In this document: positions 1 through 64,000 of the stretch, piece by piece
Position numbering within the stretch: position 1 is the first letter of the stretch
How the letters are laid out: each line of letters begins with the position of its first letter
IMG/VR virus record: IMGVR_UViG_3300009104_001210
Location: 124,001-188,000 of that record
DNA: 64,000 bases
Source: a virus
Reading direction: 5' to 3' (one strand)
Notes under the pieces: generated by a model
Seen by the model: only the letters and a program-made list of their open reading frames with translations
Databases searched by the model: none
What the model was told of the DNA's origin: nothing
Made by a program: the position numbers and the translations under genes

Positions 1-2
1 TA

Positions 3-593
3 GTTACTTTTTTATTGGATCATAAGAGAAAAGATGATGAGATAGTTATAACTTATGATTCCAATAATGGTAATGAAGAAGTAGAGGATTATCTTAGATA
101 TAATCATATTAATGCAGGTCCTTGTGAACCTGGCTATGATATTCAATTTGTTTGGGAAGGTTTTGAGTTTAAAGGAAACTTTTCAGATTTAAAAAATCAT
201 ACGAAATCAATGTGTAGTGGAGATTATATATTTCATTTAGACGCAGATGAATATCCACATGAAATATTAATGGAACAATTACCAAGTATAATAGAAATGA
301 ATGATGTAGATTTAATATGGGTGCCAAGAGTAAATACAGTAACAGGTATTAATGATGAATGGATACAAAAGTGGGGTTGGAGAGTTAGTGAAAAAGGTTG
401 GGTAAATTATCCTGATTACCAAGCAAGAGTTTTTATAAATAAAGAGGATATTAAATGGAAAGGAAAAGTACATGAGGTTATAGGTGGATGTAAAACATAT
501 GCACATTTACCACCACATGAAGAGTTATCATTATATCATCCTAAAACAATAGAGAAACAGATAAAACAGAATGAACTTTACCAAAGTTTATGA
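3..593 (+). CDS. GT2-like glycosyltransferase, 5' end cut by window
   Basis: The frame is open to the left edge, so the true start lies upstream; the first usable start codon in the window is a TTG at 15. About 70-80 codons after that TTG the protein reads GDYIFHLDADEYPHE, the DXD metal/nucleotide-sugar motif of a GT-A fold family 2 glycosyltransferase. The C-terminal part (VHEVIGG, then a Leu/His-rich tail) is like the TPR-less GT2 enzymes that decorate surface glycans. The next gene overlaps its end by 23 bases. The sugar and acceptor cannot be inferred. Confidence 0.7.
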   Translation, partial: VTFLLDHKRKDDEIVITYDSNNGNEEVEDYLRYNHINAGPCEPGYDIQFVWEGFEFKGNFSDLKNHTKSMCSGDYIFHLDADEYPHEILMEQLPSIIEMNDVDLIWVPRVNTVTGINDEWIQKWGWRVSEKGWVNYPDYQARVFINKEDIKWKGKVHEVIGGCKTYAHLPPHEELSLYHPKTIEKQIKQNELYQSL

Positions 594-2121
594 ATTTGAA
601 TCTTTAATCGGAGATACTTATGGTGTTTTCAAATATGAAGATTTAGATTTTAATAGTTACAAACAAGTCAAACATAAAGATAGTCGTTGGGGAGAAGAAA
701 ATCACAATAGAACTATCTATCAGACAGATGAATACTTTGTCAAAGTATGGGATGAAGATTATATCAGAGCAAACACATTACAAAGTGCATTCGCAAGTGG
801 TTTTTATGACAGTACAATTGTACCAAATTTTGTTGGTATAATATATGATGAAAATGATATTTGTAGAGGTTATATAACTAAAGAATCTACACCATCAGAA
901 GAACATTTTGAAGAACTTTTCAAAAGAATAAAATTAAAAACTATAAATACTAATTACTTTACTTACGATTTTTGTAAAAACCACACATATGAATTTGAAG
1001 GAAAGCCAACTCTAATAGATTTAGAAGGAATATATCATATAGACGAGTACACTAATCTAAATAAACATCACTACGAAACTTATCTTTCAGCTGGAAATTT
1101 TATAGAGGATAATACTTATAAAACATTTATTGAAAACTTATTGATTACAGTACCAATCAACTTAGAATATTTTCTGAATATGGAGTTACAACATGGTAGT
1201 GGTGGTAAAGAGATTATACATAATGACAAACAAATCAAAACTGTAAGAGAAGCTTTAGAATATTTTTCGAATAAGAATAATGTAAAAGAAACTGAAAAGA
1301 AAGTTAATAAAGAAAATCATCAATATTGGAATGGTATGTGGGCTGAATTTAGAAATGATGTTCAAGGTCATCACGAAAGAGGTTGGGTGAATATGACTAA
1401 AGAATATTATGATTCTTTAGAACCAATGACTGATGAAGAAATAAAGATAACTTTGATTGATGATCCTGTTAATTTTGATGGTGGATGGATAAAACATAGT
1501 TATCATAGAGCAGTTGCTATGATTGGTAGATTAATTAATGGTAAAAAATATATTCCATTTCATATGCTGAAGCATAAGATTTATGAAACAAAGACAGGTA
1601 ATAAAAATTGTATAGATACGGTAGATTATATAAATTATATTGAAATGATGGATGTAATGGGATTTCCAAGAGAAGAGTATGCAATTTGTAATAGTGCTAT
1701 CTTAGCAGTTATGGGTGTTGATGCAAGAAAAAATAAGAATGGTGATTTAGATTTAGTCTTCAGTAGTAAGTTAAGAAAACAAATTGAAGATGAGAATATA
1801 GAGTTACCAAAAGAGATACATCCATTTGGTAAAGATAGTGATAAGTTTAGATTCTTTGGTTGTAAGGATGATGATGATTTGGTATATAACTATAGTGTAA
1901 ACATTAATGGATATAATTTCGCAGAACCAAGATTCTATTTTAGTAGAATGCATATGTTAAAACCATCAGCACATAGAAGTTTAGAAGAGAATAGAAAGAT
2001 AAAAGAAGAAGGTAAAAAAGGTGTTGAAAAATTTATTGAAATGGAAAGTTACAAAGGTTATCCGTTTAATGAAATAACTGAAGAACAATGGGGATTTGAT
2101 TTGATAAAGGATGTTGGATAA
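571..2121 (+). CDS. Two-part protein: kinase-like N-terminus, nucleotidyltransferase-like C-terminus
   Basis: This 516-residue protein is not recognised with confidence. Residues 1-200 have a kinase-like look: YFVKVW at 55-60 could be a small-lobe strand with lysine, and PTLIDLEG at 146-153 resembles the D-containing metal loop of LPS/aminoglycoside kinases. Residues 250-516 carry HSYHRAVAMIGRL (309-321) and NSAILAVMGVD followed by GDLDLV (391-396), reminiscent of the GS..DxD core of nucleotidyltransferases. It sits among glycosyltransferases and overlaps both neighbours, so a role in sugar activation or transfer is plausible but is inference. Confidence 0.45.
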   Translation: MNFTKVYEFESLIGDTYGVFKYEDLDFNSYKQVKHKDSRWGEENHNRTIYQTDEYFVKVWDEDYIRANTLQSAFASGFYDSTIVPNFVGIIYDENDICRGYITKESTPSEEHFEELFKRIKLKTINTNYFTYDFCKNHTYEFEGKPTLIDLEGIYHIDEYTNLNKHHYETYLSAGNFIEDNTYKTFIENLLITVPINLEYFLNMELQHGSGGKEIIHNDKQIKTVREALEYFSNKNNVKETEKKVNKENHQYWNGMWAEFRNDVQGHHERGWVNMTKEYYDSLEPMTDEEIKITLIDDPVNFDGGWIKHSYHRAVAMIGRLINGKKYIPFHMLKHKIYETKTGNKNCIDTVDYINYIEMMDVMGFPREEYAICNSAILAVMGVDARKNKNGDLDLVFSSKLRKQIEDENIELPKEIHPFGKDSDKFRFFGCKDDDDLVYNYSVNINGYNFAEPRFYFSRMHMLKPSAHRSLEENRKIKEEGKKGVEKFIEMESYKGYPFNEITEEQWGFDLIKDVG

Positions 2122-2927
2122 TGTTATATATACTTACAGTACATTTCAATGATAAGTGGATAGATATTCAGAAAAGACAATTAGAAAGATTTATATCAGA
2201 ACCATATAAAGTTTATACAAGATTGGGTGATGGAGTAAAACAAGGTACTACTACAGTAAATTATGAAAAGAATAAACATAAGTTCGACGGTGCTATACCA
2301 GGAGCAGGACACGTGTCTGAATCATTTGGTAAAATTATAGATTATATAACAAAGAATGAAGAAATAAAATCAACTGATAAGATACTATTGTTGGATTCAG
2401 ATGCTTTTCCAATAGTATCCATATCAGATTTTATGAATGAGAAGTTAAAAGAGTATCCATTTATAGCAGTACAAGAACCAATGCACGAGTGGGATAGAAA
2501 CCCATTGTATATAGTACCACACTATTGCTTTATGATGTTTAAAGCTAAACATATTTTAGAGGATAACTTAACTGATCGTCTTAGAGAAATTATTGTAGAT
2601 AAAAATAGTAATTGGTGGTATGGAATTGTACAATGGTTAACAGAACGTGGATATGATTACTACCCATTAACAAGAAGTAATAAAGAAGATTTACATGAAT
2701 TATATTATGGAATTTATAATGATATGGTTTATCATCATTGGGCAGGCTCAAGGAATATGATTACAAGGCCAGATAGAATGAGAGCTCAACATTCGGGAGA
2801 GGATGTTGAAGATATAGCAAAAGAAAACCACGAAGTGTCAAATCAAGTTTTTGAGAGAGTATCAAGTGAAACAGATATAGATAATATGATGGCATATTTG
2901 AAAGGTGAGTATGAAGAGAATAACTAA
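2121..2927 (+). CDS. Putative GT-A glycosyltransferase
   Basis: The protein has 268 residues. It begins with an ILTVHFN strand and has KILLLDSDAFP at 88-97, a DXD-type motif after a hydrophobic strand as in GT-A glycosyltransferases. Aromatic His/Trp segments (YHHWAGSR near 215) follow the core. The start ATG overlaps the TAA of the preceding gene (TAATG), indicating translational coupling within the glycan block. The donor sugar is unknown. Confidence 0.6.
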   Translation: MLYILTVHFNDKWIDIQKRQLERFISEPYKVYTRLGDGVKQGTTTVNYEKNKHKFDGAIPGAGHVSESFGKIIDYITKNEEIKSTDKILLLDSDAFPIVSISDFMNEKLKEYPFIAVQEPMHEWDRNPLYIVPHYCFMMFKAKHILEDNLTDRLREIIVDKNSNWWYGIVQWLTERGYDYYPLTRSNKEDLHELYYGIYNDMVYHHWAGSRNMITRPDRMRAQHSGEDVEDIAKENHEVSNQVFERVSSETDIDNMMAYLKGEYEENN

Positions 2928-3318
2928 TATAGATACGTTATCAGCATACTTCGATAGACTGATAACAGAGAATATTAAGTTGTATTTCTTCAAGAAAGAG
3001 AAAGACTTACAGAAGATACACCATCAAGAGGTAGCAATTGATATGATTAGAGAAAAGATATCACAATTACTACAAGAGACTTTCGATACAGGCGAATATC
3101 AGTACGTTGGTGAGAAGAGAACTTTTGATTCAAGTTCTATCGTTGAAGAGTTAGAAGATTTAGTTACTAATGATATTCATATTGGTGAATCCGACAGAGC
3201 TAGACTTAGAATTACACAGATGGAAGAGAAAAGATTAAGAAAAGCAAATGAGGGTAGAGCTAAGAATAAGAATCAAATAGACATTTTGTTTAAGGATATG
3301 GTTGAGGTAAAAAAATGA
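2911..3318 (+). CDS. Conserved-looking hypothetical protein, charged helical
   Basis: I do not recognise this protein. From ATG 2911 (AAAGG lies just upstream; a GTG at 2905 is less well placed) it has about 135 residues. It is rich in Glu, Lys and Gln and predicted helical, with an N-terminal ITNIDTLSAYFDRLITENIK segment and no membrane span. It overlaps the glycosyltransferase before it and the epimerase after it, so it is probably part of the same transcript. Confidence 0.6.
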   Translation: MKRITNIDTLSAYFDRLITENIKLYFFKKEKDLQKIHHQEVAIDMIREKISQLLQETFDTGEYQYVGEKRTFDSSSIVEELEDLVTNDIHIGESDRARLRITQMEEKRLRKANEGRAKNKNQIDILFKDMVEVKK

Positions 3319-4313
3319 ATATATTAATCACAGGTGTAGCAGGTTTACTTGGTTCAAGATTAGCAGATTGGATACAAAAGAATACAGAACATACTGTTAT
3401 TGGTATTGATGACATGAGTGGTGGTTATAAAGAAAATGTACCAGCAGGTGTTATAATGTATGAATTAAATTTATGTACACAAGAATATGTTGAAAAAGTA
3501 TTCATGGAAGAAGATATTGATATAGTTTATCATTTCGCAGCATATGCAGCAGAAGGTTTAAGTCCATTTATTAGAAATTATAATTATAAAAATAATTTAT
3601 TAGCATCAGCTAATTTAATTACTTGTTCAATAAAGTATGATGTAAAAAGATTTGTTTTTGCAAGTTCTATGTCAGTATATGGTAATATATATGAACCACC
3701 ATTTGATGAAGATATGCCACCTCAACCAATGGATCCATATGGTATTGCAAAGTTTTCAGTCGAACAAGATTTAAGAGTTGCTTATGATCAACACAGGCTA
3801 CCTTACACTATAGTTAGACCACATAACTTTTATGGTAGAAATCAAAACATATGGGACAAGTACAGAAATGTATTAGGTATATGGATGTGGCAAATATTAA
3901 ATGGTTATTCACCAACAATATTTGGTGATGGTTCTCAAGTTAGAGCATTCAGTTATGTAGATGATTCATTAGAACCATTTTGGAAGGCTTCACAAAAAGA
4001 TGAATGTATTGGTGAGATAATTAATCTTGGTGGAATAAATGAATATACAATACAAGAAGCTTGTGATATTTTATTAGAAGTTACAGAAACAGATTTACAG
4101 CCAGACTATTATGAGATGAGACATGAAGCACACTATGCTTATTCTACATATGAAAAGTCAGTTAAGATGTTAGATTTTAGACATTTAACAGATTTGGATA
4201 AAGGATTAGTTAAAATGTGGGAGTGGGCTAAACAACAACCAAATAGAGATAGATTTATTTGGGAGAATTATGAATTAGAAAAAGGAATTTATTCCTATTG
4301 GAAAAATGATTAA
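3315..4313 (+). CDS. NAD-dependent nucleotide-sugar epimerase/dehydratase
   Basis: Extended short-chain dehydrogenase of 332 residues. The Rossmann motif GVAGLLG is at 7-13, the catalytic SSMS at 117-120, and YGIAK (YxxxK) at 142-146, followed by RPHNFYGRNQ and a substrate-loop FSYVDD. This set is typical of UDP-glucose/UDP-GlcNAc 4-epimerases and dTDP-sugar dehydratases acting on cytosolic nucleotide sugars. The start overlaps the upstream stop by four bases. A second, more GalE/WbpP-like paralogue lies at 13268. The exact substrate cannot be read from sequence. Confidence 0.85.
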   Translation: MNILITGVAGLLGSRLADWIQKNTEHTVIGIDDMSGGYKENVPAGVIMYELNLCTQEYVEKVFMEEDIDIVYHFAAYAAEGLSPFIRNYNYKNNLLASANLITCSIKYDVKRFVFASSMSVYGNIYEPPFDEDMPPQPMDPYGIAKFSVEQDLRVAYDQHRLPYTIVRPHNFYGRNQNIWDKYRNVLGIWMWQILNGYSPTIFGDGSQVRAFSYVDDSLEPFWKASQKDECIGEIINLGGINEYTIQEACDILLEVTETDLQPDYYEMRHEAHYAYSTYEKSVKMLDFRHLTDLDKGLVKMWEWAKQQPNRDRFIWENYELEKGIYSYWKND

Positions 4314-4830
4314 TAGATATCGTGGTCATTGTTATAGTAAATTAAAATTTAAATCTACTTGTAGAGAAAGATTATTCAGATATGCTACAGAAGTAGATGA
4401 TTGGAGTGCAGATATAGGTGATAAAGGTAAAACATTTTTACAAAAGAGAGTGCCAATTGAACTTATAGAAGATGATTCCGTTGTAGCATATTTAGAAAAA
4501 ACAAGAGAAGATAGATTTAGAGATAGTAAGTTTGGTGCTATACGAATTTATAAGATGGAAGCAAATACATTCTATAGATATCATCGTGATAATAATAGAA
4601 TGTGTTCTGTAAATATGTTATTGAATGAAGATTGTGAAAGTCTTACATTTTTTAATGTTGGTGAGTTTAGAGAGAACCAAACACATATTTTTAATTTAAA
4701 TTATGAGTTAGATACATACTATTTATTGAATATACAAGTTCCTCATGCAGTTGTGAATTTAAATCAAGATAGATATATGTTAACTATTGGACTTGGTCAG
4801 ACATATGAGGAAGTAACAAAAATATTATAA
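4306..4830 (+). CDS. 2OG-Fe(II) oxygenase-like protein (HxD...H)
   Basis: The 174-residue protein has a double-stranded beta-helix signature: FYRYHRDNN gives H93-x-D95, then PHAVVNLN gives H147, and R156 lies in DRYMLTIGL. These are the positions of the iron facial triad and the 2-oxoglutarate-binding Arg in Asp/Asn or prolyl hydroxylase-like dioxygenases. It could hydroxylate a sugar, lipid or protein side chain. The start lies inside the preceding epimerase gene and the end abuts the next gene. Confidence 0.6.
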   Translation: MINRYRGHCYSKLKFKSTCRERLFRYATEVDDWSADIGDKGKTFLQKRVPIELIEDDSVVAYLEKTREDRFRDSKFGAIRIYKMEANTFYRYHRDNNRMCSVNMLLNEDCESLTFFNVGEFRENQTHIFNLNYELDTYYLLNIQVPHAVVNLNQDRYMLTIGLGQTYEEVTKIL

Positions 4831-5780
4831 TGAAAAAGATAGTTATAGCACCAATCTTTAACGATACACATCTTGTAAAGTTACAGATACCAAACATAAT
4901 TAAATCAATTAATCCAGATTATATCTTATACAATGAGGGTATGTTCCCAAGTGGTCCAGAAAGTAGTACTTATGTTAATGATCACTTTCTAAGGACTTAT
5001 ACTTTAGATGGTAAGAGAGGATTTGATTATGAAGAACTTCAAGATGTTATTTCAGATGCACAAAAGGAATATAAAGATACAAAGATAATGTTGAATCCTA
5101 TGGATTATATGTCTACAGACGCACCAACTAACTATTATGTAGGTTGTAAGAACTTTAAAGATTTTGGAGTGGAAGTTGAAGAGGGTGATTTAATATTTCC
5201 ATATGAAGGAGATGTATTTCATCATGAAGATGATGCTCAAATGATAGAAGAGGCATGTAATAAGTTAGAACCAAATCAAGGATTGAAAACTATTTGGGTT
5301 GACTTTATAGTAAATCAGTATTATGCAGAAGAGAAGACATTAAAACCATTTTTTAAAGCAGAGGTTGGTAGACAGAGACGATTTGTTATAAAGTATGGTA
5401 CTGCTAGTTTTTATCAAGATGTTTTGTTAAACTTTATGACACAAAAGTATCCTATGTTAGAAGACTTAGAAATGATAACTTATCATTATGCTTGGTTCAG
5501 ACCTGGTAAGTATGCTGAGATGAGAATGCACCAATTGAATAGAGATCATAACTATTGGAGTTTCTTTCAAGAAGCATTAAAACAAATAGCGGCATTTAAT
5601 TATAAAAGGATAAGAATTAGACCAAATCCACCTCTCGACCCAAAGTTAACTCATGCTTGGATAAGGTTTTGTGATTTCGACCATCCTGAGGATATTAAAT
5701 CACATTCAAATTATTGTGAAATATTAGATGAAGAAGTAGTAGATAGAATTATAAAAGAAGAAAAAGAGTTTTATGGCTAA
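4830..5780 (+). CDS. Putative glycosyltransferase (GT-A-like, divergent)
   Basis: The 316-residue protein starts KKIVIAPIFNDTHLVKLQIPNIIKSI, a GT2-like beginning, and has LIFPYEGDVFHHEDD near 140-155, where EGD may take the place of DXD. There are no membrane spans. The start ATG overlaps the upstream TAA. Family membership is inferred from shape and from neighbours, all of which look like glycan genes. Confidence 0.5.
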   Translation: MKKIVIAPIFNDTHLVKLQIPNIIKSINPDYILYNEGMFPSGPESSTYVNDHFLRTYTLDGKRGFDYEELQDVISDAQKEYKDTKIMLNPMDYMSTDAPTNYYVGCKNFKDFGVEVEEGDLIFPYEGDVFHHEDDAQMIEEACNKLEPNQGLKTIWVDFIVNQYYAEEKTLKPFFKAEVGRQRRFVIKYGTASFYQDVLLNFMTQKYPMLEDLEMITYHYAWFRPGKYAEMRMHQLNRDHNYWSFFQEALKQIAAFNYKRIRIRPNPPLDPKLTHAWIRFCDFDHPEDIKSHSNYCEILDEEVVDRIIKEEKEFYG

Positions 5781-6531
5781 AAATATTATATTCATTCCAT
5801 GTGTTCCATCCAAACACTTATCAGACGTAGATGATTATAAGGACTATTCACTAAATACTTGGAAACATTATGCACATAGAATTGGTGCAGAGTTGATGAT
5901 AATGGATACGCCATTAAGAGATCCTGATATGATGAAAATATGTTGGCAAAGATGGTATGTTCATGATATATTAGAAAGTAATGATATAGAATATGATAAT
6001 ATCTTTATGGTGGATGTAGATACTATGGTTAGGTGGGATGCACCTGATATATTTGAAAGGTATTCTAATGATAAGTTAAGAGCTTGTGTTGATAATGATA
6101 ATTTAGGTTGGTTGAAGGCAAGTATAGAAGGATACCAACATATGTTTACTGGTGTTGAATTAGATTGGGAAACTTATTTTAATTGTGGTGCAATACTAAT
6201 GAGTAAGAAACATAAGGATTTGTGTAAAGAGATTACTACTTTTTATGAAGAGAATGAATCACACTTATTGGATTTACAACATAATACTTTAAAGAAAGGT
6301 TCAGATCAAACACCTGTAAATTATATATTGAATGGTGATAAATGGAAATATGAACTATTACCAAAGAAGTGGAATTTAACCCACATGAATAGAAAAGAAG
6401 TATTACATGATTTTTTATTTACAGATATTGCTTGGGTGTGGCATTTTAATGGGTTTGATAAAGCATTAAGAAAACAAGTTATGTATTCTTTTTGGGATTA
6501 TTATAGAGGAAATTATGAAATTAAAAAATAA
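5773..6531 (+). CDS. Glycosyltransferase with DVD motif
   Basis: The protein has 252 residues. FMVDVDTMVRWDAPDIF places DVD at 81-83 after a hydrophobic strand, and FNCGAILMSKKHKDL with NYILNGDKWKYELLPKKWNLTH follow, as in GT8/GT-A retaining enzymes. It is a clear paralogue of the gene at 9664 (shared IxYDxxxxxDxDT, YFN.G.I...KHK and LP...NLT blocks). It probably transfers a hexose in the cytosol, and overlaps both neighbours. Confidence 0.7.
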   Translation: MAKNIIFIPCVPSKHLSDVDDYKDYSLNTWKHYAHRIGAELMIMDTPLRDPDMMKICWQRWYVHDILESNDIEYDNIFMVDVDTMVRWDAPDIFERYSNDKLRACVDNDNLGWLKASIEGYQHMFTGVELDWETYFNCGAILMSKKHKDLCKEITTFYEENESHLLDLQHNTLKKGSDQTPVNYILNGDKWKYELLPKKWNLTHMNRKEVLHDFLFTDIAWVWHFNGFDKALRKQVMYSFWDYYRGNYEIKK

Positions 6532-7516
6532 ATATGTTATTGGAACTCATGTTATGTTCTATGAGATAGATATGATAGAAGAGTTTATAGAAAGTTGTGC
6601 TAATGCACTTGATGGAATAGATAATCCTGAGAATGTTACTTTCGATTTTTGTTTGAATTTATCTCAGTATTTTGAGAAGTTTGATACTGATACAAGAAGA
6701 GTTGAGATAATATCTAAATGGCATGAAATTATAAATACCTTAGATGAAATAGGTGTAGAGGTAGATACAGATTACTATGAGAATGATGATAAACCATATT
6801 GTATTGGTGATTATCGTAGAGATTTAAATAGCAAATATTGCATGGATAATGATTTTGTTATTTGGGGAGAATCAGATTGTTTACTACCAAGAGAGTTATT
6901 TGTATGTTTAGAAGAGGTTAGTAGATATGCAGAATCACAAAACATAAATAAATACATTACAACTTTTGGTGTAAGAAAAATGTGGGATGATAGCTGGGCT
7001 ATGTTACAACATCCTAAGTTTGATGATGCTACATACCATGAAATGCACCATGATACATGGCAAGACGATCCTTCAAGTATTTGGTATACAATGAGTAAGG
7101 AAGAAATGTATGAAATCAACGATGAATCTGAAGATATAGAATTGATTACACTCAACTCACCAAGATTTGATGGAAGTGGATTGGTTATATCTACAGACTT
7201 AATCAAAAATGGTTGTAATGTTCCGCATGGTGTTTGGTCATGTGGGGAAGATACTGCATTTCAGAATATAGTTAAAAGAATTATGGGTAGTGCTTATACT
7301 CAATTTGTGGTTAGAAATATACTTAAAGTTCATAATAGAAATCACCCAAAGAAGAGAGAGTATGTTAAAGGTGAAGAGAATATGAAAACAAACAAAGAAA
7401 AGAGAAAGTCTAATGAAAGGTGGATGAAAAACCATGAGACTTGTCAGTATAATTTAGACAATGTGTTAGGTCAAAATCAGAATAAATTTAGGAAAATAGG
7501 AGAAGATGATGGCTAA
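6515..7516 (+). CDS. Putative glycosyltransferase-like protein
   Basis: The protein has 333 residues. It opens with VIGTHVMFYEIDMIEEFI and contains DFVIWGESDCLLPRELF, a GT-A-like strand followed by an acidic ESD motif, and later FDGSGLVIS and WSCGEDTAFQ, which resemble acceptor-loop and ED motifs of GT2 enzymes. The last 45 residues are lysine-rich. The function is inferred from these motifs and the neighbouring genes; no exact family is claimed. Confidence 0.45.
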   Translation: MKLKNKYVIGTHVMFYEIDMIEEFIESCANALDGIDNPENVTFDFCLNLSQYFEKFDTDTRRVEIISKWHEIINTLDEIGVEVDTDYYENDDKPYCIGDYRRDLNSKYCMDNDFVIWGESDCLLPRELFVCLEEVSRYAESQNINKYITTFGVRKMWDDSWAMLQHPKFDDATYHEMHHDTWQDDPSSIWYTMSKEEMYEINDESEDIELITLNSPRFDGSGLVISTDLIKNGCNVPHGVWSCGEDTAFQNIVKRIMGSAYTQFVVRNILKVHNRNHPKKREYVKGEENMKTNKEKRKSNERWMKNHETCQYNLDNVLGQNQNKFRKIGEDDG

Positions 7517-7916
7517 ACAGAGGAAGTGGCTACCAACATTAGGAGAATTAATAGATAGACTTAGTATACATCAGTTGAAGGAAGTTTTTATACCTGAAAA
7601 TAAAGATAACTATGCAAAAGAGATGAATGATATGGTTCATGATATTGATATGATACTTAAAGAACATAAAGGTGAAATAACAGGAGAAGTTATCAGAGCT
7701 ATAGTTGTATTATCACAAATGAATCTACATATTTGGCATAACGAATCACAAGTTAGACAAGGTAAAAAAGGTACAGATAATCTTATGTTAACTCATGGAT
7801 TAAATGGAATTAGAAATACTGCTATTAATAAGATTATGGAAGTAGTTGGTGGAAGAAAAGATTTCAAGGTTGATTGTATCGCATCTGATTTTAAAGATTG
7901 GGAAGTATCATGGTAA
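7509..7916 (+). CDS. Hypothetical helical protein in sugar cluster
   Basis: I do not recognise its activity. The product has 135 residues and begins with LPTLGELIDRLSIHQLKE, a helical pattern that I associate with small proteins next to nucleotide-sugar genes in phage and capsule loci, though I cannot verify this. Two adjacent ATG codons (7506, 7509) are possible starts. It overlaps the next gene by seven bases. Confidence 0.55.
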   Translation: MAKQRKWLPTLGELIDRLSIHQLKEVFIPENKDNYAKEMNDMVHDIDMILKEHKGEITGEVIRAIVVLSQMNLHIWHNESQVRQGKKGTDNLMLTHGLNGIRNTAINKIMEVVGGRKDFKVDCIASDFKDWEVSW

Positions 7917-9667
7917 AAGTTTCCATAATAGGAAAAGGTAAGTTTGGTAGTAAGATAGAAAATACTATTAAAGATATGGTTCAGTTTGTAGAACCAAATG
8001 ATGCAGATTGGATTATTATATCTACACCAAATGATTTACACGCTGAACACGTAGAGTATTGGTTAACTCAAAGAAAGAATGTATTCTGTGAAAAACCATT
8101 AGCACTTTCTAAAAGAACTGCTGAAGGATTATTTTCTCTTGCTGATTTCTTTAGTGTTAGACTCTATGTTGATGATGTACTTTATTGGATTAAAGAGTTG
8201 AATATAGATGTAGAAGGTAATACAAGTTGGAATTGGAAGAAGTATGGTTCTTTTAATGCAAATATTATTGATAATTTGGCATATCATGATTTTTATATGT
8301 GGGTCGGTTCAGATGACTTTGAAATAAAAGATGTGAAAGTACCACAATATAGTAGGAATGGTATGTATGTTAACATTACTTTAGAAGATGGTAGAACCGC
8401 TATATTTGAATACGATATATTAAGTGATGATTATTCACATACAGTACATGATGGTTGGAATGAAACTACATTAGAATATTCAGAAGATAGTGCATTAAAA
8501 GATATGTTTGGTTGTGTATTAGTTGATGAAGTGAGATGGCCAGGTGGTGGAGGACCAACTATTAACTATGAAGATAATAGGAAAAGAACTTTAAACGCAA
8601 TTAAACTATGTGAAGCAGTAAAGAAAGAGGCTCTTCCAAAAGTATTAGTAGTGGGTGGTGGAATATTTGGAACGACAGCAAGTGTGGCATTAGCAACATC
8701 AGGTTTCAATGTAACTTTACACGAAGAGTTAAGTGGTATAATGAAATGCGCTTCAGACATAAACCAATACAGGTTACATAGAGGATACCACTATCCAAGA
8801 AGTAAACAGACTGCACAAGAATGTTTAGATGGATTGAAATCGTTTAAGAGAAAGTATGGAGATAGTGTAGTCAACGGAGATGGTGTAAATCATTTTTATG
8901 CTATATCATCTCGTGATTCATTGGTATCAAGTGAAGATTATATAAAGTTTGTAAAAGAAATGGGATTAGATTATAATATATGTGAACCATTTCTTGGAAC
9001 AGATTTAACTATTGAAGTAGATGAAGAATTATTCGATAGTGAGAAACTTAGAGTACAAGTTACACAGAAGATGAAAGGTGCTGGTGTCAATGTAGTTCTC
9101 AACAAACATACTACAAAAGAAGACTTTGATGATTATGATTATGTTGTGATTGCTACATACTCAAAGTTAAATGAGTTGTTGGATGATAAGATACAATATC
9201 AGTATGAAGTGATTGAGAAACCTGTAGTTAAGTTGCCAGAGTGGTATAAAAATAAAAGTGTAGTTGTAATGGATGGTCCCTTTATGTGTTTCGATCCATA
9301 TAAAGATGGATATCATGTTTTGGGTCATGTTGAACACGCAATACATTCTACTAATGTGGGGGATTATCCAATGGTGTTAAATAAACATATTGTTGGGTAT
9401 TTAAACAATGGTATTATTCATAATCCAAAGGTTACTAAGATACAAAAGTTTATAGATGCTGGTATGGAGTATTTCGAAGATTTTGATAAGTTGGAACATA
9501 TTGGTTCTATGTTTACTGTTAGAACTGTATTGGCACATAGAGACCACGATGATGCAAGACCAACTATTGTTACACAAGAGAATGATAAGGTTTATACTAT
9601 ATTTTCAGGTAAGATAGGTACTTGTGTTCAAGCAGCTAATGAGTTAGTGGAAGAGTTAAGAAAATGA
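7910..9667 (+). CDS. Fusion: Gfo/Idh/MocA dehydrogenase + FAD-dependent oxidoreductase
   Basis: The ATG at 7910 is preferred to a TTG at 7898, giving 585 residues. Residues 1-235 are a Gfo/Idh/MocA NAD(P)-dependent sugar dehydrogenase: SIIGKGKFG at 5-13, ISTPNDLHAEHV around 38-48 and CEKPLALS at 60-67. A new Rossmann fold begins near 244 with VLVVGGGIFGTTAS (GGGIFG 249-254), followed by a DAO/amine-oxidase-like FAD domain to the C-terminus, including YRLHRGYHYPRS. Separate enzymes are the norm for these folds; the fusion suggests coupled oxidation of a nucleotide sugar or amino sugar. Substrate unknown. Confidence 0.8.
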   Translation: MVKVSIIGKGKFGSKIENTIKDMVQFVEPNDADWIIISTPNDLHAEHVEYWLTQRKNVFCEKPLALSKRTAEGLFSLADFFSVRLYVDDVLYWIKELNIDVEGNTSWNWKKYGSFNANIIDNLAYHDFYMWVGSDDFEIKDVKVPQYSRNGMYVNITLEDGRTAIFEYDILSDDYSHTVHDGWNETTLEYSEDSALKDMFGCVLVDEVRWPGGGGPTINYEDNRKRTLNAIKLCEAVKKEALPKVLVVGGGIFGTTASVALATSGFNVTLHEELSGIMKCASDINQYRLHRGYHYPRSKQTAQECLDGLKSFKRKYGDSVVNGDGVNHFYAISSRDSLVSSEDYIKFVKEMGLDYNICEPFLGTDLTIEVDEELFDSEKLRVQVTQKMKGAGVNVVLNKHTTKEDFDDYDYVVIATYSKLNELLDDKIQYQYEVIEKPVVKLPEWYKNKSVVVMDGPFMCFDPYKDGYHVLGHVEHAIHSTNVGDYPMVLNKHIVGYLNNGIIHNPKVTKIQKFIDAGMEYFEDFDKLEHIGSMFTVRTVLAHRDHDDARPTIVTQENDKVYTIFSGKIGTCVQAANELVEELRK

Positions 9668-10446
9668 AGAATGTGGTTTTCATACCAAACATTGATTTAG
9701 GAAATGGTAGGTCTACACCTTACCACTATTCAGTAAAGAGTTGGCAGAAGTGGTGTGATAAACACGATGTTGAATTATTAGAGTGGACTGATACAATTAT
9801 GGATCATAATAACTTCCCAATTATCTATCAGAGAGAATGGGTATTTGATATCATAGAACATAACGATATAGATTATGACCAAGTATTGATTATTGATGCA
9901 GATACTATAGTTCATCCTGATTGTCCTAACTTTTTTGAGAGAACTAACCACGAATATACTGCAGTAGTTAACAATGGTTGTTTCGAATGGGTTACACGAA
10001 GTATAAATGCTTGGGGTGAGTTTATGTTTCCTGATGTAGAGAAACCAAAGGTGTGGGAGTATTTTAATACAGGTTTTATTATAGCTAACAAGAAACATAA
10101 ACCATTTTTTAAAACAATACAAGAGTTTTATTTAGAGAATGTAGAACGACTGTATGAGATTAGGAATAACGAGAGGTATGAGAACTTAGCAATACCTGGA
10201 GTTGGTCAAACTTGTGTTAACTTTTTGGTAAAGAAACATAATATTAAAATGACTTATTTACCTGAAAGATTTAATTTAACAGACTTGTATAGAAAAGATA
10301 TGTTACATATCCCAGGTCAGAGTTGGTGGCCAGATAAACTTATTTATGAAGATACAGGTTATATATTTCATTTTAATGCTATACCACAAAACGATAGACA
10401 CGTAGAGTATTGGATGAAAAGAACTTATGAAGAGTGGTATAAATGA
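9664..10446 (+). CDS. Glycosyltransferase with DAD motif, paralogue of 5773
   Basis: The 260-residue protein has VLIIDADTIVHPDCPNFF (DAD at 78-80), then YFNTGFIIANKKHKPFF and TYLPERFNLTD, matching block for block the glycosyltransferase at 5773-6531. It is therefore likely a GT-A enzyme with a related donor. It starts in an ATGA overlap with the fusion oxidoreductase and ends in one with the SGNH hydrolase. Confidence 0.7.
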   Translation: MKNVVFIPNIDLGNGRSTPYHYSVKSWQKWCDKHDVELLEWTDTIMDHNNFPIIYQREWVFDIIEHNDIDYDQVLIIDADTIVHPDCPNFFERTNHEYTAVVNNGCFEWVTRSINAWGEFMFPDVEKPKVWEYFNTGFIIANKKHKPFFKTIQEFYLENVERLYEIRNNERYENLAIPGVGQTCVNFLVKKHNIKMTYLPERFNLTDLYRKDMLHIPGQSWWPDKLIYEDTGYIFHFNAIPQNDRHVEYWMKRTYEEWYK

Positions 10447-11198
10447 AACAATTATTAACTTTTGGGTGTAGTTTTACAGATGGACAAGACGGTGTTGGTT
10501 GGCCAACTCGTTTAGCAGAATTAATGGGGAGAGAACTTACAAATTATGGTAAGGGATCTGCAGGCAATTTTTATATTTCTAGCAAGATAGTAGAAGCGGT
10601 ATCAAAGTTAGAGGAACAGGATGTTTATATAGTTGTAATGTGGTCGGGTATAGATAGAGAGGATTTGGTTGTAAATAAATATGAACATAATTTTACTAAT
10701 GAAGAAGCTATGGAACTTGGTTATACAAGTACAGATATCACAAATGCATCGGGAGATTGGTTTCATAGTGGAGGATTGCCAATACCAAAACCAACCAAAC
10801 ATAGCTTAGGTATTACTGATTATACTAGTGGTTCAAGATTTTTTGAATGGTTTTGGGGGACATTTTTTAAAAACTATCACACTTTCGGGAATTCTTATCT
10901 TAAATCATTAAACAATATGCTGGCTACACAAAATCTATTAAAATTAAAAAATATTCCATATAAATTTGTAACTTTCAAAGACATATTTTCACATTCATTT
11001 GGTAAGTATAAATCAGCAGAACCATTTGAAAACTTAATAGATTGGGATAAATTTCATTTTGAACAGATAGGTAAGAAAAAATTTTGTGGAGAAGCTGAAT
11101 GGGTTAGGTGGAATAAGTTGACAGTTGCGGAAGATAATATACATCCAACTGTAGAATCACATTATAAATACGCAGAGCATCTATATGAAATTCTTTGA
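10443..11198 (+). CDS. SGNH/GDSL-type hydrolase 1
   Basis: The protein has 251 residues. Block I GCSFT (8-12) supplies the nucleophilic Ser, GKGSAGN supplies the oxyanion Gly/Asn blocks, and DNIHPT (D231, H234) supplies the catalytic Asp-His near the C-terminus. This is the SGNH esterase fold, which often adds or removes O-acetyl groups on glycans. It is the first of four such genes here (others at 17704, 30473 and 34909). A role in trimming the glycan made by this block is inference. Confidence 0.75.
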   Translation: MKQLLTFGCSFTDGQDGVGWPTRLAELMGRELTNYGKGSAGNFYISSKIVEAVSKLEEQDVYIVVMWSGIDREDLVVNKYEHNFTNEEAMELGYTSTDITNASGDWFHSGGLPIPKPTKHSLGITDYTSGSRFFEWFWGTFFKNYHTFGNSYLKSLNNMLATQNLLKLKNIPYKFVTFKDIFSHSFGKYKSAEPFENLIDWDKFHFEQIGKKKFCGEAEWVRWNKLTVAEDNIHPTVESHYKYAEHLYEIL

Positions 11199-12342
11199 TG
11201 GACAATTTGTAGGAGAAAACAAACAGTATTCTACTTATCAAGAATGGTTTGAATATATGAAACAACATTTTTTATATGACAGTTGGGACATTCTTACAGA
11301 GAATACTATTGTATATCCACATTTAGAATCCATGTATACTTTAGATTTAGAAAGTATTTTTAGAGATGATCTTTTCAAGTTGACATATGAAGAACTTTTA
11401 AAATCAGATAAAAAGTTTATAACAATAGTAGAACCCACAGAATCAATATGGAGATATGAAGAATTTAGGACTGAAGATGGTTTAGAGTGTAATGTTATAA
11501 GATATATTCATTTGATGTGCGAAAGAACTTCAGTACCACAAGATAAGATTTTATTTATAACGAATGATTTGAATTGTAGGGAAGCATATGATGAGTGGTT
11601 TGAATACCATAACTTTGATAGTAAAATAAATTTACTTGGTTATCCAATGTACATTAATATACTATTATCAAATTATAGAAAAAAGGGGTTAAGAGAAGTA
11701 AAACCAAAAAATCCAAATAAAACATTCATTTCATTATTTGGTAGAAGAGATGATTATAGAGAAAGAATGTATGACTATATTGTAAAAAGTGAGTCATTAA
11801 ATAGTAAGAGTTACGTATCTAATATGGCATTAAATAAATTATTACCAAATAGTCATGTAGATATGGATAAATTTCAAAAAGAGGTTGAAAACGGAATAAC
11901 TACAGAGTCAGATTTTGAAACAGATGTTTTAGAACAATATTATAATGATTCATATTTTTCACTTATACCAGAATCCGCTAATTTTTTACCAATGAATAAC
12001 CCTACAGGATTCAAAACACCAACAGTATTTTTATCAGAAAAGTTAACAAGAGCAATTTATCACGGACACCCATTTCTTATATGGAGTTACCCAGGTGTTT
12101 TGAAACAATTAAAAGAATGGGGATTTCATACATTTTCAGAAATATTTGATGAGAGTTATGATGAGATAGAAGATGTAGGTGATAGATGTAATGCTATTTT
12201 GTCAGAACTTAAAAGAGTTAGTCAGTTGGATTGGAAAAATATGGATTTGAAAAGTAAGTTAGAGCACAATTGTAAAATATTATTGGAATTTAAGAAGCCA
12301 ACTGAAATATTTATACAAGAGTTGAAAGGTTTATATTCATAA
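11185..12342 (+). CDS. Glycosyltransferase-like protein, GT10/exostosin-like C-terminus
   Basis: The 385-residue protein has a C-terminal segment reading YFSLIPES, then FLSEKLTRAIYHGHPFLIW, LKQLKEWGFHTF and DESYDEIED. The ES...SEK...GHP arrangement resembles the donor-binding half of GT-B enzymes such as GT10 fucosyltransferases and exostosins. A close paralogue at 24731 shares almost the whole C-terminal block. No signal peptide is seen, so it is probably cytosolic. The sugar donor is unknown. Confidence 0.55.
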   Translation: MKFFDGQFVGENKQYSTYQEWFEYMKQHFLYDSWDILTENTIVYPHLESMYTLDLESIFRDDLFKLTYEELLKSDKKFITIVEPTESIWRYEEFRTEDGLECNVIRYIHLMCERTSVPQDKILFITNDLNCREAYDEWFEYHNFDSKINLLGYPMYINILLSNYRKKGLREVKPKNPNKTFISLFGRRDDYRERMYDYIVKSESLNSKSYVSNMALNKLLPNSHVDMDKFQKEVENGITTESDFETDVLEQYYNDSYFSLIPESANFLPMNNPTGFKTPTVFLSEKLTRAIYHGHPFLIWSYPGVLKQLKEWGFHTFSEIFDESYDEIEDVGDRCNAILSELKRVSQLDWKNMDLKSKLEHNCKILLEFKKPTEIFIQELKGLYS

Positions 12343-13271
12343 TGAAAGTAGCATTCTTTACAGAAATGGGTTGGGAAGGCAAAGTAGACAGAACAACTCA
12401 TAACAATATGAGAACAGAGTTTGCATGGATGACTACATTAGACGCTGACCATTATAATATTCATGCGCCAACGTTAAAACAAGACTATGACTTGGGTATT
12501 GTTATAGTTCCTAAATCTAATCCAGAAATAAATCTAAAACCCTTAAAACAACATTGTGATAAGATAGCAATACAGCAAGAAGGTCCTCATTGGTATTTTC
12601 AAGATTATCCATTGACACATCAATTTCATTTTCATAATCATTTGATGGAAACGGATTATATTTTCTGTCATAATGAAGTTGATAAAAAATATTATGAGGG
12701 AATAACAAATAAACCTGTATTTGTTAATAGAAGTTTAATGTTACCTGAAGACTTAGTTCCAAGAAGTGAGTGGGGTGATGCAGTTATAATTGGTGGTAAC
12801 TTTGTAAGTTGGTATGGTGGATTTGATTCATATATGGTAGCAAGTATATTTCAGCCAGAAATGCAGATTTATGCACCATCAATGGGTAGAAAACAGAAGA
12901 TGGAAAATCAGATAGAAGATATAAAATATCTACCTTATCAGTTATGGAAAGATTGGATAAATACTTTGTCTCAATTTCATGTGGGAATACATATGATGAG
13001 AACACACGCAGCAGGAACATTTGCTATGAATTGTGCATTTCATGGTATTCCTTGTATTGGTTATAAAGGGTTAGATACACAAGAGATTTTACATCCTTCA
13101 TTAAGTGTTGAGTTAAGTGATATAAAAGAAGCTCGAAGATTAGCAGTTAGGTTGAAAGAGGAAGATGGTTTTTATGATGAGTGTTCTAGAATTTCTCGAA
13201 CAAGATATGAAGATGAATATTCAGAGGAAGAGTGGTTAAAAAGATTTAATGATTTTTGGAGTACAACATGA
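12342..13271 (+). CDS. GT-B type glycosyltransferase (GT4-like)
   Basis: The protein has 309 residues. The N-terminal half starts KVAFFTEMGWEG and the second half has VIIGGNFVSWYGG, QIYAPSMG, then HVGIHMMRTHAAGTFAMNCAFHG and IPCIGYKG. The last block resembles the donor-binding EX7E-type region of GT4 enzymes, although the first acidic residue is not obvious. The gene begins TAATG with the upstream stop and ends in an ATGA overlap with the epimerase. Confidence 0.6.
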   Translation: MKVAFFTEMGWEGKVDRTTHNNMRTEFAWMTTLDADHYNIHAPTLKQDYDLGIVIVPKSNPEINLKPLKQHCDKIAIQQEGPHWYFQDYPLTHQFHFHNHLMETDYIFCHNEVDKKYYEGITNKPVFVNRSLMLPEDLVPRSEWGDAVIIGGNFVSWYGGFDSYMVASIFQPEMQIYAPSMGRKQKMENQIEDIKYLPYQLWKDWINTLSQFHVGIHMMRTHAAGTFAMNCAFHGIPCIGYKGLDTQEILHPSLSVELSDIKEARRLAVRLKEEDGFYDECSRISRTRYEDEYSEEEWLKRFNDFWSTT

Positions 13272-14170
13272 GAGCATTAGTTACAGGTGGTGCCGGCTTT
13301 GTTGGTACTAATTTAATAAAAAGATTGTTAGAAGATGGACATGATGTAGTTTCAGTTGATAACTATTCTACAGGTAAAAAAGAAAACCACCAAGAGGGTT
13401 GTCAGTATTTTGATTATGATATATCAAGTAAACATACACTTGGGATATATGTAGATGTTGCAACATATCCAAGTTGGAGAGATAGTGAATATGATGTAAT
13501 ATTCCATTTGGCAGCACTACCAAGAATACAACCATCGTTTGAAACACCTATAGAATCTTTTCAAAGTAATGTTGTTGGAACTATGAATATTTTAGAGTTG
13601 GCTAGAAAGAATGGAAATATTCCTGTAGTATATGCAGGTTCTTCATCAACACATGGAGATAAATACTCTAACCCATATACATTTACAAAGTGGCAAGGTG
13701 AAGAGTTGTGTAAAATGTATACTAAGATATATGATTTACCCGTTACTATATGTAGATTTTATAATGTTTATGGGCCACATCAACTTACAGAGGGTGAATA
13801 TTGTACAGTTATTGGTATATTTGAAAATTTATATAAAAAGAATAAACTATTCACAATTACAGATGATGGAGAACAACGAAGAGATTTTACTCATGTTGAT
13901 GATATAGTAGATGGGTTGATAAGAGTAAGTAATCGTTTAACTTTATTTAAAGGGGGACATATTACAGGTGAAGAGTTTGAATTTGGTAGAGGTAAAAACT
14001 ATTCTATCAATGAGATAGCTGATGCTTTTGGTGAAGGTTATCCAAGAAAATATATCTCAAAAAGAGATGGTGAGATGAGAGAAACTTTGTGTATTGATAA
14101 AAAAGCTAGAAAAGAATTGGGTTGGAAACCAACAAAGGACGTGATACAATGGATAAAATTAGTTTTATAA
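13268..14170 (+). CDS. UDP-sugar 4-epimerase-like SDR
   Basis: The ATG at 13268 overlaps the upstream TGA and is favoured over a TTG at 13256; the product has 300 residues. It is an extended SDR with TGGAGFVG, HLAALPRIQPS, SSSTHG and YTFTK (YxxxK), then CRFYNVYGPHQ and RRDFTHVDDIV. These are hallmarks of UDP-glucose or UDP-GlcNAc(A) 4-epimerases. It would supply nucleotide sugars to the flanking glycosyltransferases. Confidence 0.85.
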   Translation: MRALVTGGAGFVGTNLIKRLLEDGHDVVSVDNYSTGKKENHQEGCQYFDYDISSKHTLGIYVDVATYPSWRDSEYDVIFHLAALPRIQPSFETPIESFQSNVVGTMNILELARKNGNIPVVYAGSSSTHGDKYSNPYTFTKWQGEELCKMYTKIYDLPVTICRFYNVYGPHQLTEGEYCTVIGIFENLYKKNKLFTITDDGEQRRDFTHVDDIVDGLIRVSNRLTLFKGGHITGEEFEFGRGKNYSINEIADAFGEGYPRKYISKRDGEMRETLCIDKKARKELGWKPTKDVIQWIKLVL

Positions 14171-15342
14171 TACCTTCAAGAGATAATCTAAGATATCTCA
14201 AGTGGGCATATGAAGGATTAAGAAAGAATTGCAGTAAACAACATCAGATTTGTTTGGCTGATGATGCATCAACCGATGGAACTTGGGAGTGGATGGTTGA
14301 AGAAAAAAAGAAGAATAAAAATTTAACAATATATAGAAATGAAGGTCCTAATAGATTAGGTTTAACTGTTTTGTATGATCATTTAGCTGAAGATTTTGCT
14401 ATCAATGATATACTTATGTTTTTCCATGCAGATATGTATCCATCTAAAGGTATGGATAAAAAAATATTGAGAAGATTGGAAAGGGGAACTGTAGTGTGTG
14501 CTACAAGAATTGAACCACCATTACATCCTGATGGACCTGAAAAAGTAATAGATGATTTAGGTTTTGAGCCAGAAGAATTCGATGAAAAAAAATTCAATCA
14601 AACAGTTAGGTTATATAGTAGGGATGATTTTACAGATGGAGTATTTGCGCCTTGGGCAATACATAAAGAAGATTATTTTGATGTTGGTGGACACGATCAA
14701 TTATTCATACCACAATCAAGAGAAGATAGTGATTTATTTAATAGATTTTATTTGAATGGATATCAGTTTAGGCAGATATGGGATGGTATGGTATATCACT
14801 TAACAAGTCGTGGTAGTAGATTTAGAGATGGAGTTGGTAAAGATAGTGAAGAATGGAAATATTCTAATCGTAGAAATGAAAGAAATTTTATTCGCAAGTG
14901 GGGAACTATAGTACATCATTCAGAAATGATGAAACCTGTAGTATTTCCAAAATATGATATAGGTATTGTAGTTAAAAATTGTAATCTTAGTTTATTAGTA
15001 GAGTTAGAACCCTGGTGTAACAATGTTTATACTGATTTAAATGCAGAAGAAATAAGAAAATATATAGAAGCTGAGCAACCACATACTCAATTTGATTTGA
15101 AAAAGAAAATATTATATCATTCTTCACCAATAACAAATGATGTTATTGTACGATTTGATATGAACGAATTGACAGAAGCTAAGGCTATGTTTATATCACA
15201 AATACCAATGACACTTTTTGAACATAAAGATGTAGGAGAGTTTAAGTTTGATATTTTTTCCATAAAAGTTAAGACTTTAGAATATGAAATGAAATCATTA
15301 GTTAAAACTAAACCATTAAAAGAGTACAATTTTAAATTATGA
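14149..15342 (+). CDS. GT2 family glycosyltransferase
   Basis: The start is placed at ATG 14149, which follows AAAGGA and overlaps the epimerase by 22 bases; 397 residues result. It is a GT2 domain with ISFIIPSRDN at 4-13, DDASTDGT at 38-45 and a metal-binding HADMY at 93-97, followed by FAPWAIHKEDYFDVGG and EDSDLFNRF, the usual acceptor-side and ED motifs. The last 120 residues (after RKWG) form an extra domain without a recognised family. Confidence 0.8.
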   Translation: MDKISFIIPSRDNLRYLKWAYEGLRKNCSKQHQICLADDASTDGTWEWMVEEKKKNKNLTIYRNEGPNRLGLTVLYDHLAEDFAINDILMFFHADMYPSKGMDKKILRRLERGTVVCATRIEPPLHPDGPEKVIDDLGFEPEEFDEKKFNQTVRLYSRDDFTDGVFAPWAIHKEDYFDVGGHDQLFIPQSREDSDLFNRFYLNGYQFRQIWDGMVYHLTSRGSRFRDGVGKDSEEWKYSNRRNERNFIRKWGTIVHHSEMMKPVVFPKYDIGIVVKNCNLSLLVELEPWCNNVYTDLNAEEIRKYIEAEQPHTQFDLKKKILYHSSPITNDVIVRFDMNELTEAKAMFISQIPMTLFEHKDVGEFKFDIFSIKVKTLEYEMKSLVKTKPLKEYNFKL

Positions 15343-15587
15343 CATACTATTTATTATTGGAAGAAGATACTGAACAAGATGCTTTGTTCAGCAGTAATAT
15401 CTTAGGAGAAGAAAGTTTTGGTAAATTTTGGCCAGATGAAGGGTTAAAAGCGTTGTACACTATGATGAATCAAAAACCACACCTATTATCACAGGTAGTC
15501 GTTAAAAACGAGAAAAATGAAAAACTCACACTCGAAGAGTTTTTAGACGTAATATCCACATTAAAAATTGAAAAAGAAAAGGCTTGA
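15339..15587 (+). CDS. Small acidic hypothetical protein
   Basis: This 82-residue acidic protein (TYYLLLEEDTEQDALFSS...) is not recognised. Its last codons GCT TGA lie inside the conserved promoter box that begins at 15581, so the -35 element doubles as its C-terminus (...EKA-stop). It overlaps the upstream glycosyltransferase by four bases. Confidence 0.6.
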   Translation: MTYYLLLEEDTEQDALFSSNILGEESFGKFWPDEGLKALYTMMNQKPHLLSQVVVKNEKNEKLTLEEFLDVISTLKIEKEKA

Positions 15588-15613
15588 CTTGTATAGTATT
15601 TTAGTATTATCTT
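15575..15613 (+). promoter_or_regulatory. Recurrent promoter, copy 1
   Basis: AAAAGGCTTGACTTGTATAG precedes an 18-base spacer ending at TATCTT (15608-15613); a TATTAT overlaps it at 15605. The -35 TTGACT is at 15584-15589. The same extended box recurs five more times in the window. It would drive the small gene at 15638 and the lipoprotein operon. Confidence 0.7.
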
Positions 15614-15637
15614 GCAAATTGTATATGGAGAAATGTG

Positions 15638-15823
15638 ATGAATAATGATTATTGGGAATATGAACATTTAGAAGATGAATTACATGAACAAAATATTCGT
15701 GATAAAAAACAAAATAAAATAAAAAAACACACTTTAGAGGAATGGTCTAAAGTGGAAGACAAAATACAAAAAAAAGGACATAAAAAATATGTTAAAAATA
15801 AGCGTAGACAAGCTCGCCGCTAA
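15638..15823 (+). CDS. Small basic, coiled-coil-like protein
   Basis: The product has about 61 residues and is acidic at the N-terminus (NNDYWEYEHLEDELHEQN) and strongly basic at the C-terminus (KKYVKNKRRQARR). It follows the recurrent promoter and a GGAG ribosome-binding site at 15627. No family is recognised; the basic tail could bind nucleic acid. It overlaps the next gene by 35 bases. Confidence 0.55.
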   Translation: MNNDYWEYEHLEDELHEQNIRDKKQNKIKKHTLEEWSKVEDKIQKKGHKKYVKNKRRQARR

Positions 15824-16325
15824 AATAATAGCATTAACTTTACTATTCGTAGTAGGTTGTGAAGATAAGTATGAACCTATTGTTTATGATTTTGAGTTAT
15901 ATACAGAATCATTAACATTAGATGATAATGGATATTTCCATTTTGATTTGGAAGAAGGTATAGCCAATTCATTTACAAGTAGGACACTATTTGTAGCAAA
16001 TCTAAATAATCCAAATATACAGAAAGTTGTATTTAGTGCTTCACACTATTGGTTACTTGGGGACACTTTGGGTTATATAGTACACGATGGATATACAGAA
16101 AACTTAGTTTATGTTAGTTATGATACTACTTATATAACACAATTTAATGGATTTGAAGTACCAATAATTAATAGTGCTAGTTATACAAACACGGATGGTT
16201 TAGCTTTTTCTTGGGCAGCAATTCCATATAGTATGGTAGGTGATACTATTTATATTAAAGCAGAATACTTTGATGAGTATGAATGGCTTGAATATGAAAA
16301 AACGATTGGAGTAGTAGTAGAGTAA
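15789..16325 (+). CDS. Putative lipoprotein
   Basis: The 178-residue protein has a short basic N-terminus, a hydrophobic stretch (IIALTLLFVVG) and lipobox Cys at about residue 24 (VVGC-E), so it should be exported and lipidated. The mature part is rich in Tyr, Thr and acidic residues and looks like a beta-sandwich; no family is identified. Such Tyr-rich lipoproteins are common in Bacteroidota-like envelopes. Confidence 0.65.
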   Translation: MLKISVDKLAAKIIALTLLFVVGCEDKYEPIVYDFELYTESLTLDDNGYFHFDLEEGIANSFTSRTLFVANLNNPNIQKVVFSASHYWLLGDTLGYIVHDGYTENLVYVSYDTTYITQFNGFEVPIINSASYTNTDGLAFSWAAIPYSMVGDTIYIKAEYFDEYEWLEYEKTIGVVVE

Positions 16326-16549
16326 TGAAATTTAATCTTGTCAATAAACGCACTAAAGAAATTATCTCAACTGTAGATTTGTCGGATGATATTGGTGTTA
16401 GTGGGGCAAGAACATATTTTATAGGAATAAAAAAATTAAGTGATGAAAAATTTGATGAGTTATGGGAAGTAAAGGGAACAACATATAAATATCCCAGGTG
16501 GTGGGAAGAGGAAAAATCAATAATTGATGAGGAAATGAAATTGTTATGA
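16325..16549 (+). CDS. Hypothetical small protein
   Basis: The product has 74 residues, with KFNLVNKRTKEIISTVDLSDD at the N-terminus and a Trp/Glu-rich tail (YPRWWEEEKS). No motif is recognised. The start overlaps the TAA of the lipoprotein gene (TAATG), implying coupled translation. Confidence 0.55.
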   Translation: MKFNLVNKRTKEIISTVDLSDDIGVSGARTYFIGIKKLSDEKFDELWEVKGTTYKYPRWWEEEKSIIDEEMKLL

Positions 16550-16737
16550 TAGAAATAATATGTTATATTTTGATAGGCGCTATGTTAGGTGTAATGTCAA
16601 TGGCATTATTAAGTGCTAATAAATACAGCAAATATTGTTCAAGAGTTAGTGAGTTAGAACACGAAATAAAAACATTAAAACAAAGAGGTCGTAAACCTCA
16701 ACCAAAGAAGAAGCCCGTTAGGAGACGTAATGCCTAA
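16546..16737 (+). CDS. Small single-pass membrane protein
   Basis: The product has 63 residues: one N-terminal membrane span (ICYILIGAMLGVMSMALL), a short helical segment and a very basic tail (KQRGRKPQPKKKPVRRR). N-out/C-in topology is expected. It overlaps the HNH-like gene by eight bases. Function unknown. Confidence 0.55.
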   Translation: MIEIICYILIGAMLGVMSMALLSANKYSKYCSRVSELEHEIKTLKQRGRKPQPKKKPVRRRNA

Positions 16738-17368
16738 ACAGGGAGTTGATCCTTTTCGTAAAAAACCCATTCCAAAGGGTAGAATACAATGGGCTATATC
16801 AAATACTAAATCTTTGATGGCAGCTTCTCGGCTGTTACAAGTATCATATAATACATTTAAAAAGTATGCTAAACTGTATGATTTATTTCATCAGAATAAA
16901 AATGCAACAGGTATTGGTATATCTAAGGGACCAAAAGGTTCAAGTCAAGTAAAAATGGATAGAATTTTTAGTGGGCATCATCCCAACTATCCACATTATA
17001 GATTACAGGAAAGATTGTTGAAAGAGGGATACGCATCTCAAGAATGTAGTAATTGTGGGCATGATGAAGTTAGAAAATCAGATATGACTAGTCCATTACT
17101 ACTATGTTTTTTTGATAATGACCCAAAAAATCATAAGCTAGAAAATTTATATTTGTTGTGTTATAATTGTTTTTATTTATTAAAACCAGGTGGTCGTTTA
17201 CTTAACACACCATCTAATGTAGTTAGGTTGAGAAACAAAATGTTAGAAGCGTTAGGTCCTACACCCTTAGAAGAGCAAGAAGAGAGAGTAGCATATACAT
17301 TAGGTGATGTAGTTCAAGAAGAAAAAACAGATTTAATGAATCCATCACGTTCAATTGAAGATAAATAG
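16730..17368 (+). CDS. HTH plus HNH-like zinc protein
   Basis: The 212-residue protein has a Fis-like helix-turn-helix at 22-50 (SLMAASRLLQVSYNTFKKYA), then CSNC at 106-109, FDNDPKNHKLENLYLLC at 128-144 and CYNC at 144-147. The two CxxC pairs and the N-x-LENL loop match the zinc-braced HNH/beta-beta-alpha fold of phage endonucleases. The expected catalytic His in the middle strand appears replaced (LLCFFDND), so it may bind DNA without cutting. Confidence 0.65.
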   Translation: MPKQGVDPFRKKPIPKGRIQWAISNTKSLMAASRLLQVSYNTFKKYAKLYDLFHQNKNATGIGISKGPKGSSQVKMDRIFSGHHPNYPHYRLQERLLKEGYASQECSNCGHDEVRKSDMTSPLLLCFFDNDPKNHKLENLYLLCYNCFYLLKPGGRLLNTPSNVVRLRNKMLEALGPTPLEEQEERVAYTLGDVVQEEKTDLMNPSRSIEDK

Positions 17369-17432
17369 CCGTTTTTATTTTTAAGCTATATTTATATTAG
17401 TATAGTGGATAACAATTTAACGGAGTCAAACA

Positions 17433-17681
17433 TTGAACGGACAAGATAAAAAAGATTTAAATGTTATTTTGGAACGGTTAGAACAAGCAGATAAAGACCG
17501 TGAAACAATGCATACAGATATTAAGTTCATCAAGGAAAACTTATTCAACCCACACACAGGTTTGTGGGCAGAATCAAAACAGAATTCTCAGTTTAGAAAG
17601 GATACTACAAAGTGGCGCGGTGTAATAGGTGCAGGTTTTGTAGGGTTATTCATGAAACATATTTATGATATGTTTAATTAA
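17433..17681 (+). CDS. XhlA-like coiled-coil protein with C-terminal membrane segment
   Basis: It starts at TTG 17433 after CGGAG. The 82 residues are an amphipathic coiled coil (NVILERLEQADKDRETMHTD) followed by a hydrophobic C-terminal helix (GVIGAGFVGLFMKHIY). This is the plan of XhlA/phage lysis-accessory proteins, which attach to the inner membrane. A lysis role is inference. Confidence 0.5.
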   Translation: MNGQDKKDLNVILERLEQADKDRETMHTDIKFIKENLFNPHTGLWAESKQNSQFRKDTTKWRGVIGAGFVGLFMKHIYDMFN

Positions 17682-17703
17682 TTAAAAAATAAAAAGGTTA
17701 CGT

Positions 17704-18480
17704 ATGTCAATAAAATATGTAGTTTCTTGTGGTTGTAGTTGGGCTCTTGGTATGGGTTCAAGAGCAAAAGAAGAAACAAGAGTATCTGCATTATTCTCTA
17801 AAAGATATAACGCAAGAGATATAAACATATCCAGAGAAGGTGGCAGCAATCAAAGAATTCTCAGGAAAATCATAGAGTGGATTTCAAATAATCAAGAAAA
17901 ATTAAACGAAACATTTTTTTTAATAGGATTAACCGAAATGTCCCGTTATGAATATTGGGATGATATAACTTCAGAATGGACTCGATCGTGCGGTTCACCA
18001 TCATCAGAAGCCGTTGAAAGAAGGCAAGATTATGAAAAATTAAGGCTTTCATTTATACAGAATAGAGAAATAGATCATCAAAAAACTGGTAATATAGTAC
18101 TATCTTTATTAGGAATTTTTCAGAAATATAATACTAAGCATTTAATATATGATGCACGAGGTGCATATAATACAGTCTTCCGCTCGGAAAAAATAATGGA
18201 ACAATTTGAAGTACCAGAACCATTTGAACCAAGCAAAAGTTGGGATTTGAATCATCAAGATAAACATTATTATTCAGAACAGGGTTGGGATGAATTTTGT
18301 GGTGGTCTTAATAGTAATAATACTTTGTGGGGTGGGAGTAGTCTAAATTATATATTTAATAAAAGAGAAGATAAAAAAGGAATGTATGCACCTAATGATT
18401 GTGGACATCCTAACGAAGAAGCAAATAGATTATGGTATGAGAAACTTGTAGAGTACGCCGAGAAGCAAAATATTTTGTAA
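17704..18480 (+). CDS. SGNH hydrolase-like protein 2
   Basis: The 258-residue protein has a block I-like SCGCSWALGMG, a block III-like REGGSNQRI (oxyanion Asn) and a terminal CGHPNEEANRLWYE giving the catalytic His. The Asp three residues before the His is present (NDCGHP). It is the same architecture as the proteins at 10443 and 34909. It stands alone between short intergenic regions rather than inside the glycan block. Confidence 0.6.
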   Translation: MSIKYVVSCGCSWALGMGSRAKEETRVSALFSKRYNARDINISREGGSNQRILRKIIEWISNNQEKLNETFFLIGLTEMSRYEYWDDITSEWTRSCGSPSSEAVERRQDYEKLRLSFIQNREIDHQKTGNIVLSLLGIFQKYNTKHLIYDARGAYNTVFRSEKIMEQFEVPEPFEPSKSWDLNHQDKHYYSEQGWDEFCGGLNSNNTLWGGSSLNYIFNKREDKKGMYAPNDCGHPNEEANRLWYEKLVEYAEKQNIL

Positions 18481-18566
18481 ATAAAACAATTCGTAGTAAT
18501 AAAATAAAACTATGTTGATATATATTATTGGAGTTAGCAAAAATCTTTTTAACCAGAGAAAAATGA

Positions 18567-18797
18567 TTGAATAAAAAAATAGTTATCGTCGGCTTAATAT
18601 TTTTAATCGCCCCGATATTCACGTATTGGGAATACCGATTCACCCCCGACATACAAGATGTCGAGGGATTCCTACCTATCAACACCCAAAGCGTCTCATC
18701 TCGTAGCGTATCTTTATCTCATATTTCTCACCAAGTCAGACTTGTTTCGATTACTAATAGCGGATCATCACCCGAAATGGTATGGTTAGTACAATGA
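18567..18797 (+). CDS. Small exported or membrane-anchored protein
   Basis: It starts at TTG 18567. It has 76 residues: a signal-anchor (KKIVIVGLIFLIAPIFTYW) followed by a Ser-rich extracytoplasmic part. Base composition rises in GC here compared with the glycan genes. It is coupled to the next gene by an ATGA overlap. Function unknown. Confidence 0.5.
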   Translation: MNKKIVIVGLIFLIAPIFTYWEYRFTPDIQDVEGFLPINTQSVSSRSVSLSHISHQVRLVSITNSGSSPEMVWLVQ

Positions 18798-19114
18798 GCG
18801 TAGCTAAAATTTGGTTAAGATTATGGTGGATTGGTATAGGTTTAATAGTTATCAGAGCTAAACTTATTGTTCAACGTCTTAGATGGACACTTGAAGATGA
18901 GTATAGCACCTATAGAGGTTGGAAGAAGCGTAGACATACAGAACCAGCAAGAGTAGCAGATACTATTGTTATACCAACGCCAAAGCAAACTAAATCAAAC
19001 CATGAAGGACCCGTAGACTATACCTCAGCGCCTTACATAGGTAACGGCTCAAGTGGTAAATTCTACGACTCTTCATTCAACGACGATAGTACCACAAACC
19101 AACACGATATATAG
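18794..19114 (+). CDS. Small membrane protein with basic loop
   Basis: The ATG at 18794 in the ATGA junction is preferred to an in-frame GTG/ATG further upstream; the product has 106 residues. It has one N-terminal membrane helix (IWLRLWWIGIGLIVIRA), then an Arg/Lys-rich segment (YRGWKKRRHTEPAR), then a Ser/Thr/Asp-rich low-complexity tail. Function unknown. It is the last gene before the gene-free region. Confidence 0.5.
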   Translation: MSVAKIWLRLWWIGIGLIVIRAKLIVQRLRWTLEDEYSTYRGWKKRRHTEPARVADTIVIPTPKQTKSNHEGPVDYTSAPYIGNGSSGKFYDSSFNDDSTTNQHDI

Positions 19115-19597
19115 ATATATATACAAGAATACACGAAGATTCTCGCTTCGCTCTAAATTTTAAAGCGCCAATACCCGAACAGTATATAGTAATCAGCGCC
19201 TCACTCTGATAAGCTCACAAAGCACACAAATCATTGAATCCTGAAGGATAAATACACTCGCCACTATTATACTTATGTGATATAATATAGGAAAAAAGCT
19301 ACAGGAGAGTAGAGGATGCGCTCTCTTAATGATACTATAAGCGTCTTACATATCATCCATATCCCACCCTTTTAACCCACCACAACCCACGAATATGATA
19401 GATTCATATGGCCTGGGAGTAAAAAATATAATACCTCACTACTAATTTTGCTTAGCGCGTGTGTGTCGCGCGCCATTTCCTGCCAGTAGGGGGGCTTTTC
19501 TACGCTAATGTAGCACGGTAGCCTATCCAAGCGCTATCGTATGACATTTTGACATACCCAGGCGCTAGGATTATATCACCGCCCGCCAAATTTTTTT

Positions 19598-19637
19598 GAG
19601 AAAAGGCTTGACTTATATAGCGTTTCTTTCGTATATT
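19598..19637 (+). promoter_or_regulatory. Recurrent promoter, copy 2
   Basis: AAAAGGCTTGACTTATATAG with TTGACT at 19608-19613, an 18-base spacer and TATATT at 19632-19637. It lies within the gene-free region. Confidence 0.7.
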
Positions 19638-19774
19638 CGTAGTATCATGTAGTATATAGCCCACTTGAAAGGCAGCGCTGTCTAACCTGGTAATATACGC
19701 ACCCTGCCTGAGAAAGTCAAGCTTTATTTTCATTATTTTGGTAAAACCTATACAGGGACCCCCAAATATTCCGC

Positions 19775-19789
19775 GCGGTACGCTAAAAA
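19775..19789 (+). repeat. 15-base direct repeat, copy A
   Basis: GCGGTACGCTAAAAA is identical to the copy at 20230-20244. The two copies bracket promoter copy 3 and the hairpin cluster. Confidence 0.8.
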
Positions 19790-19800
19790 GAAAATAGTGA

Positions 19801-19838
19801 AGAAAAGGCTTGACACGTATTGCTTTATTTTGTATATT
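19801..19838 (+). promoter_or_regulatory. Recurrent promoter, copy 3
   Basis: GAAAAGGCTTGACACGTATTG with a consensus -35 TTGACA at 19810-19815 and TATATT at 19833-19838 (17-base spacer). Its transcript would begin with the hairpin-rich segment 19850-20200. Confidence 0.75.
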
Positions 19839-19849
19839 CCAGTATGATA

Positions 19850-20200
19850 ATGAGGTTATATACTTGACTTAGATAAAGCCCGCTCCATGAAATAAGGGAA
19901 TAGTACTGAAAAGCGGCAAAGGGCGTAAAGCCGCATGAAAAAAGAATGGTATTTCAACGCTTTAGTTGATACTTATTCTTAGAAGGTTTTCATTACGTCA
20001 GGTTCTTATTCCTTTCTACCTGACATACGGTGGGTGGCTATGAAATACTATACAGCCGCCCACCAAAAAAATTAGAAGGTTTGCGGTGGAAGTATCAAGA
20101 GAGATACGCTATTCGTCCAGAGTAGAAGGTGCAGTGCGATTCTGTAACACCGCTCTAACTGAGTAGTATATTACTCACTTGAGTAGTATTTTACTCACTA
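19850..20200 (+). ncRNA. Candidate structured RNA downstream of promoter copy 3
   Basis: No open reading frame fits. Stable hairpins are visible: GCGGC/GCCGC at 19913-19934, GTCAGGT/ACCTGAC at 19997-20024, an 11-base-pair stem (one G-U) at 20029-20039/20054-20064, and two GAGTA/TACTC hairpins at 20161-20196. Together with the strong promoter just upstream this suggests a non-coding transcript or long structured leader. No known RNA class was recognised. Confidence 0.4.
20161..20200 (+). repeat. Tandem 20-base hairpin repeat
   Basis: GAGTAGTATATTACTCACTT is followed directly by GAGTAGTATTTTACTCACTA. Each unit is itself an inverted repeat (GAGTA...TACTC), and the two units differ at only two positions. 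Confidence 0.75.
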
Positions 20201-20229
20201 TATTGGAATAGGTAAAAAACGAAAGAAAG

Positions 20230-20244
20230 GCGGTACGCTAAAAA
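20230..20244 (+). repeat. 15-base direct repeat, copy B
   Basis: This copy of GCGGTACGCTAAAAA ends three bases before the ATG of the next small gene, so it is also the leader of that gene. Confidence 0.8.
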
Positions 20245-20247
20245 ATA

Positions 20248-20442
20248 ATGAGCGCAAACTTACGAAGTATAATAGACATAGATAAAGAGATACAGCAAGA
20301 AATCGTGCAAGATCTAATAAGTGGTATATTCTATACAGAATGCGACGACGAAACGCTTGAAATTGCTCTGCAAGCGATGTTTGAGTCTCCACAGACAAAA
20401 GCGTATTGGCGCTCAACGGGAGTGATTTTAGGGGACGGGTAG
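20248..20442 (+). CDS. Small acidic hypothetical protein
   Basis: The product has 64 residues, acidic and predicted helical (IIDIDKEIQQEIVQDLISG), without membrane segment or recognised motif. It is the first gene after the control region. Its leader lacks a strong Shine-Dalgarno but carries the repeated GCGGTACGC element. Confidence 0.5.
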   Translation: MSANLRSIIDIDKEIQQEIVQDLISGIFYTECDDETLEIALQAMFESPQTKAYWRSTGVILGDG

Positions 20443-20525
20443 GCAATTACTCGTGAATCGCAAAGTATGACAAAATGACACGCTCGCCTTACCTGTACTC
20501 GTATCGAGGAGAAATTTTGAGGAAT

Positions 20526-20717
20526 ATGAAAATGATATATCAAGTCTTATCACAAGTGATAAAAGCCTTACACAATAGCGTCGTAACTGTAGTGAATAAG
20601 TGTATTTCTTTGTTTCACAGTACTCATATGAGAATATTTGAGTTGGCGTTATATAATAATCAGCGTAAGTATTCTAAGAAAGTAAATAATAGTGTATTTA
20701 ACGGCTGGCTACCCTAA
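20526..20717 (+). CDS. Small basic hypothetical protein
   Basis: From ATG 20526, which follows GAGGA, it has 63 residues (KMIYQVLSQVIKALHNSVVTV...). An upstream ATG at 20475 would add 17 residues but has no obvious ribosome-binding site. It has a mixed amphipathic helix and a basic tail. Its TAA overlaps the next ATG. Confidence 0.5.
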   Translation: MKMIYQVLSQVIKALHNSVVTVVNKCISLFHSTHMRIFELALYNNQRKYSKKVNNSVFNGWLP

Positions 20718-20788
20718 TGTTTGAAGGTATAGTTATATGTTTATTAGCGTACATTGCCTATAAATTAAGTGAGATGAGTGATGATTAG
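20717..20788 (+). CDS. Tiny membrane peptide (23 aa)
   Basis: The peptide is a single hydrophobic helix, MFEGIVICLLAYIAYK, with a short polar tail. It starts in a TAATG overlap and its end overlaps the next gene by eight bases. It is one of a run of translationally coupled micro-genes, which supports it despite its size. Confidence 0.5.
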   Translation: MFEGIVICLLAYIAYKLSEMSDD

Positions 20789-20954
20789 AGGAAAAAGAAA
20801 TAAAGCAAGAGTAATTCAACGTGTACAGGATGCTGCTAAGCGTCGTATAGTATATGAGAAGCTATCTGATAGTGAGAAATTAGAACTTATTAGTAAACGG
20901 CGTGGATCATCTAAAAAAGAAACAGCTCGTATACTGAAACGAATTGATGATTAA
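20781..20954 (+). CDS. Small very basic helical protein (57 aa)
   Basis: The sequence is MIRGKRNKARVIQRVQDAAK and onward, rich in Lys/Arg and predicted as two or three helices; the second half (KKETARILKRIDD) resembles a small DNA-binding helix pair. There is no membrane segment. It is coupled on both sides by overlaps. Confidence 0.5.
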   Translation: MIRGKRNKARVIQRVQDAAKRRIVYEKLSDSEKLELISKRRGSSKKETARILKRIDD

Positions 20955-21021
20955 ACAGGTTATAGTATTAGTACTGGCTACTATGTTAGCTACAGTTCTT
21001 ATGTTAGAATTAATATTATGA
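20947..21021 (+). CDS. Tiny membrane peptide (24 aa)
   Basis: The peptide is almost wholly a membrane helix (KQVIVLVLATMLATVLMLEL). It starts within the previous gene and ends in an ATGA overlap. Members of such runs in phages are often host-membrane effectors; that is inference. Confidence 0.45.
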   Translation: MIKQVIVLVLATMLATVLMLELIL

Positions 21022-21119
21022 TGCCACGGCTACCAAACAATAAAGATACTAATCAATTAATGATTGCATTTATATTAACCGTACTATTTGTACTATATGC
21101 ATCAGGAGTTATAGGATGA
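21018..21119 (+). CDS. Tiny membrane peptide (33 aa)
   Basis: A polar N-terminus (PRLPNNKDTNQ) precedes one membrane helix (LMIAFILTVLFVLYASGVIG). It is coupled to its neighbours by four-base overlaps. Either ATG (21018 or 21021) could be the start. Confidence 0.45.
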   Translation: MMPRLPNNKDTNQLMIAFILTVLFVLYASGVIG

Positions 21120-21241
21120 AAAATATCAAAATTAAAAAACCGTTTCCAATGAAAGTAGTTCAGATAATGGTAGTATTATTACTATTATCAGCAAATATTT
21201 TATTGTTTAAGATTTTTAATATAGTGAGTGTAGGGTTATGA
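21116..21241 (+). CDS. Tiny membrane peptide (41 aa)
   Basis: A basic N-terminus (KNIKIKKPFPMK) precedes a membrane helix (IMVVLLLLSANILLFKI), so the N-terminus should face the cytoplasm. It has ATGA overlaps on both sides. Confidence 0.5.
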   Translation: MKNIKIKKPFPMKVVQIMVVLLLLSANILLFKIFNIVSVGL

Positions 21242-21501
21242 ATTTAACTTGGTTTTACTTTCACTGCGTATTGGCTATGGTGATATTAGTTAAAGACTAC
21301 AACGGTACTTTAGAAGCGTCTTTAGATAAGTTCGAAAAGAAGATTGGGTTGTATACACCACCTGATACTACTACTATTGATGCACCACCACCTTATTATA
21401 TACCACCGACAGAACAGGTAGATTCTACTTGGATATTACCACCTAAACTTGAAGAATCTGTTCCAGATTCTAACTTTGCAGAAACATTTTATGATGCTTA
21501 A
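21238..21501 (+). CDS. Membrane-anchored proline-rich protein
   Basis: The 87-residue product has an N-terminal membrane segment (FYFHCVLAMVILV), then a Pro/Thr-rich periplasmic part (PPDTTTIDAPPPYYIPP). The following gene encodes a lipoprotein. A membrane-anchored protein next to a short lipoprotein with proline richness recalls phage spanin pairs, but the proline-rich partner is normally the lipoprotein, so this is only a suggestion. Confidence 0.5.
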   Translation: MNLTWFYFHCVLAMVILVKDYNGTLEASLDKFEKKIGLYTPPDTTTIDAPPPYYIPPTEQVDSTWILPPKLEESVPDSNFAETFYDA

Positions 21502-21504
21502 ATT

Positions 21505-21849
21505 ATGAAGAAGTGGTTATTATTAATATTATTATTAACTGCGTGTGGGCCTGGTTATAGATGGGCACCGTTAAATGAATGGGATATATCTAGTATACTT
21601 GATACGACAGTAAAAGATTGGGTTCTTCTATTAGTGTTTATTTTAGTATTGTGGTATAGCCTAAAGCGAACATTTATTGGTAAGTTGATTATTTTTATGA
21701 AAGATGGAATGGGTGATATTGAAGCTCATATGAGTGAAAAAGAAAAAAAAGAATTGGATGAATGGTCAGAAAAACGATCAGAAGAAATAATAGCTAAAGT
21801 TAAAAGTAAACTTAGTTATTGGTGGAAACTGATAAAAGAAAATAAATGA
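21505..21849 (+). CDS. Lipoprotein with second membrane helix
   Basis: The 114-residue product has a signal (KKWLLLILLL) with lipobox LLTAC-G at residues 10-15, a second hydrophobic helix at about 40-56 (WVLLLVFILVLWYSL), and a Lys/Glu-rich C-terminal helix. The combination of lipobox and internal span is unusual; it may be an inner-membrane lipoprotein. It is possibly the partner of the preceding proline-rich protein. Confidence 0.55.
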   Translation: MKKWLLLILLLTACGPGYRWAPLNEWDISSILDTTVKDWVLLLVFILVLWYSLKRTFIGKLIIFMKDGMGDIEAHMSEKEKKELDEWSEKRSEEIIAKVKSKLSYWWKLIKENK

Positions 21850-21850
21850 G

Positions 21851-22117
21851 ATGACGTACTTATCCAACAAAGATTATTATCGAATAGGTGGATGTGATAA
21901 CGTAGTAGATTTACACGGAATGAAACACGAAGAAGTAGAAAGTAAATTAGAGAATTGGTTAATATTACATTATAACATAGGTAACTTTCCTATTAAAGTT
22001 ATTACAGGTAATAGTGAGAGAATGAAAGAGATAGTAAAAGAATCAGCGTATAGAAGAGGATTTAAAACAACTAATCCACTTGACGGAAATACAGGAGTAC
22101 TGATAGTAACTTCATAA
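21851..22117 (+). CDS. Smr-domain protein
   Basis: The 88-residue protein is essentially a minimal Smr domain: VDLHGMKHEEVESKLENWL at 19-37, then FPIKVITGNSERMKEIV and a final GVLIVTS strand. The D-L-H-G motif is the nuclease-associated signature of MutS2/SmrB. Stand-alone Smr domains nick branched DNA or cut mRNA at collided ribosomes. The canonical TGxG is TGNS here, so activity is uncertain. Confidence 0.75.
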   Translation: MTYLSNKDYYRIGGCDNVVDLHGMKHEEVESKLENWLILHYNIGNFPIKVITGNSERMKEIVKESAYRRGFKTTNPLDGNTGVLIVTS

Positions 22118-22139
22118 TTATGTTATATTTATTAGACCT

Positions 22140-22304
22140 ATGGAAAGACCACATACACAAATATCAGAAAAGCCTAAGAAATTTTGCACCATATGCAAGA
22201 GAGAAGTATTTGAAACAGTTCATACTGCCAACTCGTATTGGGCAGATTGGTTTGGAACGCCCGCTAGAGTTATTTGTGTGGATTGTTATAAGGATAAACC
22301 ATGA
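22140..22304 (+). CDS. Small zinc-ribbon protein (54 aa)
   Basis: Two CxxC pairs, KKFCTICK and VICVDCYK, bracket a Trp-rich linker (NSYWADWFG), a classic zinc ribbon or beta hairpin. It starts at ATG 22140 and ends in an ATGA overlap with the next gene. A longer open frame in another phase over the same bases lacks any such pattern and is judged a shadow. Confidence 0.65.
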   Translation: MERPHTQISEKPKKFCTICKREVFETVHTANSYWADWFGTPARVICVDCYKDKP

Positions 22305-22489
22305 GTAAATATAGAAATAAAGATGGAATAGAATTAAGTTATGAGGGGCATAGTGATGACATCCACGTAGATTTAGTTAAAGAAGTAATTAGTGAAGCCG
22401 TTAGACTTATATCAACGGGTGGTAATAAAAAAGAAGTAATACAATTCTTAACTGAAAATTTTTCCATTAATGAGCAAACTGATAGATAA
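22301..22489 (+). CDS. Small hypothetical protein
   Basis: The product has 62 residues, acidic, with a predicted central helix (DLVKEVISEAVRLISTGGNK). No motif is recognised. Its end overlaps the next gene by 20 bases. Confidence 0.5.
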   Translation: MSKYRNKDGIELSYEGHSDDIHVDLVKEVISEAVRLISTGGNKKEVIQFLTENFSINEQTDR

Positions 22490-22919
22490 AAAATATATAA
22501 TAGAGAGGTTAGAAATGTTGGTTTCTTTAGTAGAGGAAACGAATACAGATGCGCTCCCTACAAATAAATATTTATTTAATGATCATATAATAACTGCTAA
22601 TGAAATGTTAGAAGAAGTAAAACTTATTATTGAAGATTCTGTAGATTCAAGAACGACGTTAACTAGAATAATGAGACAAGCAAATAAAATATGGCGAATG
22701 ACTAATAGAGTTAAGAATGGTGAAGTTGAATTAATAGATCATATGGAAATGATAGAAGAGATAGAACAGTATATAATGTCTGGTCAAAAGATAAATGCAA
22801 TTAAGTGTTATAGAAATAATATGAATCACAATGATAAAGATACTGTTAGTTTAAGAGAAGCTAAAGACTATGTTGATTCAATACACAGAGATATGATAGC
22901 AAGAGGTTCAACTTCATAA
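22470..22919 (+). CDS. Protein with bL12 C-terminal-like domain
   Basis: The 149-residue protein has a helical N-terminal part (1-100). Residues 105-141 read GQKINAIKCYRNN followed by VSLREAKDYVDSI, which follows the signature of the ribosomal protein bL12 C-terminal domain (K-I-x-A-I-K-x-x-R-x...L-x-E-A-K-x-x-V-D). In ribosomes this domain recruits translational GTPases. Other non-ribosomal proteins carry the same fold, so a ribosome-targeting role is inference. Confidence 0.55.
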   Translation: MSKLIDKKYIIERLEMLVSLVEETNTDALPTNKYLFNDHIITANEMLEEVKLIIEDSVDSRTTLTRIMRQANKIWRMTNRVKNGEVELIDHMEMIEEIEQYIMSGQKINAIKCYRNNMNHNDKDTVSLREAKDYVDSIHRDMIARGSTS

Positions 22920-22927
22920 TAAAAGAT

Positions 22928-23019
22928 TTAGTAGAGTGGACGACGCCGGCTTGGGTGAGAGCCCTGTTAACATGATCGTGAGCCCGACTTTGGTTGGTAG
23001 CTTTTTGCCACTCTACTAA
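22928..23019 (+). ncRNA. Structured RNA element closed by 12-bp stem
   Basis: TTAGTAGAGTGG at 22928-22939 pairs perfectly with CCACTCTACTAA at 23008-23019, enclosing a GC-rich 68-base core in an AT-rich region. Inside, TTGGG (22951-22955) can pair with CCCGA (22983-22987), and GGG...CCC alternatives exist. It begins nine bases after one gene and ends ten bases before the next, so it may be a cis-regulatory leader, a ribozyme or a small RNA. I could not match it to a known class. Confidence 0.6.
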
Positions 23020-23029
23020 TAATTAAGAA

Positions 23030-23548
23030 ATGCAAGTAAAAATTATTCAAACATCAGAACCACGTACAGCAAGTACTGTTTTACATAATATATTGTTTGG
23101 TATGATAAGTCCAAATGAACCAGCAGAAGATGCAACAGAAAACGTAGATAAACCTATTGTTATTACACATAAAACAAATATTGATGAGTGGATATCTACA
23201 TATGGTAAGAAATACGATTTATATTTTATATGTTCAGAAAGAGATAAAGTTAGTAAATATCAAGAATATAAGATGGACAAAAAATATCATTCATATAAAA
23301 ATGTTTTGATATTTCAATTTGAAGAATTAGATGATACTGATCAAAGTGAGGAACAGATAGTAGATATAGTACATAAGAAGGTAAGAAAGTTGTTACCAAA
23401 TACTATAGAATTAAATAAAGAGACAGGGTTAAAACGATTAAAAGATATGAATATGAAATATAGTAAGATAAAAGATATGCCATTTCGTAGTTATGTTGAT
23501 CCATTTTATTCATTACATGGACACCATAGAAATAGAGAAGATTCATAA
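23030..23548 (+). CDS. Sulfotransferase-like P-loop protein
   Basis: The 172-residue protein opens with VKIIQTSEPRTASTVLHNIL, which resembles the 5'-phosphosulfate-binding loop of PAPS-dependent sulfotransferases (PRTGST-like), then has PIVITHKTN and DLYFICSERD, possibly the Rossmann strand with Arg/Ser for the 3'-phosphate. It is shorter than typical sulfotransferases (about 250 residues). It follows the structured RNA element directly. Confidence 0.5.
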   Translation: MQVKIIQTSEPRTASTVLHNILFGMISPNEPAEDATENVDKPIVITHKTNIDEWISTYGKKYDLYFICSERDKVSKYQEYKMDKKYHSYKNVLIFQFEELDDTDQSEEQIVDIVHKKVRKLLPNTIELNKETGLKRLKDMNMKYSKIKDMPFRSYVDPFYSLHGHHRNREDS

Positions 23549-23564
23549 TACGTGATATTTATTT

Positions 23565-23978
23565 ATGGATATGATTAAACTACAAAAATTAATGGAACAT
23601 TTTGAAATAGATTCAGAGGATACTGCAGGTATTTGTGTAATCTATGGAAAAAAATTACTTGCGTGTAAACGTACAGAGTCTTATTGGTCAATACCAAAAG
23701 GACATATACATATAAATGAAGAACCATTAGATGGTGCTTTGAGAGAGTTTACAGAAGAGACGCAAGTTATGTTAAATGGTGTACCAGAGTTAGTATCTAC
23801 TACAAATAAAAAAAGTGGTAAATTTTATTTGTATAAATACGAAACTGATAAAAGAATAAACCCACACTTAGATCATGAACATGAAGAGTGGGGATATTTT
23901 GAGGTAGATAAATTACCACAACCCTTTGATGAAAAGGTATTAAATGAGTTACAAAAGGTTATAGGAGATATAAAATGA
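23565..23978 (+). CDS. Nudix hydrolase
   Basis: The 137-residue protein has a full Nudix box: G46-HIHIN-E52 ... R60-E61-FT-E64-E65-TQV fits GX5EX7REUXEE. WSIPKGHI precedes the box as in typical family members. It would hydrolyse nucleoside diphosphates linked to X (NTPs, dinucleoside polyphosphates, NDP-sugars or capped RNA) in the cytosol. The start at 23565 or an ATG at 23571 is possible. Confidence 0.85.
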   Translation: MDMIKLQKLMEHFEIDSEDTAGICVIYGKKLLACKRTESYWSIPKGHIHINEEPLDGALREFTEETQVMLNGVPELVSTTNKKSGKFYLYKYETDKRINPHLDHEHEEWGYFEVDKLPQPFDEKVLNELQKVIGDIK

Positions 23979-24157
23979 GTAGAAGACAGTTTACAGAAGC
24001 TAGTGGAGATTTTTCAATATATGGTGTAATGAGATTTACAGGATATATGATGTCAGCAGTGGCACTATATATGGAAAATTTACAAGTAGCTGCAATAGCA
24101 TTTGGTTTCGGAGCTACACTTGGATTCATTCGTAGATTAGCAAGGATTTGGGAGTAA
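23975..24157 (+). CDS. Small membrane protein, two helices
   Basis: The product has 60 residues with two short hydrophobic stretches (GVMRFTGYMMSAVALYM and LQVAAIAFGFGATLGFI) and a basic end (RRLARIWE). It resembles holin-size phage membrane proteins. It overlaps the Nudix gene by four bases. Confidence 0.55.
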   Translation: MSRRQFTEASGDFSIYGVMRFTGYMMSAVALYMENLQVAAIAFGFGATLGFIRRLARIWE

Positions 24158-24161
24158 TAAA

Positions 24162-24734
24162 ATGAGTAAAACTAAAAGCACTTTAATTAATGTTATATTG
24201 GGAGTTGTTATAGGTGTTAGTGGATTTTATGGTGGCATATATTATGGTATTAAGAAAACCGATGTTTATATAGAAAATCTTATGGGTGAATTTGAGAAAA
24301 TAAGTGATGATGTATCAGCGTTCTCAAAAATTTCAGACCCAAAGACTATTCGTGCATATGTTGATGAGTTAAATAAGATATTGGATGATGTAAAGTTTCT
24401 AAACAAAGTTATAGAGACTGGACAGTTAGCTGATGAAGCATTAGACGATTTCTTTGATGAATCTCAAGGTCAGATTAAAGAAGTTAATGAAAGAATAATA
24501 GCATTACATACAGAACTATTAGGTGTTGTTGAGAAGTTTACAATACAAAGTAATGTACATTATGAGAATGCTGAAAAGAATATGCAATTGATTGATAAGA
24601 GTGGGATGGAAGTTAAAGCAGAAATTGGAAAACTCTATGATAAAATAGATGAGTTATATAAAGAGTTAGAAGAAGTATCTATTATTTTAGACCAAGCTAA
24701 AGAAACATTTTTAGGAAAATATATCATTAAATGA
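24162..24734 (+). CDS. Membrane-anchored coiled-coil protein
   Basis: The 190-residue product has a single N-terminal membrane helix (LINVILGVVIGVSGFYGG), then long heptad-like helices to the C-terminus (e.g. ELNKILDDVKFLNKVIE and KLYDKIDELYKELEEV). This is the layout of periplasmic-spanning or inner-membrane scaffold proteins. No family is recognised. It ends in an ATGA overlap. Confidence 0.6.
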   Translation: MSKTKSTLINVILGVVIGVSGFYGGIYYGIKKTDVYIENLMGEFEKISDDVSAFSKISDPKTIRAYVDELNKILDDVKFLNKVIETGQLADEALDDFFDESQGQIKEVNERIIALHTELLGVVEKFTIQSNVHYENAEKNMQLIDKSGMEVKAEIGKLYDKIDELYKELEEVSIILDQAKETFLGKYIIK

Positions 24735-25843
24735 GTATAGTTCCAAATAATTGGACAGGTTTTTCAGAAAAAACTGAACGTTTATTGGTAGAAAATAGTT
24801 ATTTATTCGAAAAAAGACCATTTGACTATAAAAAAGATGGTGATCCTGTAAGAGAAAGTGAGTTAAAAGAGGCAGTAGAGTCAACTAATAAGCCTTTTTT
24901 AATGATAAATCTAACTGAATTTTGGGAATGTGATATGTTTAATCACGCTGGTGGTAAACATTTTATAAAATTACATGACTTTTTAGAGACAATTATCCCA
25001 TTAAATAGAGTTATATTGGTTGGAGACGACTGTAATTTAGCTAAATTGTATGATAAATGGTTTGAAACTACCAATTATAAAGAAAAAATGCATGTAATAT
25101 CATACCCAATTCTTTTTGCTGAAAGATCAAGGGAGTATATTCGAGAAGATCAAGGATTTGGTGGTAATAATTTTCATGTAATAGAACGTTATAAAGATAG
25201 AAGAAAGTTACCAAGTAAAAAGTTAATGTGTCTTATGGGAATATACTCAAGACATAGAAACTCTTTACAAAAATTTTTCCACAACAATGATTTATGGGAA
25301 AGTAATTATATTAGTTATATTGGAAATGATAATTATAAAAATCCAATACTATTACCTGATAGTGGCATCATGGAGCGGATCGTAATGAGGTCATCTACAC
25401 CAAGAACTGATTTTGGTTTAGCAAAATATTTCAAAGATTCTTGTTATTCATTTATACCCGAATCAAATAAATGGACTGTGGCACCAAACTCATTATTCTT
25501 AACAGAAAAAACAACTAAAGTATTATATCACGGACACCCATTTATGATCATGTCTAGTGTTGGTGCATTAAAACAATTAAGAGAGTGGGGATTCGAAACC
25601 TTTCCTGAAATGTTTGATGAGACTTATGATGAAATAGAAAATGCTGTTGAGAGAGATAGATTTTTTAAAAATAATATGTTAAGATTACAAAGAATGGAAT
25701 TATCAGAATTGCATAAGTTGTGTGAAAGTGTAGAAGAGAAATGTATACACAATCAAAAAGTTTTATTAGAATCAAAAATAATAGATGATAAATTTTATAA
25801 TGAAATCTCAGGTGTTGTTAATAGTTCGGTGGTGGTTCCCTGA
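24731..25843 (+). CDS. Glycosyltransferase-like protein, paralogue of 11185
   Basis: The 370-residue protein shares with 11185-12342 the blocks YSFIPES, FLTEKTTKVLYHGHPFMIM, GALKQLREWGF and DETYDEIENA. The E...EK...GHP pattern is GT10/exostosin-like. The N-terminal halves have diverged more, which suggests different acceptors with a common donor. Outside this C-terminal block the family cannot be named. Confidence 0.55.
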   Translation: MSIVPNNWTGFSEKTERLLVENSYLFEKRPFDYKKDGDPVRESELKEAVESTNKPFLMINLTEFWECDMFNHAGGKHFIKLHDFLETIIPLNRVILVGDDCNLAKLYDKWFETTNYKEKMHVISYPILFAERSREYIREDQGFGGNNFHVIERYKDRRKLPSKKLMCLMGIYSRHRNSLQKFFHNNDLWESNYISYIGNDNYKNPILLPDSGIMERIVMRSSTPRTDFGLAKYFKDSCYSFIPESNKWTVAPNSLFLTEKTTKVLYHGHPFMIMSSVGALKQLREWGFETFPEMFDETYDEIENAVERDRFFKNNMLRLQRMELSELHKLCESVEEKCIHNQKVLLESKIIDDKFYNEISGVVNSSVVVP

Positions 25844-25883
25844 ATGGTGTTGACTTACACATTAAATTCAGCTGCGACGTATT

Positions 25884-26330
25884 ATGCAACAGTATTGGAG
25901 AGAACCTTTAATGTGGACAGCACCTGAGATGAATAAACGTTATCCACCTTTAAAAATAATACAATATGAAAGTGAAGATTTACAAGTACATTTTACTTAT
26001 GGTAAGAACAAAGGAGTATTTAGTACTAAAGACTATGAGATAGGTCAATTAGTATATACATTTGAACCATATTATATAGAAGAACCAACACGAACTTCAA
26101 TACAAGTTGAAGATAAACATTTTGAAGACGACACTGGTATGTATTTAAATCATCATTGTGAACCAAATAGTTGTATTGTTTCTGATGAAAGAGGTATACA
26201 TTTATTTGCTATAGATATTATAAAGAAGAAAGATGAAATAACATTCGATTATAATACTACAGAAGATAAAATTACACACCCATTTAAATGTAATTGTCAT
26301 GGAAAATTAATAAAAGGAAAAACACTATGA
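25884..26330 (+). CDS. SET-domain protein 1
   Basis: The 148-residue protein is a compact SET lysine methyltransferase: GVFSTKDYEIGQLVYTFE from residue 44, NHHCEPN at 89-95 (NHxCxPN), EITFDYN at 118-124 and post-SET CNC at 136-138. The AdoMet-binding and catalytic Tyr motifs are therefore present. Bacterial and viral SET proteins methylate histones, ribosomal or other host proteins; the target is unknown. A second SET gene is at 49520. Confidence 0.8.
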   Translation: MQQYWREPLMWTAPEMNKRYPPLKIIQYESEDLQVHFTYGKNKGVFSTKDYEIGQLVYTFEPYYIEEPTRTSIQVEDKHFEDDTGMYLNHHCEPNSCIVSDERGIHLFAIDIIKKKDEITFDYNTTEDKITHPFKCNCHGKLIKGKTL

Positions 26331-26548
26331 GACGTAAATGTTATAGTTGTGGTAAAATGGCTACAAATCCATATACATTCGATATTGTACCAACATATAA
26401 TGTGTATGAAAACATACCTATATATTCTAAAAAAGCAAAGAAAACTAAAAGATCTGATTTGAAAGGGGATAGAAAGGTTAGTACATACAATTATTGTAAT
26501 AGAGAATGTTATGAAAACAGAAAACCACAAGAAACATACAAAATCTAA
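26327..26548 (+). CDS. Small zinc-finger-like protein
   Basis: The start is set at ATG 26327, which abuts the SET gene. The 73 residues carry KCYSCGK near the N-terminus and YCNRECYE near the C-terminus, two Cys pairs that could hold one zinc, separated by a Lys-rich loop. No family is identified. Confidence 0.6.
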   Translation: MRRKCYSCGKMATNPYTFDIVPTYNVYENIPIYSKKAKKTKRSDLKGDRKVSTYNYCNRECYENRKPQETYKI

Positions 26549-26669
26549 GAAAAAAGAAAAACCAAAAAGTAAATATTCTAACGCTGGTAAAGGTGATAAG
26601 AGTAGAGTATCAGATATTAATAAGTACGCTGAGAATTGGGAAAAGATTTTTGGGAAAAATAAAAAATGA
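26511..26669 (+). CDS. Small lysine-rich protein (52 aa)
   Basis: It overlaps the zinc-finger gene and ends shortly before the cysteine desulfurase. The C-terminal half (GKGDKSRVSDINKYAENWEK) follows a GKGD.xR...N..KY.ENW..IFG pattern that I associate with short conserved phage proteins; this is from memory and unverified. The N-terminal third is a poly-Lys tract. Confidence 0.5.
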   Translation: MKTENHKKHTKSKKKEKPKSKYSNAGKGDKSRVSDINKYAENWEKIFGKNKK

Positions 26670-26701
26670 AAAAAATATAATAGAGAAGAATATTTATTAA
26701 T

Positions 26702-27916
26702 ATGAAAGAAATATATTTAGATCACGCTGCAACAACTTATGTTAGAGATGAAGTCTTGGGAGTAATGAATAAATATTTCCAAGATGAATATGGAAACCCT
26801 GGTAGTTTCCACACAATAGGATTACGACCTAAACGGGCGATGGCTCAAGCAAGAGAAACCGTTAGAGATATTATTAATGCTAAACGAGTAGAGGAAATTA
26901 TCTTTACGGGTAGTGGAACTGAATCAGTAAATTTGGCAATAAAAGGTTTAGTGGAAAAGTTAGAACCTCATTATGGCCCAGCACATATTATCACTTCTAC
27001 GATTGAACACGAAGCAGTAACTGAAACATTATATTATTTAGAACACGATAGAGGATACCGTATAACAAGAATACCAGTTGATAAATATGGTATGGTTAAT
27101 CCAAAAGATGTTGAAGATGCTATTGAAGAAGATACTATCTTGGTTACTATAATGTATGCTAATAATGAGATAGGAACAATACAACCGATAGAAGAAATCG
27201 GAAAGATATGTAGAGAGAAGAAAGTTTTATTCCATACAGATGCTTGTCAGGCAGGTGGAGTGTTAGATTTAGATGTAGAGAAACTAAATGTAGATATGAT
27301 GACATTGAATGGTAGTAAGATATACGGCCCCAAAGGTATTGGGATGTTGTATAAAAAGAATTCAGTAAAGTTAGTTCCATTGATTCATGGTGGAGGCCAA
27401 GAGTTTGGGTATAGGAGTGGAACACAAAATGTAGCATTCATTATGGGATTTACTGAAGCATTAAGATTAGGTCAGGAAGAAAGAGAGAAAGAAAATAAAA
27501 GATTAATTAAATTAAGAACAATGTTGGAAGAAGGTATATTAAGAAGTATAGATAAAACATTTTTAAATGGTCATCCAACAATGAGATTACCAAACAATGC
27601 TAATATCACTATATCAGATATTGAAGGCGAGGCTATGATGTTGTATTTAAATGAGTATGGGATTTGTACTTCATCTGGAAGTGCTTGTACTTCATTAACA
27701 TTAGAACCAAGTCATGTTATATTGGCAATGGGATTACCATATGAGGTAGCTCACGGAACACTAAGATTTACATTAGGTAGGAAAACTACCAAGAAAGATA
27801 TAGAAAAAATAATAGAGGTTTTACCAGGAATAGTAGAAACACTAAGAAAGATATCTCCAGTAAATGTCAATATGGATAAGTTGGAGATACAGGGAGAAAA
27901 AGTTTATGCCAACTAA
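26702..27916 (+). CDS. iscS: Cysteine desulfurase (IscS/NifS type)
   Basis: The 404-residue class V aminotransferase-fold PLP enzyme has LDHAATTYVRDEV at the start, EHEAV at 103-107, HTDACQ at 178-183, the Schiff-base lysine in NGSKIYGPKG (K206) and the persulfide Cys in TSSGSACTS (C329). It takes sulfur from cysteine for Fe-S assembly and tRNA thiolation. All catalytic residues are present and the length is normal for IscS. It is directly followed by an IscU-like scaffold and a MIP18/SufT-like gene, so the three form a metallocluster operon. Confidence 0.92.
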   Translation: MKEIYLDHAATTYVRDEVLGVMNKYFQDEYGNPGSFHTIGLRPKRAMAQARETVRDIINAKRVEEIIFTGSGTESVNLAIKGLVEKLEPHYGPAHIITSTIEHEAVTETLYYLEHDRGYRITRIPVDKYGMVNPKDVEDAIEEDTILVTIMYANNEIGTIQPIEEIGKICREKKVLFHTDACQAGGVLDLDVEKLNVDMMTLNGSKIYGPKGIGMLYKKNSVKLVPLIHGGGQEFGYRSGTQNVAFIMGFTEALRLGQEEREKENKRLIKLRTMLEEGILRSIDKTFLNGHPTMRLPNNANITISDIEGEAMMLYLNEYGICTSSGSACTSLTLEPSHVILAMGLPYEVAHGTLRFTLGRKTTKKDIEKIIEVLPGIVETLRKISPVNVNMDKLEIQGEKVYAN

Positions 27917-28589
27917 AAAGGTAACAATAGAAAAATCAGATGTATCTAACAAGAGCCAAACAGAAGGTTGGTTCTACACCGATACAGTTAAAGACCATTT
28001 CTTTAATCCAAGAAATTTATTCTATTCAGATGAAGATGCTGAAGGTTACGAGTATGATGCAGTAGGAATGGTAGGTTCACCAGCTTGTGGTGATATGATG
28101 AAGATATGGATTAGATGTTCAGAAGAACAAGATTGTATTAAAGAATGTAAGTGGCAAACCTTTGGGTGCGCATCAGCAATTGCAAGTACTTCTATGATGT
28201 CGGAAATGGTAACAGAAGATGATGGTATGAAATTAGATGATGCTATGGCGATGAAACCAAAAGATATTAATGATAGACTTGGTGGATTACCAACAAGGAA
28301 ATATCATTGTTCGGTATTGGGTGATAAAGCATTGAGAATGGCCATCAATAATTATTATGATGAAACAAATCAATCACATAGAAAGATTGAAGAAAAGACA
28401 AGAGTGATTGATAAGAAATCTAACACAACCGACCAAGATATAGAGGAAGCAGTATTAGAGGGTGCAAGAACATTTGAAGAAGTACAGAAGAAAACTAAAG
28501 TAGGAATAGGTAATCCAAAAGTTCAAATGGATGTAGAACAATTACTTAGATTCTATGTAGAGAAATATTTTGGAGAAGATGCTTTATGA
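27906..28589 (+). CDS. IscU/NifU-type Fe-S scaffold with degenerate C-terminal domain
   Basis: The ATG at 27906 overlaps the iscS stop; 227 residues. The IscU fold holds the three ligand cysteines: SPACGDMMKI (C61), FGCASAIAS (C88) and KYHCSVLG (C135). After residue 173 a segment (DIEEAVLEGARTFEEVQKKT, then VGIGNPKVQMDVEQLL) follows the pattern of the [2Fe-2S] BFD-like domain in NifU, but its expected CxC and CxxC ligands are absent. The scaffold part should work; the tail has probably lost its cluster. Confidence 0.85.
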   Translation: MPTKKVTIEKSDVSNKSQTEGWFYTDTVKDHFFNPRNLFYSDEDAEGYEYDAVGMVGSPACGDMMKIWIRCSEEQDCIKECKWQTFGCASAIASTSMMSEMVTEDDGMKLDDAMAMKPKDINDRLGGLPTRKYHCSVLGDKALRMAINNYYDETNQSHRKIEEKTRVIDKKSNTTDQDIEEAVLEGARTFEEVQKKTKVGIGNPKVQMDVEQLLRFYVEKYFGEDAL

Positions 28590-28912
28590 TTACAGAAGCA
28601 CAAGTTATAGAAAAGTTACGAGGAGTTTATGATCCAGAGATTCCAATCAATCTATATGATTTGGGATTGATATATTCTATAGGTGTAGATGAGAATACAG
28701 TAACTATAGATATGTCATTAACTACACCACATTGTGGATTGAAGGATATGATTATAAATCAAGTAGTTATGGCAGTAGAAACAATAGAAGATGCAGAGTG
28801 TGATGTGAGATTAACATTTGATCCTCAATGGACACCAACTATGTTGAGACCAGAAGCAATTGAAGTGTTGGGTGAAAATCATCCGTTAGCACAAATGGCA
28901 ATAGGAGTTTAA
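28586..28912 (+). CDS. MIP18/DUF59 (SufT-like) Fe-S maturation protein
   Basis: The 108-residue protein carries DPEIPINLYDLGLIY at 16-30, TTPHC with a conserved Cys at 50, and FDPQWTPTML near 83, the three signature blocks of the DUF59/MIP18 family (SufT, PaaD). These proteins help deliver Fe-S clusters to targets. It overlaps the scaffold gene by four bases. Full length for the family. Confidence 0.85.
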   Translation: MITEAQVIEKLRGVYDPEIPINLYDLGLIYSIGVDENTVTIDMSLTTPHCGLKDMIINQVVMAVETIEDAECDVRLTFDPQWTPTMLRPEAIEVLGENHPLAQMAIGV

Positions 28913-28913
28913 A

Positions 28914-28997
28914 ATGAGTGGTTGGTTACAAATAATAGCTGCATTATCAATAGTTGTAGCACTTGGTTATTGGTTATTTTGGGGAGAGGATTTTTAA
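28914..28997 (+). CDS. Tiny membrane peptide (27 aa)
   Basis: The peptide has one hydrophobic helix (LQIIAALSIVVALGYWLFWG) with an acidic end. It starts one base after the preceding stop codon and ends next to the following ATG, in a chain of short membrane genes. Confidence 0.45.
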   Translation: MSGWLQIIAALSIVVALGYWLFWGEDF

Positions 28998-29153
28998 ATG
29001 AATGAATTTTTACATTTTATAAAACATTTAATTGGTTTGTGTGGTGAAACTTCACATCCAAGTTTACTAATAAGTGGTGGAGCATTTCTTACCACAATAG
29101 GATTGTATTGGAAAAAATTAATAAGTTATATGAAAAATTTGGAGGGATTTTAA
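28998..29153 (+). CDS. Small membrane protein (51 aa)
   Basis: It carries a short amphipathic start (NEFLHFIKHLIGL), one hydrophobic helix (LLISGGAFLTTIGLYW) and a basic tail. It directly abuts both neighbours. Its GGAGG near 29141 is the ribosome-binding site of the selenoprotein that follows. Confidence 0.45.
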   Translation: MNEFLHFIKHLIGLCGETSHPSLLISGGAFLTTIGLYWKKLISYMKNLEGF

Positions 29154-29360
29154 ATGGATATTAGAATAGAATATTGTGTTCAATGAAATTACAAACCAAG
29201 AGCTCGTAGTTTACGACAAGAATTAAGTGATACATTTGGTTATTGGGCTGAATTAAAACCTGGAGAAAGAGGAGCATTTGAAGTGTATGTAAATGGTAAT
29301 CTAATTTTTTCAAAATTAAAGGAAGATAGATTTCCAAATGAAGGAGAAATAGTATTATGA
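29154..29360 (+). CDS. SelW/Rdx-family selenoprotein with in-frame TGA (CxxU)
   Basis: ATG 29154 follows GGAGG. The frame reads MDIRIEYCVQ, then TGA at 29184-29186, then NYKPRARSLRQELSDTFG and on to a TGA stop at 29358. If the first TGA is selenocysteine the 68-residue product fits the Rdx (SelT/SelW/SelH, thioredoxin-like) family along its length: IEYCxxU, RA..L.QEL, GxFEVYVNG and a C-terminal EDRFPNEGEI. The TGA falls exactly on the second redox position of CxxU/CxxC. Read as a stop, only ten residues would be made and the coding-like remainder would be orphaned. TGA is a normal stop elsewhere here, so this is not a changed code. SelA/B/C/D are not in the window. Confidence 0.8.
29184..29216 (+). 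promoter_or_regulatory. Candidate bacterial SECIS element
   Basis: Downstream of the in-frame TGA (29184-29186), TCGTA (29204-29208) pairs with TACGA (29212-29216) around a GTT loop. The stem begins 18 bases after the TGA, and the loop G/U sits in the range used by bacterial SECIS hairpins, which lie inside the coding sequence just after the UGA. The stem is short and must be tested by folding. Confidence 0.5.
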
Positions 29361-29449
29361 ATCAAAAATTTGGTGATATGTTTGGGAAGTTCCTTATTCT
29401 ATTTGGGATGTGGACTTTTATAGCATTTATGTTTGGAATAGGATACTAA
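29357..29449 (+). CDS. Tiny membrane peptide (30 aa)
   Basis: It starts in an ATGA overlap with the selenoprotein stop. It is mostly one hydrophobic helix (FLILFGMWTFIAFMFGIGY). An AAGGAG ribosome-binding site for glutamine synthetase follows its end. Confidence 0.45.
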   Translation: MNQKFGDMFGKFLILFGMWTFIAFMFGIGY

Positions 29450-29468
29450 AATATAAGGAGTTATTATA

Positions 29469-30476
29469 ATGAGTCATAAGTTAGAATATATTTGGCTGGA
29501 TGGTGTAGAACCAACAGCGCAGTTAAGAAGTAAAACTAAAATAGTATCAAAGTTTGGTATAGAGGGTGGTGTAACAGCAACACAAGCACCAATATGGGGA
29601 TTTGATGGTTCGTCAACACAACAAGCAGAAGGTGGGAGTTCTGATTGTGTGTTGAAACCTGTAAGATTATATCGAAATCCATTGGAAGAAGGTACATTGG
29701 TATTATGTGAAGTATGGAATGTAGATGATACACCACATAAATCTAATACAAGACATGGTTTAGATAATACATTACAGAGTTTAGATCATGATCCAGAAGA
29801 GTGGGTTGGATTTGAGCAAGAGTATACATTATATGAAGGTGGAATACCTTATGGTTGGCCACCCGATTTAAGTGATCCATTACCACAAGGCGATTATTAT
29901 TGTGGTAGAAATGCTGGAGAACATATAATGAAAGAACATACTGATGCTTGTATAGAAGCAGGTATTAGTATTTGTGGAACTAACGCAGAAGTAATGTTAG
30001 GACAATGGGAATATCAGATTGGTGCAGGTTCTTCATTAGAAATGAGTGATGATTTATGGGTTGCTCGTTGGTTAATGGAAAAGATTTGTGCTGAATATGA
30101 TGTGGAAGTTGTTTTAGATCCAAAGCCAGTTAAGGGTGATTGGAATGGTGCAGGTTGTCATACTAATTTCTCTACTAAAGATATGAGAGGACATGGTGGA
30201 GATGAACTTATATTTAAGGCGTGTATGGATTTAGAGAAGGTACATAAAGAACATATGGCAGAATATGGTGAAGGAAACGAAAGACGACTTACGGGACTTC
30301 ATGAGACTCAGGCTATAGATACATTTAGTTGGGGAGTTTCAGACAGAGGTGCTTCCATTCGTATTCCCTGGCAAGTAGATAAAGATGGTAAAGGATATCT
30401 TGAAGATAGAAGACCATCAGCGAATTGCGATCCATATAGAGTTTGTAAAAAGTTAATTGAGACAATTATTATATGA
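29469..30476 (+). CDS. Glutamine synthetase, type II (eukaryotic-like, GlnII)
   Basis: The 335-residue protein has GFDGSST at 44-50, GFEQEY at 114-119 (metal-binding Glu pair), GAGCHTN at 227-233, the flap region RRLTGLHET at 272-280, RGASIRIP at 293-300 and LEDRRPSANCDPY near the end. These are diagnostic of compact GSII rather than the 470-residue bacterial GSI. It condenses ammonia and glutamate with ATP to glutamine in the cytosol. All catalytic motifs look intact. A divergent second copy lies at 33001. Confidence 0.9.
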   Translation: MSHKLEYIWLDGVEPTAQLRSKTKIVSKFGIEGGVTATQAPIWGFDGSSTQQAEGGSSDCVLKPVRLYRNPLEEGTLVLCEVWNVDDTPHKSNTRHGLDNTLQSLDHDPEEWVGFEQEYTLYEGGIPYGWPPDLSDPLPQGDYYCGRNAGEHIMKEHTDACIEAGISICGTNAEVMLGQWEYQIGAGSSLEMSDDLWVARWLMEKICAEYDVEVVLDPKPVKGDWNGAGCHTNFSTKDMRGHGGDELIFKACMDLEKVHKEHMAEYGEGNERRLTGLHETQAIDTFSWGVSDRGASIRIPWQVDKDGKGYLEDRRPSANCDPYRVCKKLIETIII

Positions 30477-31342
30477 CGACAATGATTTGGAGTGGGTGTT
30501 CCATGACATTTGGGAGTGGAATACTTTGTGATAAATCACAAAAGAAAAATGATAAACCAGAATGGCATCATCCTAAGCTTAAAGAAATGTTTTCTGATAT
30601 TAAAACAGTTGGTGAGGCTAGGGAAGTTATAAAACAAATTAGTTATCCAATGCAATTAGGTAAAAGATTGGGTATGGATACTTATAATTTATCAGTTCAG
30701 GGTTATGGTATAGAATCACAATTTAGAACAGTATCTTCATTTTTAATCAAAAATAAAGATAAAATTGATTATACTAAAACTATGTTTTGTTATCAGATTC
30801 CAGAGTTAAGTAGAGTTGAATTGTTAATGTGGGGGCCAGGCGAAAAAGGCTGGAAACGTTCAGATCCGAATCGTGAGCCAGAAATATTTTCGTTCAATGC
30901 TAATGAGTTACCAAAAGGATTTTTAACACAACATTTTAATATTGATTATTATATAGCAAAATATTTAATGACGATGTTAGAATATAAAGGATTTTTAGAA
31001 TCAAAAGGTATTAAAGTTTTTTATTTTGATCAACAGAATCAACTATATCCACTAATGATAACTAAGAATTATAGAAAGAAAAGTGATAAGTTTATGATGA
31101 AGAATATGCTATTTTTTAATGAGTGGAATCATGAACCTGTAGGATTTCCAAGTAAACAAACTATTTTAAAAGAGTTAGACATACAAGAACTAGATATGAA
31201 GAATCCGAATTCACCAACTGGTAGGGAAATTGCAATTGAAACTTTATATGCAGGTGGTTTTCATGAGGATGGCCACTATTCACCTAAAGGACATACACAA
31301 TTAGCTGAAGTATATGAGAGATTTTTTTTAAAAATATTATGA
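30473..31342 (+). CDS. SGNH hydrolase-like protein 3
   Basis: The 289-residue protein starts TTMIWSGCSMTFGSG (block I Ser in GCSMT), has LSVQGYGIESQ as a possible block II/III, and ends with EDGHYSPKGHTQLAE, where D-G-H supplies a catalytic Asp/His. The weak middle blocks make catalysis less certain than for 10443. It is coupled to glutamine synthetase by an ATGA overlap. Confidence 0.55.
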   Translation: MTTMIWSGCSMTFGSGILCDKSQKKNDKPEWHHPKLKEMFSDIKTVGEAREVIKQISYPMQLGKRLGMDTYNLSVQGYGIESQFRTVSSFLIKNKDKIDYTKTMFCYQIPELSRVELLMWGPGEKGWKRSDPNREPEIFSFNANELPKGFLTQHFNIDYYIAKYLMTMLEYKGFLESKGIKVFYFDQQNQLYPLMITKNYRKKSDKFMMKNMLFFNEWNHEPVGFPSKQTILKELDIQELDMKNPNSPTGREIAIETLYAGGFHEDGHYSPKGHTQLAEVYERFFLKIL

Positions 31343-31419
31343 TAGAAAATTTATTGAATGTTATATAATATCATACTATTTATTAATGATTATGAGTATT
31401 ATTATAGGGAGTAAAAAAA

Positions 31420-31743
31420 ATGGATTTAACAATAGAATATAATAAAAAATATAAAAAACATGCTTTAGAATTAGAAGAATTGTTAGAAGATGTTGATGCG
31501 TGGGATCCACACAGGTCAACTATTTCACCTGAAGGTCAATTGAATGTGGAATTGATATTATCTGATAACGATATTTTTGAGGTGCAACACGCAGACTCAG
31601 AGATACTTTATGACAATACAGATGTAGTTTGTGCTGATGTGATTGAAGCTTTGTTGTTAGAAGGTACTGATATGGAATCTATACCAGAAGATGACGGCAC
31701 ACCCGTACCTCTTCGACCTTCAAGTGAAAAATCTGAGGAATAA
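31420..31743 (+). CDS. Acidic hypothetical protein, tandem paralogue A
   Basis: The 107-residue protein begins LTIEYNKKYKKHALELEELL and has WDPHRSTI, NVELILSDND and FEVQHADSEILYDN. The next gene shares the same pattern (FEIVYKSDYQTQAD, WDPDSI, IEVELTS), so the two look like diverged duplicates. The order IEY..., helix, FEV...D..I faintly resembles the Rdx fold without its redox residues; speculative. Confidence 0.5.
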   Translation: MDLTIEYNKKYKKHALELEELLEDVDAWDPHRSTISPEGQLNVELILSDNDIFEVQHADSEILYDNTDVVCADVIEALLLEGTDMESIPEDDGTPVPLRPSSEKSEE

Positions 31744-31745
31744 TT

Positions 31746-32117
31746 GTGCTATTTGAAATTGTATATAAAAGTGATTATCAAACTCAAGCAGATGCAATAA
31801 AATCAACTTTACAAGAATATTCAGGTTCATTATGGGATCCAGATAGTATATTACATTCGACGGGTAGTTATATTGAAGTTGAATTAACATCTACTGATGA
31901 TGACGATCTTAGTGTACATAATTTAGAAATATTACATGAAGATGGATATACTTATCCATCGGGTTCTGCACATCCATCAGCAACATCAGAAAATTTAATA
32001 TGGAGTAAATCAACTAAGGTTATTAAACGAACAGGAGACGATTGGCCAGATGAAGGAGAAATAGAAGATGCGATATGGGGAACACACAGACCACATCAAG
32101 CAGAAGGGGAAGATTAA
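31746..32117 (+). CDS. Acidic hypothetical protein, tandem paralogue B
   Basis: It is 123 residues long and starts at an alternative codon (GTG) after a GAGGAA site. It shares a pattern with the preceding gene: an initial strand ending in Y, a helix, WDPDSI, a beta strand IEVEL, and an acidic tail. No membrane segment or catalytic motif is visible. Function unknown. Confidence 0.5.
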   Translation: MLFEIVYKSDYQTQADAIKSTLQEYSGSLWDPDSILHSTGSYIEVELTSTDDDDLSVHNLEILHEDGYTYPSGSAHPSATSENLIWSKSTKVIKRTGDDWPDEGEIEDAIWGTHRPHQAEGED

Positions 32118-32118
32118 A

Positions 32119-32331
32119 ATGAATAATGGATATAGGTTTATATTATTCTTTATATTAGGATTTTTCATGGCAACTACAATTGGTTGTATAAGTATACAAC
32201 CTACTTCAGAAGATACAGGTTGGCCAGGAGAGTTTACACCACAATGTTGTAAAGGACAAGAAACACATACTTGTGGTATGCCAGGAATGACAGGTAAACC
32301 ATTACCATTACCGAAAGGAAGAGAAAAATGA
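32119..32331 (+). CDS. Small lipoprotein
   Basis: The start ATG is at 32119; 70 residues. It has a signal (YRFILFFILGFFMATT) and a lipobox IGC-I at about residue 23. The mature part carries a CC pair (PQCCKGQETHTCGM) and a Pro/Lys tail. It probably localises to an envelope membrane; function unknown. Confidence 0.6.
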   Translation: MNNGYRFILFFILGFFMATTIGCISIQPTSEDTGWPGEFTPQCCKGQETHTCGMPGMTGKPLPLPKGREK

Positions 32332-32519
32332 GAAATTGGGTATATTATATGCAAGAAGGATTAAAGTCTATGTGGAAAAGTAAAGAAGTACCAGATTATA
32401 GAGAAAAAGAATATCCATACAATATAGAATTTGGTGATGGTAGAACAAAAAAAGAAATGGATAAGATGCAAAAAGAATTAATGGAATGTGGTTGTTTACC
32501 TGATTGTGGATGCAAATAA
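32328..32519 (+). CDS. Small Cys-tailed protein
   Basis: The 63 residues end in ELMECGCLPDCGCK: four cysteines spaced CxC...CxC that could bind a metal. The N-terminus is aromatic and amphipathic (RNWVYYMQEGLKSMW). It is coupled to the lipoprotein by an ATGA overlap. Confidence 0.5.
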   Translation: MRNWVYYMQEGLKSMWKSKEVPDYREKEYPYNIEFGDGRTKKEMDKMQKELMECGCLPDCGCK

Positions 32520-32533
32520 TGATATAGTTTTTA

Positions 32534-33004
32534 ATGAGTTATAAAATAGAGAGTTATACAAGAGAAGAATTAGAGTTATTTCCGAATGATGAATATGGAT
32601 ATGTTAAACAGAGAGTATGGTCTACTGGACAACTTAGTACACTTGAATACTTTGATAGAAATTTTGTAAAAATTTATTTAATAAGAGATGAAAATTTAAA
32701 AATAATAGCCTTTTCTTGTGAAAAAATACCAAGATATGAAGGCTTTGATTTTGAATGGGGATACTCATATGTTGAACCAACATATAGAGGAACTCGATGT
32801 TACTTTAAATTATGTAAATATAAAAGAGATGAGGCTCGACAACAAGGTTTGATTGGTTATACAATATGTTTAAAATCTCAACCCGCTACTGTAAAGTGTG
32901 GTAAAATCCTTTGTGATATTAAAATAGATAATCCATTACATCTTGGAGAAACAGAATCATCTTTTGATAACGAAAATTTAGAATTTTGGGGAATGATGTT
33001 ATGA
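32534..33004 (+). CDS. GNAT-like acetyltransferase
   Basis: The 156-residue protein has a hydrophobic strand (NLKIIAFSCEKI), then YVEPTYRGTRCYFKLCKYKRDEA, which resembles motif A of GNAT enzymes (V.P.YRG.G....L....E.A...G) though the usual G-x-G/A is altered. Its substrate may be an amino sugar or amino acid, and it precedes the glutamine synthetase paralogue. Assignment is tentative. Confidence 0.5.
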   Translation: MSYKIESYTREELELFPNDEYGYVKQRVWSTGQLSTLEYFDRNFVKIYLIRDENLKIIAFSCEKIPRYEGFDFEWGYSYVEPTYRGTRCYFKLCKYKRDEARQQGLIGYTICLKSQPATVKCGKILCDIKIDNPLHLGETESSFDNENLEFWGMML

Positions 33005-34266
33005 ATGTAGCAATAAAATATATTTGGCAGCCAGATCCAGATATAGTTAAATTTGAAGAACTGTATCTAAAACAAGAAACAGATACATATAAAATAAAAC
33101 TAACCGATTTACCAATTAAAAATAGTAAAGAATTGACGAAACGTGAACTACAAACGATTGATTCTGATATAGTGAAACGTGGTTTTATTTTAAAACCAAT
33201 AGGAATTTGGTCAGATCCTTTAGAAGATGATACTCCTGATAAAGCACATTATTTAGTATTATGTGAAGATGGTGTATCTAAAGACTCATACCGTGATAAG
33301 TTAAAAAAATTATTAGAAAAAACAAATTTCTATAATCCCTGGGTTGGAATAGAACAAGAGTATTATCTTTTTCCAAATGAAGATACTACTTCCCCATCAG
33401 AACAAGAATTATTTAATATACAAACATCTGAAGGAGTATGTCAAACTGTTCAAAAACTTCTTGATAACTCAACTCGAAAAAATAATAGAAGATTACTTGA
33501 ACACTTATGTGTTTATTCTAAAAACGAATTATCATCATTGGATACACAAGATGATATAGTTTTTGCTTGTGCTAAAATGGGTTTAAAAGTTAATAGGGTA
33601 CAGGCAGTTAAAGAACAAGGTCCTGGACATTGGGAAGTACAGTTTGGTCCTACAGAACCATTACAAACTTTAGATGAAACAATGATTGGTCGTTATATTA
33701 TATGGAAAATAGGTAATGAAGAATTAACTGTTTCATTTGAACCAAAACCAAAAGGTTGGTCTGTAGAATATGATCTTTGGGCAGGTTCTGGATTACATTT
33801 TAATTATTCTAATGATAAAACAAGAGCAGAAAGTGTTGAAGATTATTTAGATATTAAAAAAGCTGAAGATAATCCATCATCAATAATTGAAATGGATAAA
33901 GAAGAGAGAATAAATCTTATTAAAAAAGCACCATATACTAAAGCATTATTAAAACAATTAGCTAAAAATCATAGAAAACACGTAACTGAATATGGTATAG
34001 GAAATGAAAAAAGACAAGATGGTGATCACGGAACTACTACTGGTAATGTATTTGTTTTATCAAAAGAAATAGATAATAAAAATGTTTCTGTTAGAATAGT
34101 AACTATGGGTTTGAATAAAAGATTATTATCCGACGAAGATTATTATGGATTATATCTTGAAGATAGAAGACCAAGTGCAAATGCTAATCCATATAGAGTT
34201 GCTTTAAGATATTTCGAAACAGTTGCAGAAATGCAAAAGAATAATGAAGGTAAAAAAACTAAATAG
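33001..34266 (+). CDS. Divergent type II glutamine synthetase homologue
   Basis: The start in the ATGA overlap at 33001 gives 421 residues. GSII motifs remain: WVGIEQEYYLF, GHWEVQFGP, GSGLHFNYS and LEDRRPSANANPY. Changes: the N-terminal GFDGSST block of the 29469 enzyme is not seen, there are insertions after the Glu pair and before the flap, and the flap motif HET appears as HGT, losing the Glu that closes the active site. It may be a regulatory or altered-substrate paralogue (gamma-glutamyl ligase-like). Inference. Confidence 0.75.
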   Translation: MNVAIKYIWQPDPDIVKFEELYLKQETDTYKIKLTDLPIKNSKELTKRELQTIDSDIVKRGFILKPIGIWSDPLEDDTPDKAHYLVLCEDGVSKDSYRDKLKKLLEKTNFYNPWVGIEQEYYLFPNEDTTSPSEQELFNIQTSEGVCQTVQKLLDNSTRKNNRRLLEHLCVYSKNELSSLDTQDDIVFACAKMGLKVNRVQAVKEQGPGHWEVQFGPTEPLQTLDETMIGRYIIWKIGNEELTVSFEPKPKGWSVEYDLWAGSGLHFNYSNDKTRAESVEDYLDIKKAEDNPSSIIEMDKEERINLIKKAPYTKALLKQLAKNHRKHVTEYGIGNEKRQDGDHGTTTGNVFVLSKEIDNKNVSVRIVTMGLNKRLLSDEDYYGLYLEDRRPSANANPYRVALRYFETVAEMQKNNEGKKTK

Positions 34267-34912
34267 TTATAAAGAATTAAGTTCAACTGTAGCAGATATA
34301 GTTGAGGAACAGCTTGTAGAAAAAGTTTTTCAACAACTAGTCCTTCCTACAGGTAGTACACCAATCGGATTATATAAAGAACTTGCTAAAAGAAATTTAA
34401 ATTGGTCTTATGTTAGAACATTTAATCTTGATGTTTATATTATGAATCCAAATCATTCACAAAGTTATCAAACATTTATGAAGGAAAATTTATTTAATAG
34501 AATTAATATCTATCCTGATAATTGTCATTTCCCATTTAGACCTACTTTAGCATATGAAGATAAAATAAATTATTTTGGTGGAGTTGATTTGTGTATATTG
34601 GGTATAGGTAGTAATGGTCATATAGCATTTAACGAACCTGGTTCTTCATTTAAGTCAAGAACAAGAGTAGTAGATTTAGACGAACAAACTATACAAGACA
34701 ATTCAAGATTTTTTGATTCAGTAGATGATGTACCTAAACAAGCAATAACTATGGGAATAGGAACTATAATGGAATCAAAGAAAATAATATTAATGGCAAG
34801 TGGAGATCATAAAAAAGACATTTTAGAAAAAGCATTAAATGGTAAAGTAACTGAAGATGTACCAGCATCAGTATTACAAACACATAAAAATGTAGAAGTG
34901 TATTATCATTGA
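34244..34912 (+). CDS. Glucosamine-6-phosphate deaminase-like (NagB/SOL family)
   Basis: The start ATG is at 34244; 222 residues. NagB blocks are LPTGSTPIGLYKEL (phosphate loop, 34-47), TFNLDVYI with D63, GIGSNGHIAFNEPG (N124, H126, E131) and MGIGTIMESKKIILMASG. The position that is Asp in E. coli NagB is Asn, as in many NagB homologues. It converts glucosamine-6-P to fructose-6-P and ammonia. Next to glutamine synthetase homologues this could recycle ammonia or tune amino-sugar supply. Confidence 0.8.
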   Translation: MKVKKLNSYKELSSTVADIVEEQLVEKVFQQLVLPTGSTPIGLYKELAKRNLNWSYVRTFNLDVYIMNPNHSQSYQTFMKENLFNRINIYPDNCHFPFRPTLAYEDKINYFGGVDLCILGIGSNGHIAFNEPGSSFKSRTRVVDLDEQTIQDNSRFFDSVDDVPKQAITMGIGTIMESKKIILMASGDHKKDILEKALNGKVTEDVPASVLQTHKNVEVYYH

Positions 34913-35712
34913 AGTATAAAAGACTTATAGTTAATGGTTGTAGTTTCACTGCGTGTGATGGAGATGGTGTTACACCTGAAATAAATGGGTGGCCAGCAGT
35001 ATTAGGAGAAAAATTAGGAGCTGAAGTAACAAATATTAGAATTGATGAAAAAAAATTTAGTAAATTTTTACCTGGTCCAAGTACTGCAGGTGGATCTAAT
35101 GATAGAATAATTAGAACTACTTTAGATTGGGTATCACAATTGTGGCCATGGAAAGAACAGGAACTTAAAAAACAAATTATTACTAAAAATTTTAAAGACA
35201 GTTTGTTTATTATTGGTTGGACAGAATTTACAAGATTTGAAATGTTTAGTAATTTAACTAAACAATATTTGAGATCAAGTAAAATACGTCATAGAGAATG
35301 GAAAAAAGAGTTTTTAAACGAAAGTGATCAATTTAGAAAATATTTAGAACAAATAATTTTTTTACAATCTTGGTTTGAAGCACATGAAATATCATATTTA
35401 TTTTTTGATGCATTAGAAAATTTATTAAGTCCACTTTGTAAAGAATATAGAAAGAATAATAGTAATTTATTTCAGTTGGTTAATTTAGATAATTGGGTTC
35501 ATAGTAAAGGACATTATTGGTCTTGTAAAAGTTACTTAGAAACCCTTTGTGATTCTAAAGATATATTATCGGGACTCACAATATCAGATCGTCCATTAAG
35601 AGAAGAAATTATAGAAGGCCAATTTGGATTGTTAAGAGGTCATCCAAATGTTCTTGGGAATGAGAAATGGGCTGAAGTTTTGTATGAAAACATACGAACA
35701 AAAAAAATATAG
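34909..35712 (+). CDS. SGNH hydrolase-like protein 4
   Basis: It starts at TTG 34909 overlapping the NagB stop; 267 residues. Block I is IVNGCSFTACDGDG, the oxyanion Gly/Asn block is TAGGSNDRI, and the terminal block is LLRGHPNVLGNEKWAE with the catalytic His. It has the same TTL-W-SQ spacing as the protein at 17704, its closest paralogue here. It presumably cleaves an ester on a glycan. Confidence 0.65.
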   Translation: MKYKRLIVNGCSFTACDGDGVTPEINGWPAVLGEKLGAEVTNIRIDEKKFSKFLPGPSTAGGSNDRIIRTTLDWVSQLWPWKEQELKKQIITKNFKDSLFIIGWTEFTRFEMFSNLTKQYLRSSKIRHREWKKEFLNESDQFRKYLEQIIFLQSWFEAHEISYLFFDALENLLSPLCKEYRKNNSNLFQLVNLDNWVHSKGHYWSCKSYLETLCDSKDILSGLTISDRPLREEIIEGQFGLLRGHPNVLGNEKWAEVLYENIRTKKI

Positions 35713-35872
35713 AAGGAAAGAGACGTTAGGTGAATATTTATCTAGGAGACTTAATAAAAATATAGATCCTGACGAATTAGATTTCTATATTCAACAATAT
35801 AAGATAAAGGAAGGTCATTCAGAATGGTCAGAACGGTTTCAAAGAAATTTTTGGGTAGAAGATGAAGACTAA
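35684..35872 (+). CDS. Small charged hypothetical protein
   Basis: From ATG 35684, overlapping the SGNH gene, it has 62 residues, strongly charged, with a helix (TLGEYLSRRLNKNIDPDELD) and an acidic end (FWVEDED). No family recognised. Confidence 0.5.
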   Translation: MKTYEQKKYRRKETLGEYLSRRLNKNIDPDELDFYIQQYKIKEGHSEWSERFQRNFWVEDED

Positions 35873-36185
35873 ATGTTTATTATGTACTGCTTTAACTGAG
35901 CCGGGTCAAGGATTCTATGACCATTTAGAAGATGTTCATATGATGCCTATTAGGCGGAAGAGAATTGTACAACCTGAGAATTGGATTCATGGTATGTCTT
36001 TAGAGAAAAAGGATATGATGAGAGAAGAAACACACGATGAATGTATGGAAAGATTTAAATTTAATCATCCTGAATATGGTACTGAACAATGTTGGTGTCC
36101 TGATTGTCTTGGTGGAGAAACATTAGAAATGGTAAATAAAATTTGTTCTAAACATGGACAACTTTATATAAAGGGTAAACATTGA
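35862..36185 (+). CDS. Zinc-binding small protein
   Basis: The 107-residue product has KCLLCTALTE...FYDHLEDVHM, a C2H2-like finger, and later CWCPDC and ICSKHG, which could form a second site. Two small zinc knuckles suggest nucleic acid or protein binding. It overlaps the previous gene by 11 bases. Confidence 0.6.
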   Translation: MKTKCLLCTALTEPGQGFYDHLEDVHMMPIRRKRIVQPENWIHGMSLEKKDMMREETHDECMERFKFNHPEYGTEQCWCPDCLGGETLEMVNKICSKHGQLYIKGKH

Positions 36186-36186
36186 A

Positions 36187-37626
36187 GTGTGTGGCATAGC
36201 AGGTATTTATAGTCATAGGTCTGTAGCACCAGAATTGTATGAGTGTATAGTTCATTTACAACATAGGGGACAAGATGCCGCAGGGATGATGACATATGAT
36301 GAACGTATGCACAAACATAAAGGATTGGGATTAGCTAGAGACGTATTTACAAAAAATAATATATCTTTACTTAAAGGTAATGTTGGTATTTCACATAATA
36401 GATATCCTACACATGGAGAGTTTGGTCATGGTGAGATACAACCCGTATGGACTTCCGTACCATATGGAATAGCAATAGCACATAATGGACAGATAACAAA
36501 CTATGATGAATTAGTAGAAGAAGTTACACAAAAGGAAAAGAGATATCTTAATACCACAAGTGATACTGAAGTTTTATTACATATATTAGCAAATGAATTA
36601 GATAAGAATGGAATACCAAAAACTTCAGAAGAGTTTTTTAATCATTTATGTGAGGCAGTTAGTACTATATTTACAAAAGTTAAAGGGGCTTATTCTGTTA
36701 CAGGTATTATTGTTGGAAAAGGATTAATTGTTTTTAGAGATCCACGAGGTATTAGACCATTAGTTAAAGGTGAAAGAGATGATAACGGTAAAAAGGAGTA
36801 TATCTTTTCATCAGAAAATACTATGTTTTATTCATTAGGTTATGAACCAAAGGGTAATGTATTACCTGGAGAACTTATTTACATAGATGAAAGTGGTAAG
36901 TATTTTAGCAAACGATTAGTTAAGGAAGAATTTAATCCTTGTATATTTGAGTATGTATATTTTTCACGACCAGATGCAGTACTGAATGATGTAGGTGTGT
37001 ATCGTTCAAGATTGAGAATGGGTCAGAATTTAGCATATGCATGGATGAAGAAGTATCCATATATAGTACCTGATATAGTTATACCTGCACCGAGTACGGC
37101 AAATACCGCCGCATTATCATTTGCTCATGAAATAGATGTTAGATATTCAGAAGGATTGTATAAGAATCCGTTTGTTGGTAGAACATTTATTATGCCAGGA
37201 CAAGAAGAACGTAAAAGTTCTGTTAAACATAAACTCGTACCACAAGATACAGAGATACGAGATAAGAAAGTATTAATAGTAGATGATAGCATTGTTCGTG
37301 GTAATACAAGTAAAGAGATAGTAAGAATGGTAAAAGATTTTGGAGCAAAAGAAGTGTATTTTGTTAGTGCTTGTCCACCAATAAAACACCCTTGTTATTA
37401 TGGTGTTGATATGCCAACTAAAGAGGAATTAATTGCTGGAATTAATAAAATAGATACTATTAAAAAAGATTTAGGAGTTGATATTTTACTATATCAAGAG
37501 ATAGATGATTTAGTTGAAGCAGTAACACGAAGAGGTGATCATCATATAGAGAATCCATGTATGGCTTGTCTTGATGGACACTATGTAGTTAATGGAAGAA
37601 AAGTTCATGAATTGGTACTTAATTAA
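36187..37626 (+). CDS. purF: Amidophosphoribosyltransferase
   Basis: The start is a GTG at 36187 that places Cys as residue 2 (MCGIAGIYSHR), the N-terminal nucleophile of the glutaminase domain. Other marks are HRGQDAAGM, HNRYPTHG, IAHNGQI, TTSDTE, FRDPRGIRPL, and the PRPP loop KVLIVDDSIVRGNTS in the second half. At 479 residues it is full length. It makes 5-phosphoribosylamine from PRPP and glutamine, the first committed step of purine synthesis, and so links to the glutamine synthetase upstream. Confidence 0.93.
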   Translation: MCGIAGIYSHRSVAPELYECIVHLQHRGQDAAGMMTYDERMHKHKGLGLARDVFTKNNISLLKGNVGISHNRYPTHGEFGHGEIQPVWTSVPYGIAIAHNGQITNYDELVEEVTQKEKRYLNTTSDTEVLLHILANELDKNGIPKTSEEFFNHLCEAVSTIFTKVKGAYSVTGIIVGKGLIVFRDPRGIRPLVKGERDDNGKKEYIFSSENTMFYSLGYEPKGNVLPGELIYIDESGKYFSKRLVKEEFNPCIFEYVYFSRPDAVLNDVGVYRSRLRMGQNLAYAWMKKYPYIVPDIVIPAPSTANTAALSFAHEIDVRYSEGLYKNPFVGRTFIMPGQEERKSSVKHKLVPQDTEIRDKKVLIVDDSIVRGNTSKEIVRMVKDFGAKEVYFVSACPPIKHPCYYGVDMPTKEELIAGINKIDTIKKDLGVDILLYQEIDDLVEAVTRRGDHHIENPCMACLDGHYVVNGRKVHELVLN

Positions 37627-38126
37627 TGATTAATAAGATAATGATTGTAGCGCACCCTGATGATGAAGCACTATTTGGTGGCGCTGAATTATTATCACAC
37701 CCAAAAGAATATAAAGTTGTAGTAGTAGATGAATATCACAATGATGTTAGACAAAAAGAGTTTAAGGATTCCATGCAATTTATAGGAATTACAGATTTTG
37801 AACATTGGACAGGTTATAAAGGTGGAGAAGATTATCATAGAGAAAAACTTATTTATGAGTTATTGAGAGTATTGAGAGAAAAAAAATGGGAAAAGATTGT
37901 AACTCATAATAGAGCAGGTGAATATGGTCACCCAAGACATAGAGCATTGCATGATATATTAAATCATTTAAGACCTGAAATACTATGGCAGTTTGATAAA
38001 GGTAAAGAAAGATTACCACAAGATTTATTAATTAAGAAAAGAGATTTATTAAAAGTATATGGAAGCCAAAGAGATGTTTTAGATTGGTTTAGTCCCTGGT
38101 ACGAGAAAATAACGAAGGTAAATTGA
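37626..38126 (+). CDS. LmbE/PIG-L family deacetylase
   Basis: The 166-residue protein starts NKIMIVAHPDDEALFGG: the HPDDE zinc motif (10-14), with the second part of the site in EYGHPRHRALHDIL (HxxH). This fold removes N-acetyl groups from GlcNAc-containing lipids or metabolites. It is shorter than typical (about 230) but the core is complete. It may act with NagB-like and glycan enzymes on amino sugars. Confidence 0.8.
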   Translation: MINKIMIVAHPDDEALFGGAELLSHPKEYKVVVVDEYHNDVRQKEFKDSMQFIGITDFEHWTGYKGGEDYHREKLIYELLRVLREKKWEKIVTHNRAGEYGHPRHRALHDILNHLRPEILWQFDKGKERLPQDLLIKKRDLLKVYGSQRDVLDWFSPWYEKITKVN

Positions 38127-39163
38127 TGAGAAGAGCATTAGCATATGATGACATAAATATTACACCTAAATATTCAGATGTGGAACATAGAGACGACATA
38201 AATATTACTACAAGATTTACTAAGAAAACTTTATTAGATATACCAATTGTATCTTCACCTATGGATACTATTACTGGATTTGATATGGCTTTTGCTATGA
38301 TGGTGTTGGGTGGAGTTGGTGTTGTACATAGATTTAATACTATTGAAGAACAATCATTGATAATGAATCAGTTACATACTGAAAAGTATGATCATTGTGA
38401 ATTACCATTATCTGCAGCTATTGGAGTTACAGGGGATTATTTAGAAAGGGCACAAGAATTAATTAAGAACGGATGTAATGTTCTACTTATAGATGTAGCG
38501 CATGGACATCATAAATTAGTAGGAGAAGCAATTGAAGAGGTCAAAACCAAGTTATCAGGAGTTGAAATCATTGCGGGATCAGTTGCGACAGGAGAAGCGT
38601 GTGAATACTTATGTGAAAAAGGAGCGGACTCGATTAGAGTCGGAATTGGAAATGGAAGTTTATGTGAAACGAGAATTAGAACGGGTGTCGGAATCCCTCA
38701 AGTGTCTGCTCTCATTGATTGCGTCGCCGTTGCTGATAGGTTTGATGTTCCTATTATTGGTGATGGTGGGATCCGTAATGTTGGTGATGTGTGTAAAGGA
38801 CTTGCTTGTGGGGCTGACTCGATTATGTTGGGCTCCCTGTTATCAGGTACTAAAGAAACTCCAGGCACGATTGAAAAAATAGGCCAATGGCCGAATGAAA
38901 TGTTACATAAAAAATATAGAGGTTCAGCATCATTGGACTCTAAAAAATCAAGAGGGGATAATAAAAATGTCGAAGGTAATCACAAAGTTATACCATACAA
39001 AGGGAAGGTCAAAAGAATTATACAAGATATACAAGAGGGAATTCGTAGTTCTTTCAGCTATGTTGGTGCTAACAATTTTCCTGAGTTTTATTCTAAAGTA
39101 GAGTTAATAGAAGTTACAAGAGCAGGAAATATTGAAGGTATGCCACACCTTCTTAATACTTAA
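38123..39163 (+). CDS. IMP dehydrogenase / GMP reductase family, no CBS domains
   Basis: The 346-residue TIM barrel has LAYDDINITPKYSDV, IVSSPMDTITGFDMA, the catalytic loop GIGNGSLCETR (C181) TGVGIPQ, GDGGIRN and MLGSLLSGTKE, then VIPYKGKVKRI. The length equals GMP reductase and lacks the usual IMPDH CBS insert. The IMPDH flap Arg-Tyr pair is not evident, yet the C-terminal LIEVTRAGNIEGMPH resembles IMPDH. Either reaction adjusts guanine nucleotide supply. It sits two genes after purF. Bacteria usually have IMPDH of about 490 residues. Confidence 0.85.
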   Translation: MMRRALAYDDINITPKYSDVEHRDDINITTRFTKKTLLDIPIVSSPMDTITGFDMAFAMMVLGGVGVVHRFNTIEEQSLIMNQLHTEKYDHCELPLSAAIGVTGDYLERAQELIKNGCNVLLIDVAHGHHKLVGEAIEEVKTKLSGVEIIAGSVATGEACEYLCEKGADSIRVGIGNGSLCETRIRTGVGIPQVSALIDCVAVADRFDVPIIGDGGIRNVGDVCKGLACGADSIMLGSLLSGTKETPGTIEKIGQWPNEMLHKKYRGSASLDSKKSRGDNKNVEGNHKVIPYKGKVKRIIQDIQEGIRSSFSYVGANNFPEFYSKVELIEVTRAGNIEGMPHLLNT

Positions 39164-39169
39164 TAATAT

Positions 39170-39604
39170 GGGGCTGAATGGTTTCGACAGATGCTATTTG
39201 ATAATATAGTGCAACGGAGTTTGAGTAAGACTTGCTATAAAAGACTCACAAACCCAAAATGGCGATAAATCGCTACAAGGGTTGGAAATTGATTGGCATT
39301 TAGCCAATACCGAACAGATGTTTGACACTTATGTTGAACCTGCAAGGGCTTCCCAACCAACTTACGCATACGCATAAGTTACTGAGTTACCTAACACTCG
39401 GTCATAAAATGAGTTAGGTGGTAGGATGGTTGGTATATGTCTTTGAGTAGGAATTAGACGATAAAGAAACCTATCAGTTAAACTCATCTGAGTAAATGAG
39501 GTATGGTGGGTTGTTAGTTGACTACCGATTTGGAAACTAACTAAGTTGTAAATGACTATTTATTAAAAGTAGACTGGACGCGGGTTCGAATCCCGCCAGC
39601 TCCA
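39170..39604 (+). ncRNA. ssrA: tmRNA (ssrA)
   Basis: The 5' end GGGGCTGAATGGTTTCGACA is the tmRNA signature, and the 3' end GGTTCGAATCCCGCCAGCTCC plus A is a T-arm and acceptor that pairs with the 5' GGGGCTG. A tag ORF probably ends at TAA 39375-39377; read backwards it gives ...ASQPTYAYA-stop, with the stop inside a perfect AACTTA/TAAGTT hairpin as in other tmRNAs. A hairpin ATTGGC/GCCAAT lies upstream. CCA is not encoded. It rescues stalled ribosomes; tmRNA genes are known in some large phages. Confidence 0.93.
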
Positions 39605-39624
39605 CTAAAATTGAGGAGAATATT

Positions 39625-39867
39625 ATGAGAGGGAGAACCGATCTAATAGACGCATTAACAAAATACTTTGAAGGCTGTATTGCTAAGCACAAAGTTAATA
39701 TTGATAACTTGTTAGATAATCATGTAGCTTTAGCAGAACATCCTGATATTATTGACACACTTGATAAAGAAGTTGATATAATGTCTAACTACGAAGATAA
39801 GTTGAGTGTTTTACAAAAATATTTTGTTGTTGAAGAAACGAATAAAAAAGAACTATTAAAGGATTAA
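39625..39867 (+). CDS. Small helical hypothetical protein
   Basis: The product has 80 residues; GAGGAG precedes the ATG. Predicted helical throughout (DLIDALTKYFEGCIAKHKVN), acidic, no membrane span. It follows the tmRNA by 20 bases. No family recognised. Confidence 0.6.
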   Translation: MRGRTDLIDALTKYFEGCIAKHKVNIDNLLDNHVALAEHPDIIDTLDKEVDIMSNYEDKLSVLQKYFVVEETNKKELLKD

Positions 39868-39868
39868 T

Positions 39869-40093
39869 ATGAAGCATATTATTGCAAAGAGAGTTCCACC
39901 TGGAGATAGATGGTCTATCGAAGGAGATGAAGTTGTTCACTCAACACTTACAGATTGTCTTAATTCTATTTTTATGGTAAATGGTTCTACACGATTTGAT
40001 ATAGATGCTAAGGCTGGAGAAATTTATACAGACGATGGTGTAGTTAAACCTGAACCAATCAAGAAGTATAGTTTGTATGGTGAAGAGATGTAA
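39869..40093 (+). CDS. Small hypothetical protein
   Basis: The 74-residue product starts KHIIAKRVPPGDRWSIEG, a mixed alpha/beta pattern with no motif I can name. It starts one base after the preceding TAA. Confidence 0.5.
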   Translation: MKHIIAKRVPPGDRWSIEGDEVVHSTLTDCLNSIFMVNGSTRFDIDAKAGEIYTDDGVVKPEPIKKYSLYGEEM

Positions 40094-40097
40094 TCTT

Positions 40098-40331
40098 ATG
40101 AAAGAAAATACAGTATATAATCATTGGGATAATCTTGTAATGGTTAGAACTAATGAAAATTTTATAAATGTTATATGTCATAAAGAAGATCAAGTTCAAC
40201 CAGTATTAGATAGAATGTCTACTGATTGTTGTATTCTATCTGAATATGAAGAGTGGGATGAAGGTGAAGATGTGAAATGGATATTAACGTTTAGATTATT
40301 GGAAGAACACGAAACAATTCATAGTAACTAA
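40098..40331 (+). CDS. Small hypothetical protein
   Basis: The start is set at ATG 40098; 77 residues. It has a beta-rich start (NLVMVRTNENFINVICH) and an acidic end. Function unknown. It ends at the ATG region of a sulfotransferase gene. Confidence 0.5.
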   Translation: MKENTVYNHWDNLVMVRTNENFINVICHKEDQVQPVLDRMSTDCCILSEYEEWDEGEDVKWILTFRLLEEHETIHSN

Positions 40332-41075
40332 ATGATAAATCATAAACATAAGTTTATTTTTGTACATATACCACATACTGCAGGAACAAGTATAGAAGAG
40401 GCTTTTGGTTGGTATATACCAAATGAATCAAAGGAAATTACTAATGAAGAGTTTGCATTAATTAAAGATAGACATTTAACAGGCGCACAGAGTAAAAGAA
40501 AATATAAAAAATATTGGGATGATTATTTTGTATTTACAATTATAAGGAATCCATTTGATTATTTAGTTTCTAGTTGGGCAAGTTCTTCTGATTATATAGA
40601 TGTTAAGAATAGGTATGCTAGTTATGGTAAATATTTGGGTGATGAAATAATATATAAAAGACGTGAACGACGATTTAGTTCAAGTTCTGATAGAGACTTA
40701 TTGGAAAGAATGGGGCTTAGTATAGATAAAATTTATTTTAAAGATTATGTAAATGCTTGTATAGATTATAAAAGAAATTTGAATCAAACAAATATGTTAG
40801 GTGATTTAGGTAGATATGATTTTATTGGTAAGTTTGAAGATATAGAAAATAGTTGGCAATATATTTGTAAAGAACTTGGAGTAGAAATAATATTAGGAAA
40901 CTCTAATCCAACATTTAATTTGAAGAAAAAGCATTATAGTCATTGGTATACAAAAGATATAGAGTTAATAGATAAAAGTATTCCAATACTTGATGATGAA
41001 TTAATAGATAGAGTTGCAGATTATTGTTCAAGAGATTTAGAAACATTTGATTATAAGTTCGATTATGGATTATGA
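40332..41075 (+). CDS. PAPS-dependent sulfotransferase family 2
   Basis: The 247-residue protein has the 5'-phosphosulfate loop FVHIPHTAGTSIE (from residue 10) and the 3'-phosphate motif FTIIRNPFDYLVSSW with the conserved Arg and Ser. These are the two signatures of carbohydrate sulfotransferases (family 2 in Pfam). It transfers sulfate from PAPS to a glycan. Its paralogue is at 41526. Cytosolic; no signal peptide. Confidence 0.85.
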   Translation: MINHKHKFIFVHIPHTAGTSIEEAFGWYIPNESKEITNEEFALIKDRHLTGAQSKRKYKKYWDDYFVFTIIRNPFDYLVSSWASSSDYIDVKNRYASYGKYLGDEIIYKRRERRFSSSSDRDLLERMGLSIDKIYFKDYVNACIDYKRNLNQTNMLGDLGRYDFIGKFEDIENSWQYICKELGVEIILGNSNPTFNLKKKHYSHWYTKDIELIDKSIPILDDELIDRVADYCSRDLETFDYKFDYGL

Positions 41076-41539
41076 AGAGTACGCCAAGCAATAAAGAAAT
41101 TGGTTTTTTTAAACAGTTATATTCAGAAGAACCACATAGTTGGGTTAATCCAATGTTCATTTCACGAAGCGATTGGCCACCACCTCAAGATTGGTTAGAT
41201 GAAGCGCCACATTTAAATCATAAAATGATACATAAAAGAGCTTCAGTTTGTTTATGTGTTTGGGAAAGATTTGGTGAAGTAACAAATCGTGCACTTATAG
41301 ATTACTTTAAATTAATAATACCACACGTTCATTTACCATTAGACTTAGATGGTTTTATGAAAATAGTAGATGGTAGACATAGATTAATAGCATATAAAGA
41401 ATTAGATATAATGTGTCCTGTTTATATAGGTAGAAAAAGAGTGAGATATGGTACTTGTTGGCAAAAAGGACTTGCTTATAATGATGGAACAGTTGATAAG
41501 AATGTAAGACATAGAAGTGGATATTATGATCTTAAATAA
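41072..41539 (+). CDS. ParB/Srx-like nuclease-fold protein
   Basis: The 155-residue protein contains FMKIVDGRHRLIAYKELDI, the ParB N-terminal signature (V-D-G-x-H-R...A). Such domains bind or cleave nucleotides and DNA, or hydrolyse CTP. It lies between two sulfotransferases with overlaps at both ends. It lacks the HTH part of partition ParB, so partition is unlikely. Confidence 0.65.
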   Translation: MKSTPSNKEIGFFKQLYSEEPHSWVNPMFISRSDWPPPQDWLDEAPHLNHKMIHKRASVCLCVWERFGEVTNRALIDYFKLIIPHVHLPLDLDGFMKIVDGRHRLIAYKELDIMCPVYIGRKRVRYGTCWQKGLAYNDGTVDKNVRHRSGYYDLK

Positions 41540-42242
41540 TGAATATAAATTTATTTTTATACATATCCCAAAAAATGCTGGCACTTCTTTGAGAAGTAAT
41601 TTGTGTAGATTAAGTGGTATGAAACAACCGTACACTTTTGAAGAAAAAGCGTTTGCACGTTTATGTACACATACTAAACCATGTGATTGTAAAAAGGATG
41701 GCGTCTTATCAGGTAGACATATTAGGGCTATTACATTACGAGATGAAAAAGAAATAGATAATTGGAATGATTTGTATAAGTTTGCATTTGTAAGAAATCC
41801 ATATGATAGAATGGTATCATTCTGGGCATTCTATAGAAACATAGGAACATCTATGACAAATGTTAGAAGGTCAGCAGAAATGATGTCTTTTGATGATTGG
41901 GTTAAATATTTAAGAAAGAAATCATTTGCCAAAATGGGAGAGCATCCTGAATCACTTGTTCCACCTTGGCGGTGGCCACAAGTATCTTGGATTGAAAAGG
42001 ATGGTAAACAGATAATAGATTTTGTAGGTAGATACGAAAATTTACAGGAAGATTTTGAATACATATGTAAACATATTGGTTTAGATAAAGATAGTTCTTT
42101 GTGGAAAGGACATGAACAATTAGAAGAATTTAATAAATCAGGTAGATTAAAAGATTATAGACAATACTATACGGAAGAATCAAAGAAGATAGTTGGTTGG
42201 TGGTTTAAAAGAGATTTGGAATTATTTGATTATTCCTTTTAA
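41526..42242 (+). CDS. PAPS-dependent sulfotransferase family 2
   Basis: The ATG at 41526 overlaps the ParB-like gene. It has FIFIHIPKNAGTSLRS as the 5'-phosphosulfate loop and FAFVRNPYDRMVSFW as the 3'-phosphate motif, giving a complete sulfotransferase of about 238 residues. A Cys-rich loop (THTKPCDCKKDG) separates the blocks. It is similar in plan to the enzyme at 40332, so two sulfation steps are likely. Confidence 0.87.
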   Translation: MILNNEYKFIFIHIPKNAGTSLRSNLCRLSGMKQPYTFEEKAFARLCTHTKPCDCKKDGVLSGRHIRAITLRDEKEIDNWNDLYKFAFVRNPYDRMVSFWAFYRNIGTSMTNVRRSAEMMSFDDWVKYLRKKSFAKMGEHPESLVPPWRWPQVSWIEKDGKQIIDFVGRYENLQEDFEYICKHIGLDKDSSLWKGHEQLEEFNKSGRLKDYRQYYTEESKKIVGWWFKRDLELFDYSF

Positions 42243-42245
42243 TAT

Positions 42246-42317
42246 GGCCCCATCGTCTAATGGTGAGGACGTCGCCCTTTCAAGGCGGAGATATGGGTTC
42301 GACTCCCGTTGGGGCTA
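42246..42317 (+). tRNA. tRNA-Glu (anticodon TTC)
   Basis: Acceptor GGCCCCA pairs with TGGGGCT (one G-U), T-arm GGGTTCGACTCCC, anticodon loop CTTTCAA with TTC. Discriminator A; CCA not encoded. Only one base separates it from the next tRNA. Confidence 0.95.
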
Positions 42318-42318
42318 C

Positions 42319-42401
42319 GGGCAGGTAGCAAAGCGGTTAAATGCACCAAACCGTAAGTTTGGCGTCGTGAGACTACGGTGGTTCGAATCCATCCCTGCCC
42401 T
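42319..42401 (+). tRNA. tRNA-Tyr (anticodon GTA)
   Basis: Acceptor GGGCAGG/CCTGCCC, anticodon stem CCAAA/TTTGG around CCGTAAG (GTA), long variable arm, T-loop TTCGAATCC. The length of 83 fits the long variable arm of bacterial tRNA-Tyr. The discriminator base appears to be T instead of the usual A. Confidence 0.9.
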
Positions 42402-42402
42402 C

Positions 42403-42475
42403 GGGGCTGTAGCTCATTTGGGAGAGCGCTTCCCTTGCACGGAAGAGGCAGCAGGTTCGATTCCTGTCAGCTCCA
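42403..42475 (+). tRNA. tRNA-Ala (anticodon TGC)
   Basis: Acceptor GGGGCTG/CAGCTCC contains a G-U near the third pair, the anticodon loop CTTGCAC gives TGC, and the T-loop is TTCGATTCC. Discriminator A, no encoded CCA. The next CDS begins two bases later. Confidence 0.93.
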
Positions 42476-42476
42476 C

Positions 42477-43070
42477 ATGAAAAATCTATCTAGATCTGAA
42501 ATAAGAGAAATAAAGAATAACCAATCAGAGTTGTATATGGAAAATGATAACTTTAAAGTTATTATACCATATACACATGATGCAGTTAAGATATATGGTA
42601 AAGGTACTAGTTGGTGTGTTTCTTGGGCAAAAGACGAAGACTATCAGTTTTATAATAAAACAGGTAAAATTCTTTTAATACTTAAAAAGAATGTTCATAT
42701 TAAAGATAATACTGAAATAGATGATGTGTGTTATAAAGTATCTATGTGGATGCCATATCAAAAATATTTGCCACTATATAGAAATTTTGGAAAAGGTGGT
42801 ATAGAAGATATAGCTAAAAGATATGAGTCCGATAAAGAGTTATATAAAAGCGTATTAAATGGTTATGTAAATTCGGTTGATGGTATTACTATTCATAAAA
42901 TAACAGCAGATTTTGAATATTATGATGCTGATGATGCGCATTGTTTTATGCCTGTAAAGTATATAGAAGGAGATAAAGTAGTTTGCATAGATAGAGATTG
43001 GGAATTAGATTGGGAAATATTTGATAGTATAAGATATAAGTATGAATATGAGTGGCAATTTGAAGGATAA
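42477..43070 (+). CDS. Hypothetical protein with TSWCVSW motif
   Basis: The 197-residue product starts at ATG 42477, immediately after the Ala tRNA. Residues around 40-62 (KGTSWCVSWAKDEDYQFY) followed by NKTGKILLILKK resemble a motif seen in several phage proteins (G-x-x-WC...Y...G.l..i), but I cannot name the family. The C-terminus is acidic. Confidence 0.55.
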   Translation: MKNLSRSEIREIKNNQSELYMENDNFKVIIPYTHDAVKIYGKGTSWCVSWAKDEDYQFYNKTGKILLILKKNVHIKDNTEIDDVCYKVSMWMPYQKYLPLYRNFGKGGIEDIAKRYESDKELYKSVLNGYVNSVDGITIHKITADFEYYDADDAHCFMPVKYIEGDKVVCIDRDWELDWEIFDSIRYKYEYEWQFEG

Positions 43071-43074
43071 TAAT

Positions 43075-43148
43075 GTGCTGGTGCCGGAGTGGTCTAACGG
43101 GGTGGGTTGCAAACCCATTATTCACAGGTTCGAATCCTGTTCAGCACT
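43075..43148 (+). tRNA. tRNA-Cys (anticodon GCA)
   Basis: Acceptor GTGCTGG/TCAGCAC, anticodon loop TTGCAAA (GCA), T-loop TTCGAATCC. Discriminator T, the identity base expected for tRNA-Cys. CCA is not encoded. Confidence 0.93.
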
Positions 43149-43155
43149 CATAACT

Positions 43156-43175
43156 AAGGAGAAATACCAATGTAA
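43156..43175 (+). other. Start-stop minigene (ATG TAA) behind a strong ribosome site
   Basis: AAGGAG at 43156 is followed at normal spacing by ATG at 43170 and an immediate TAA. No longer protein can start here. Such start-stop elements can sequester ribosomes or initiator tRNA. It lies between two tRNA genes. Confidence 0.45.
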
Positions 43176-43301
43176 TATACAACACTAAATATAAGATTAG
43201 GGTTTAGCAGTACCAATATATAAACTGTCGGTGTTTAAAGTACACCACAAAATTTAGTGTACGGATGGTATCTAAAGAGGGACGGAGGCGGGAAAAAATT
43301 A

Positions 43302-43374
43302 GCCACTTTAGCTCAGTTGGTAGAGCAGCTCACTTGTAATGAGCAGGTCCTCAGTTCGAGTCTGAGAAGTGGCT
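43302..43374 (+). tRNA. tRNA-Thr (anticodon TGT)
   Basis: Acceptor GCCACTT/AAGTGGC, anticodon loop CTTGTAA (TGT), T-loop TTCGAGTCT. Discriminator T. The recurrent promoter copy 4 begins 15 bases downstream. Confidence 0.93.
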
Positions 43375-43388
43375 CAAAAATAATTAAA

Positions 43389-43425
43389 AAAAGGCTTGAC
43401 TCGCATGGTCCAAAATGCCTATATT
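43389..43425 (+). promoter_or_regulatory. Recurrent promoter, copy 4
   Basis: AAAAGGCTTGACTCGCATGG with TTGACT at 43396-43401, an 18-base spacer and TATATT at 43420-43425; the gene it drives starts at 43451. Confidence 0.75.
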
Positions 43426-43450
43426 TAGGTATAAATGAGAGGATATAAAA

Positions 43451-43834
43451 ATGGCACATGAAACAGTAAGAGATTTTGTAAATTGGGAAGATGTCGCTGA
43501 ATGTGATGATATAGTTGGTGCAGGAAAAGATTTTGATACCGCTGTGTCAAATCTTTTAGAAAATATTGAAGAAAAATTTGTTAAATCATTTCCTAATCAT
43601 AGGGATATGATATTATCACTTGTGGCTGGTAGGAAATTTGTTAAAGTAGTACACGATAATAGTGTTTGGGGATTTGTTGCTAAAGTAAATGGTTTACATA
43701 AAGGTGAACCATATGAAGTTGGTGATGTATTTAAAGCCGCTAGTTGGAAATCACCAGCTAAGTATGTACGGGGTAGTATTTTTGATAGTAATACTGATTG
43801 GTATCATTGGACAGGTCCTAATTATTTGAAATGA
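43451..43834 (+). CDS. Phage-like hypothetical protein
   Basis: The 127-residue protein follows promoter copy 4 and a GAGGA site. It has a helical N-terminal half and a beta-rich, SH3-like C-terminal half (FVKVVHDNSVWGFVAKV, then YEVGDVFKAA). No catalytic motif. Function unknown. Confidence 0.65.
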   Translation: MAHETVRDFVNWEDVAECDDIVGAGKDFDTAVSNLLENIEEKFVKSFPNHRDMILSLVAGRKFVKVVHDNSVWGFVAKVNGLHKGEPYEVGDVFKAASWKSPAKYVRGSIFDSNTDWYHWTGPNYLK

Positions 43835-44340
43835 ACTATAGTATAGGAGCAAATAAACCCAAACCCGAATGGGTTAAAAAAAATAAGTCTATGTATGGTA
43901 AGAGGATAAAACAACTTGAACATATAATTAAAGATGACTCATATATTCCAAAAGGAAGTACCAATGGTTATCATGATTTTATATTTAGTATGCATCGGGC
44001 ATTGGTAACTGGTAGAAAAATAACACCAAAGATGGAATCATCTATTACCAATATTGTTAAGAAATATACAGAACATTTTAATAAAGAAAAAGATCCTGAA
44101 TATAGAAATGAAAAATTAAGGTATATTAATACTACTTTAGAAAAATTAACAGTTATTAAAAACAATTTAAAAGAAGCTAAATACTCAAGATCTTATACAA
44201 GTAATAGTTTATACTTCTTAAATTCTATCGAAACACAAGTAAAATCACGTGGTAAATTGACTATAAAACAGAGAAAAGCCCTTAATTCGATGAATTTACA
44301 GTTCAAAAAAAGAATTAAAAATAATGAAAAAAAGGCTTGA
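43831..44340 (+). CDS. Basic helical hypothetical protein
   Basis: The 169-residue product is rich in Lys, Tyr and Asn and predicted as helix bundle. Its stop codon TGA lies within TTGACT of promoter copy 5, so it ends ...KKA inside the promoter box, like the gene at 15339. Possibly nucleic-acid binding; no motif named. Confidence 0.6.
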   Translation: MNYSIGANKPKPEWVKKNKSMYGKRIKQLEHIIKDDSYIPKGSTNGYHDFIFSMHRALVTGRKITPKMESSITNIVKKYTEHFNKEKDPEYRNEKLRYINTTLEKLTVIKNNLKEAKYSRSYTSNSLYFLNSIETQVKSRGKLTIKQRKALNSMNLQFKKRIKNNEKKA

Positions 44341-44366
44341 CTCGTATGGTCCTTTATGCGTATGAT
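44328..44366 (+). promoter_or_regulatory. Recurrent promoter, copy 5
   Basis: AAAAAAGGCTTGACTCGTATGG-like box (TTGACT at 44337-44342), 18-base spacer, TATGAT at 44361-44366. It drives the MoxR-type ATPase gene. Confidence 0.75.
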
Positions 44367-44412
44367 CAGGTGTAATGAGAGTTAAGTCAATTAAAAAAGA
44401 AAAGGATAATAA

Positions 44413-45579
44413 ATGAATAAAGTTGTAGTCAAAATCGAAATGTCGGGAAACCGATATAACGCTTTTGATTCTGATGGTAATAAATACACATCAGAAATTG
44501 GTACTGGAACACGTAAAAGAGCATTTGAACAAGGTATGGCTCTTGAACGTCGTGAAGGTAAAACTGGTAAAACCTATTGGTGGAAAGTTCCAATGAGTGA
44601 ATTTGAAGTATCATCAGTTCCTGAGTTTGATGTTTCTTCGGTAGAAGTACCTGAAGAACATGGTGAGATGTTGAATTTCATTCATAGTTCATATAAACTG
44701 AAACCTAAAGGTTTGGTTATGAAGGAACTGAAGTGGAAATATTTAGTTCGTTCAGGTGTTAGAGGTAAGAACATTCTAATGACAGGTCCTGCCGGATGTG
44801 GTAAAACATTGGCAGCTAAGTCGTTAGTTAACGCACTTGATCGTCCTGATTTTTACTTTAATTTGGGTGCGACTCAAGACCCTCGTTCCTCTCTAATTGG
44901 TAATACTCACTTTGATAAGTCAAAGGGTACTTACTTTTCAGAATCACTTTTTGTGAAGGCGATTTCGACGCCTAACTCAGTTATTCTGTTAGATGAGTTA
45001 AGTAGGGCTCACCCTGACGCTTGGAATATTTTGATGACAGTTCTTGATGAAGGTCAGAGATATCTAAGGTTGGATGAGGCTGACGGGCAGGCGACGATTA
45101 AAGTTGCAAGTGGTGTTACTTTTGTAGCGACAGCGAACATTGGTAATGAATACACTTCTACAAGAGTTATGGATAAAGCCTTAATGGATAGATTCATTAT
45201 TGTAGAAATGGATGTTCTAAACTCTGATGAGGAATATGGATTGTTACAATATATGTTTCCTCATGTGGATCCTGAGTTATTGAAAGCAGTTGCTGAGATA
45301 GCTCACGCATCAAGGTCAGAATCAAAATCAGAAGCAGGTAGGATTTCAAGTGGAATTTCGACAAGAACTTCAGTTGAAATGTCTGGTCTTCTGTATGATG
45401 GTTTTGGATTAGATGAAGCGTCTGAAGTTAGTATCTATCCTCAGTATTCTGAAGATGGTGGAATGGAATCTGAAAGAACTTACATTAGACAGTTAGTACA
45501 GAAGTTCGTTTCTGATGGTAGTTCTGAAGACCTCTTTAATGAAGACGAAATAGAATCTACAGAAGATTCTGATTCTTAA
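44413..45579 (+). CDS. MoxR/CbbQ-type AAA+ ATPase
   Basis: The 388-residue protein has an N-terminal 80-residue beta domain, then a AAA+ core: Walker A GPAGCGKT at 125-132, Walker B ILLDEL at 191-196, sensor-like FVATANIG, and an arginine finger region DRFI. MoxR ATPases act as metallo-chaperones or remodel complexes, and phages often encode them. It has its own promoter upstream and two terminators downstream, so it is transcribed alone. Codon use looks richer in TCT/CTT than its neighbours. Confidence 0.85.
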   Translation: MNKVVVKIEMSGNRYNAFDSDGNKYTSEIGTGTRKRAFEQGMALERREGKTGKTYWWKVPMSEFEVSSVPEFDVSSVEVPEEHGEMLNFIHSSYKLKPKGLVMKELKWKYLVRSGVRGKNILMTGPAGCGKTLAAKSLVNALDRPDFYFNLGATQDPRSSLIGNTHFDKSKGTYFSESLFVKAISTPNSVILLDELSRAHPDAWNILMTVLDEGQRYLRLDEADGQATIKVASGVTFVATANIGNEYTSTRVMDKALMDRFIIVEMDVLNSDEEYGLLQYMFPHVDPELLKAVAEIAHASRSESKSEAGRISSGISTRTSVEMSGLLYDGFGLDEASEVSIYPQYSEDGGMESERTYIRQLVQKFVSDGSSEDLFNEDEIESTEDSDS

Positions 45580-45604
45580 TAATTGACTGACTACTAAAAA
45601 ACAG

Positions 45605-45640
45605 CGCCCGAAATAAAATACATTTTCGGGCGTTTGTTTT
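45605..45640 (+). terminator. Rho-independent terminator after MoxR gene
   Basis: CGCCCGAAA (45605-45613) pairs with TTTCGGGCG (45624-45632), a 9-bp stem with a 10-base loop, followed by a T-rich stretch TTTGTTTT. Confidence 0.85.
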
Positions 45641-45719
45641 ATATTTATAGGAGACAAAGATATAAGGTAATTATAAATTAAATTAAAATATAGAATGATT
45701 TTACTCTCTCATTCCAACG

Positions 45720-45757
45720 AGCCCGTTCCTCTTATAGAAGTTCGGGCTTTTTTTTAA
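45720..45757 (+). terminator. Second rho-independent terminator
   Basis: AGCCCG (45720-45725) pairs with CGGGCT (45743-45748) and is followed by a run of T. It lies only 80 bases after the first terminator, so the space between could hold a short promoter-driven transcript. Confidence 0.8.
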
Positions 45758-45773
45758 TATAAAGAGGTTTTTT

Positions 45774-46613
45774 ATGAAACAATTAATAAAAGATGTATTA
45801 GAGACTCAAGCAGCTAATCAAGTAAATCTATCATCAGATGCTGCACGTGAACAAATAGCTAATGCTATCTTAGCAAAGATAAAGAATAATAATACAGGTT
45901 GGACTTTGGATCTTAGTACTTTAGACGGCAAAGCAAAGTTAACACCCGAAGAAATAGAAGAGCAGAATTATAAAGAATTTTGGACCTGTGCAATTTGTGG
46001 TGAAGATACTTCAAAAGTAGATTATGATTATATAGGCTCAGGGACTAATCATTTAGGCTGTGAACTAAAAACAGAGCAAGAGATAGAAGAGTTTGTTGAA
46101 GATATAGATGAGCAAGCATACGCACAGGGACGTAAAAGTAGTTATGATGGAGATTCACTTCAACAAAAAGAAGATTTTGAGAAAAGATCAACCAAAGATA
46201 GACGAAAAGGTGATAGACGAGAAAAGAATTGGGCTCAAAAGAAACATGAAGAAAAAGTTTTTGGTATTGAAGCTGAAGCATCAGCTCGTAGAACATCAAA
46301 ATCATTTGAAAAAGGTGATGCGTCTTCAATAGCAACAAAAGCTTATGTAGAAATGACTGCTGATGGATTACCTCCTGGTGGAGACGCACAAGCTGTATTA
46401 GAATCGCATAAGTTAGCAGAGGAAATAGTAGATAACCAAGAAGGTAAATGGATTTATGAATCTCCTGATGGTGGTAAAACAGTTTTTCGAAGACCATTTG
46501 GTGATTATGATATGAAGAATAAAGAAGAAATAAATTGGGAAACGAAACAACCTACAGGTAGAATGTTTACTCAATTTCCATTTCCCTCAGATGAGATAGT
46601 GAAAGAGGTGTAA
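45774..46613 (+). CDS. Hypothetical protein with zinc CxxC and charged middle
   Basis: The 279-residue product has an N-terminal helical part, a WTCAICGEDTSKVD zinc-like turn (single CxxC plus a later Cys) near 71-97, a highly charged KDRRKGDRREK middle, and a C-terminal WIYESPDGGKTVFRRPFG block that looks conserved but is unassigned to me. Probably soluble. Phage-type unknown. Confidence 0.6.
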   Translation: MKQLIKDVLETQAANQVNLSSDAAREQIANAILAKIKNNNTGWTLDLSTLDGKAKLTPEEIEEQNYKEFWTCAICGEDTSKVDYDYIGSGTNHLGCELKTEQEIEEFVEDIDEQAYAQGRKSSYDGDSLQQKEDFEKRSTKDRRKGDRREKNWAQKKHEEKVFGIEAEASARRTSKSFEKGDASSIATKAYVEMTADGLPPGGDAQAVLESHKLAEEIVDNQEGKWIYESPDGGKTVFRRPFGDYDMKNKEEINWETKQPTGRMFTQFPFPSDEIVKEV

Positions 46614-46617
46614 ATTG

Positions 46618-46926
46618 ATGGAAAGAAAATATTGGTCTGATTATGATGTGTATATTGAGATGGCACATTCCCATACAAATAGATTAGAAGTAAGTTATTC
46701 GGGTTTTATAAGATTTAAAAAAGTAAAAGAAGTAATAAGTTCTATAGCAAATACAAACCCAGACTCTAAACATTTTTTATATGAAGGAGAAATAGTGCCA
46801 AAAAAAATTAGTCAAACAGAAGCACTATCTATACTTGATAATATTTATAAAGGTAAGTGGGATAAAACCACTGCGAAATGTATAAGAGTTGCGAATCAAG
46901 TAGGAATTGATTTAAGAAAAGAATAA
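46618..46926 (+). CDS. Hypothetical small protein
   Basis: From ATG 46618 the product has 102 residues, begins ERKYWSDYDVYIEMAHSH, and is mixed alpha/beta with a basic end. No family recognised. A hairpin follows its stop. Confidence 0.55.
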   Translation: MERKYWSDYDVYIEMAHSHTNRLEVSYSGFIRFKKVKEVISSIANTNPDSKHFLYEGEIVPKKISQTEALSILDNIYKGKWDKTTAKCIRVANQVGIDLRKE

Positions 46927-46927
46927 G

Positions 46928-46945
46928 CCGAAGACTTTTCTTCGG
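46928..46945 (+). terminator. Intergenic hairpin
   Basis: CCGAAGA/TCTTCGG, seven pairs with a four-base loop. The following TTAAACGG lacks a clear T run, so it may be a processing or weak termination hairpin. Confidence 0.45.
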
Positions 46946-46962
46946 TTAAACGGAGAAGAGTT

Positions 46963-47460
46963 ATGGCTAAAAAAGTAGATGTTAAAGAATATCAATGTAA
47001 GTTAATTAAGGTTTTAGATGGAGATACTATAGATTGTTTTATTGATTTAGGTTTCAATCTGAAAACTAAAAAACGTATACGATATATGGGAATAGATACT
47101 TGGGAATCAAGAACAAGAGATTTAGAAGAAAAGGCAAAAGGTTTAAAAGCTAAAGCTCGTAATAAAGAATTATTAGAAGGTGGAGTTTTTAAACTTAAAT
47201 CATTTGGTACAGGTAAGTTCGGTAGAGTGTTAGGTGAAGTGTTTGTGGATCCTGATATTGTAGGAGAACATATTCAAGAGTGCATAGTAAATGATGATAG
47301 TGATATTGATTTAGACCATGATGGTTGGGTAAGTGTTAATGATATCTTAATCGAAGAAGGACACGCTTACGAATATCATGGTGGTAAGAAAAAAGATTTC
47401 AAAAAAGAAATCAAAGAAGAAAAAGCTAACGCTAAATTAGTTAAAGGTAATGAAGTATGA
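46963..47460 (+). CDS. SNase-like nuclease
   Basis: The 165-residue protein follows the staphylococcal nuclease fold: KLIKVLDGDTIDCFIDLGF, RIRYMGIDTWESR and FGTGKFGRVLGEV, which place the metal Asp, the catalytic Arg and Glu-like residues. No signal peptide, so it would act in the cytosol. Coupled to thioredoxin by an ATGA overlap. Confidence 0.8.
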   Translation: MAKKVDVKEYQCKLIKVLDGDTIDCFIDLGFNLKTKKRIRYMGIDTWESRTRDLEEKAKGLKAKARNKELLEGGVFKLKSFGTGKFGRVLGEVFVDPDIVGEHIQECIVNDDSDIDLDHDGWVSVNDILIEEGHAYEYHGGKKKDFKKEIKEEKANAKLVKGNEV

Positions 47461-47702
47461 AAACATTAAAATATTTTTCAGCAACTTGGTGTGGTCCTTG
47501 TAAGGCGTTTAAACCTGTTATGAATGAAATTGCATCAGAAGGGCATTTAGTAGAATTTATTGATATAGATAGATCACAGGATGTAGCATCAAAATATGGA
47601 ATTAGATCTGTACCTACTGTAATAATAGAACAAGGTGGACAAGAAGTTGACAGATTTTCAGGTGCTTTGCCAAAACAATTAGTATTGGAGAAAATAACCT
47701 AA
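47457..47702 (+). CDS. Thioredoxin
   Basis: The 81-residue protein has the active site TWCGPCKAF at 10-18 and the cis-Pro region GIRSVPTVII, with IDIDRS before it. It is a short, glutaredoxin-length thioredoxin, common in phages. It would reduce disulfides in host or phage enzymes (e.g. ribonucleotide reductase). Confidence 0.88.
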   Translation: MKTLKYFSATWCGPCKAFKPVMNEIASEGHLVEFIDIDRSQDVASKYGIRSVPTVIIEQGGQEVDRFSGALPKQLVLEKIT

Positions 47703-47703
47703 A

Positions 47704-47865
47704 TGCCTAGAATTTTTGGTAATGAAGAACCTTCGAAAACAGGTAAGAGTACAAGACAAGGAATGGGTAGAGGAACTAAGTGGGGAACTAAACCTGCTGG
47801 TAAAGGTAATAAGAAAGCATTAACCCGTTATAAGAAAAAATATCGTGGCCAAGGAAAGAGATAAA
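47704..47865 (+). CDS. Small basic Gly/Lys-rich protein (53 aa)
   Basis: It contains GKSTRQGMGRGTKWGTK and ends RYKKKYRGQGKR. Short proteins with this G-K-x-x-K-x-G-T-K pattern occur in marine phages as far as I recall. It could bind nucleic acid. It starts one base after thioredoxin and its end overlaps the next gene. Confidence 0.5.
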
Positions 47866-48573
47866 GTCGCAAATAGTTTATGGATAGGTAAGAAATTATT
47901 ACCACAAAATATAATATCTATAAAATCTTTTTTACAAAATGGATTTGATTATAACTTATATGTTTATGATGAAGTAAAAGATATTCCATCAGGAGTAAAT
48001 GTTCTTGATGGTAATGATATATTACCTGATTCTGCTATATGGTACTACGGCAAAGGATTTAATAAAGGATCACCTTCAGGTTTTTCAAATGAATTTAGAT
48101 TTACTTTCCTATATGATATTGGTGGATTATGGACTGATACTGATATAGTTTTATTGAAAGAATTCAATTTAGAACAACCTTTAATTTTTATAAGTCAAGA
48201 AAATCCTGATCAAAGTATAATGGCAACTACTTCTTTAATATATTCAAAACATCCAAAATTAGAAATTTTTAAAGATGCTTTAAATGAAATAACTTTTAGA
48301 AATAAAGAAAGAATTAAACATGGAGAAACTGGTCCAGATTTACTTGATTATTTAGTAAAGAAATATCAATTAGAAGAATTTGTTTTAGGTTATAATGCGT
48401 TTTGTTCAATAGGTTGGCATGAAATAGATAAGTTAATTAATGGAACTAAACTTTCAGAAGAAGCTATAGGATTACATTTGTTTAATGCTAGATGGGAAGC
48501 TGATGGAATTGATATTGATAATTATAGTACATCTAAATCTATTCTTACTGAATTGAAGAAAAAGTATTTATGA
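47845..48573 (+). CDS. GT32-type glycosyltransferase
   Basis: It starts at GTG 47845 (no better ATG). The 242 residues carry NSLWIGKKLLPQNIISIKSF and the family signature FRFTFLYDIGGLWTDTDIV (DTD at 98-100), typical of OCH1/capsular GT32 enzymes that bind a nucleotide sugar. It opens the modification cluster. Confidence 0.8.
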   Translation: MAKERDKVANSLWIGKKLLPQNIISIKSFLQNGFDYNLYVYDEVKDIPSGVNVLDGNDILPDSAIWYYGKGFNKGSPSGFSNEFRFTFLYDIGGLWTDTDIVLLKEFNLEQPLIFISQENPDQSIMATTSLIYSKHPKLEIFKDALNEITFRNKERIKHGETGPDLLDYLVKKYQLEEFVLGYNAFCSIGWHEIDKLINGTKLSEEAIGLHLFNARWEADGIDIDNYSTSKSILTELKKKYL

Positions 48574-49523
48574 AATTAAGTAGAGAGAAAAGAAGAGAAG
48601 TAGCATTATATCAAAGTGTTTATTTTTATGATAGGAATACAAGATTTAATACTGATATTCATCCAGATGATTTTTTTCATACAACTAAATTTAGATCTTA
48701 TTTTGATGATGATAATAGAATTAACGGTATTGTTCCTATAAATAAAATAGAGCAATCTATTTTTTTTAAAGATAAATATTATTATCCTAAAACTTATATT
48801 AAAAATCCAAAGTTAGAAGGAATTTGGTTTATTAAACCAACGGATGGGTCTTTGGGTAATGATATTGAAATAACTGATGATTTAAGTTCAGTAAAAAATA
48901 ATAAAAAAGCTATTTATCAACAATCAATTGATAATCCTTTATTACATAAAAATAAAAAAATAGATTTTAGAACTTTTTTATTATTACAAACATTTGAGGG
49001 AAAATTTAGAGCATATTTTTATAAAGATTCTATGTTAAGATGGACAACACTTGATTATAAAAAAGATGATTTTACATTGGAACGCCAAATAACAAATTAT
49101 CTTGCAAAAAGAGATGGTAAATTTTTTGGTAATACTATGGTTAGGGCATATTCTAAACACACATATCATTATTATAAAGAGTTACATGAAACTATGAAAA
49201 ATATTATTGTAGATATTTCAAAAAGTATTTTTGATAGAGTGAATAATAAAACACAAAGAAATATATTTCAATTGTTTGGTGTAGATTTTATTCCTGATGA
49301 AGATAAGAATGTTTGGTTATTAGAAATGAATGGTAATCCAGGTCCTTATTTACATTTAGATAGACCATTAACAAAACAATTAAAGAATTGGACTTTAGAT
49401 ATAGTTGAAGATATATTTGATTTAACAGTATATCCAATGTATTATGGAAGAAAAAAAAAGTTAGGTGAATTTGAATTAGTATTTGAAAAAGATTTACAAT
49501 TTGAAAAATGGATAGAAGTATGA
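48570..49523 (+). CDS. TTL-like ATP-grasp ligase
   Basis: The 317-residue protein resembles tubulin-tyrosine-ligase-family enzymes: GIWFIKPTDGSLGNDI (nucleotide lysine), YQQSIDNPLLHKNKKIDFR and FQLFGVDFIPDE followed by VWLLEMNGNPGP (metal Glu and Asn). The family ligates amino acids to protein carboxyls with ATP. In this cluster the acceptor may be a phage or host protein. The assignment is motif-based. Confidence 0.7.
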   Translation: MKLSREKRREVALYQSVYFYDRNTRFNTDIHPDDFFHTTKFRSYFDDDNRINGIVPINKIEQSIFFKDKYYYPKTYIKNPKLEGIWFIKPTDGSLGNDIEITDDLSSVKNNKKAIYQQSIDNPLLHKNKKIDFRTFLLLQTFEGKFRAYFYKDSMLRWTTLDYKKDDFTLERQITNYLAKRDGKFFGNTMVRAYSKHTYHYYKELHETMKNIIVDISKSIFDRVNNKTQRNIFQLFGVDFIPDEDKNVWLLEMNGNPGPYLHLDRPLTKQLKNWTLDIVEDIFDLTVYPMYYGRKKKLGEFELVFEKDLQFEKWIEV

Positions 49524-49987
49524 ATATTAACAGAAAAAGAGATAGACATATAGTAGATTATTTAAATAATCATTTTTATTGTAAATTAGGTATATCAAAA
49601 GTTCATGGTATAGGAGTTTTTGCATTAAGAGATATACCTGCTGGTATTGATCCGTTTGTTTTACCTAAAAAAGATAGGTTGGTTACAGTATATAAAGCAA
49701 GTTTGAAAAATTTAGATGAGAATATTAAAGAATGGTTAGCTGAAAAATTTATAAATGATGATAAAGTTCAAACAATTTTACTTACTGATACTTTACAAAA
49801 ACAGTTTAAATACTATTTTAATCATAATGAAAAACCAAATTTAGAGTGGAATACACCAAAACATCGCCATCCATGTATGCCACCTTGTCCAAAATGTGGC
49901 GGACAAAATTTTATTACATTACAAGATATAAAAAAAGATGAAGAAATTTTTGTTAATTATGCTATTGACACTAATATTTATAATTGA
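49520..49987 (+). CDS. SET-domain protein 2
   Basis: The ATG at 49520 overlaps the upstream TGA; 155 residues. It has KVHGIGVFALRDIPAG (28-42), YYFNHNEKPN at 98-107 in place of NHxCxPN, and DEEIFVNYA (140-148) holding the catalytic Tyr. A small cysteine cluster (CMPPCPKCGG, 119-128) lies inside. It probably methylates lysine on an unknown target. Confidence 0.7.
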   Translation: MNINRKRDRHIVDYLNNHFYCKLGISKVHGIGVFALRDIPAGIDPFVLPKKDRLVTVYKASLKNLDENIKEWLAEKFINDDKVQTILLTDTLQKQFKYYFNHNEKPNLEWNTPKHRHPCMPPCPKCGGQNFITLQDIKKDEEIFVNYAIDTNIYN

Positions 49988-50019
49988 CATATTTATACTT
50001 AGGAATATGGAGTTAATTA

Positions 50020-51354
50020 ATGACATGGATTAATACTAAAACGGTATTCACTTGGAATACTAAGGACAAAAAGTACGAAGAAACTCTTAATGAGGGTTAT
50101 GATTATACTGGTCCTACTGCTGAATGTTTTGGTTGTTTTATAGCAGGAACAGCTGTACCTACCTCAGATGTAACATATGAGTTGATAGAAAATTTAAAAG
50201 TTGGTGATACAGTACTTACAGTTAATACAAATACAAAACCATTCACATTAGAAGAAAATAAAATACTTGAAATAGCTACACCTGTTCATGAGAATATGGT
50301 TGAGATAAAATTTGATGCTAAAATGTTCAAAGATGGTATGCCAACATATAAGTATAGTTTAGATGAAGCAAAACCATCTCCCTCTAAGATAGCAGTTGGT
50401 CCGAAGAAATTTCCAGAGTTCTGGCTTGAAGTTTCAGAACTAGATAAACTTTCTGATGATGAGAAAGAAGCAGAGTTTAATAAATATATTGACGCCACTT
50501 GGAAGGATTTAGTAAATACAAATACATTTGATCACCCATATTTGGTAAAAAATAAAGGTTGGTGTTCATATAAACCAAGTTTAACTAAAGAAACATATAG
50601 TATGGATGTTGGTCAGCTTGAAGTTGGTGATATTTGTTATGTGCTCAATCCTGTAAGGGGAAGAAGTCCTTTTACTGAGGTAAAGATTGTTAGTATTGAA
50701 GAAAAAAATGAAGAAACCCAAACATATAACTTAGCTAGTGTTGAAAATAATCATAATTATTTAGCTAATGGTGTATTAGTTCACAATAAAGAAAGTTTGG
50801 GTGGTGAAGATGTAACTATTTTAAGTAGTTCTGTTGACCACGCTGATGGAGAAGTACATGCTTCTATGTCAATTGATGATAAAGTTTTAGCAGCTAGTAT
50901 TTCAGGTTTACCTGATACAGATGTAGCATCAGAATTTTTATTGTGGGAATATACGGGCAGTGATATTGCTTCTCAAATTACATTAGTTACTGCTTCAGTT
51001 GATTATATTATGTCTTCTTCTCGTAACAATTGGTTAAATATTGATTGTAAAAATGGTAGATCTGATACTTTTAGAATTACACCTGGACACCCATTATTAG
51101 TTAAGAGTGAAAGTTATGGTGAGGGATATGGGCTTCCTGGTTCTACAGGATCAGCAGCACTTACAGGATCTGTTTGGTATTTTGATTATGCAGGAGACAT
51201 TAATACAAATTATAAACTTTTAAGTTCTTCATTGGAAGAGGTAGACATTGAATCAATTACACCATATAGTGCGTCTGAATCGTCTAGCTTTTTTAGATTT
51301 GATATAGAACCACAGGATACATATTTCGTAGATCACATATTAATACATAATTAG
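50020..51354 (+). CDS. Tandem Hint-domain protein
   Basis: The 444-residue protein starts with 35 residues of linker, then FGCFIAGTAVPT with C39 as the putative Hint nucleophile, FDHPYLV (171-176) as the block-B-like His, and NYLANGVLVHNKES with His-Asn at 255-256 followed by Lys. A second, Hint-like half has ITPGHPLLVKS and ends VDHILIHN at the extreme C-terminus. This is like phage and bacterial Hint proteins that cleave or ligate themselves. Both His-Asn ends are present; the second half lacks an obvious first Cys. Confidence 0.75.
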   Translation: MTWINTKTVFTWNTKDKKYEETLNEGYDYTGPTAECFGCFIAGTAVPTSDVTYELIENLKVGDTVLTVNTNTKPFTLEENKILEIATPVHENMVEIKFDAKMFKDGMPTYKYSLDEAKPSPSKIAVGPKKFPEFWLEVSELDKLSDDEKEAEFNKYIDATWKDLVNTNTFDHPYLVKNKGWCSYKPSLTKETYSMDVGQLEVGDICYVLNPVRGRSPFTEVKIVSIEEKNEETQTYNLASVENNHNYLANGVLVHNKESLGGEDVTILSSSVDHADGEVHASMSIDDKVLAASISGLPDTDVASEFLLWEYTGSDIASQITLVTASVDYIMSSSRNNWLNIDCKNGRSDTFRITPGHPLLVKSESYGEGYGLPGSTGSAALTGSVWYFDYAGDINTNYKLLSSSLEEVDIESITPYSASESSSFFRFDIEPQDTYFVDHILIHN

Positions 51355-51361
51355 AGGTTAC

Positions 51362-52276
51362 ATGATATTAACTACTTCTTATACAAGTCCACCTGGATTT
51401 GGTCATAGAATTTTTGTTTGGGAATATCTTTATTTAATTAATCAATATAATGATTTCAAATTTGATTTAGTTTTATCCGATAGTGTTTATGAGGAAACTA
51501 AATATTTAGATTTTCCAAAAACAAAAATAGTGTCGGATGATAGATATACTACTAAGAAATTTAGAGCGAAAAAAATCGTAGCTGAGATATTAGATAAACA
51601 ATTAACTTCACACGACCATATGCTCAAAGATTGGGATTGTTGTTATTACCATAACGAAAATATTTTTATACCTGATATAGATACTCTTAGACCAATTCAA
51701 GAAATTCAAATGAAAGACAAAAAACTATTACAGAAAATAAAAGATACTGTTAAAGATTGTATTGGAATTCATGTGAGACGGGGAGATTTAAAAGATGATG
51801 GTAGTGAGAATTATAAAAAATGGTTAAATAGAGATAATAACAATTGGAGATATGCATACTTAGAAGATAATTATTATCTTACAAGATTAGAAAATCATCC
51901 AAATAAAAAATTCTATTTAAGTTCAGATGCTACATTAGAAGAATTAAAATTTATTACAGATAACTATGATGTTATTATGAGTGATGATATTTTAGGAGAA
52001 AAAAAAGAAAGAATTAAATGGGGATTTAATGACAACTATTATATGCATGGTGGTCCTAAAATAGATTTACATTCAATAGTAGATTTGATGGCACTAACAT
52101 ATTCTAAAAAATTTATTGCAAGTAATTCTATGTGGAGTGAATTTATTTCAAATTATAAACAAGATAGTTGGAATAATACAGATACTATTTATCCAACAAG
52201 ATGTTATAAAGTTGCACCAAGAGAAGGATTATATTATTTGGATTACGGATTTCCGTCATCTATGTTACACTCATGA
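51362..52276 (+). CDS. Fucosyltransferase-like (GT11/NodZ type)
   Basis: The 304-residue protein has IGIHVRRGDLKDD, the HxRRGD motif that binds GDP-fucose in GT11/GT23 enzymes, at 137-142, then FYLSSDATLEEL and DLMALTYSKKFIASNSMWSE, the later family blocks. It lacks a signal or membrane segment. It would add fucose or a related deoxyhexose. Confidence 0.75.
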   Translation: MILTTSYTSPPGFGHRIFVWEYLYLINQYNDFKFDLVLSDSVYEETKYLDFPKTKIVSDDRYTTKKFRAKKIVAEILDKQLTSHDHMLKDWDCCYYHNENIFIPDIDTLRPIQEIQMKDKKLLQKIKDTVKDCIGIHVRRGDLKDDGSENYKKWLNRDNNNWRYAYLEDNYYLTRLENHPNKKFYLSSDATLEELKFITDNYDVIMSDDILGEKKERIKWGFNDNYYMHGGPKIDLHSIVDLMALTYSKKFIASNSMWSEFISNYKQDSWNNTDTIYPTRCYKVAPREGLYYLDYGFPSSMLHS

Positions 52277-53001
52277 GTTTATATAAACATCCAATAAAAT
52301 TCGATCTAGATAAATTATTAAAAGAAAAAGACTATGCTGAATCAGTAGTTACATATGATTCAGGATTTAGAAATCATTGTATATCTTTGTTAGGTAGAAA
52401 AGAAGAAGAAATGGAAGGTTGGAATCTTTATTTAGCAGAAATGAATAGGCATAGAATATGGAAAGATTATAATAGACAAGTGAATGTATTATATGATACA
52501 GAAATCTTACAAGATATTCCTTTTGATAGAAAACATTTACCTTATATGAATAGTGTATTTGATATATTTAATGAAGGAACTGAAGTTTTAGTTGCTAGAT
52601 TAATTCGAAGAGAATCACATTCTTCATACGGCATACATAGAGATTATGGAAAAGGTATGGAAGAACTTGAAGATTCTAAGAAGATGATGTGGAGATTTCA
52701 GATTCCACTTATATCAAATAAAGACTGCTACTTAATTATTTTTAAAGATCATGTAGTTGACAAATGGAAAGAGTTATATGGTGAATATCAATTAGAAGAT
52801 TTTTTAGATAAACCATCTGATGATTTTCAGGTTCATCATTTAGAGGATGGTTATTTATATCACTTTAAAGTTTGGAAGTATGCACACACGGTATGGAATA
52901 TGGGGGAAACAGATAGATATACATTAGTAGTTGATACAATACCAAATGAGTGGATAGAAAATTGGGCAAAGGAAAATTTAAATGAAGTTTTACCTTCATA
53001 A
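52273..53001 (+). CDS. Asp/Asn beta-hydroxylase-like protein
   Basis: The 242-residue protein shows YGIHRDYG (H122, D124), MWRFQIPLISNKDC, HHLEDGYLYHFKVWKYAHTV and GETDRYTLVVD, the H-x-D...H...R layout of AspH-type 2OG-Fe(II) hydroxylases. Substrate unknown; a protein side chain is plausible given the cluster. Confidence 0.65.
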   Translation: MSLYKHPIKFDLDKLLKEKDYAESVVTYDSGFRNHCISLLGRKEEEMEGWNLYLAEMNRHRIWKDYNRQVNVLYDTEILQDIPFDRKHLPYMNSVFDIFNEGTEVLVARLIRRESHSSYGIHRDYGKGMEELEDSKKMMWRFQIPLISNKDCYLIIFKDHVVDKWKELYGEYQLEDFLDKPSDDFQVHHLEDGYLYHFKVWKYAHTVWNMGETDRYTLVVDTIPNEWIENWAKENLNEVLPS

Positions 53002-53950
53002 AGATATTTTATATGAAGATCAAGCGTGGAAAACTGTTAAGTTTTTATTAGATGTAAAAAAAATATCTAATGAGGTTGTAGATATGCACAATATAGAATC
53101 TATAAAGCAATTAAATGTTTCAAGTGATGATATATGTTTTGCTAGATTTGGTCATCATTTTGATGATAAGATAGCAACTAATAAAGCATATGATGTATTA
53201 ACTCAAAAATTTAATAAAATATATCCTTCAAAAGACGCATATTATTATTATGATGATAAATTAAAGCAATATGAATTTATGTTAGAAAATGATATACCTT
53301 GTTTGAAAACATATTATGTAGGTAGTAAAGAAGAGATAGAAAAATTAAATATAAAATTTCCTATAGTTACTAAAAAAACTTGGGGGGCTGGAACTGAACA
53401 AGTTAATAAGTGGGATGATTATGAATCTATTGTTGATAATAAAGATACTCGAAGTTGGACAGGGGGATCTATATTTCCATGTTTAGTTCAAGAATATAAA
53501 GATGTAGATTATGATATTAGAGTTAGAATTTTAAACTCTAAAGTTTTCTTTACTAAAAGAATGCACGAATTTAAAACAAAAAATAAAGATAATTTTCCAT
53601 ATGGTACAAAAGAGATTCTTAAAAAAGATAGAATAAAATATCATTTACCACCATATGAAGTTCCTGTAGCATTACCAATAAATGATTTAGCAGAAGTAGA
53701 AGATATTATACCTATAGTAGAAAAATTACATAAGATTCAAAATGAAAAATTGAATAGTAATTTTGTGGTGTGGGATATTCTTAGAACAAATGAAGGAATA
53801 AAAATTCTTGAATTTAGTCATGTTACAGTATATAAAAGTTTTCCACAAATTTATTATGATATAGAATATAAAGAAGCAAATAAATTAACAATAAAAAATC
53901 GTGAACATTTTTTTTATTTGTATAACGAAATATTAAAAGGATTAATATGA
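52982..53950 (+). CDS. RimK-like ATP-grasp enzyme
   Basis: The 322-residue protein has FPIVTKKTWGAGTEQV (ATP-binding lysine), then PCLVQEYKDVDYDIRVRILN, and ends VVWDILRTNEGIKILEFSH. The VQEY.....DIRV and late acidic motif fit RimK/glutathione-synthetase-type ATP-grasp ligases that add amino acids to proteins or peptides. Its start overlaps the AspH-like gene. Confidence 0.65.
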   Translation: MKFYLHKDILYEDQAWKTVKFLLDVKKISNEVVDMHNIESIKQLNVSSDDICFARFGHHFDDKIATNKAYDVLTQKFNKIYPSKDAYYYYDDKLKQYEFMLENDIPCLKTYYVGSKEEIEKLNIKFPIVTKKTWGAGTEQVNKWDDYESIVDNKDTRSWTGGSIFPCLVQEYKDVDYDIRVRILNSKVFFTKRMHEFKTKNKDNFPYGTKEILKKDRIKYHLPPYEVPVALPINDLAEVEDIIPIVEKLHKIQNEKLNSNFVVWDILRTNEGIKILEFSHVTVYKSFPQIYYDIEYKEANKLTIKNREHFFYLYNEILKGLI

Positions 53951-55512
53951 AGAAAGTTATTATAGTTGGTGGTGGATTTGCAGGTTACTTAACAGCGTTG
54001 TTTTTAAATAAAAAATTTCCTAAATTAAAAATTGATATAATAAAATCATCAGATAAAGAACAAATTTCTGCTGGAGAACAAACAGGCAAAGAACAACTAC
54101 AATTGTTTTTTGAATCATTAGGAATTGAAGAAACTGAATGGTTTAGTAGAACAAAATCTTTTTTAAAAATAGGTAATTCTTTTGTTGGGTGGGGAAACCG
54201 TGAAAATTTTGATCCTCGAGTTGGTGGACCAGATGTAGTTAATCATAGTTTTGTAATGGAAAATAAATTATTACCTTTACTTAGGAATGGTGGTGGTATG
54301 AAATCCGTAAAGGATTCTATGAAATATAATGATAAGTTACATACTGAATTATATCAAAATAGTTTTTTAGAAACACCCATAGATAATACGGATGATTATA
54401 TAGATAGTTTTAAAAAACACTTTAAAAATAGTTTTTTTAATAGAAAGAATAATAGAGCCATAGCTCATATGCATGATTGGTTAGAGATAGGTAAATTTAT
54501 AGAAACTAAGTTTGATGATAATGTTAAAATAATTACTGATCATATAACTGATGTGGTTGTAGATAAAAAAAATAATACTATAGAATATCTTGTTAATAAA
54601 GATAAAGAAAAGATTAAAGCAGATCACTACGTAGATTGTACAGGTATTAGTAGAATTTTGATTTCTAAACTTAGTAAAGTTGTAGATATTAGTGATGAAT
54701 ATCCTGTAAATAGTGCCGTATTTGGTCCAGTAGAATATATAGATAGAACTAAAGAGATGGTGCCAACCTTATATACTACTGCTTTTAAAAATGGTTATTC
54801 ATTTAAAACACCATTACAACATAGGATAGGAACAGGATATGTCTATTCAGATAAGTATATTAGTAAAGATGAAGCAATAGATGAGATAAATGATTATTGG
54901 GATGGTAGATTTAAGTCAGATCAAGTTAATCATTTAAAATGGACTCCATCTTATGTAGTTAAACCTTTTCAGAAAAATTGTAGCGCTGTAGGATTAGCAG
55001 GACAATTTGATTGTCCAATGGAATCTACAGTATTTACTCAGATATCAACTGCTCTTCAACAATTAGGAAATTATTTAAATAGAGATAATAAATTATTATA
55101 CATGAATCGTTCTGATATAAGAGATGAAGATATGTTAAATTATTGTAATACTTGGACTGAATATACTTTTCATAATACAAGACATTTTAAACAAATGATG
55201 TTTTATACTACAAATAGAGATGATAGCGAATTTTGGAAGAATATTAAAACACTTAATTATTCTGATATTTTTTATAAAAAATTAAGTTTCTTTTTAGACA
55301 ATTCATTTGATTATATAATAGAAAATAGAAATAAGTTTCCTGATTATACTCCACCAACAAATTTTAATATTAATGAAGATAGATTTTGGAGAGTATATCA
55401 AAAAGGATTTAAAGGATATTTTGATTATATGGGAATAAGGGGTGTAGGACATAGTATGATATTAGATGTTCATAATTGGTTAATGATTCTTGCGTATAAA
55501 AAATACATTTAA
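53947..55512 (+). CDS. Flavin-dependent tryptophan halogenase-like
   Basis: The 521-residue protein has a FAD site VIIVGGGFAGYLTALFL at 4-20, then SAGEQTGKEQLQLF, where the GEx.. region and lysine of tryptophan halogenases would lie, and FKTPLQHRIGTGYVYSD and VGLAGQFDCPMEST later. The WxWxIP halogenase motif is not evident. It may halogenate or oxidise a Trp-like substrate. In the same cluster are ligases and hydroxylases. Confidence 0.7.
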   Translation: MKKVIIVGGGFAGYLTALFLNKKFPKLKIDIIKSSDKEQISAGEQTGKEQLQLFFESLGIEETEWFSRTKSFLKIGNSFVGWGNRENFDPRVGGPDVVNHSFVMENKLLPLLRNGGGMKSVKDSMKYNDKLHTELYQNSFLETPIDNTDDYIDSFKKHFKNSFFNRKNNRAIAHMHDWLEIGKFIETKFDDNVKIITDHITDVVVDKKNNTIEYLVNKDKEKIKADHYVDCTGISRILISKLSKVVDISDEYPVNSAVFGPVEYIDRTKEMVPTLYTTAFKNGYSFKTPLQHRIGTGYVYSDKYISKDEAIDEINDYWDGRFKSDQVNHLKWTPSYVVKPFQKNCSAVGLAGQFDCPMESTVFTQISTALQQLGNYLNRDNKLLYMNRSDIRDEDMLNYCNTWTEYTFHNTRHFKQMMFYTTNRDDSEFWKNIKTLNYSDIFYKKLSFFLDNSFDYIIENRNKFPDYTPPTNFNINEDRFWRVYQKGFKGYFDYMGIRGVGHSMILDVHNWLMILAYKKYI

Positions 55513-55542
55513 CCTTATCTAATTAGAAGAGTCTAATATAGT

Positions 55543-55686
55543 ATGATAGATACAGAAAAATTTATAAAAAACCTACATAAAGAAATAAAACGTAGAAAAG
55601 AACGTAAACAACGTGTATTCAATACTATTTATTTAGTAGGAGTGTTTATCTTTGATTTTATAATAGACACAGGAGAATGGATATGA
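55543..55686 (+). CDS. Small basic-and-hydrophobic protein (47 aa)
   Basis: Its N-terminal half is very basic (KEIKRRKERKQRV), its C-terminal half hydrophobic (YLVGVFIFDFII). The AGGAG at 55671 near its end is the ribosome-binding site for the next gene. ATGA overlap. Confidence 0.45.
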   Translation: MIDTEKFIKNLHKEIKRRKERKQRVFNTIYLVGVFIFDFIIDTGEWI

Positions 55687-56018
55687 AAAAATATTTATTA
55701 ATGTTTGCTTTTATTTTACCATTAATGGCTCAAGAAGTTGAAGTTAAAGAAACAGATGGTAAGACAGAAGTTACCGTTAAGAAACAACACGATAAGAAAA
55801 AATGGGATCGTGGCAGTATGAAGCGCGGTATGGACAGACGTGATAAACGAATGATGATGGCTAAACGAAAAAAGATGCAAAGGAAGAGATTCTGGCGCTC
55901 AGCAGTTCGTGTAGTTGTTATTGGTGGAGTAGCTTATTATGTTGGATATACTCAAGGCCAAAAGCATGAACATAAACGTGGTTGGAATAAAAAACCATAT
56001 ATGGGTGATAGAAAATAA
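55683..56018 (+). CDS. Basic exported or membrane protein
   Basis: The ATG at 55683 is better spaced from AGGAG than the ATG at 55677. The product has 111 residues: a signal peptide (MKKYLLMFAFILPLMA-Q) followed by a Lys/Arg/Met-rich segment (KRGMDRRDKRMMMAKRKKMQ) and a short hydrophobic helix (VVVIGGVAYYVGY). Periplasmic or membrane-bound; function unknown. Confidence 0.6.
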   Translation: MKKYLLMFAFILPLMAQEVEVKETDGKTEVTVKKQHDKKKWDRGSMKRGMDRRDKRMMMAKRKKMQRKRFWRSAVRVVVIGGVAYYVGYTQGQKHEHKRGWNKKPYMGDRK

Positions 56019-56602
56019 TGAAACTTAAAAAAATATTAATGAGTTGTGTATTACTTTTTGGGAGCTTGTCTCTATCGGGATGTTATACGCAACTCTCTAT
56101 GTTTTATCCTGAACCAGAAATCGAAAATGATGATAGTGAACAGTTCTACGAAACTTATTCAAGAGCAGTTCCAAGACCTCTTAACGTAGGTATTTACGCA
56201 CAAGACGGAGCAGGAACACCATTGAGTTTAGCTTATAGTTCAATGTATAATAGATTTCAACCATACTATGGATTTGGTTATGGTTATGGTAGAAGTGGTT
56301 ACTATAATAGTTACGGAACTTATTATGGATATGATTCATATCTAATAGGTGGATATACAATGTATGTTCCAGTTAATACAGGTGAAAGAAAACCAAGAAC
56401 ATTTTCTACAAGTAGAGATAGTGATGGTTCACCTGGAACAAATTTAAATGTTACAAGAACAAGAAGTTCCAACACTTCACAATCAAGTAATAGTGGTTAT
56501 AGTAATAGTTCGAATGTATCAAGTACAAGAAGTTCTTCAGGGCGCTCGTCAAGTTCTTCCTCAAGTTCTAATTCAGGAAGAAGAGTAACCAAGAGGAATT
56601 AA
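56018..56602 (+). CDS. Lipoprotein with Tyr/Gly- and Ser-rich tail
   Basis: The 194-residue product has a signal with lipobox LSGC-Y near residue 22, a Tyr/Gly-rich segment (YGFGYGYGRSGYYNS), and a Ser-rich C-terminal tail (SGRSSSSSSSSNSGRR). It should be lipidated; low-complexity tails are often flexible or adhesive. It starts in a TAATG overlap. Confidence 0.65.
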   Translation: MKLKKILMSCVLLFGSLSLSGCYTQLSMFYPEPEIENDDSEQFYETYSRAVPRPLNVGIYAQDGAGTPLSLAYSSMYNRFQPYYGFGYGYGRSGYYNSYGTYYGYDSYLIGGYTMYVPVNTGERKPRTFSTSRDSDGSPGTNLNVTRTRSSNTSQSSNSGYSNSSNVSSTRSSSGRSSSSSSSSNSGRRVTKRN

Positions 56603-56603
56603 T

Positions 56604-56894
56604 ATGATATTAGAATTATTATTTAGCTTTGTACTCTTTATTACTGGTGGACATTTAATAGATACTAAATTTAAAGTACATCATTATAGTGATGAGGATT
56701 ATAAGGAAATTTTCTTTCTACAAGCTAAAAAGGAAATTTCTAAGGAATGTATAAAACACTCTGTAGTGGAAACTATTACTTATAAAAATAGTTATCGTGA
56801 AGGTAAGCAACAGAGGGATTATACAATATCTAATCCATATCCAATACAAGATACACCACAACAAGATACTTTTAATAGTCAAAGGAGAAATTAG
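56604..56894 (+). CDS. Small membrane-anchored protein
   Basis: The product has 96 residues: an N-terminal hydrophobic segment (LELLFSFVLFITGGHLI), then a polar, Gln/Asn-rich C-terminal region. No family recognised. The ribosome-binding site of the next gene overlaps its end. Confidence 0.5.
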   Translation: MILELLFSFVLFITGGHLIDTKFKVHHYSDEDYKEIFFLQAKKEISKECIKHSVVETITYKNSYREGKQQRDYTISNPYPIQDTPQQDTFNSQRRN

Positions 56895-56896
56895 TT

Positions 56897-57148
56897 ATGA
56901 GTAGTTTAGCAAAAATAATTGGAGCTATTTTAGCTGCATTAGGGTTAAGTTCTTTAGTATCAGGAAAGAAAAAAGCTGCAGTTAAGAAGATAGATGCCAA
57001 GAAAAAAGTTGTAAAGAAAAAAGTTAAAAAAATTGATAAGGAACTAAAACAGGTTAAGAAAGCACAAACAAAAGCTAAAAAACCTACTAAGAGAAAAAAA
57101 GTAAAAGACTCTGATAAGTTTCTGAAAGATTTTGCAAAGAAAAAATGA
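56897..57148 (+). CDS. Small membrane protein with long lysine-rich tail
   Basis: The product has 83 residues: a short hydrophobic helix (LAKIIGAILAALGLSSLV) and a 55-residue tail almost half lysine (e.g. KKKVVKKKVKKIDKELK). Such layout occurs in phage membrane effectors and in nucleic-acid condensers. ATGA overlap with the next gene. Confidence 0.55.
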   Translation: MSSLAKIIGAILAALGLSSLVSGKKKAAVKKIDAKKKVVKKKVKKIDKELKQVKKAQTKAKKPTKRKKVKDSDKFLKDFAKKK

Positions 57149-57513
57149 AGAAAACAAAAATGATTAGTTGGGTTGTTGGTTTCATGTTATTTTGTGGATG
57201 GGCCGATTTAGTATGGGGTCAAACAACTTTAACTAAAGAACAAGCAGACAATCTTGCAAATAATATACAAGAGTTACAAATCAAAGCGGATTCTCTATCT
57301 ACTTCAGATAGCTTAAAGACTATTGAAATAGATTTACTTAATGAGAAAATTGATTCGTTAGAAGAAGATTTAACTCTTACAGAAAAGAAAGCTAAGTTAG
57401 TTAAGCCAAGTTGGTATGAGAATAAGTGGTTATATTTCGGATATGGTTCAGTACTAACATATGCAGTACTTACACTTGTTGAACAAGCTGGTCACGCTAT
57501 AAATATTTTTTAA
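57145..57513 (+). CDS. Exported coiled-coil protein with C-terminal membrane segment
   Basis: The 122-residue product has a signal or anchor (MISWVVGFMLFCGWADL), then Gln/Asp/Ser-rich heptads (LNEKIDSLEEDLTLTEKK) and a C-terminal hydrophobic helix (LYFGYGSVLTYAVLTLV). Its end overlaps the only minus-strand gene by 17 bases in a tail-to-tail arrangement. Confidence 0.6.
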   Translation: MKKTKMISWVVGFMLFCGWADLVWGQTTLTKEQADNLANNIQELQIKADSLSTSDSLKTIEIDLLNEKIDSLEEDLTLTEKKAKLVKPSWYENKWLYFGYGSVLTYAVLTLVEQAGHAINIF

Positions 57514-57721
57514 ATATTTCTTTCCCTTTAATATAATATTTTTCATATACACTTAAAATCTTTTCAGGAAGATTGTGTTTTAAGCAAGCATATAAAGTTA
57601 AAACAACAATTAACTTTTTTATATGAGGATTTGGTGGCAAAGACATTTCTACTGCCATAATTATACAGATTAGGATCATCAATGTCCAACGTATTTGCTC
57701 TTTTAGTATGTGAAAATTCAA
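57497..57721 (-). CDS. Minus-strand small membrane protein
   Basis: This is the only gene I place on the minus strand. It begins at a TTG (minus-strand position 57721) preceded by AAAAGGA and yields 74 residues: a hydrophobic segment (WTLMILICIIMAVEMSL), PPNPHIKKLIVVLTLYACL and a basic tail. An open frame continues upstream to 57826 but without a ribosome site. It fills what would otherwise be a 200-base gap. Convergent with the gene at 57145. Confidence 0.55.
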   Translation of the reverse strand: MNFHILKEQIRWTLMILICIIMAVEMSLPPNPHIKKLIVVLTLYACLKHNLPEKILSVYEKYYIKGKEIFKKYL

Positions 57722-58335
57722 TTTTTTTCCTTTTTTTTTAAATAAAATGTATTTTAGACTTTTATGTTTATATATATACATATAAAGTTTTTTGAAAATT
57801 TGAAATGGGAACGCATCAGCAGGCATGTTGATGTGGGGTTGACTGAATAACAGGTTGTGTTAAAGGCTTGTAATGTATCCTAATCCCTCTTGTGGTAGAG
57901 GAGTATTCACCTAAATGTTGGTAATACTGAAAGACATTTCGTGCGGGAGTTTGAGTCAATATAATTAGAAAAAGAAGCCTACTTTTTCACTTCATTGGGA
58001 GTACCCGAAAGGAAATCTCCCTGTAAACTGACCGAATAAACTTTTCTTTGAGAGTTAAGGTAGTTGTTTAGAAGTTGTATTCGCCTCAACGGTGTTAATA
58101 GCATTGAGAGAGAATCGAAGTAACTTTCGGAAATAACGTGTGAAGCTATAAAATCAGAGTGATTCAATGCGAAATGGCATTTTCGCACCCCCAAAATTTC
58201 AAAACTTTTTTACGAGGAAGCCTCTTTATTCTCACTTTTATTATTTTAAATTATACTATCGAATATATGCTTCCTCAAACTTTTAATATGAGGCTCGAAA
58301 ATTTTTAGTTTCCACTTGAAATAAACAACTTAAAA

Positions 58336-58356
58336 ATGAGGGCCTCATATTTTTTA
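58336..58356 (+). terminator. Terminator-like hairpin upstream of hsp20
   Basis: ATGAGG (58336-58341) and CCTCAT (58343-58348) form a short stem flanked by A's and T's, followed by ATTTTTT. Confidence 0.5.
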
Positions 58357-58407
58357 AAAAAAAATGTATTTTTATGAAAAAACATTATATTTATAAGTAA
58401 TAAAGGT

Positions 58408-58434
58408 TTGATATCGCTCAATTGAGGATATCAA
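58408..58434 (+). promoter_or_regulatory. Inverted repeat in hsp20 leader
   Basis: TTGATATC (58408-58415) and GATATCAA (58427-58434) flank the palindrome CTCAATTGAG (58417-58426). The near-perfect 27-base dyad lies 37 bases before the hsp20 start. It could be a repressor operator or an RNA hairpin. It is not the CIRCE sequence. Confidence 0.65.
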
Positions 58435-58470
58435 TGTTTGACTAAATAGTAAACAAAACAGGAGAAAACA

Positions 58471-58947
58471 ATGACTAAAATCGCATTTCGTACAAACATC
58501 CCTTACTTCGATAGGGATTCTTTTTTGACCCCGTTTGATAAAATATTCGATCAAATGGTTGAAACTCATTATCCAGAAATAACAAAATCCGTTGGTGTAA
58601 AACCATATGGTAATACTGCATATCCAAAAGTTAACGTATATGAATACGACGACAAAGTGGGTATTGTAGCAGAGATTCCTGGATTAAACAAGAAACAACT
58701 CAAAGTAGATGTTGAAGATGGAACTCTTACAATATCTGGAGATAAACACGGTTCTTTAATGAAAGATCAAGGTGCTAGAGTTATCCGTAAGGAATTAAAG
58801 CAATCTTCATTTAAAAGACAATTTGAATTGGGTGAGTTGTTAGATGGTGAGAACATTTCAGCCAATTTTAAGGATGGAATTTTATCTGTCTCAATTCCTA
58901 AGATGGAGCAGGAACAACCGAAGAAGACTACTGTAAAAATATCCTAA
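58471..58947 (+). CDS. Small heat shock protein (Hsp20/alpha-crystallin)
   Basis: The 158-residue protein has an alpha-crystallin domain from about residue 51 (PKVNVYEYDDKVGIVAEIPG) through GTLTISG and FKDGILSVSIPK, and a short tail with KTTVKIS. This ATP-independent holdase keeps unfolding proteins soluble. Marine T4-like phages often carry hsp20. The long leader with a dyad suggests regulation. Confidence 0.9.
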   Translation: MTKIAFRTNIPYFDRDSFLTPFDKIFDQMVETHYPEITKSVGVKPYGNTAYPKVNVYEYDDKVGIVAEIPGLNKKQLKVDVEDGTLTISGDKHGSLMKDQGARVIRKELKQSSFKRQFELGELLDGENISANFKDGILSVSIPKMEQEQPKKTTVKIS

Positions 58948-59148
58948 ATGAAGGAAATGATACGCATCGGAGATGATGTGTATGTTCTACTTGGAACTGT
59001 ATCGGTAAGTTCTGGTTACACAATTGATGAACTAAAAAATATGTATTCACTTGCGGATACAGTTCTGAGAAAGAATGATTTGTGGTATATTACCCATAAA
59101 ACCATAGTTGCTGAATTTGAAGATATTATAGATAAAAAAGACAGTTAA
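58948..59148 (+). CDS. Small phage-like hypothetical protein
   Basis: The product has 66 residues starting KEMIRIGDDVYVLLGTV, a beta-rich fold, with no motif. It starts directly after the hsp20 stop and is likely cotranscribed. Confidence 0.55.
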   Translation: MKEMIRIGDDVYVLLGTVSVSSGYTIDELKNMYSLADTVLRKNDLWYITHKTIVAEFEDIIDKKDS

Positions 59149-59205
59149 GTAAATATATATTCTATTTATAATTGTATTAATAAACAGATATTAAAGGAGA
59201 ATTTT

Positions 59206-59391
59206 GTGGATGATTTTTTTGATAAATTATTTCAAAAAATAGCAGAATTTCATGAAAGAGAAATTCATATGAGTCAATCTTTAGCAGAGAATGATGAAGA
59301 CATACCAATGTATGTTTTAGAGAAGGCAAGACAAGATTTTCATCTTAAAGAATATTTGTGGTTTAATAGAGATAAGATACCTAGTGCATAA
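59206..59391 (+). CDS. Small acidic hypothetical protein
   Basis: It starts at GTG 59206 behind a strong AAAGGAG. The 61 residues are acidic and helical (DDFFDKLFQKIAEFHERE). No family recognised. Confidence 0.55.
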   Translation: MDDFFDKLFQKIAEFHEREIHMSQSLAENDEDIPMYVLEKARQDFHLKEYLWFNRDKIPSA

Positions 59392-59408
59392 TAACATTAA
59401 GGAGTTAC

Positions 59409-59588
59409 ATGAAATATCAACGTACTGTAGAAGAAAGACTTGATCAATTATTACAAGTTATTGAAAGACTCATTGAAAGAGTAACAGATAATACTATTGA
59501 TAGAGATGATCTTTCTAATCAATTAAGTAATTTACATGAAAGATTAGAACAAGTACATGGGTTAGTAGAATTGGAAGATGAAGATTAG
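59409..59588 (+). CDS. Small coiled-coil protein (59 aa)
   Basis: It starts at ATG 59409 after AAGGAG. The product is leucine-rich with regular heptads (VEERLDQLLQVIERLIERV, LSNLHERLEQVHGLVEL). Probably oligomerises. It ends 15 bases before the next gene. Confidence 0.5.
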   Translation: MKYQRTVEERLDQLLQVIERLIERVTDNTIDRDDLSNQLSNLHERLEQVHGLVELEDED

Positions 59589-59603
59589 AGAACTAAATAT
59601 TAT

Positions 59604-60437
59604 ATGCTTGAACGATTTAAAAACTTTAAATTATTAATCGGTATATCTGCTTTAACAGTAGCAGGGTCAGCAGCGTTCTTTTCAGTATTTGGTTTATCAA
59701 AGTTATTTTCAGGAGCACAAACTTCAGTAATTATAATGGCAGGTTCATTAGAGTTTACTAAACTTGTAGCCGCTTCATTTTTATATCAGTATTGGTATAG
59801 AGCCAGTAAGATATTAAAAACTTATTTGGGTATTGGTGTGGTTACTTTAGTGTTAATAACTTCAGCAGGTATATTCGGATATCTATCAAATGCCTATCAA
59901 GGCGCAACAATTAATTTCGAAAAACAATCCACAACTTTATTATATAAAGAAGATAGATTAGAACAATTAGAAGATGATAAAACTTATCTAAAAGAAGAGT
60001 TAGAACAATCTATTGCTTCTTTACCAGAAAATTATATTACAGCAAAAAGAAAACTTCGTGAAGATTATAATCCAAAAGTATTAGCAGTCAATGATGAGAT
60101 ATTAAAAATTAAACAAGAGATTGGTGATTTAAAAGTTGAATTAATAGAAACTGGGGTGGATGTGGGTCCCGCAATTTATTTGGCAAGAGTATTTGGAACT
60201 GATGTAGATACAGTTGTAAAGTTCTTTATATTCATTTTAATTTTTGTATTCGATCCAATGGCATTAGCTATGGTATTAGCATGGAATACTGCACTTGGTA
60301 GAAGAAGTTTTGAAGTATATGAAGAGGGTGATAAAAAGGAAAAAGAAAAGGGTGATAAAAATAAAAAAGAAAGAAAAGTCCTAACAGGCCCCGAATTTGA
60401 TGATAGACCACGAAAGGGAAGTGTAAAAATTGTATAA
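59604..60437 (+). CDS. Membrane protein with central coiled coil
   Basis: The 277-residue product has about three N-terminal membrane helices (LLIGISALTVAGSAAFFSVF; VIIMAGSLEFTKLVAASFLY; LGIGVVTLVLITSAGIFGYL), a 90-residue coiled coil (about 105-195) and one C-terminal hydrophobic region (FFIFILIFVFDPMALAMVLA). Proteins with this plan occur in marine phages as far as I recall, but no function is known to me. The tail is basic. Confidence 0.65.
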   Translation: MLERFKNFKLLIGISALTVAGSAAFFSVFGLSKLFSGAQTSVIIMAGSLEFTKLVAASFLYQYWYRASKILKTYLGIGVVTLVLITSAGIFGYLSNAYQGATINFEKQSTTLLYKEDRLEQLEDDKTYLKEELEQSIASLPENYITAKRKLREDYNPKVLAVNDEILKIKQEIGDLKVELIETGVDVGPAIYLARVFGTDVDTVVKFFIFILIFVFDPMALAMVLAWNTALGRRSFEVYEEGDKKEKEKGDKNKKERKVLTGPEFDDRPRKGSVKIV

Positions 60438-60537
60438 TAAAAATTTCACATACCGCGGGGGTGATAACCGAAAACAGGCAGTTGACGCACCTGTAGAAAA
60501 ATGCGTCTTACACTAAAAAAAAACGAGGAGACGTTTC
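60438..60537 (+). promoter_or_regulatory. TonB-receptor leader with mutually exclusive hairpins
   Basis: ACAGG (60474-60478) can pair with CCTGT (60490-60494), or GACGCA (60484-60489) with TGCGTC (60502-60507); the two hairpins overlap, so only one can form. A GAGGAG ribosome site follows. This is the shape of an attenuator or small riboswitch but matches no class I know, including B12. Confidence 0.5.
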
Positions 60538-63330
60538 ATGAAAAACAAACGTAATCTAATCTCATTGGTAATAACATTTCTAATGCCTATGTTCATTTAT
60601 GGACAAAGTGTTAGTGGTACGGTTGCTGATGAGGCAGGGAATCCTTTGGCTGGAGCTAATGTAGTTGTACAAGGAACTGATTTGGGTGCCGCTTCTTTGG
60701 AAGATGGTACTTATTCGATTAAAATCGGAGAAGGTTCACATACACTAATAGCTTCTGTTATCGGGTATGAATCATCTTCACAAACAGTAGATGTTAGTGG
60801 AGATATTAGTCTCGACTTTAGCTTAGCGGTTTCCGCAGTCGAGATGTCAGCATTGGAAGTTTTGGCTTCCCGTGCAGGCGAAAAAACACCTGTTGCTTAT
60901 ACTACGGTAGAAAAAGCAGATATGGAATTCCGTCTTGGTAGTCAAGACCTTCCAATGGCGCTTAATCTAACACCATCAGTATATGCTACGCAACAAGGTG
61001 GTGGTGCGGGTGATGCTCGTATCAATGTTCGAGGTTTTAATCAACGGAATGTAGCAGTAATGATTAATGGAGTACCACAAAATGATATGGAAAACGGTTG
61101 GGTTTATTGGTCCAATTGGGATGGTGTAGCAGATGCTGCACATTCTATCCAGATGCAACGTGGTTTAAGTGCTGTTAATTTAGCTACACCTTCCATTGGT
61201 GGAACTATGAACATAATTACAGACCCTACCTCTCACATAAAGGGTGGTAAGGTAAAACAAGAAGTTGGTGCTGGTGATTTTCTTAAAACTACAGTAAACT
61301 ATAATACTGGCTTGATAGGTGATAAATTTGCCTTGAGTGGTACAGTAGTACGTAAAACTGGTGGTGGAATCATTGACAAAACGTGGACAGATGCTTGGGC
61401 ATATTACTTTGGTGCAAGTTACGCACTAAATGCTGATAACCGATTTGAATTATACGCAATCGGTGCGCCACAGCGACACGCACACAATCTATATAAACAG
61501 AATATTGGTGCATATGATGCTGATTTTGCTGCAAGTATAGATGGATATGATACTGAAGCACTTGGTGAAGATGGTAAGTTCAAGGATGTTGGACGTACAT
61601 TTAATCAAAATTGGTCTCCAGTAGACCCATCATATACAGGTAAACAATACTATTATATGTATGGTGCTAAAACAGTAGCAAGACACGATCCCAACTTTAT
61701 TAACGAAAGAGAAAATTTCTTTCACAAGCCTTTAGTAAACCTAAATCATTTTCTAACTATTAATGACAAAACAATGTTAAGTTCAGTATTGTATTGGAGT
61801 GGTGGTTCAGGTGGTGGTACAGGTACTTATGGTAGGATTCCTACTATGGATGCTGATGGTAATCTTGGTGATGATGACTATAAATTTTATTATGGTCGTT
61901 CTCCCTGGACACGTGATTGGAATGCTCTTATCGCTATGAATAGTGGTGATTCTGATACAGTTTATGTAGACAAAAGAGTAATCACACGCACACATGGTAT
62001 TGATAATAATCAATCTGTAGGTATTTTGAGAAATAGCATTAATCGTCAGAATACATATGGCCTTATTTCTAAACTTAATTATGATGTAAGTGATGAACTT
62101 CAATTACAATTAGGTATAGATTGGAGAACTGCTGGTATAGAACACGCACGTGAAGTACGTGATCTAATGGGTGGTGATTATTATGTGGATTATGCTGATG
62201 ATAATGTACCTGATGGTAAAAGAGTTGGATTAGGTGATATAATCGCTTATCATAACTCAACCACAGTTGATTGGTTAGGTGGATTCTTACAAGGAGCTTA
62301 TGCTTCAGGTCCACTTTCAGCCTATGGTATGGTAGGATTATCACAGATTGGATATTCATATCAAGACCATTTTACTGTAGCCGATGAGAAGATTGTAGCA
62401 GATCCTATTTCCACTTTACAATGGAAAGGTGGGGCAATGTATGATGTTACTGATAACGTTTCAGTTTTTGGTAATTTTGGTATTGTTGAAAAGCCACCAA
62501 TTATGGATAATGTAATCTATTATGATGGTACGGTTGCTTCAGATCCTGCAAATGAAAGATTTGTAAGTTCAGAAGCTGGTGCTCACTACGCGACGGATAA
62601 AGTAGCAGTTAAAGTGTCTGCATATAATACAGATTGGAAAGACAGAAACCTTACCAAATCTGTAACAAGCGGACAAGGTTCAAGCGGTGATACTGATGTG
62701 ATTTTCCTTTCGGGGATAAATCAGAATCATAAAGGTGTTGAAGTTGAAGCTTCTACACAAGTACTTGATGTACTTAACTTACAAGCTATAGTAAGTCTTG
62801 GTACTTGGAAGTTTGTAGGTGATGCAGCAGGTAACTATCAAGAAGATGAGTTTAACGAAGAAGGTCAAGTTATCGGACAGACAACTACACCTTATTCTTA
62901 CGCACTTGATGGTTTGTTTGTTGGTGATATGCCTCAAACATCTTACGCACTTGTTGGAACGCTTACACCAATTAAAGGTCTAAAAATGCAAGCAGTATAC
63001 AAACAGTATGATAATAATTATGCTGATTGGAGTCCTGACGCTCGTGAGTATGATGGCTCAGATGCTGGTGCAGATAGAGAACAAGTATGGATGGCACCTG
63101 GATATTCCAGAGTTGACTTACATGCTTCATATGCTCTACCTTCAATTGGTGGTATGGATTTTACCGCATTTGCTCATGTATTTAATGCAACAGATGCAAC
63201 ATACATTCAAGATGCAGTAGATCATAGTCAGTATAATAGCTACGGAGATAAAACTCACGCAGCACACAACGCTGAAGTTTTTCTTGGAACACCAAGATAC
63301 TTTAACGCAGGAATTTCTGTAAATTTCTAA
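60538..63330 (+). CDS. TonB-dependent outer-membrane receptor
   Basis: The 930-residue protein has a signal peptide (ISLVITFLMPMFIYGQ), a CarboxypepD_reg-like domain (SGTVADEAGNPLAGANV...), a plug (INVRGFNQRNVAVMINGVPQ; GLSAVNLATPSIGGTMNIIT) and a long beta barrel ending FNAGISVNF with terminal Phe. All parts of a complete receptor are present. Such receptors import siderophores, vitamin B12 or glycans in Bacteroidota-like cells. A complete copy next to phage-like genes is unusual. Confidence 0.88.
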   Translation: MKNKRNLISLVITFLMPMFIYGQSVSGTVADEAGNPLAGANVVVQGTDLGAASLEDGTYSIKIGEGSHTLIASVIGYESSSQTVDVSGDISLDFSLAVSAVEMSALEVLASRAGEKTPVAYTTVEKADMEFRLGSQDLPMALNLTPSVYATQQGGGAGDARINVRGFNQRNVAVMINGVPQNDMENGWVYWSNWDGVADAAHSIQMQRGLSAVNLATPSIGGTMNIITDPTSHIKGGKVKQEVGAGDFLKTTVNYNTGLIGDKFALSGTVVRKTGGGIIDKTWTDAWAYYFGASYALNADNRFELYAIGAPQRHAHNLYKQNIGAYDADFAASIDGYDTEALGEDGKFKDVGRTFNQNWSPVDPSYTGKQYYYMYGAKTVARHDPNFINERENFFHKPLVNLNHFLTINDKTMLSSVLYWSGGSGGGTGTYGRIPTMDADGNLGDDDYKFYYGRSPWTRDWNALIAMNSGDSDTVYVDKRVITRTHGIDNNQSVGILRNSINRQNTYGLISKLNYDVSDELQLQLGIDWRTAGIEHAREVRDLMGGDYYVDYADDNVPDGKRVGLGDIIAYHNSTTVDWLGGFLQGAYASGPLSAYGMVGLSQIGYSYQDHFTVADEKIVADPISTLQWKGGAMYDVTDNVSVFGNFGIVEKPPIMDNVIYYDGTVASDPANERFVSSEAGAHYATDKVAVKVSAYNTDWKDRNLTKSVTSGQGSSGDTDVIFLSGINQNHKGVEVEASTQVLDVLNLQAIVSLGTWKFVGDAAGNYQEDEFNEEGQVIGQTTTPYSYALDGLFVGDMPQTSYALVGTLTPIKGLKMQAVYKQYDNNYADWSPDAREYDGSDAGADREQVWMAPGYSRVDLHASYALPSIGGMDFTAFAHVFNATDATYIQDAVDHSQYNSYGDKTHAAHNAEVFLGTPRYFNAGISVNF

Positions 63331-63345
63331 AATAGTATAATATGT

Positions 63346-63374
63346 GGGGGCTGGGGAAACTGGCCCCCCTATTT
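63346..63374 (+). terminator. Terminator after TonB receptor
   Basis: GGGGGC (63346-63351) pairs with GCCCCC (63363-63368), six G-C pairs with an 11-base loop, followed by CTATTTAC. It overlaps the leader of the next small gene. Confidence 0.6.
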
Positions 63375-63377
63375 ACT

Positions 63378-63563
63378 ATGTTAAAACAGAAAGATATACC
63401 AAATAAAGATTTTGATTGTAATCCAAAAGGTGATTGTTGGTGTAGAAAAAAACCATTTCCACAATTACCATATTCAGGATCTATTACTTTTATAGGTGAT
63501 GCACCCGACATATGTTATTCACCAAAAGAGCTAGAATTAATCATTAAAGAGCAAAAAAAATAA
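63378..63563 (+). CDS. Cysteine-rich CWC-type peptide
   Basis: The ATG at 63378 lies after the terminator hairpin; 61 residues. It contains DFDCNPKGDCWCRKK and PDICYSPKELELII: the CWC pattern and later Cys of small zinc-binding CWC-family proteins. Another in-frame ATG at 63342 is inside the terminator and is less likely. Confidence 0.6.
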   Translation: MLKQKDIPNKDFDCNPKGDCWCRKKPFPQLPYSGSITFIGDAPDICYSPKELELIIKEQKK

Positions 63564-63565
63564 TT

Positions 63566-63605
63566 AAAAAAAGGCTTGACTCGTATTGCATTTTATCCTT
63601 ATGAT
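63566..63605 (+). promoter_or_regulatory. Recurrent promoter, copy 6
   Basis: AAAAAAAGGCTTGACTCG with TTGACT at 63576-63581, 18-base spacer and TATGAT at 63600-63605. It drives the next gene. Confidence 0.75.
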
Positions 63606-63623
63606 CAGGATGAAAGGGAAATT

Positions 63624-63983
63624 ATGAGAATATACGACAAATATGATGCAGTGAAAAAAGCGGCATCTTCTTTACGATCAGAAATGAATCGTATTCTAAA
63701 ACCCAAAGGGTTTAAATTAAACATAAAAACAAATGCAAATTATTACTATAAATATGAGTTAATTGCTACGATTTGTTCACCAAATTGGTTCGATGATTAT
63801 ACTGATCCTAATGACCGATGGTCAGTAACGCCTAAATTAGAAAGCCTCAGGGATTCCATTACAAAGCGTTTTATACACATATTACACGATATAGTTAAGG
63901 ATATGGATGAAATTACAGATTGGGTTGAAGAAGATGATGTTAGTGCTGATATTAGGTTTAGTTACAACGTAGGTAGTTGGTAA
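63624..63983 (+). CDS. Hypothetical protein
   Basis: The start is set at ATG 63624 because the longer frame from 63576 would overlap the promoter. The 119-residue product begins RIYDKYDAVKKAASSLRS and has an alpha-helical first half and a Trp/Asp-rich second half (SPNWFDDYTDPNDRW). No family recognised. Confidence 0.6.
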   Translation: MRIYDKYDAVKKAASSLRSEMNRILKPKGFKLNIKTNANYYYKYELIATICSPNWFDDYTDPNDRWSVTPKLESLRDSITKRFIHILHDIVKDMDEITDWVEEDDVSADIRFSYNVGSW

Positions 63984-64000
63984 TGGCTGATTTAAGATTA
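63983..64000 (+). CDS. Next gene, cut by window edge
   Basis: An ATG at 63983 overlaps the preceding TAA (TAATG) and opens a frame to the end of the window (six codons, MADLRL). Too short to identify. Confidence 0.4.

Follow-up and report, generated by a model that had tools for sequence, protein, structure and literature searches.

Analysis of the window, a 64,000-nt stretch (bases 124001–188000) of the 216,422-bp record of a large, uncultured, AT-rich phage, revealed an element at 22928–23019 on the + strand, a candidate structured non-coding RNA with a perfect 12-bp closing helix. Judged from its sequence, it probably represents a genuine non-coding RNA element, and as the best explanation we tentatively propose that it forms a cis-acting intercistronic RNA domain of a polycistronic phage mRNA, encoded on the + strand and sealed by the 12-bp helix. 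The window has a GC content of about 31%, with the majority of its genes on one strand. The element takes up the greater part of a 110-nt gap bounded by an upstream stop codon at 22919 and a downstream start codon at 23030; 8 nt separate the helix from the stop codon and 10 nt from the start codon, and the element and both neighboring genes stand, tightly spaced, in a run of genes on the same strand. The upstream gene (22470–22919, +) encodes a 149-aa protein of unknown function with homologues in other phage contigs, the downstream gene (23030–23548, +) encodes a 172-aa protein, possibly sulfotransferase-like, with a 40% identical homologue in phage LR756511, and the next downstream gene (23565–23978, +) encodes a Nudix hydrolase. 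Since homologous proteins in other phages align near the ends of both neighbors, the gap is truly intergenic, in agreement with the position between two genes given by the sequence-only reading. The same reading had called the downstream gene sulfotransferase-like; this gene does adjoin the element on its 3' side, but the family call is weak, as the Pfam search of the 172-aa protein gave no match and the sulfotransferase matches of the LR756511 homologue are sub-threshold (E 0.04–0.1).

The closing helix is formed by TTAGTAGAGTGG (22928–22939, +) as the 5' arm and CCACTCTACTAA (23008–23019, +) as the 3' arm, which are separated by 68 nt and are exact reverse complements, bearing out the perfect 12-bp stem claimed earlier. 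The 216-kb record was scanned for perfect stems that are 12 bp or longer, contain 5 or more GC, and enclose a loop of 15–150 nt, with the expectation taken from a first-order simulation. Two such stems were seen where 0.08 were expected, the second being located at L079:7436–7492. Chance is an unlikely source of a closing stem this long and GC-rich. We regard it as distinctly unlikely that the element is neutral intergenic sequence in which an inverted repeat arose by chance. The low expectation speaks against this, as does the coincidence of the stem with a gap of exceptional GC content and folding energy, while the second 12-bp GC-rich repeat in the record speaks for it, together with the scan of a large sequence by which the stem was found, so that some picking of extremes is expected, and a core that is no more structured than its shuffles.

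Of the intergenic gaps of the phage, 57 were 60 nt or longer and were compared; the one holding the element has the lowest folding energy of all and ranks second in GC content, after the tRNA cluster. The GC content of the element is 51–52%, against 31% for the window, and its gap, at 0.52 compared with a gap median of 0.32, is far more GC-rich than the other gaps of the genome, which is the GC-IGR criterion. Structured non-coding RNAs have been found through GC-rich gaps of AT-rich genomes (PMC6429828), and the GC and folding energy profile observed here fits a non-coding RNA. The 92-nt element has a predicted folding energy of −33.6 kcal/mol on the + strand (z −2.9, with 1 of 200 shuffles equally good) and −27.3 kcal/mol on the − strand. 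The 68-nt core gives −16.8 kcal/mol (+) and −9.3 kcal/mol (−), and the core alone shows no excess structure over composition-matched shuffles (z −0.02 on + and +1.29 on −). The internal stems are thus no more than base composition gives, and the z of −2.9 for the whole element is due to the closing stem; several other hairpins in the record reach more extreme values, around −5. Two inner hairpins are predicted on the + strand, one at 22953–22964 with 4 bp and a GAGA loop (GGGU-GAGA-GCCC), which does not exceed chance, and one at 22980–23003 (CCGAC-UUUG-GUUGG plus GAGC/GCUU with a 2-nt bulge), which runs into T5 and is nested in the closing helix. Of the GC-rich core with internal stems described from the sequence, the GC content stands and stems can be drawn, but they are not in excess of the shuffles. 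The distinguishing features of the element are solely its closing stem and its GC content.

The second inner hairpin resembles an intrinsic terminator in that a GC hairpin directly precedes TTTTT (22980–23006). Its stem has 5 bp (9 bp with the bulge) and lies within the closing helix, and terminator-like sites of this kind were found 4 times in 8 kb, with 2.1 expected. The evident terminators of the phage are simple long, strong hairpins followed by T runs (e.g., at L077:10540–10680 and L081:12440–12580), whereas the hairpin of the element has a short, bulged stem inside another helix, so a role of the element as an intrinsic terminator is less likely. The same hairpin bears on a new riboswitch-like leader or small self-cleaving ribozyme, in which the helix would be P1, the core would bind a ligand or act catalytically, and the 172-aa and Nudix genes would be controlled. 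The junction-like predicted fold, the location directly upstream of a gene, the GC-rich gap within an AT-rich genome, the lack of fit to any known class, and the internal hairpin running into T5 are consistent with this reading, which we nevertheless consider unlikely. Since the closing helix encloses the terminator-like hairpin, the formation of one does not preclude the other, unlike in the usual switch; the inner core has a z of only −0.02; no known small-ribozyme motif was seen in the element by eye; and only identical copies were found, hence no conserved core can be demonstrated.

Searches for known classes and relatives were made at several levels. The Rfam 15 search gave no family at the gathering threshold and none up to E 10, so no known class accounts for the element, and neither ARAGORN nor Rfam placed a tRNA or tmRNA at its site. 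The sole other copy found lies in contig IMGVR_UViG_3300009126_000002, from a phage 99.85% identical to the present one over 6.5 kb, and there the element is identical, so that no covariation can be counted. No such element was found downstream of the 149-aa gene's homologues in three other phage contig sets (L084, L085, and L086–L088), before the 172-aa homologue of LR756511, or in the other phage records searched as relatives, several of which are fragments and some of which share one gene only. A search of 2.9 million viral contigs with exact and gapped patterns of three core parts, and of genome contigs with one such pattern, gave only matches taken as chance; these lie in unrelated, mostly GC-rich sequence and lack the stem, and both of those inspected (L036 and L069) overlap long ORFs. 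The L036 match is similar over 40 nt yet lies opposite a 1496-aa ORF in a contig of 66% GC, and was taken as chance. No diverged relative was found by nhmmer, and a structure-aware single-sequence model recovered identical copies only, across the other phage records and fragments searched and this record, including its first 124 kb and final 8.4 kb. BLAST gave a weak 26-nt match (E 0.4) against phages and nothing against plasmids, and no specific phage counterpart was found in the literature searched. A suspected likeness to a 23S rRNA fragment was rejected, since the score of 28 against E. coli rrlH was matched by 23 of 300 shuffles and fell in a place other than the one suspected. Short open frames that run across the 92 nt, such as MIVSPTLVGSFLPLY, which stops at the TAA in the 3' arm, were likewise taken as chance. 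That the element is a phage-specific RNA of a new class, a riboswitch-like regulator or small ribozyme without a relative in Rfam or the public phage collections searched, appears quite improbable.

The patchy occurrence of the element, which is missing beside homologous neighbor genes of related phages, together with its perfect terminal repeats and a GC content that differs from the rest of the genome, is also what a small mobile or inserted foreign piece of DNA with 12-bp terminal inverted repeats and no RNA function would show, be it a relic or a single copy. We find this origin doubtful, because the 216-kb record holds no second copy, no full-length match occurs in the phage or plasmid collections, and no target-site duplication is seen in the sequence. 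A repeat family or MITE was rejected, as no further copy was found in the 216-kb record, phages, or plasmids.

The element could alternatively be a free-standing small RNA with its own promoter or processing, acting in trans, which we judge to be of low probability. Its compact, GC-rich form with a terminal helix is shared with many stable small RNAs, and a weak promoter-like site, ATGATA-16-CATAAT (22893–22920), would place a start near the 5' end. However, promoter-like sites barely exceed chance in this AT-rich DNA (56 found and 42 expected in 8 kb), the repeated promoter-like motif of the phage is not directly 5' of the element, and a gene starts only 10 nt after it. Riboswitch, ribozyme, and small RNA, all three proposed by the sequence-only reading, are possible functions of low probability. 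The repeated motif, centered around GGCTTGAC with a downstream TATxxT-like hexamer, occurs at 15554, 19596, 19787, 43366, 44307, and 63546, and is probably a phage promoter class read by a host sigma-70-like polymerase.

The window holds further features of note. The region 18500–20500 is poor in long ORFs, has GC-rich parts (up to 58% at 19450–19539), contains the repeated promoter-like motif twice (near 19600 and near 19800), and holds strong paired hairpins (19974–20065). It may encode further non-coding RNAs and, among the loci compared, is common only to the near-identical phage. A full-length tmRNA at 39170–39607 (Rfam, 77.5 bits), missed by ARAGORN, directly follows an IMP dehydrogenase gene, and DNA 79–80% identical to parts of it also follows an IMP dehydrogenase gene in a related phage (L004). 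Three tRNA genes (Glu, Tyr, and Ala) lie back to back at 42246–42476 with zero spacer. Two glutamine synthetase-like genes (29469–30476 and 32986–34266) are located near an amidophosphoribosyltransferase-like gene (36187–37626) and a cysteine desulfurase-like aminotransferase gene (26702–27916), representing nitrogen and sulfur metabolism on the phage. A 444-aa protein (50020–51354) has intein-splicing (Hint-like) matches and, by eye, apparently two domain repeats. A 930-aa protein (60538–63330) carries CarboxypepD_reg-like and TonB-receptor plug domains; such an outer-membrane receptor gene seems unusual for a phage and might, as a guess, point to a Bacteroidota- or Marinimicrobia-like host.

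The proposal of a cis-acting intercistronic domain draws on the 0.08 stems expected, the extremes of gap GC and energy, the spacing, and the better folding of the + strand than of the − strand. Counted against it are the shuffle-like core, the restriction of relatives to the near-identical contig, and the Shine-Dalgarno motif often missing in the window. The 92 nt would be transcribed within a polycistronic phage mRNA, and the + strand transcript would fold into an intercistronic domain sealed by the 12-bp helix. Because the helix leaves 8 nt to the upstream stop codon and 10 nt to the downstream start codon, it could insulate the translation of the two flanking genes, protect the end of the upstream message, or serve as a double-strand cleavage site parting the two messages. 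About half of the ATG ORFs of the window have no clear Shine-Dalgarno motif, which makes any effect on initiation difficult to predict. Phage mRNAs carry intercistronic processing or stability hairpins, for example, the RNase III sites of T7-like phages. The element resembles these sites in having a long perfect helix between same-strand phage genes; as a putative site it differs in that the helix closes a 68-nt GC-rich core rather than a short loop. With the orphan GC-IGR candidates it shares a GC-rich gap in an AT-rich genome, a predicted fold, and unknown function, whereas the GC-IGR motifs rest on the comparison of homologues (PMC6429828) and for the present element no diverged homologue was found in the databases searched. 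At present the element is an orphan candidate of this kind, worth targeting chiefly with expression data or deeper searches of metagenomes. Large phages hold many unexplored intergenic RNAs, and this one, if functional, would serve in the regulation or processing of a phage operon and would have no described counterpart.

Follow-up and report, generated by a model that had tools for sequence, protein, structure and literature searches.

SelW-like selenoproteins of the Rdx family (PF10262) are a known bacterial family that has been missed in some annotations of epsilonproteobacteria (PMC4607533, accessible text). The bacterial proteins (same text) and the phage gene described here have in common the CxxU motif, the downstream SECIS element, the short length and the fact that annotation sometimes overlooks them. 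The phage copy differs from bacterial SelW in its location on a T4-like phage in whose record the selenocysteine (Sec) machinery was not found, in the virus-only groups that viral proteins form in phylogenetic trees, and in the phage replication or glutaredoxin genes adjoining some viral relatives.

In the accessible parts of three metagenomic surveys, SelW-like proteins are among the most abundant selenoproteins, with 48 genes in the Sargasso Sea (PMC1088965), 427 Sec versus 56 Cys forms in GOS (PMC2398784) and a share of 11.3% in a later GOS study (PMC9402790). The first two of these marine surveys do not use the terms phage and virus in their accessible text. The later study states, in its accessible part, that families other than those named there have no or very few viral sequences; this statement speaks against a large viral share of SelW, unless viral SelW genes lacking annotation escaped that study. 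Likewise, the words phage, virus and viral do not occur in the accessible text of a 2026 review of prokaryotic selenoproteomes (PMC13188914).

Phage and viral genomes have been linked to selenocysteine in two other ways. Huge wastewater phages carry tRNA-Sec genes, and their use of Sec was inferred from tRNA calls, the word selenoprotein being absent from the accessible text (PMC10747093); in contrast, our phage shows a predicted selenoprotein gene with a putative SECIS element, and no tRNA-Sec was found above the cut-off. Hydrothermal-vent viromes contain a viral L-seryl-tRNA selenium transferase (PMC5513705, accessible text), i.e. an enzyme of selenocysteine synthesis and not a selenoprotein gene, whereas selA was not found in our record. 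A report of a bacteriophage selenoprotein gene was not found in the full-text literature, a corpus outside which most subscription papers and bioRxiv preprints lie. Eukaryotic viruses possess glutathione peroxidase selenoproteins that rely on the host Sec machinery, and these differ from the phage SelW by their eukaryotic SECIS and by belonging to another enzyme family. While the SelW family and the SECIS type are known, the phage setting, of which we found no description, and its recurrence in many viral sequences appear to be new.

The SelW gene and its carrier

The window, i.e. the whole 64-kb stretch of DNA that was analysed, is part of a virus record of 216,422 bases (G000). This record encodes a T4-type gp23 capsid protein (E 1.3e-77) and a T4-type terminase (E 6.4e-13), for which Flavobacterium phage immuto (54%) and Microcystis phage Mel-JY01 (53%) lead the listed matches. 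Judged from these two markers, the record is a T4-like phage. The predicted SelW gene consists of the following elements:

29141..29145, + strand: Shine-Dalgarno-like GGAGG, 8 nt 5' of the ATG, read directly
29154..29360, + strand: predicted Rdx/SelW selenoprotein gene (PF10262), 68 residues, residue 11 being Sec
29184..29186, + strand: in-frame TGA, predicted Sec codon of the CxxU motif, present as TGA also in the bacterial loci and in viral record L002

Starting with the ATG at 29154, ten codons precede the TGA and 57 codons follow it up to the terminal TGA at 29358-29360, which shares bases with the start codon of the small ORF that follows (ATGA). The readthrough product, MDIRIEYCVQ-U-NYKPRARSLRQELSDTFGYWAELKPGERGAFEVYVNGNLIFSKLKEDRFPNEGEIVL, matches PF10262 with E 7.6e-22 and 77.7 bits (cut-off 22.6) over profile positions 2-68 of 74, so the Rdx domain is present over almost the full profile length. 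A six-frame PF10262 search of the whole record returned the SelW gene as the single place (E 1.4e-20), and inspection by eye of other readthrough ORFs across the 64-kb window gave no second convincing candidate. The redox motif C8-V-Q-U11 is located near the N-terminus, with the TGA at its second redox position, and both C8 and U11 are invariant across 15 alignment rows. The same TGA is found in the separate viral record L002, which is 99.83% identical over 8321 bases (14 mismatches).

The AlphaFold model of the protein has a mean pLDDT of 82.1, in comparison to 60-69 for four other models. Its best PDB matches are the SelW-related structures 2fa8, 3dex and 2obk, which were also matched by a profile search from the sequence; the TM score is 0.79 towards 2fa8 and 0.66 towards mouse SelW. 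The protein is therefore predicted to adopt the thioredoxin-like SelW fold. The initial annotation had described a GGAGG-led ATG and an in-frame TGA at 29154-29360, an Rdx/SelW protein with the TGA at the second Cys or Sec position, and a viral setting. Its coordinates proved exact on re-reading, the family and the motif position are borne out by the Rdx match, which runs through the TGA and extends well past it, homologues likewise continue beyond this codon, and gp23 together with the T4-type terminase confirms the viral setting. A sequencing error at the TGA, another refuting condition named there, is made less likely by L002 and by the 60 bacterial loci read (see below), all of which have the TGA.

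An in-frame TGA could also be explained by a reassigned code in the phage, with TGA read for instance as Trp (code 4) and selenium not involved. Recoded phages do exist, as documented for TAG-to-Gln in the accessible text of PMC9523058. However, TGA terminates 32 of the 97 ORFs picked in the window, which indicates the standard code, and it also terminates the SelW gene itself 58 codons further on. In addition, the TGA falls on the position that holds Cys or Sec in the Rdx motif, neither a UGA-suppressor tRNA nor many in-frame TGAs were seen in the window, and reassignment would leave the conserved SECIS described below without a purpose. We give this explanation next to no credence.

Relatives in bacteria and in other viral sequences

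In a scan of species genomes, all 30 bacterial loci with relatives had TGA at the CxxU codon; they belong to Poribacteria, Planctomycetota, Campylobacterota, Binatota and others. Because the peptide patterns used to find these loci leave out the TGA codon, its presence in 30 of 30 is not built into the search. An Rdx match was obtained in 95 of 298 Campylobacterota genomes. Among the 98 matches listed for this phylum, 95 contain TGA and three are without any stop, and reading of 30 retrieved loci showed the TGA to be the CxxU codon in every one. The 60 bacterial loci read in total represent 59 distinct ones (L040 repeats L014). A tRNA-Sec above the Rfam cut-off was present in all seven tested bacterial genomes with TGA-containing relatives. 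Three Campylobacterota genomes (G116, G168 and G278) have two Rdx matches whose starts are separated by 372-414 bases; one of the two contains TGA and the other does not in G168 and G278, where they are possibly Sec/Cys tandem duplicates.

A Campylobacterota host was considered due to the 56% identity with L014, tied with the planctomycete locus L017, and due to the NifS/NifU genes of the phage, which are typical of Campylobacterota. The trees give no support to this host assignment.

For viral contigs, the main degenerate DNA pattern was YCxxU-NY-xPxA with TGA. It found 87 stretches, 78 of which translate as Rdx. A variant with RGN after the TGA found 19 stretches, of which eight score and five were kept; the three others (L157, L170 and L171) had reached E 1.4e-4 and were dropped as 21-residue frames that end early. 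In total, TGA-containing SelW genes are present in 83 viral stretches, one of which (L144) is the contig of L002 and L036; several others repeat one sequence. Since TGA was a selection criterion, its presence in these stretches proves nothing alone, and the controls carry the argument. With Cys codons (TGC/TGT) in place of TGA, the main pattern found eight stretches in viral contigs and no Rdx among them, where Cys forms with other neighbouring residues escape the pattern; with TAA/TAG it found a single stretch, which is not Rdx.

The homologue scans of viral contigs had returned near-identical phage only (L002, L036 and L144 being the same), and a further candidate relative, L003, was a chance match of 19 residues. 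The resulting impression of a singleton was overturned by the DNA-pattern scans, from which it follows, as far as sequence comparison goes, that the phage SelW is one of a broad set of viral genes, a breadth that the initial annotation had not anticipated. Trees were calculated from 46 and 82 rows after removal of duplicates and thinning of bacteria. In the midpoint-rooted tree of 82 proteins, 40 distinct proteins form a virus-only group (support 99/89) and 14 another (98/91); the place of the window protein is not resolved, near the virus-only group of 14.

Downstream of the TGA, the pooled pN/pS was 0.27 over 19 non-overlapping viral pairs, which had passed a filter (no length difference, 5 or more changes, pN <0.25) and do not include the window gene; three of the 19 had dN/dS values of 0.51, 0.85 and 1.21. 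Selection in these filtered pairs looks purifying. This bears on the possibility that the UGA is a true stop and the locus a host SelW copy in decay that yields a 10-residue peptide only. The ordinary folding energy of the downstream hairpin would fit such a copy. A true stop is disfavoured by a frame that is open up to a coupled stop/start, by the TGA in every bacterial locus read, by the contrast between 78 of 87 Rdx translations for TGA and one non-Rdx stretch for TAA/TAG, and by the purifying-looking selection past the TGA. We regard a decayed copy as extremely unlikely.

The SelW-bearing contigs might instead be bacterial DNA misfiled as viral. Among 27 viral records, namely the larger contigs among the SelW matches, gp23 is found in just six and the terminase in four besides the phage record itself, and many other contigs are short fragments; the 27 also include repeats of one protein (L095/L109/L130, L118/L122, L119/L125, L087/L140 and L156/L163). 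On the other hand, the T4 capsid gene lies within the same record as SelW in G000 and the six others, and for G000 gp23 and terminase refute misfiling. Furthermore, in L118 SelW is situated amid gp32-like and UvsX-like genes, in L108 a baseplate wedge gene is found ~1.4 kb away from it, and the tree contains a group of 40 distinct proteins that are all viral. Misfiling as a general explanation therefore has almost no chance of being correct. One such case may be L161, a viral contig with a G+C of 0.59 whose TGA-SelW groups with Binatota copies and lies ~5 kb from a gene of the glutathionylspermidine synthase family; it could come from another type of phage or from bacteria.

The hairpin downstream of the TGA

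Bacterial SECIS elements are hairpins 16-37 nt after the UGA with a G in the apical loop. Two features of the window are relevant here:

29204..29216, + strand: predicted bacterial-type SECIS, apical part, with stem 29204-29208/29212-29216 and loop GUU 29209-29211
29184..29228, + strand: match to covariance model R1 (trained solely on bacterial SelW sequences), 45 nt, 29.5 bits, E 8.4e-5

The hairpin UCGUA-GUU-UACGA occupies nucleotides 18 to 30 past the TGA, with the GUU loop at nucleotides 23-25, and it thereby fits both the distance and the apical loop G of bacterial SECIS elements. Its stability as a single sequence was not above that of shuffled sequences (z 0.11 for 57 nt and z -0.37 for 23 nt). 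In our view, single-sequence stability is not a strict defining feature of bacterial SECIS. Because single-sequence folding gave no support, the structural case rests on comparison.

Besides comparison, the choice of codons argues for the hairpin. In 200,000 synonymous-codon redraws, the exact register of 4 bp together with a GT in the loop arose in 0.24% (window codon usage) or 0.48% (uniform usage), a hairpin of at least 5 pairs in any allowed register in 1.2% or 3.8%, and one of at least 4 pairs in 12% or 23%, respectively. The Arg codons in the hairpin are CGT and CGA, while AGA makes up 71% of the Arg codons in 55 window ORFs.

For the comparative analysis, 29 bacterial sequences were picked for diversity, and the viral downstream 45-mers, without L100 and L117, which are cut by contig ends, were collapsed from 81 to 52 distinct ones. 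In the five-pair stem, 98.6% of cells are paired in the bacterial set and 93.1% in the viral set, and double-changed cells number 39 versus 11.4 in shuffles for the bacteria and 78 versus 23.9 for the viruses. Slid controls were lower in both sets for cells paired, double changes and covariation score. Two counts did not beat the shuffles: pairs showing any double change were as numerous in 206 of 500 (bacteria) and 500 of 500 (viruses), and further pair types in the viral set were matched in 184 of 500. The G of the loop is conserved without exception across the 81 aligned rows (52 viral and 29 bacterial). In a fixed register, all four core pairs form in 42 of the distinct viral 45-mers, three in six and at most two in four; the outer C20-G34 pair is absent only in the window sequence (entered as L144) among the 52. 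The candidate outer pairs 18-36 and 19-35 were dropped, as they form in just three and four of 19 sequences. Taken across relatives, the alignments indicate that the stem of the putative SECIS is kept by compensatory change, and this comparative evidence appears much stronger than the energy evidence.

The R1 match at 29184-29228 is the best of eight at E <=10 in the 64-kb window and, with E 2.8e-4, again the top one when the whole record is scanned. With a sequence-only model, this place scores 13.4 bits across the first 21 model positions. The shared coding sequence supplies part of the 29.5 bits. At the terminal UGA 29358, R1 gave no match. The second R1 match in the window (60059-60104, 16.5 bits), inside a 277-residue ORF at 59604-60437, leaves the stem unaligned and is probably due to chance. 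The initial annotation had noted a hairpin with a GTT loop about 18-30 bases after the TGA and suggested a bacterial-type SECIS. The hairpin is where it was placed, and compensatory changes, the invariant loop G and the first rank of the bacteria-only model in the window favor the SECIS; the folding check, proposed at the same time, did not set the region apart from shuffles.

A near-cognate tRNA for Cys or Trp might read the UGA, with the hairpin serving as a generic readthrough enhancer. A shortage of selenium can indeed permit misreading of UGA. Against this speak the position of the hairpin and its loop G, which are as in copies from bacterial genomes with tRNA-Sec, and the main viral pattern with Cys codons, which gave no Rdx in eight stretches, Cys forms with other neighbours escaping it. 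We consider near-cognate reading very unlikely.

Selenocysteine machinery, gene neighbourhood and possible role

Neither selA, selB and selD nor a tRNA-Sec above the cut-off was found in the phage record, which is possibly incomplete. Two sub-cut-off tRNA-Sec matches in it (31.7 and 28 bits; cut-off 47) coincide with the ordinary tRNA-Cys and tRNA-Glu. In the 27 other viral records there is likewise no tRNA-Sec above the cut-off, and matches below it in 13 of the 27 were left uncounted. Because the Sec genes were not found in the record, we presume host factors; the earlier suggestion of insertion by host or phage factors is, to the extent that this record reaches, narrowed to the host. We consider it very probable that the phage gene encodes a SelW-like selenoprotein into which Sec is put at UGA 29184 by means of host SelB and the hairpin. 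We propose that during infection host SelB, charged with host Sec-tRNA, would bind the hairpin and its loop past UGA 29184, that Sec would be inserted as the second redox residue of the CxxU motif, and that translation would stop at UGA 29358. The product would be a small thioredoxin-fold thiol oxidoreductase of the Rdx type. Most likely it would perform thiol or glutathione-linked redox work in phage replication; a role in thiol redox balance, perhaps serving nucleotide reduction or protection during replication, is conceivable.

The SelW gene is part of one tight gene string:

26702..27916, + strand: NifS-like cysteine desulfurase (aminotransferase class V), in the SelW gene string
27864..28589, + strand: NifU_N-type Fe-S scaffold protein
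28586..28912, + strand: FeS_assembly_P (SufT-like) protein
28914..28997, + strand: hydrophobic 27-residue ORF, no function assigned, read directly
28998..29153, + strand: 51-residue ORF directly 5' of SelW, no function assigned
29357..29449, + strand: hydrophobic 30-residue ORF overlapping the SelW stop, no function assigned, read directly

The NifS-, NifU- and SufT-like genes are consecutive, overlapping and upstream of SelW. As a speculation, selenium release might be a further activity of the NifS-like enzyme. In other viral contigs, SelW lies between a Nudix gene and the gp32-like and UvsX-like genes (L118), has gp32-like neighbours by eye (L110, L128 and L141), is accompanied within 1 kb by a Pfam-confirmed glutaredoxin (L120, L140 and L088) or, by eye, by a glutaredoxin-like ORF (L068).

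In a broader sense, Sec would be established in T4-like phages of Sec-decoding hosts, more than one lineage would carry SelW with its own SECIS, metagenomic SelW would be partly phage-borne, and the requirement for host selenium machinery would link host range and infection to selenium supply. For this extended proposal we see an even chance, lowered by the few or absent viral sequences that PMC9402790 reports for the other families it examined. Should the selenoprotein reading of the phage gene be right, Sec as the 21st amino acid is used by phages, which then rely on the Sec decoding of their hosts. One can then test whether infection is restricted by the selenium status of the host, and whether phage genes are counted in metagenomic surveys of SelW. 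Viral SelW genes are easily overlooked by standard annotation; no PHROGs family matches the SelW product at E 0.001, and four SelW queries against 50,697 phage records gave no match.

Further genes of the window were recorded in passing. Two different glutamine-synthetase-like ORFs (29469-30476 and 32986-34266) are followed by a glucosamine-6-phosphate isomerase-like gene (34223-34912), a glutamine amidotransferase/phosphoribosyltransferase-like ORF (36187-37626) and IMPDH (38123-39163), which with its neighbours makes up a rich nitrogen and nucleotide gene set. The ORF at 50020-51354 matches the intein-splicing family PF14890, with a weaker Hint match below the cut-off. A tryptophan-halogenase-like gene (phrog_2928) is encoded at 53947-55512 and also occurs in the SelW-bearing phages L120 (143-1804) and L140 (9936-11465).
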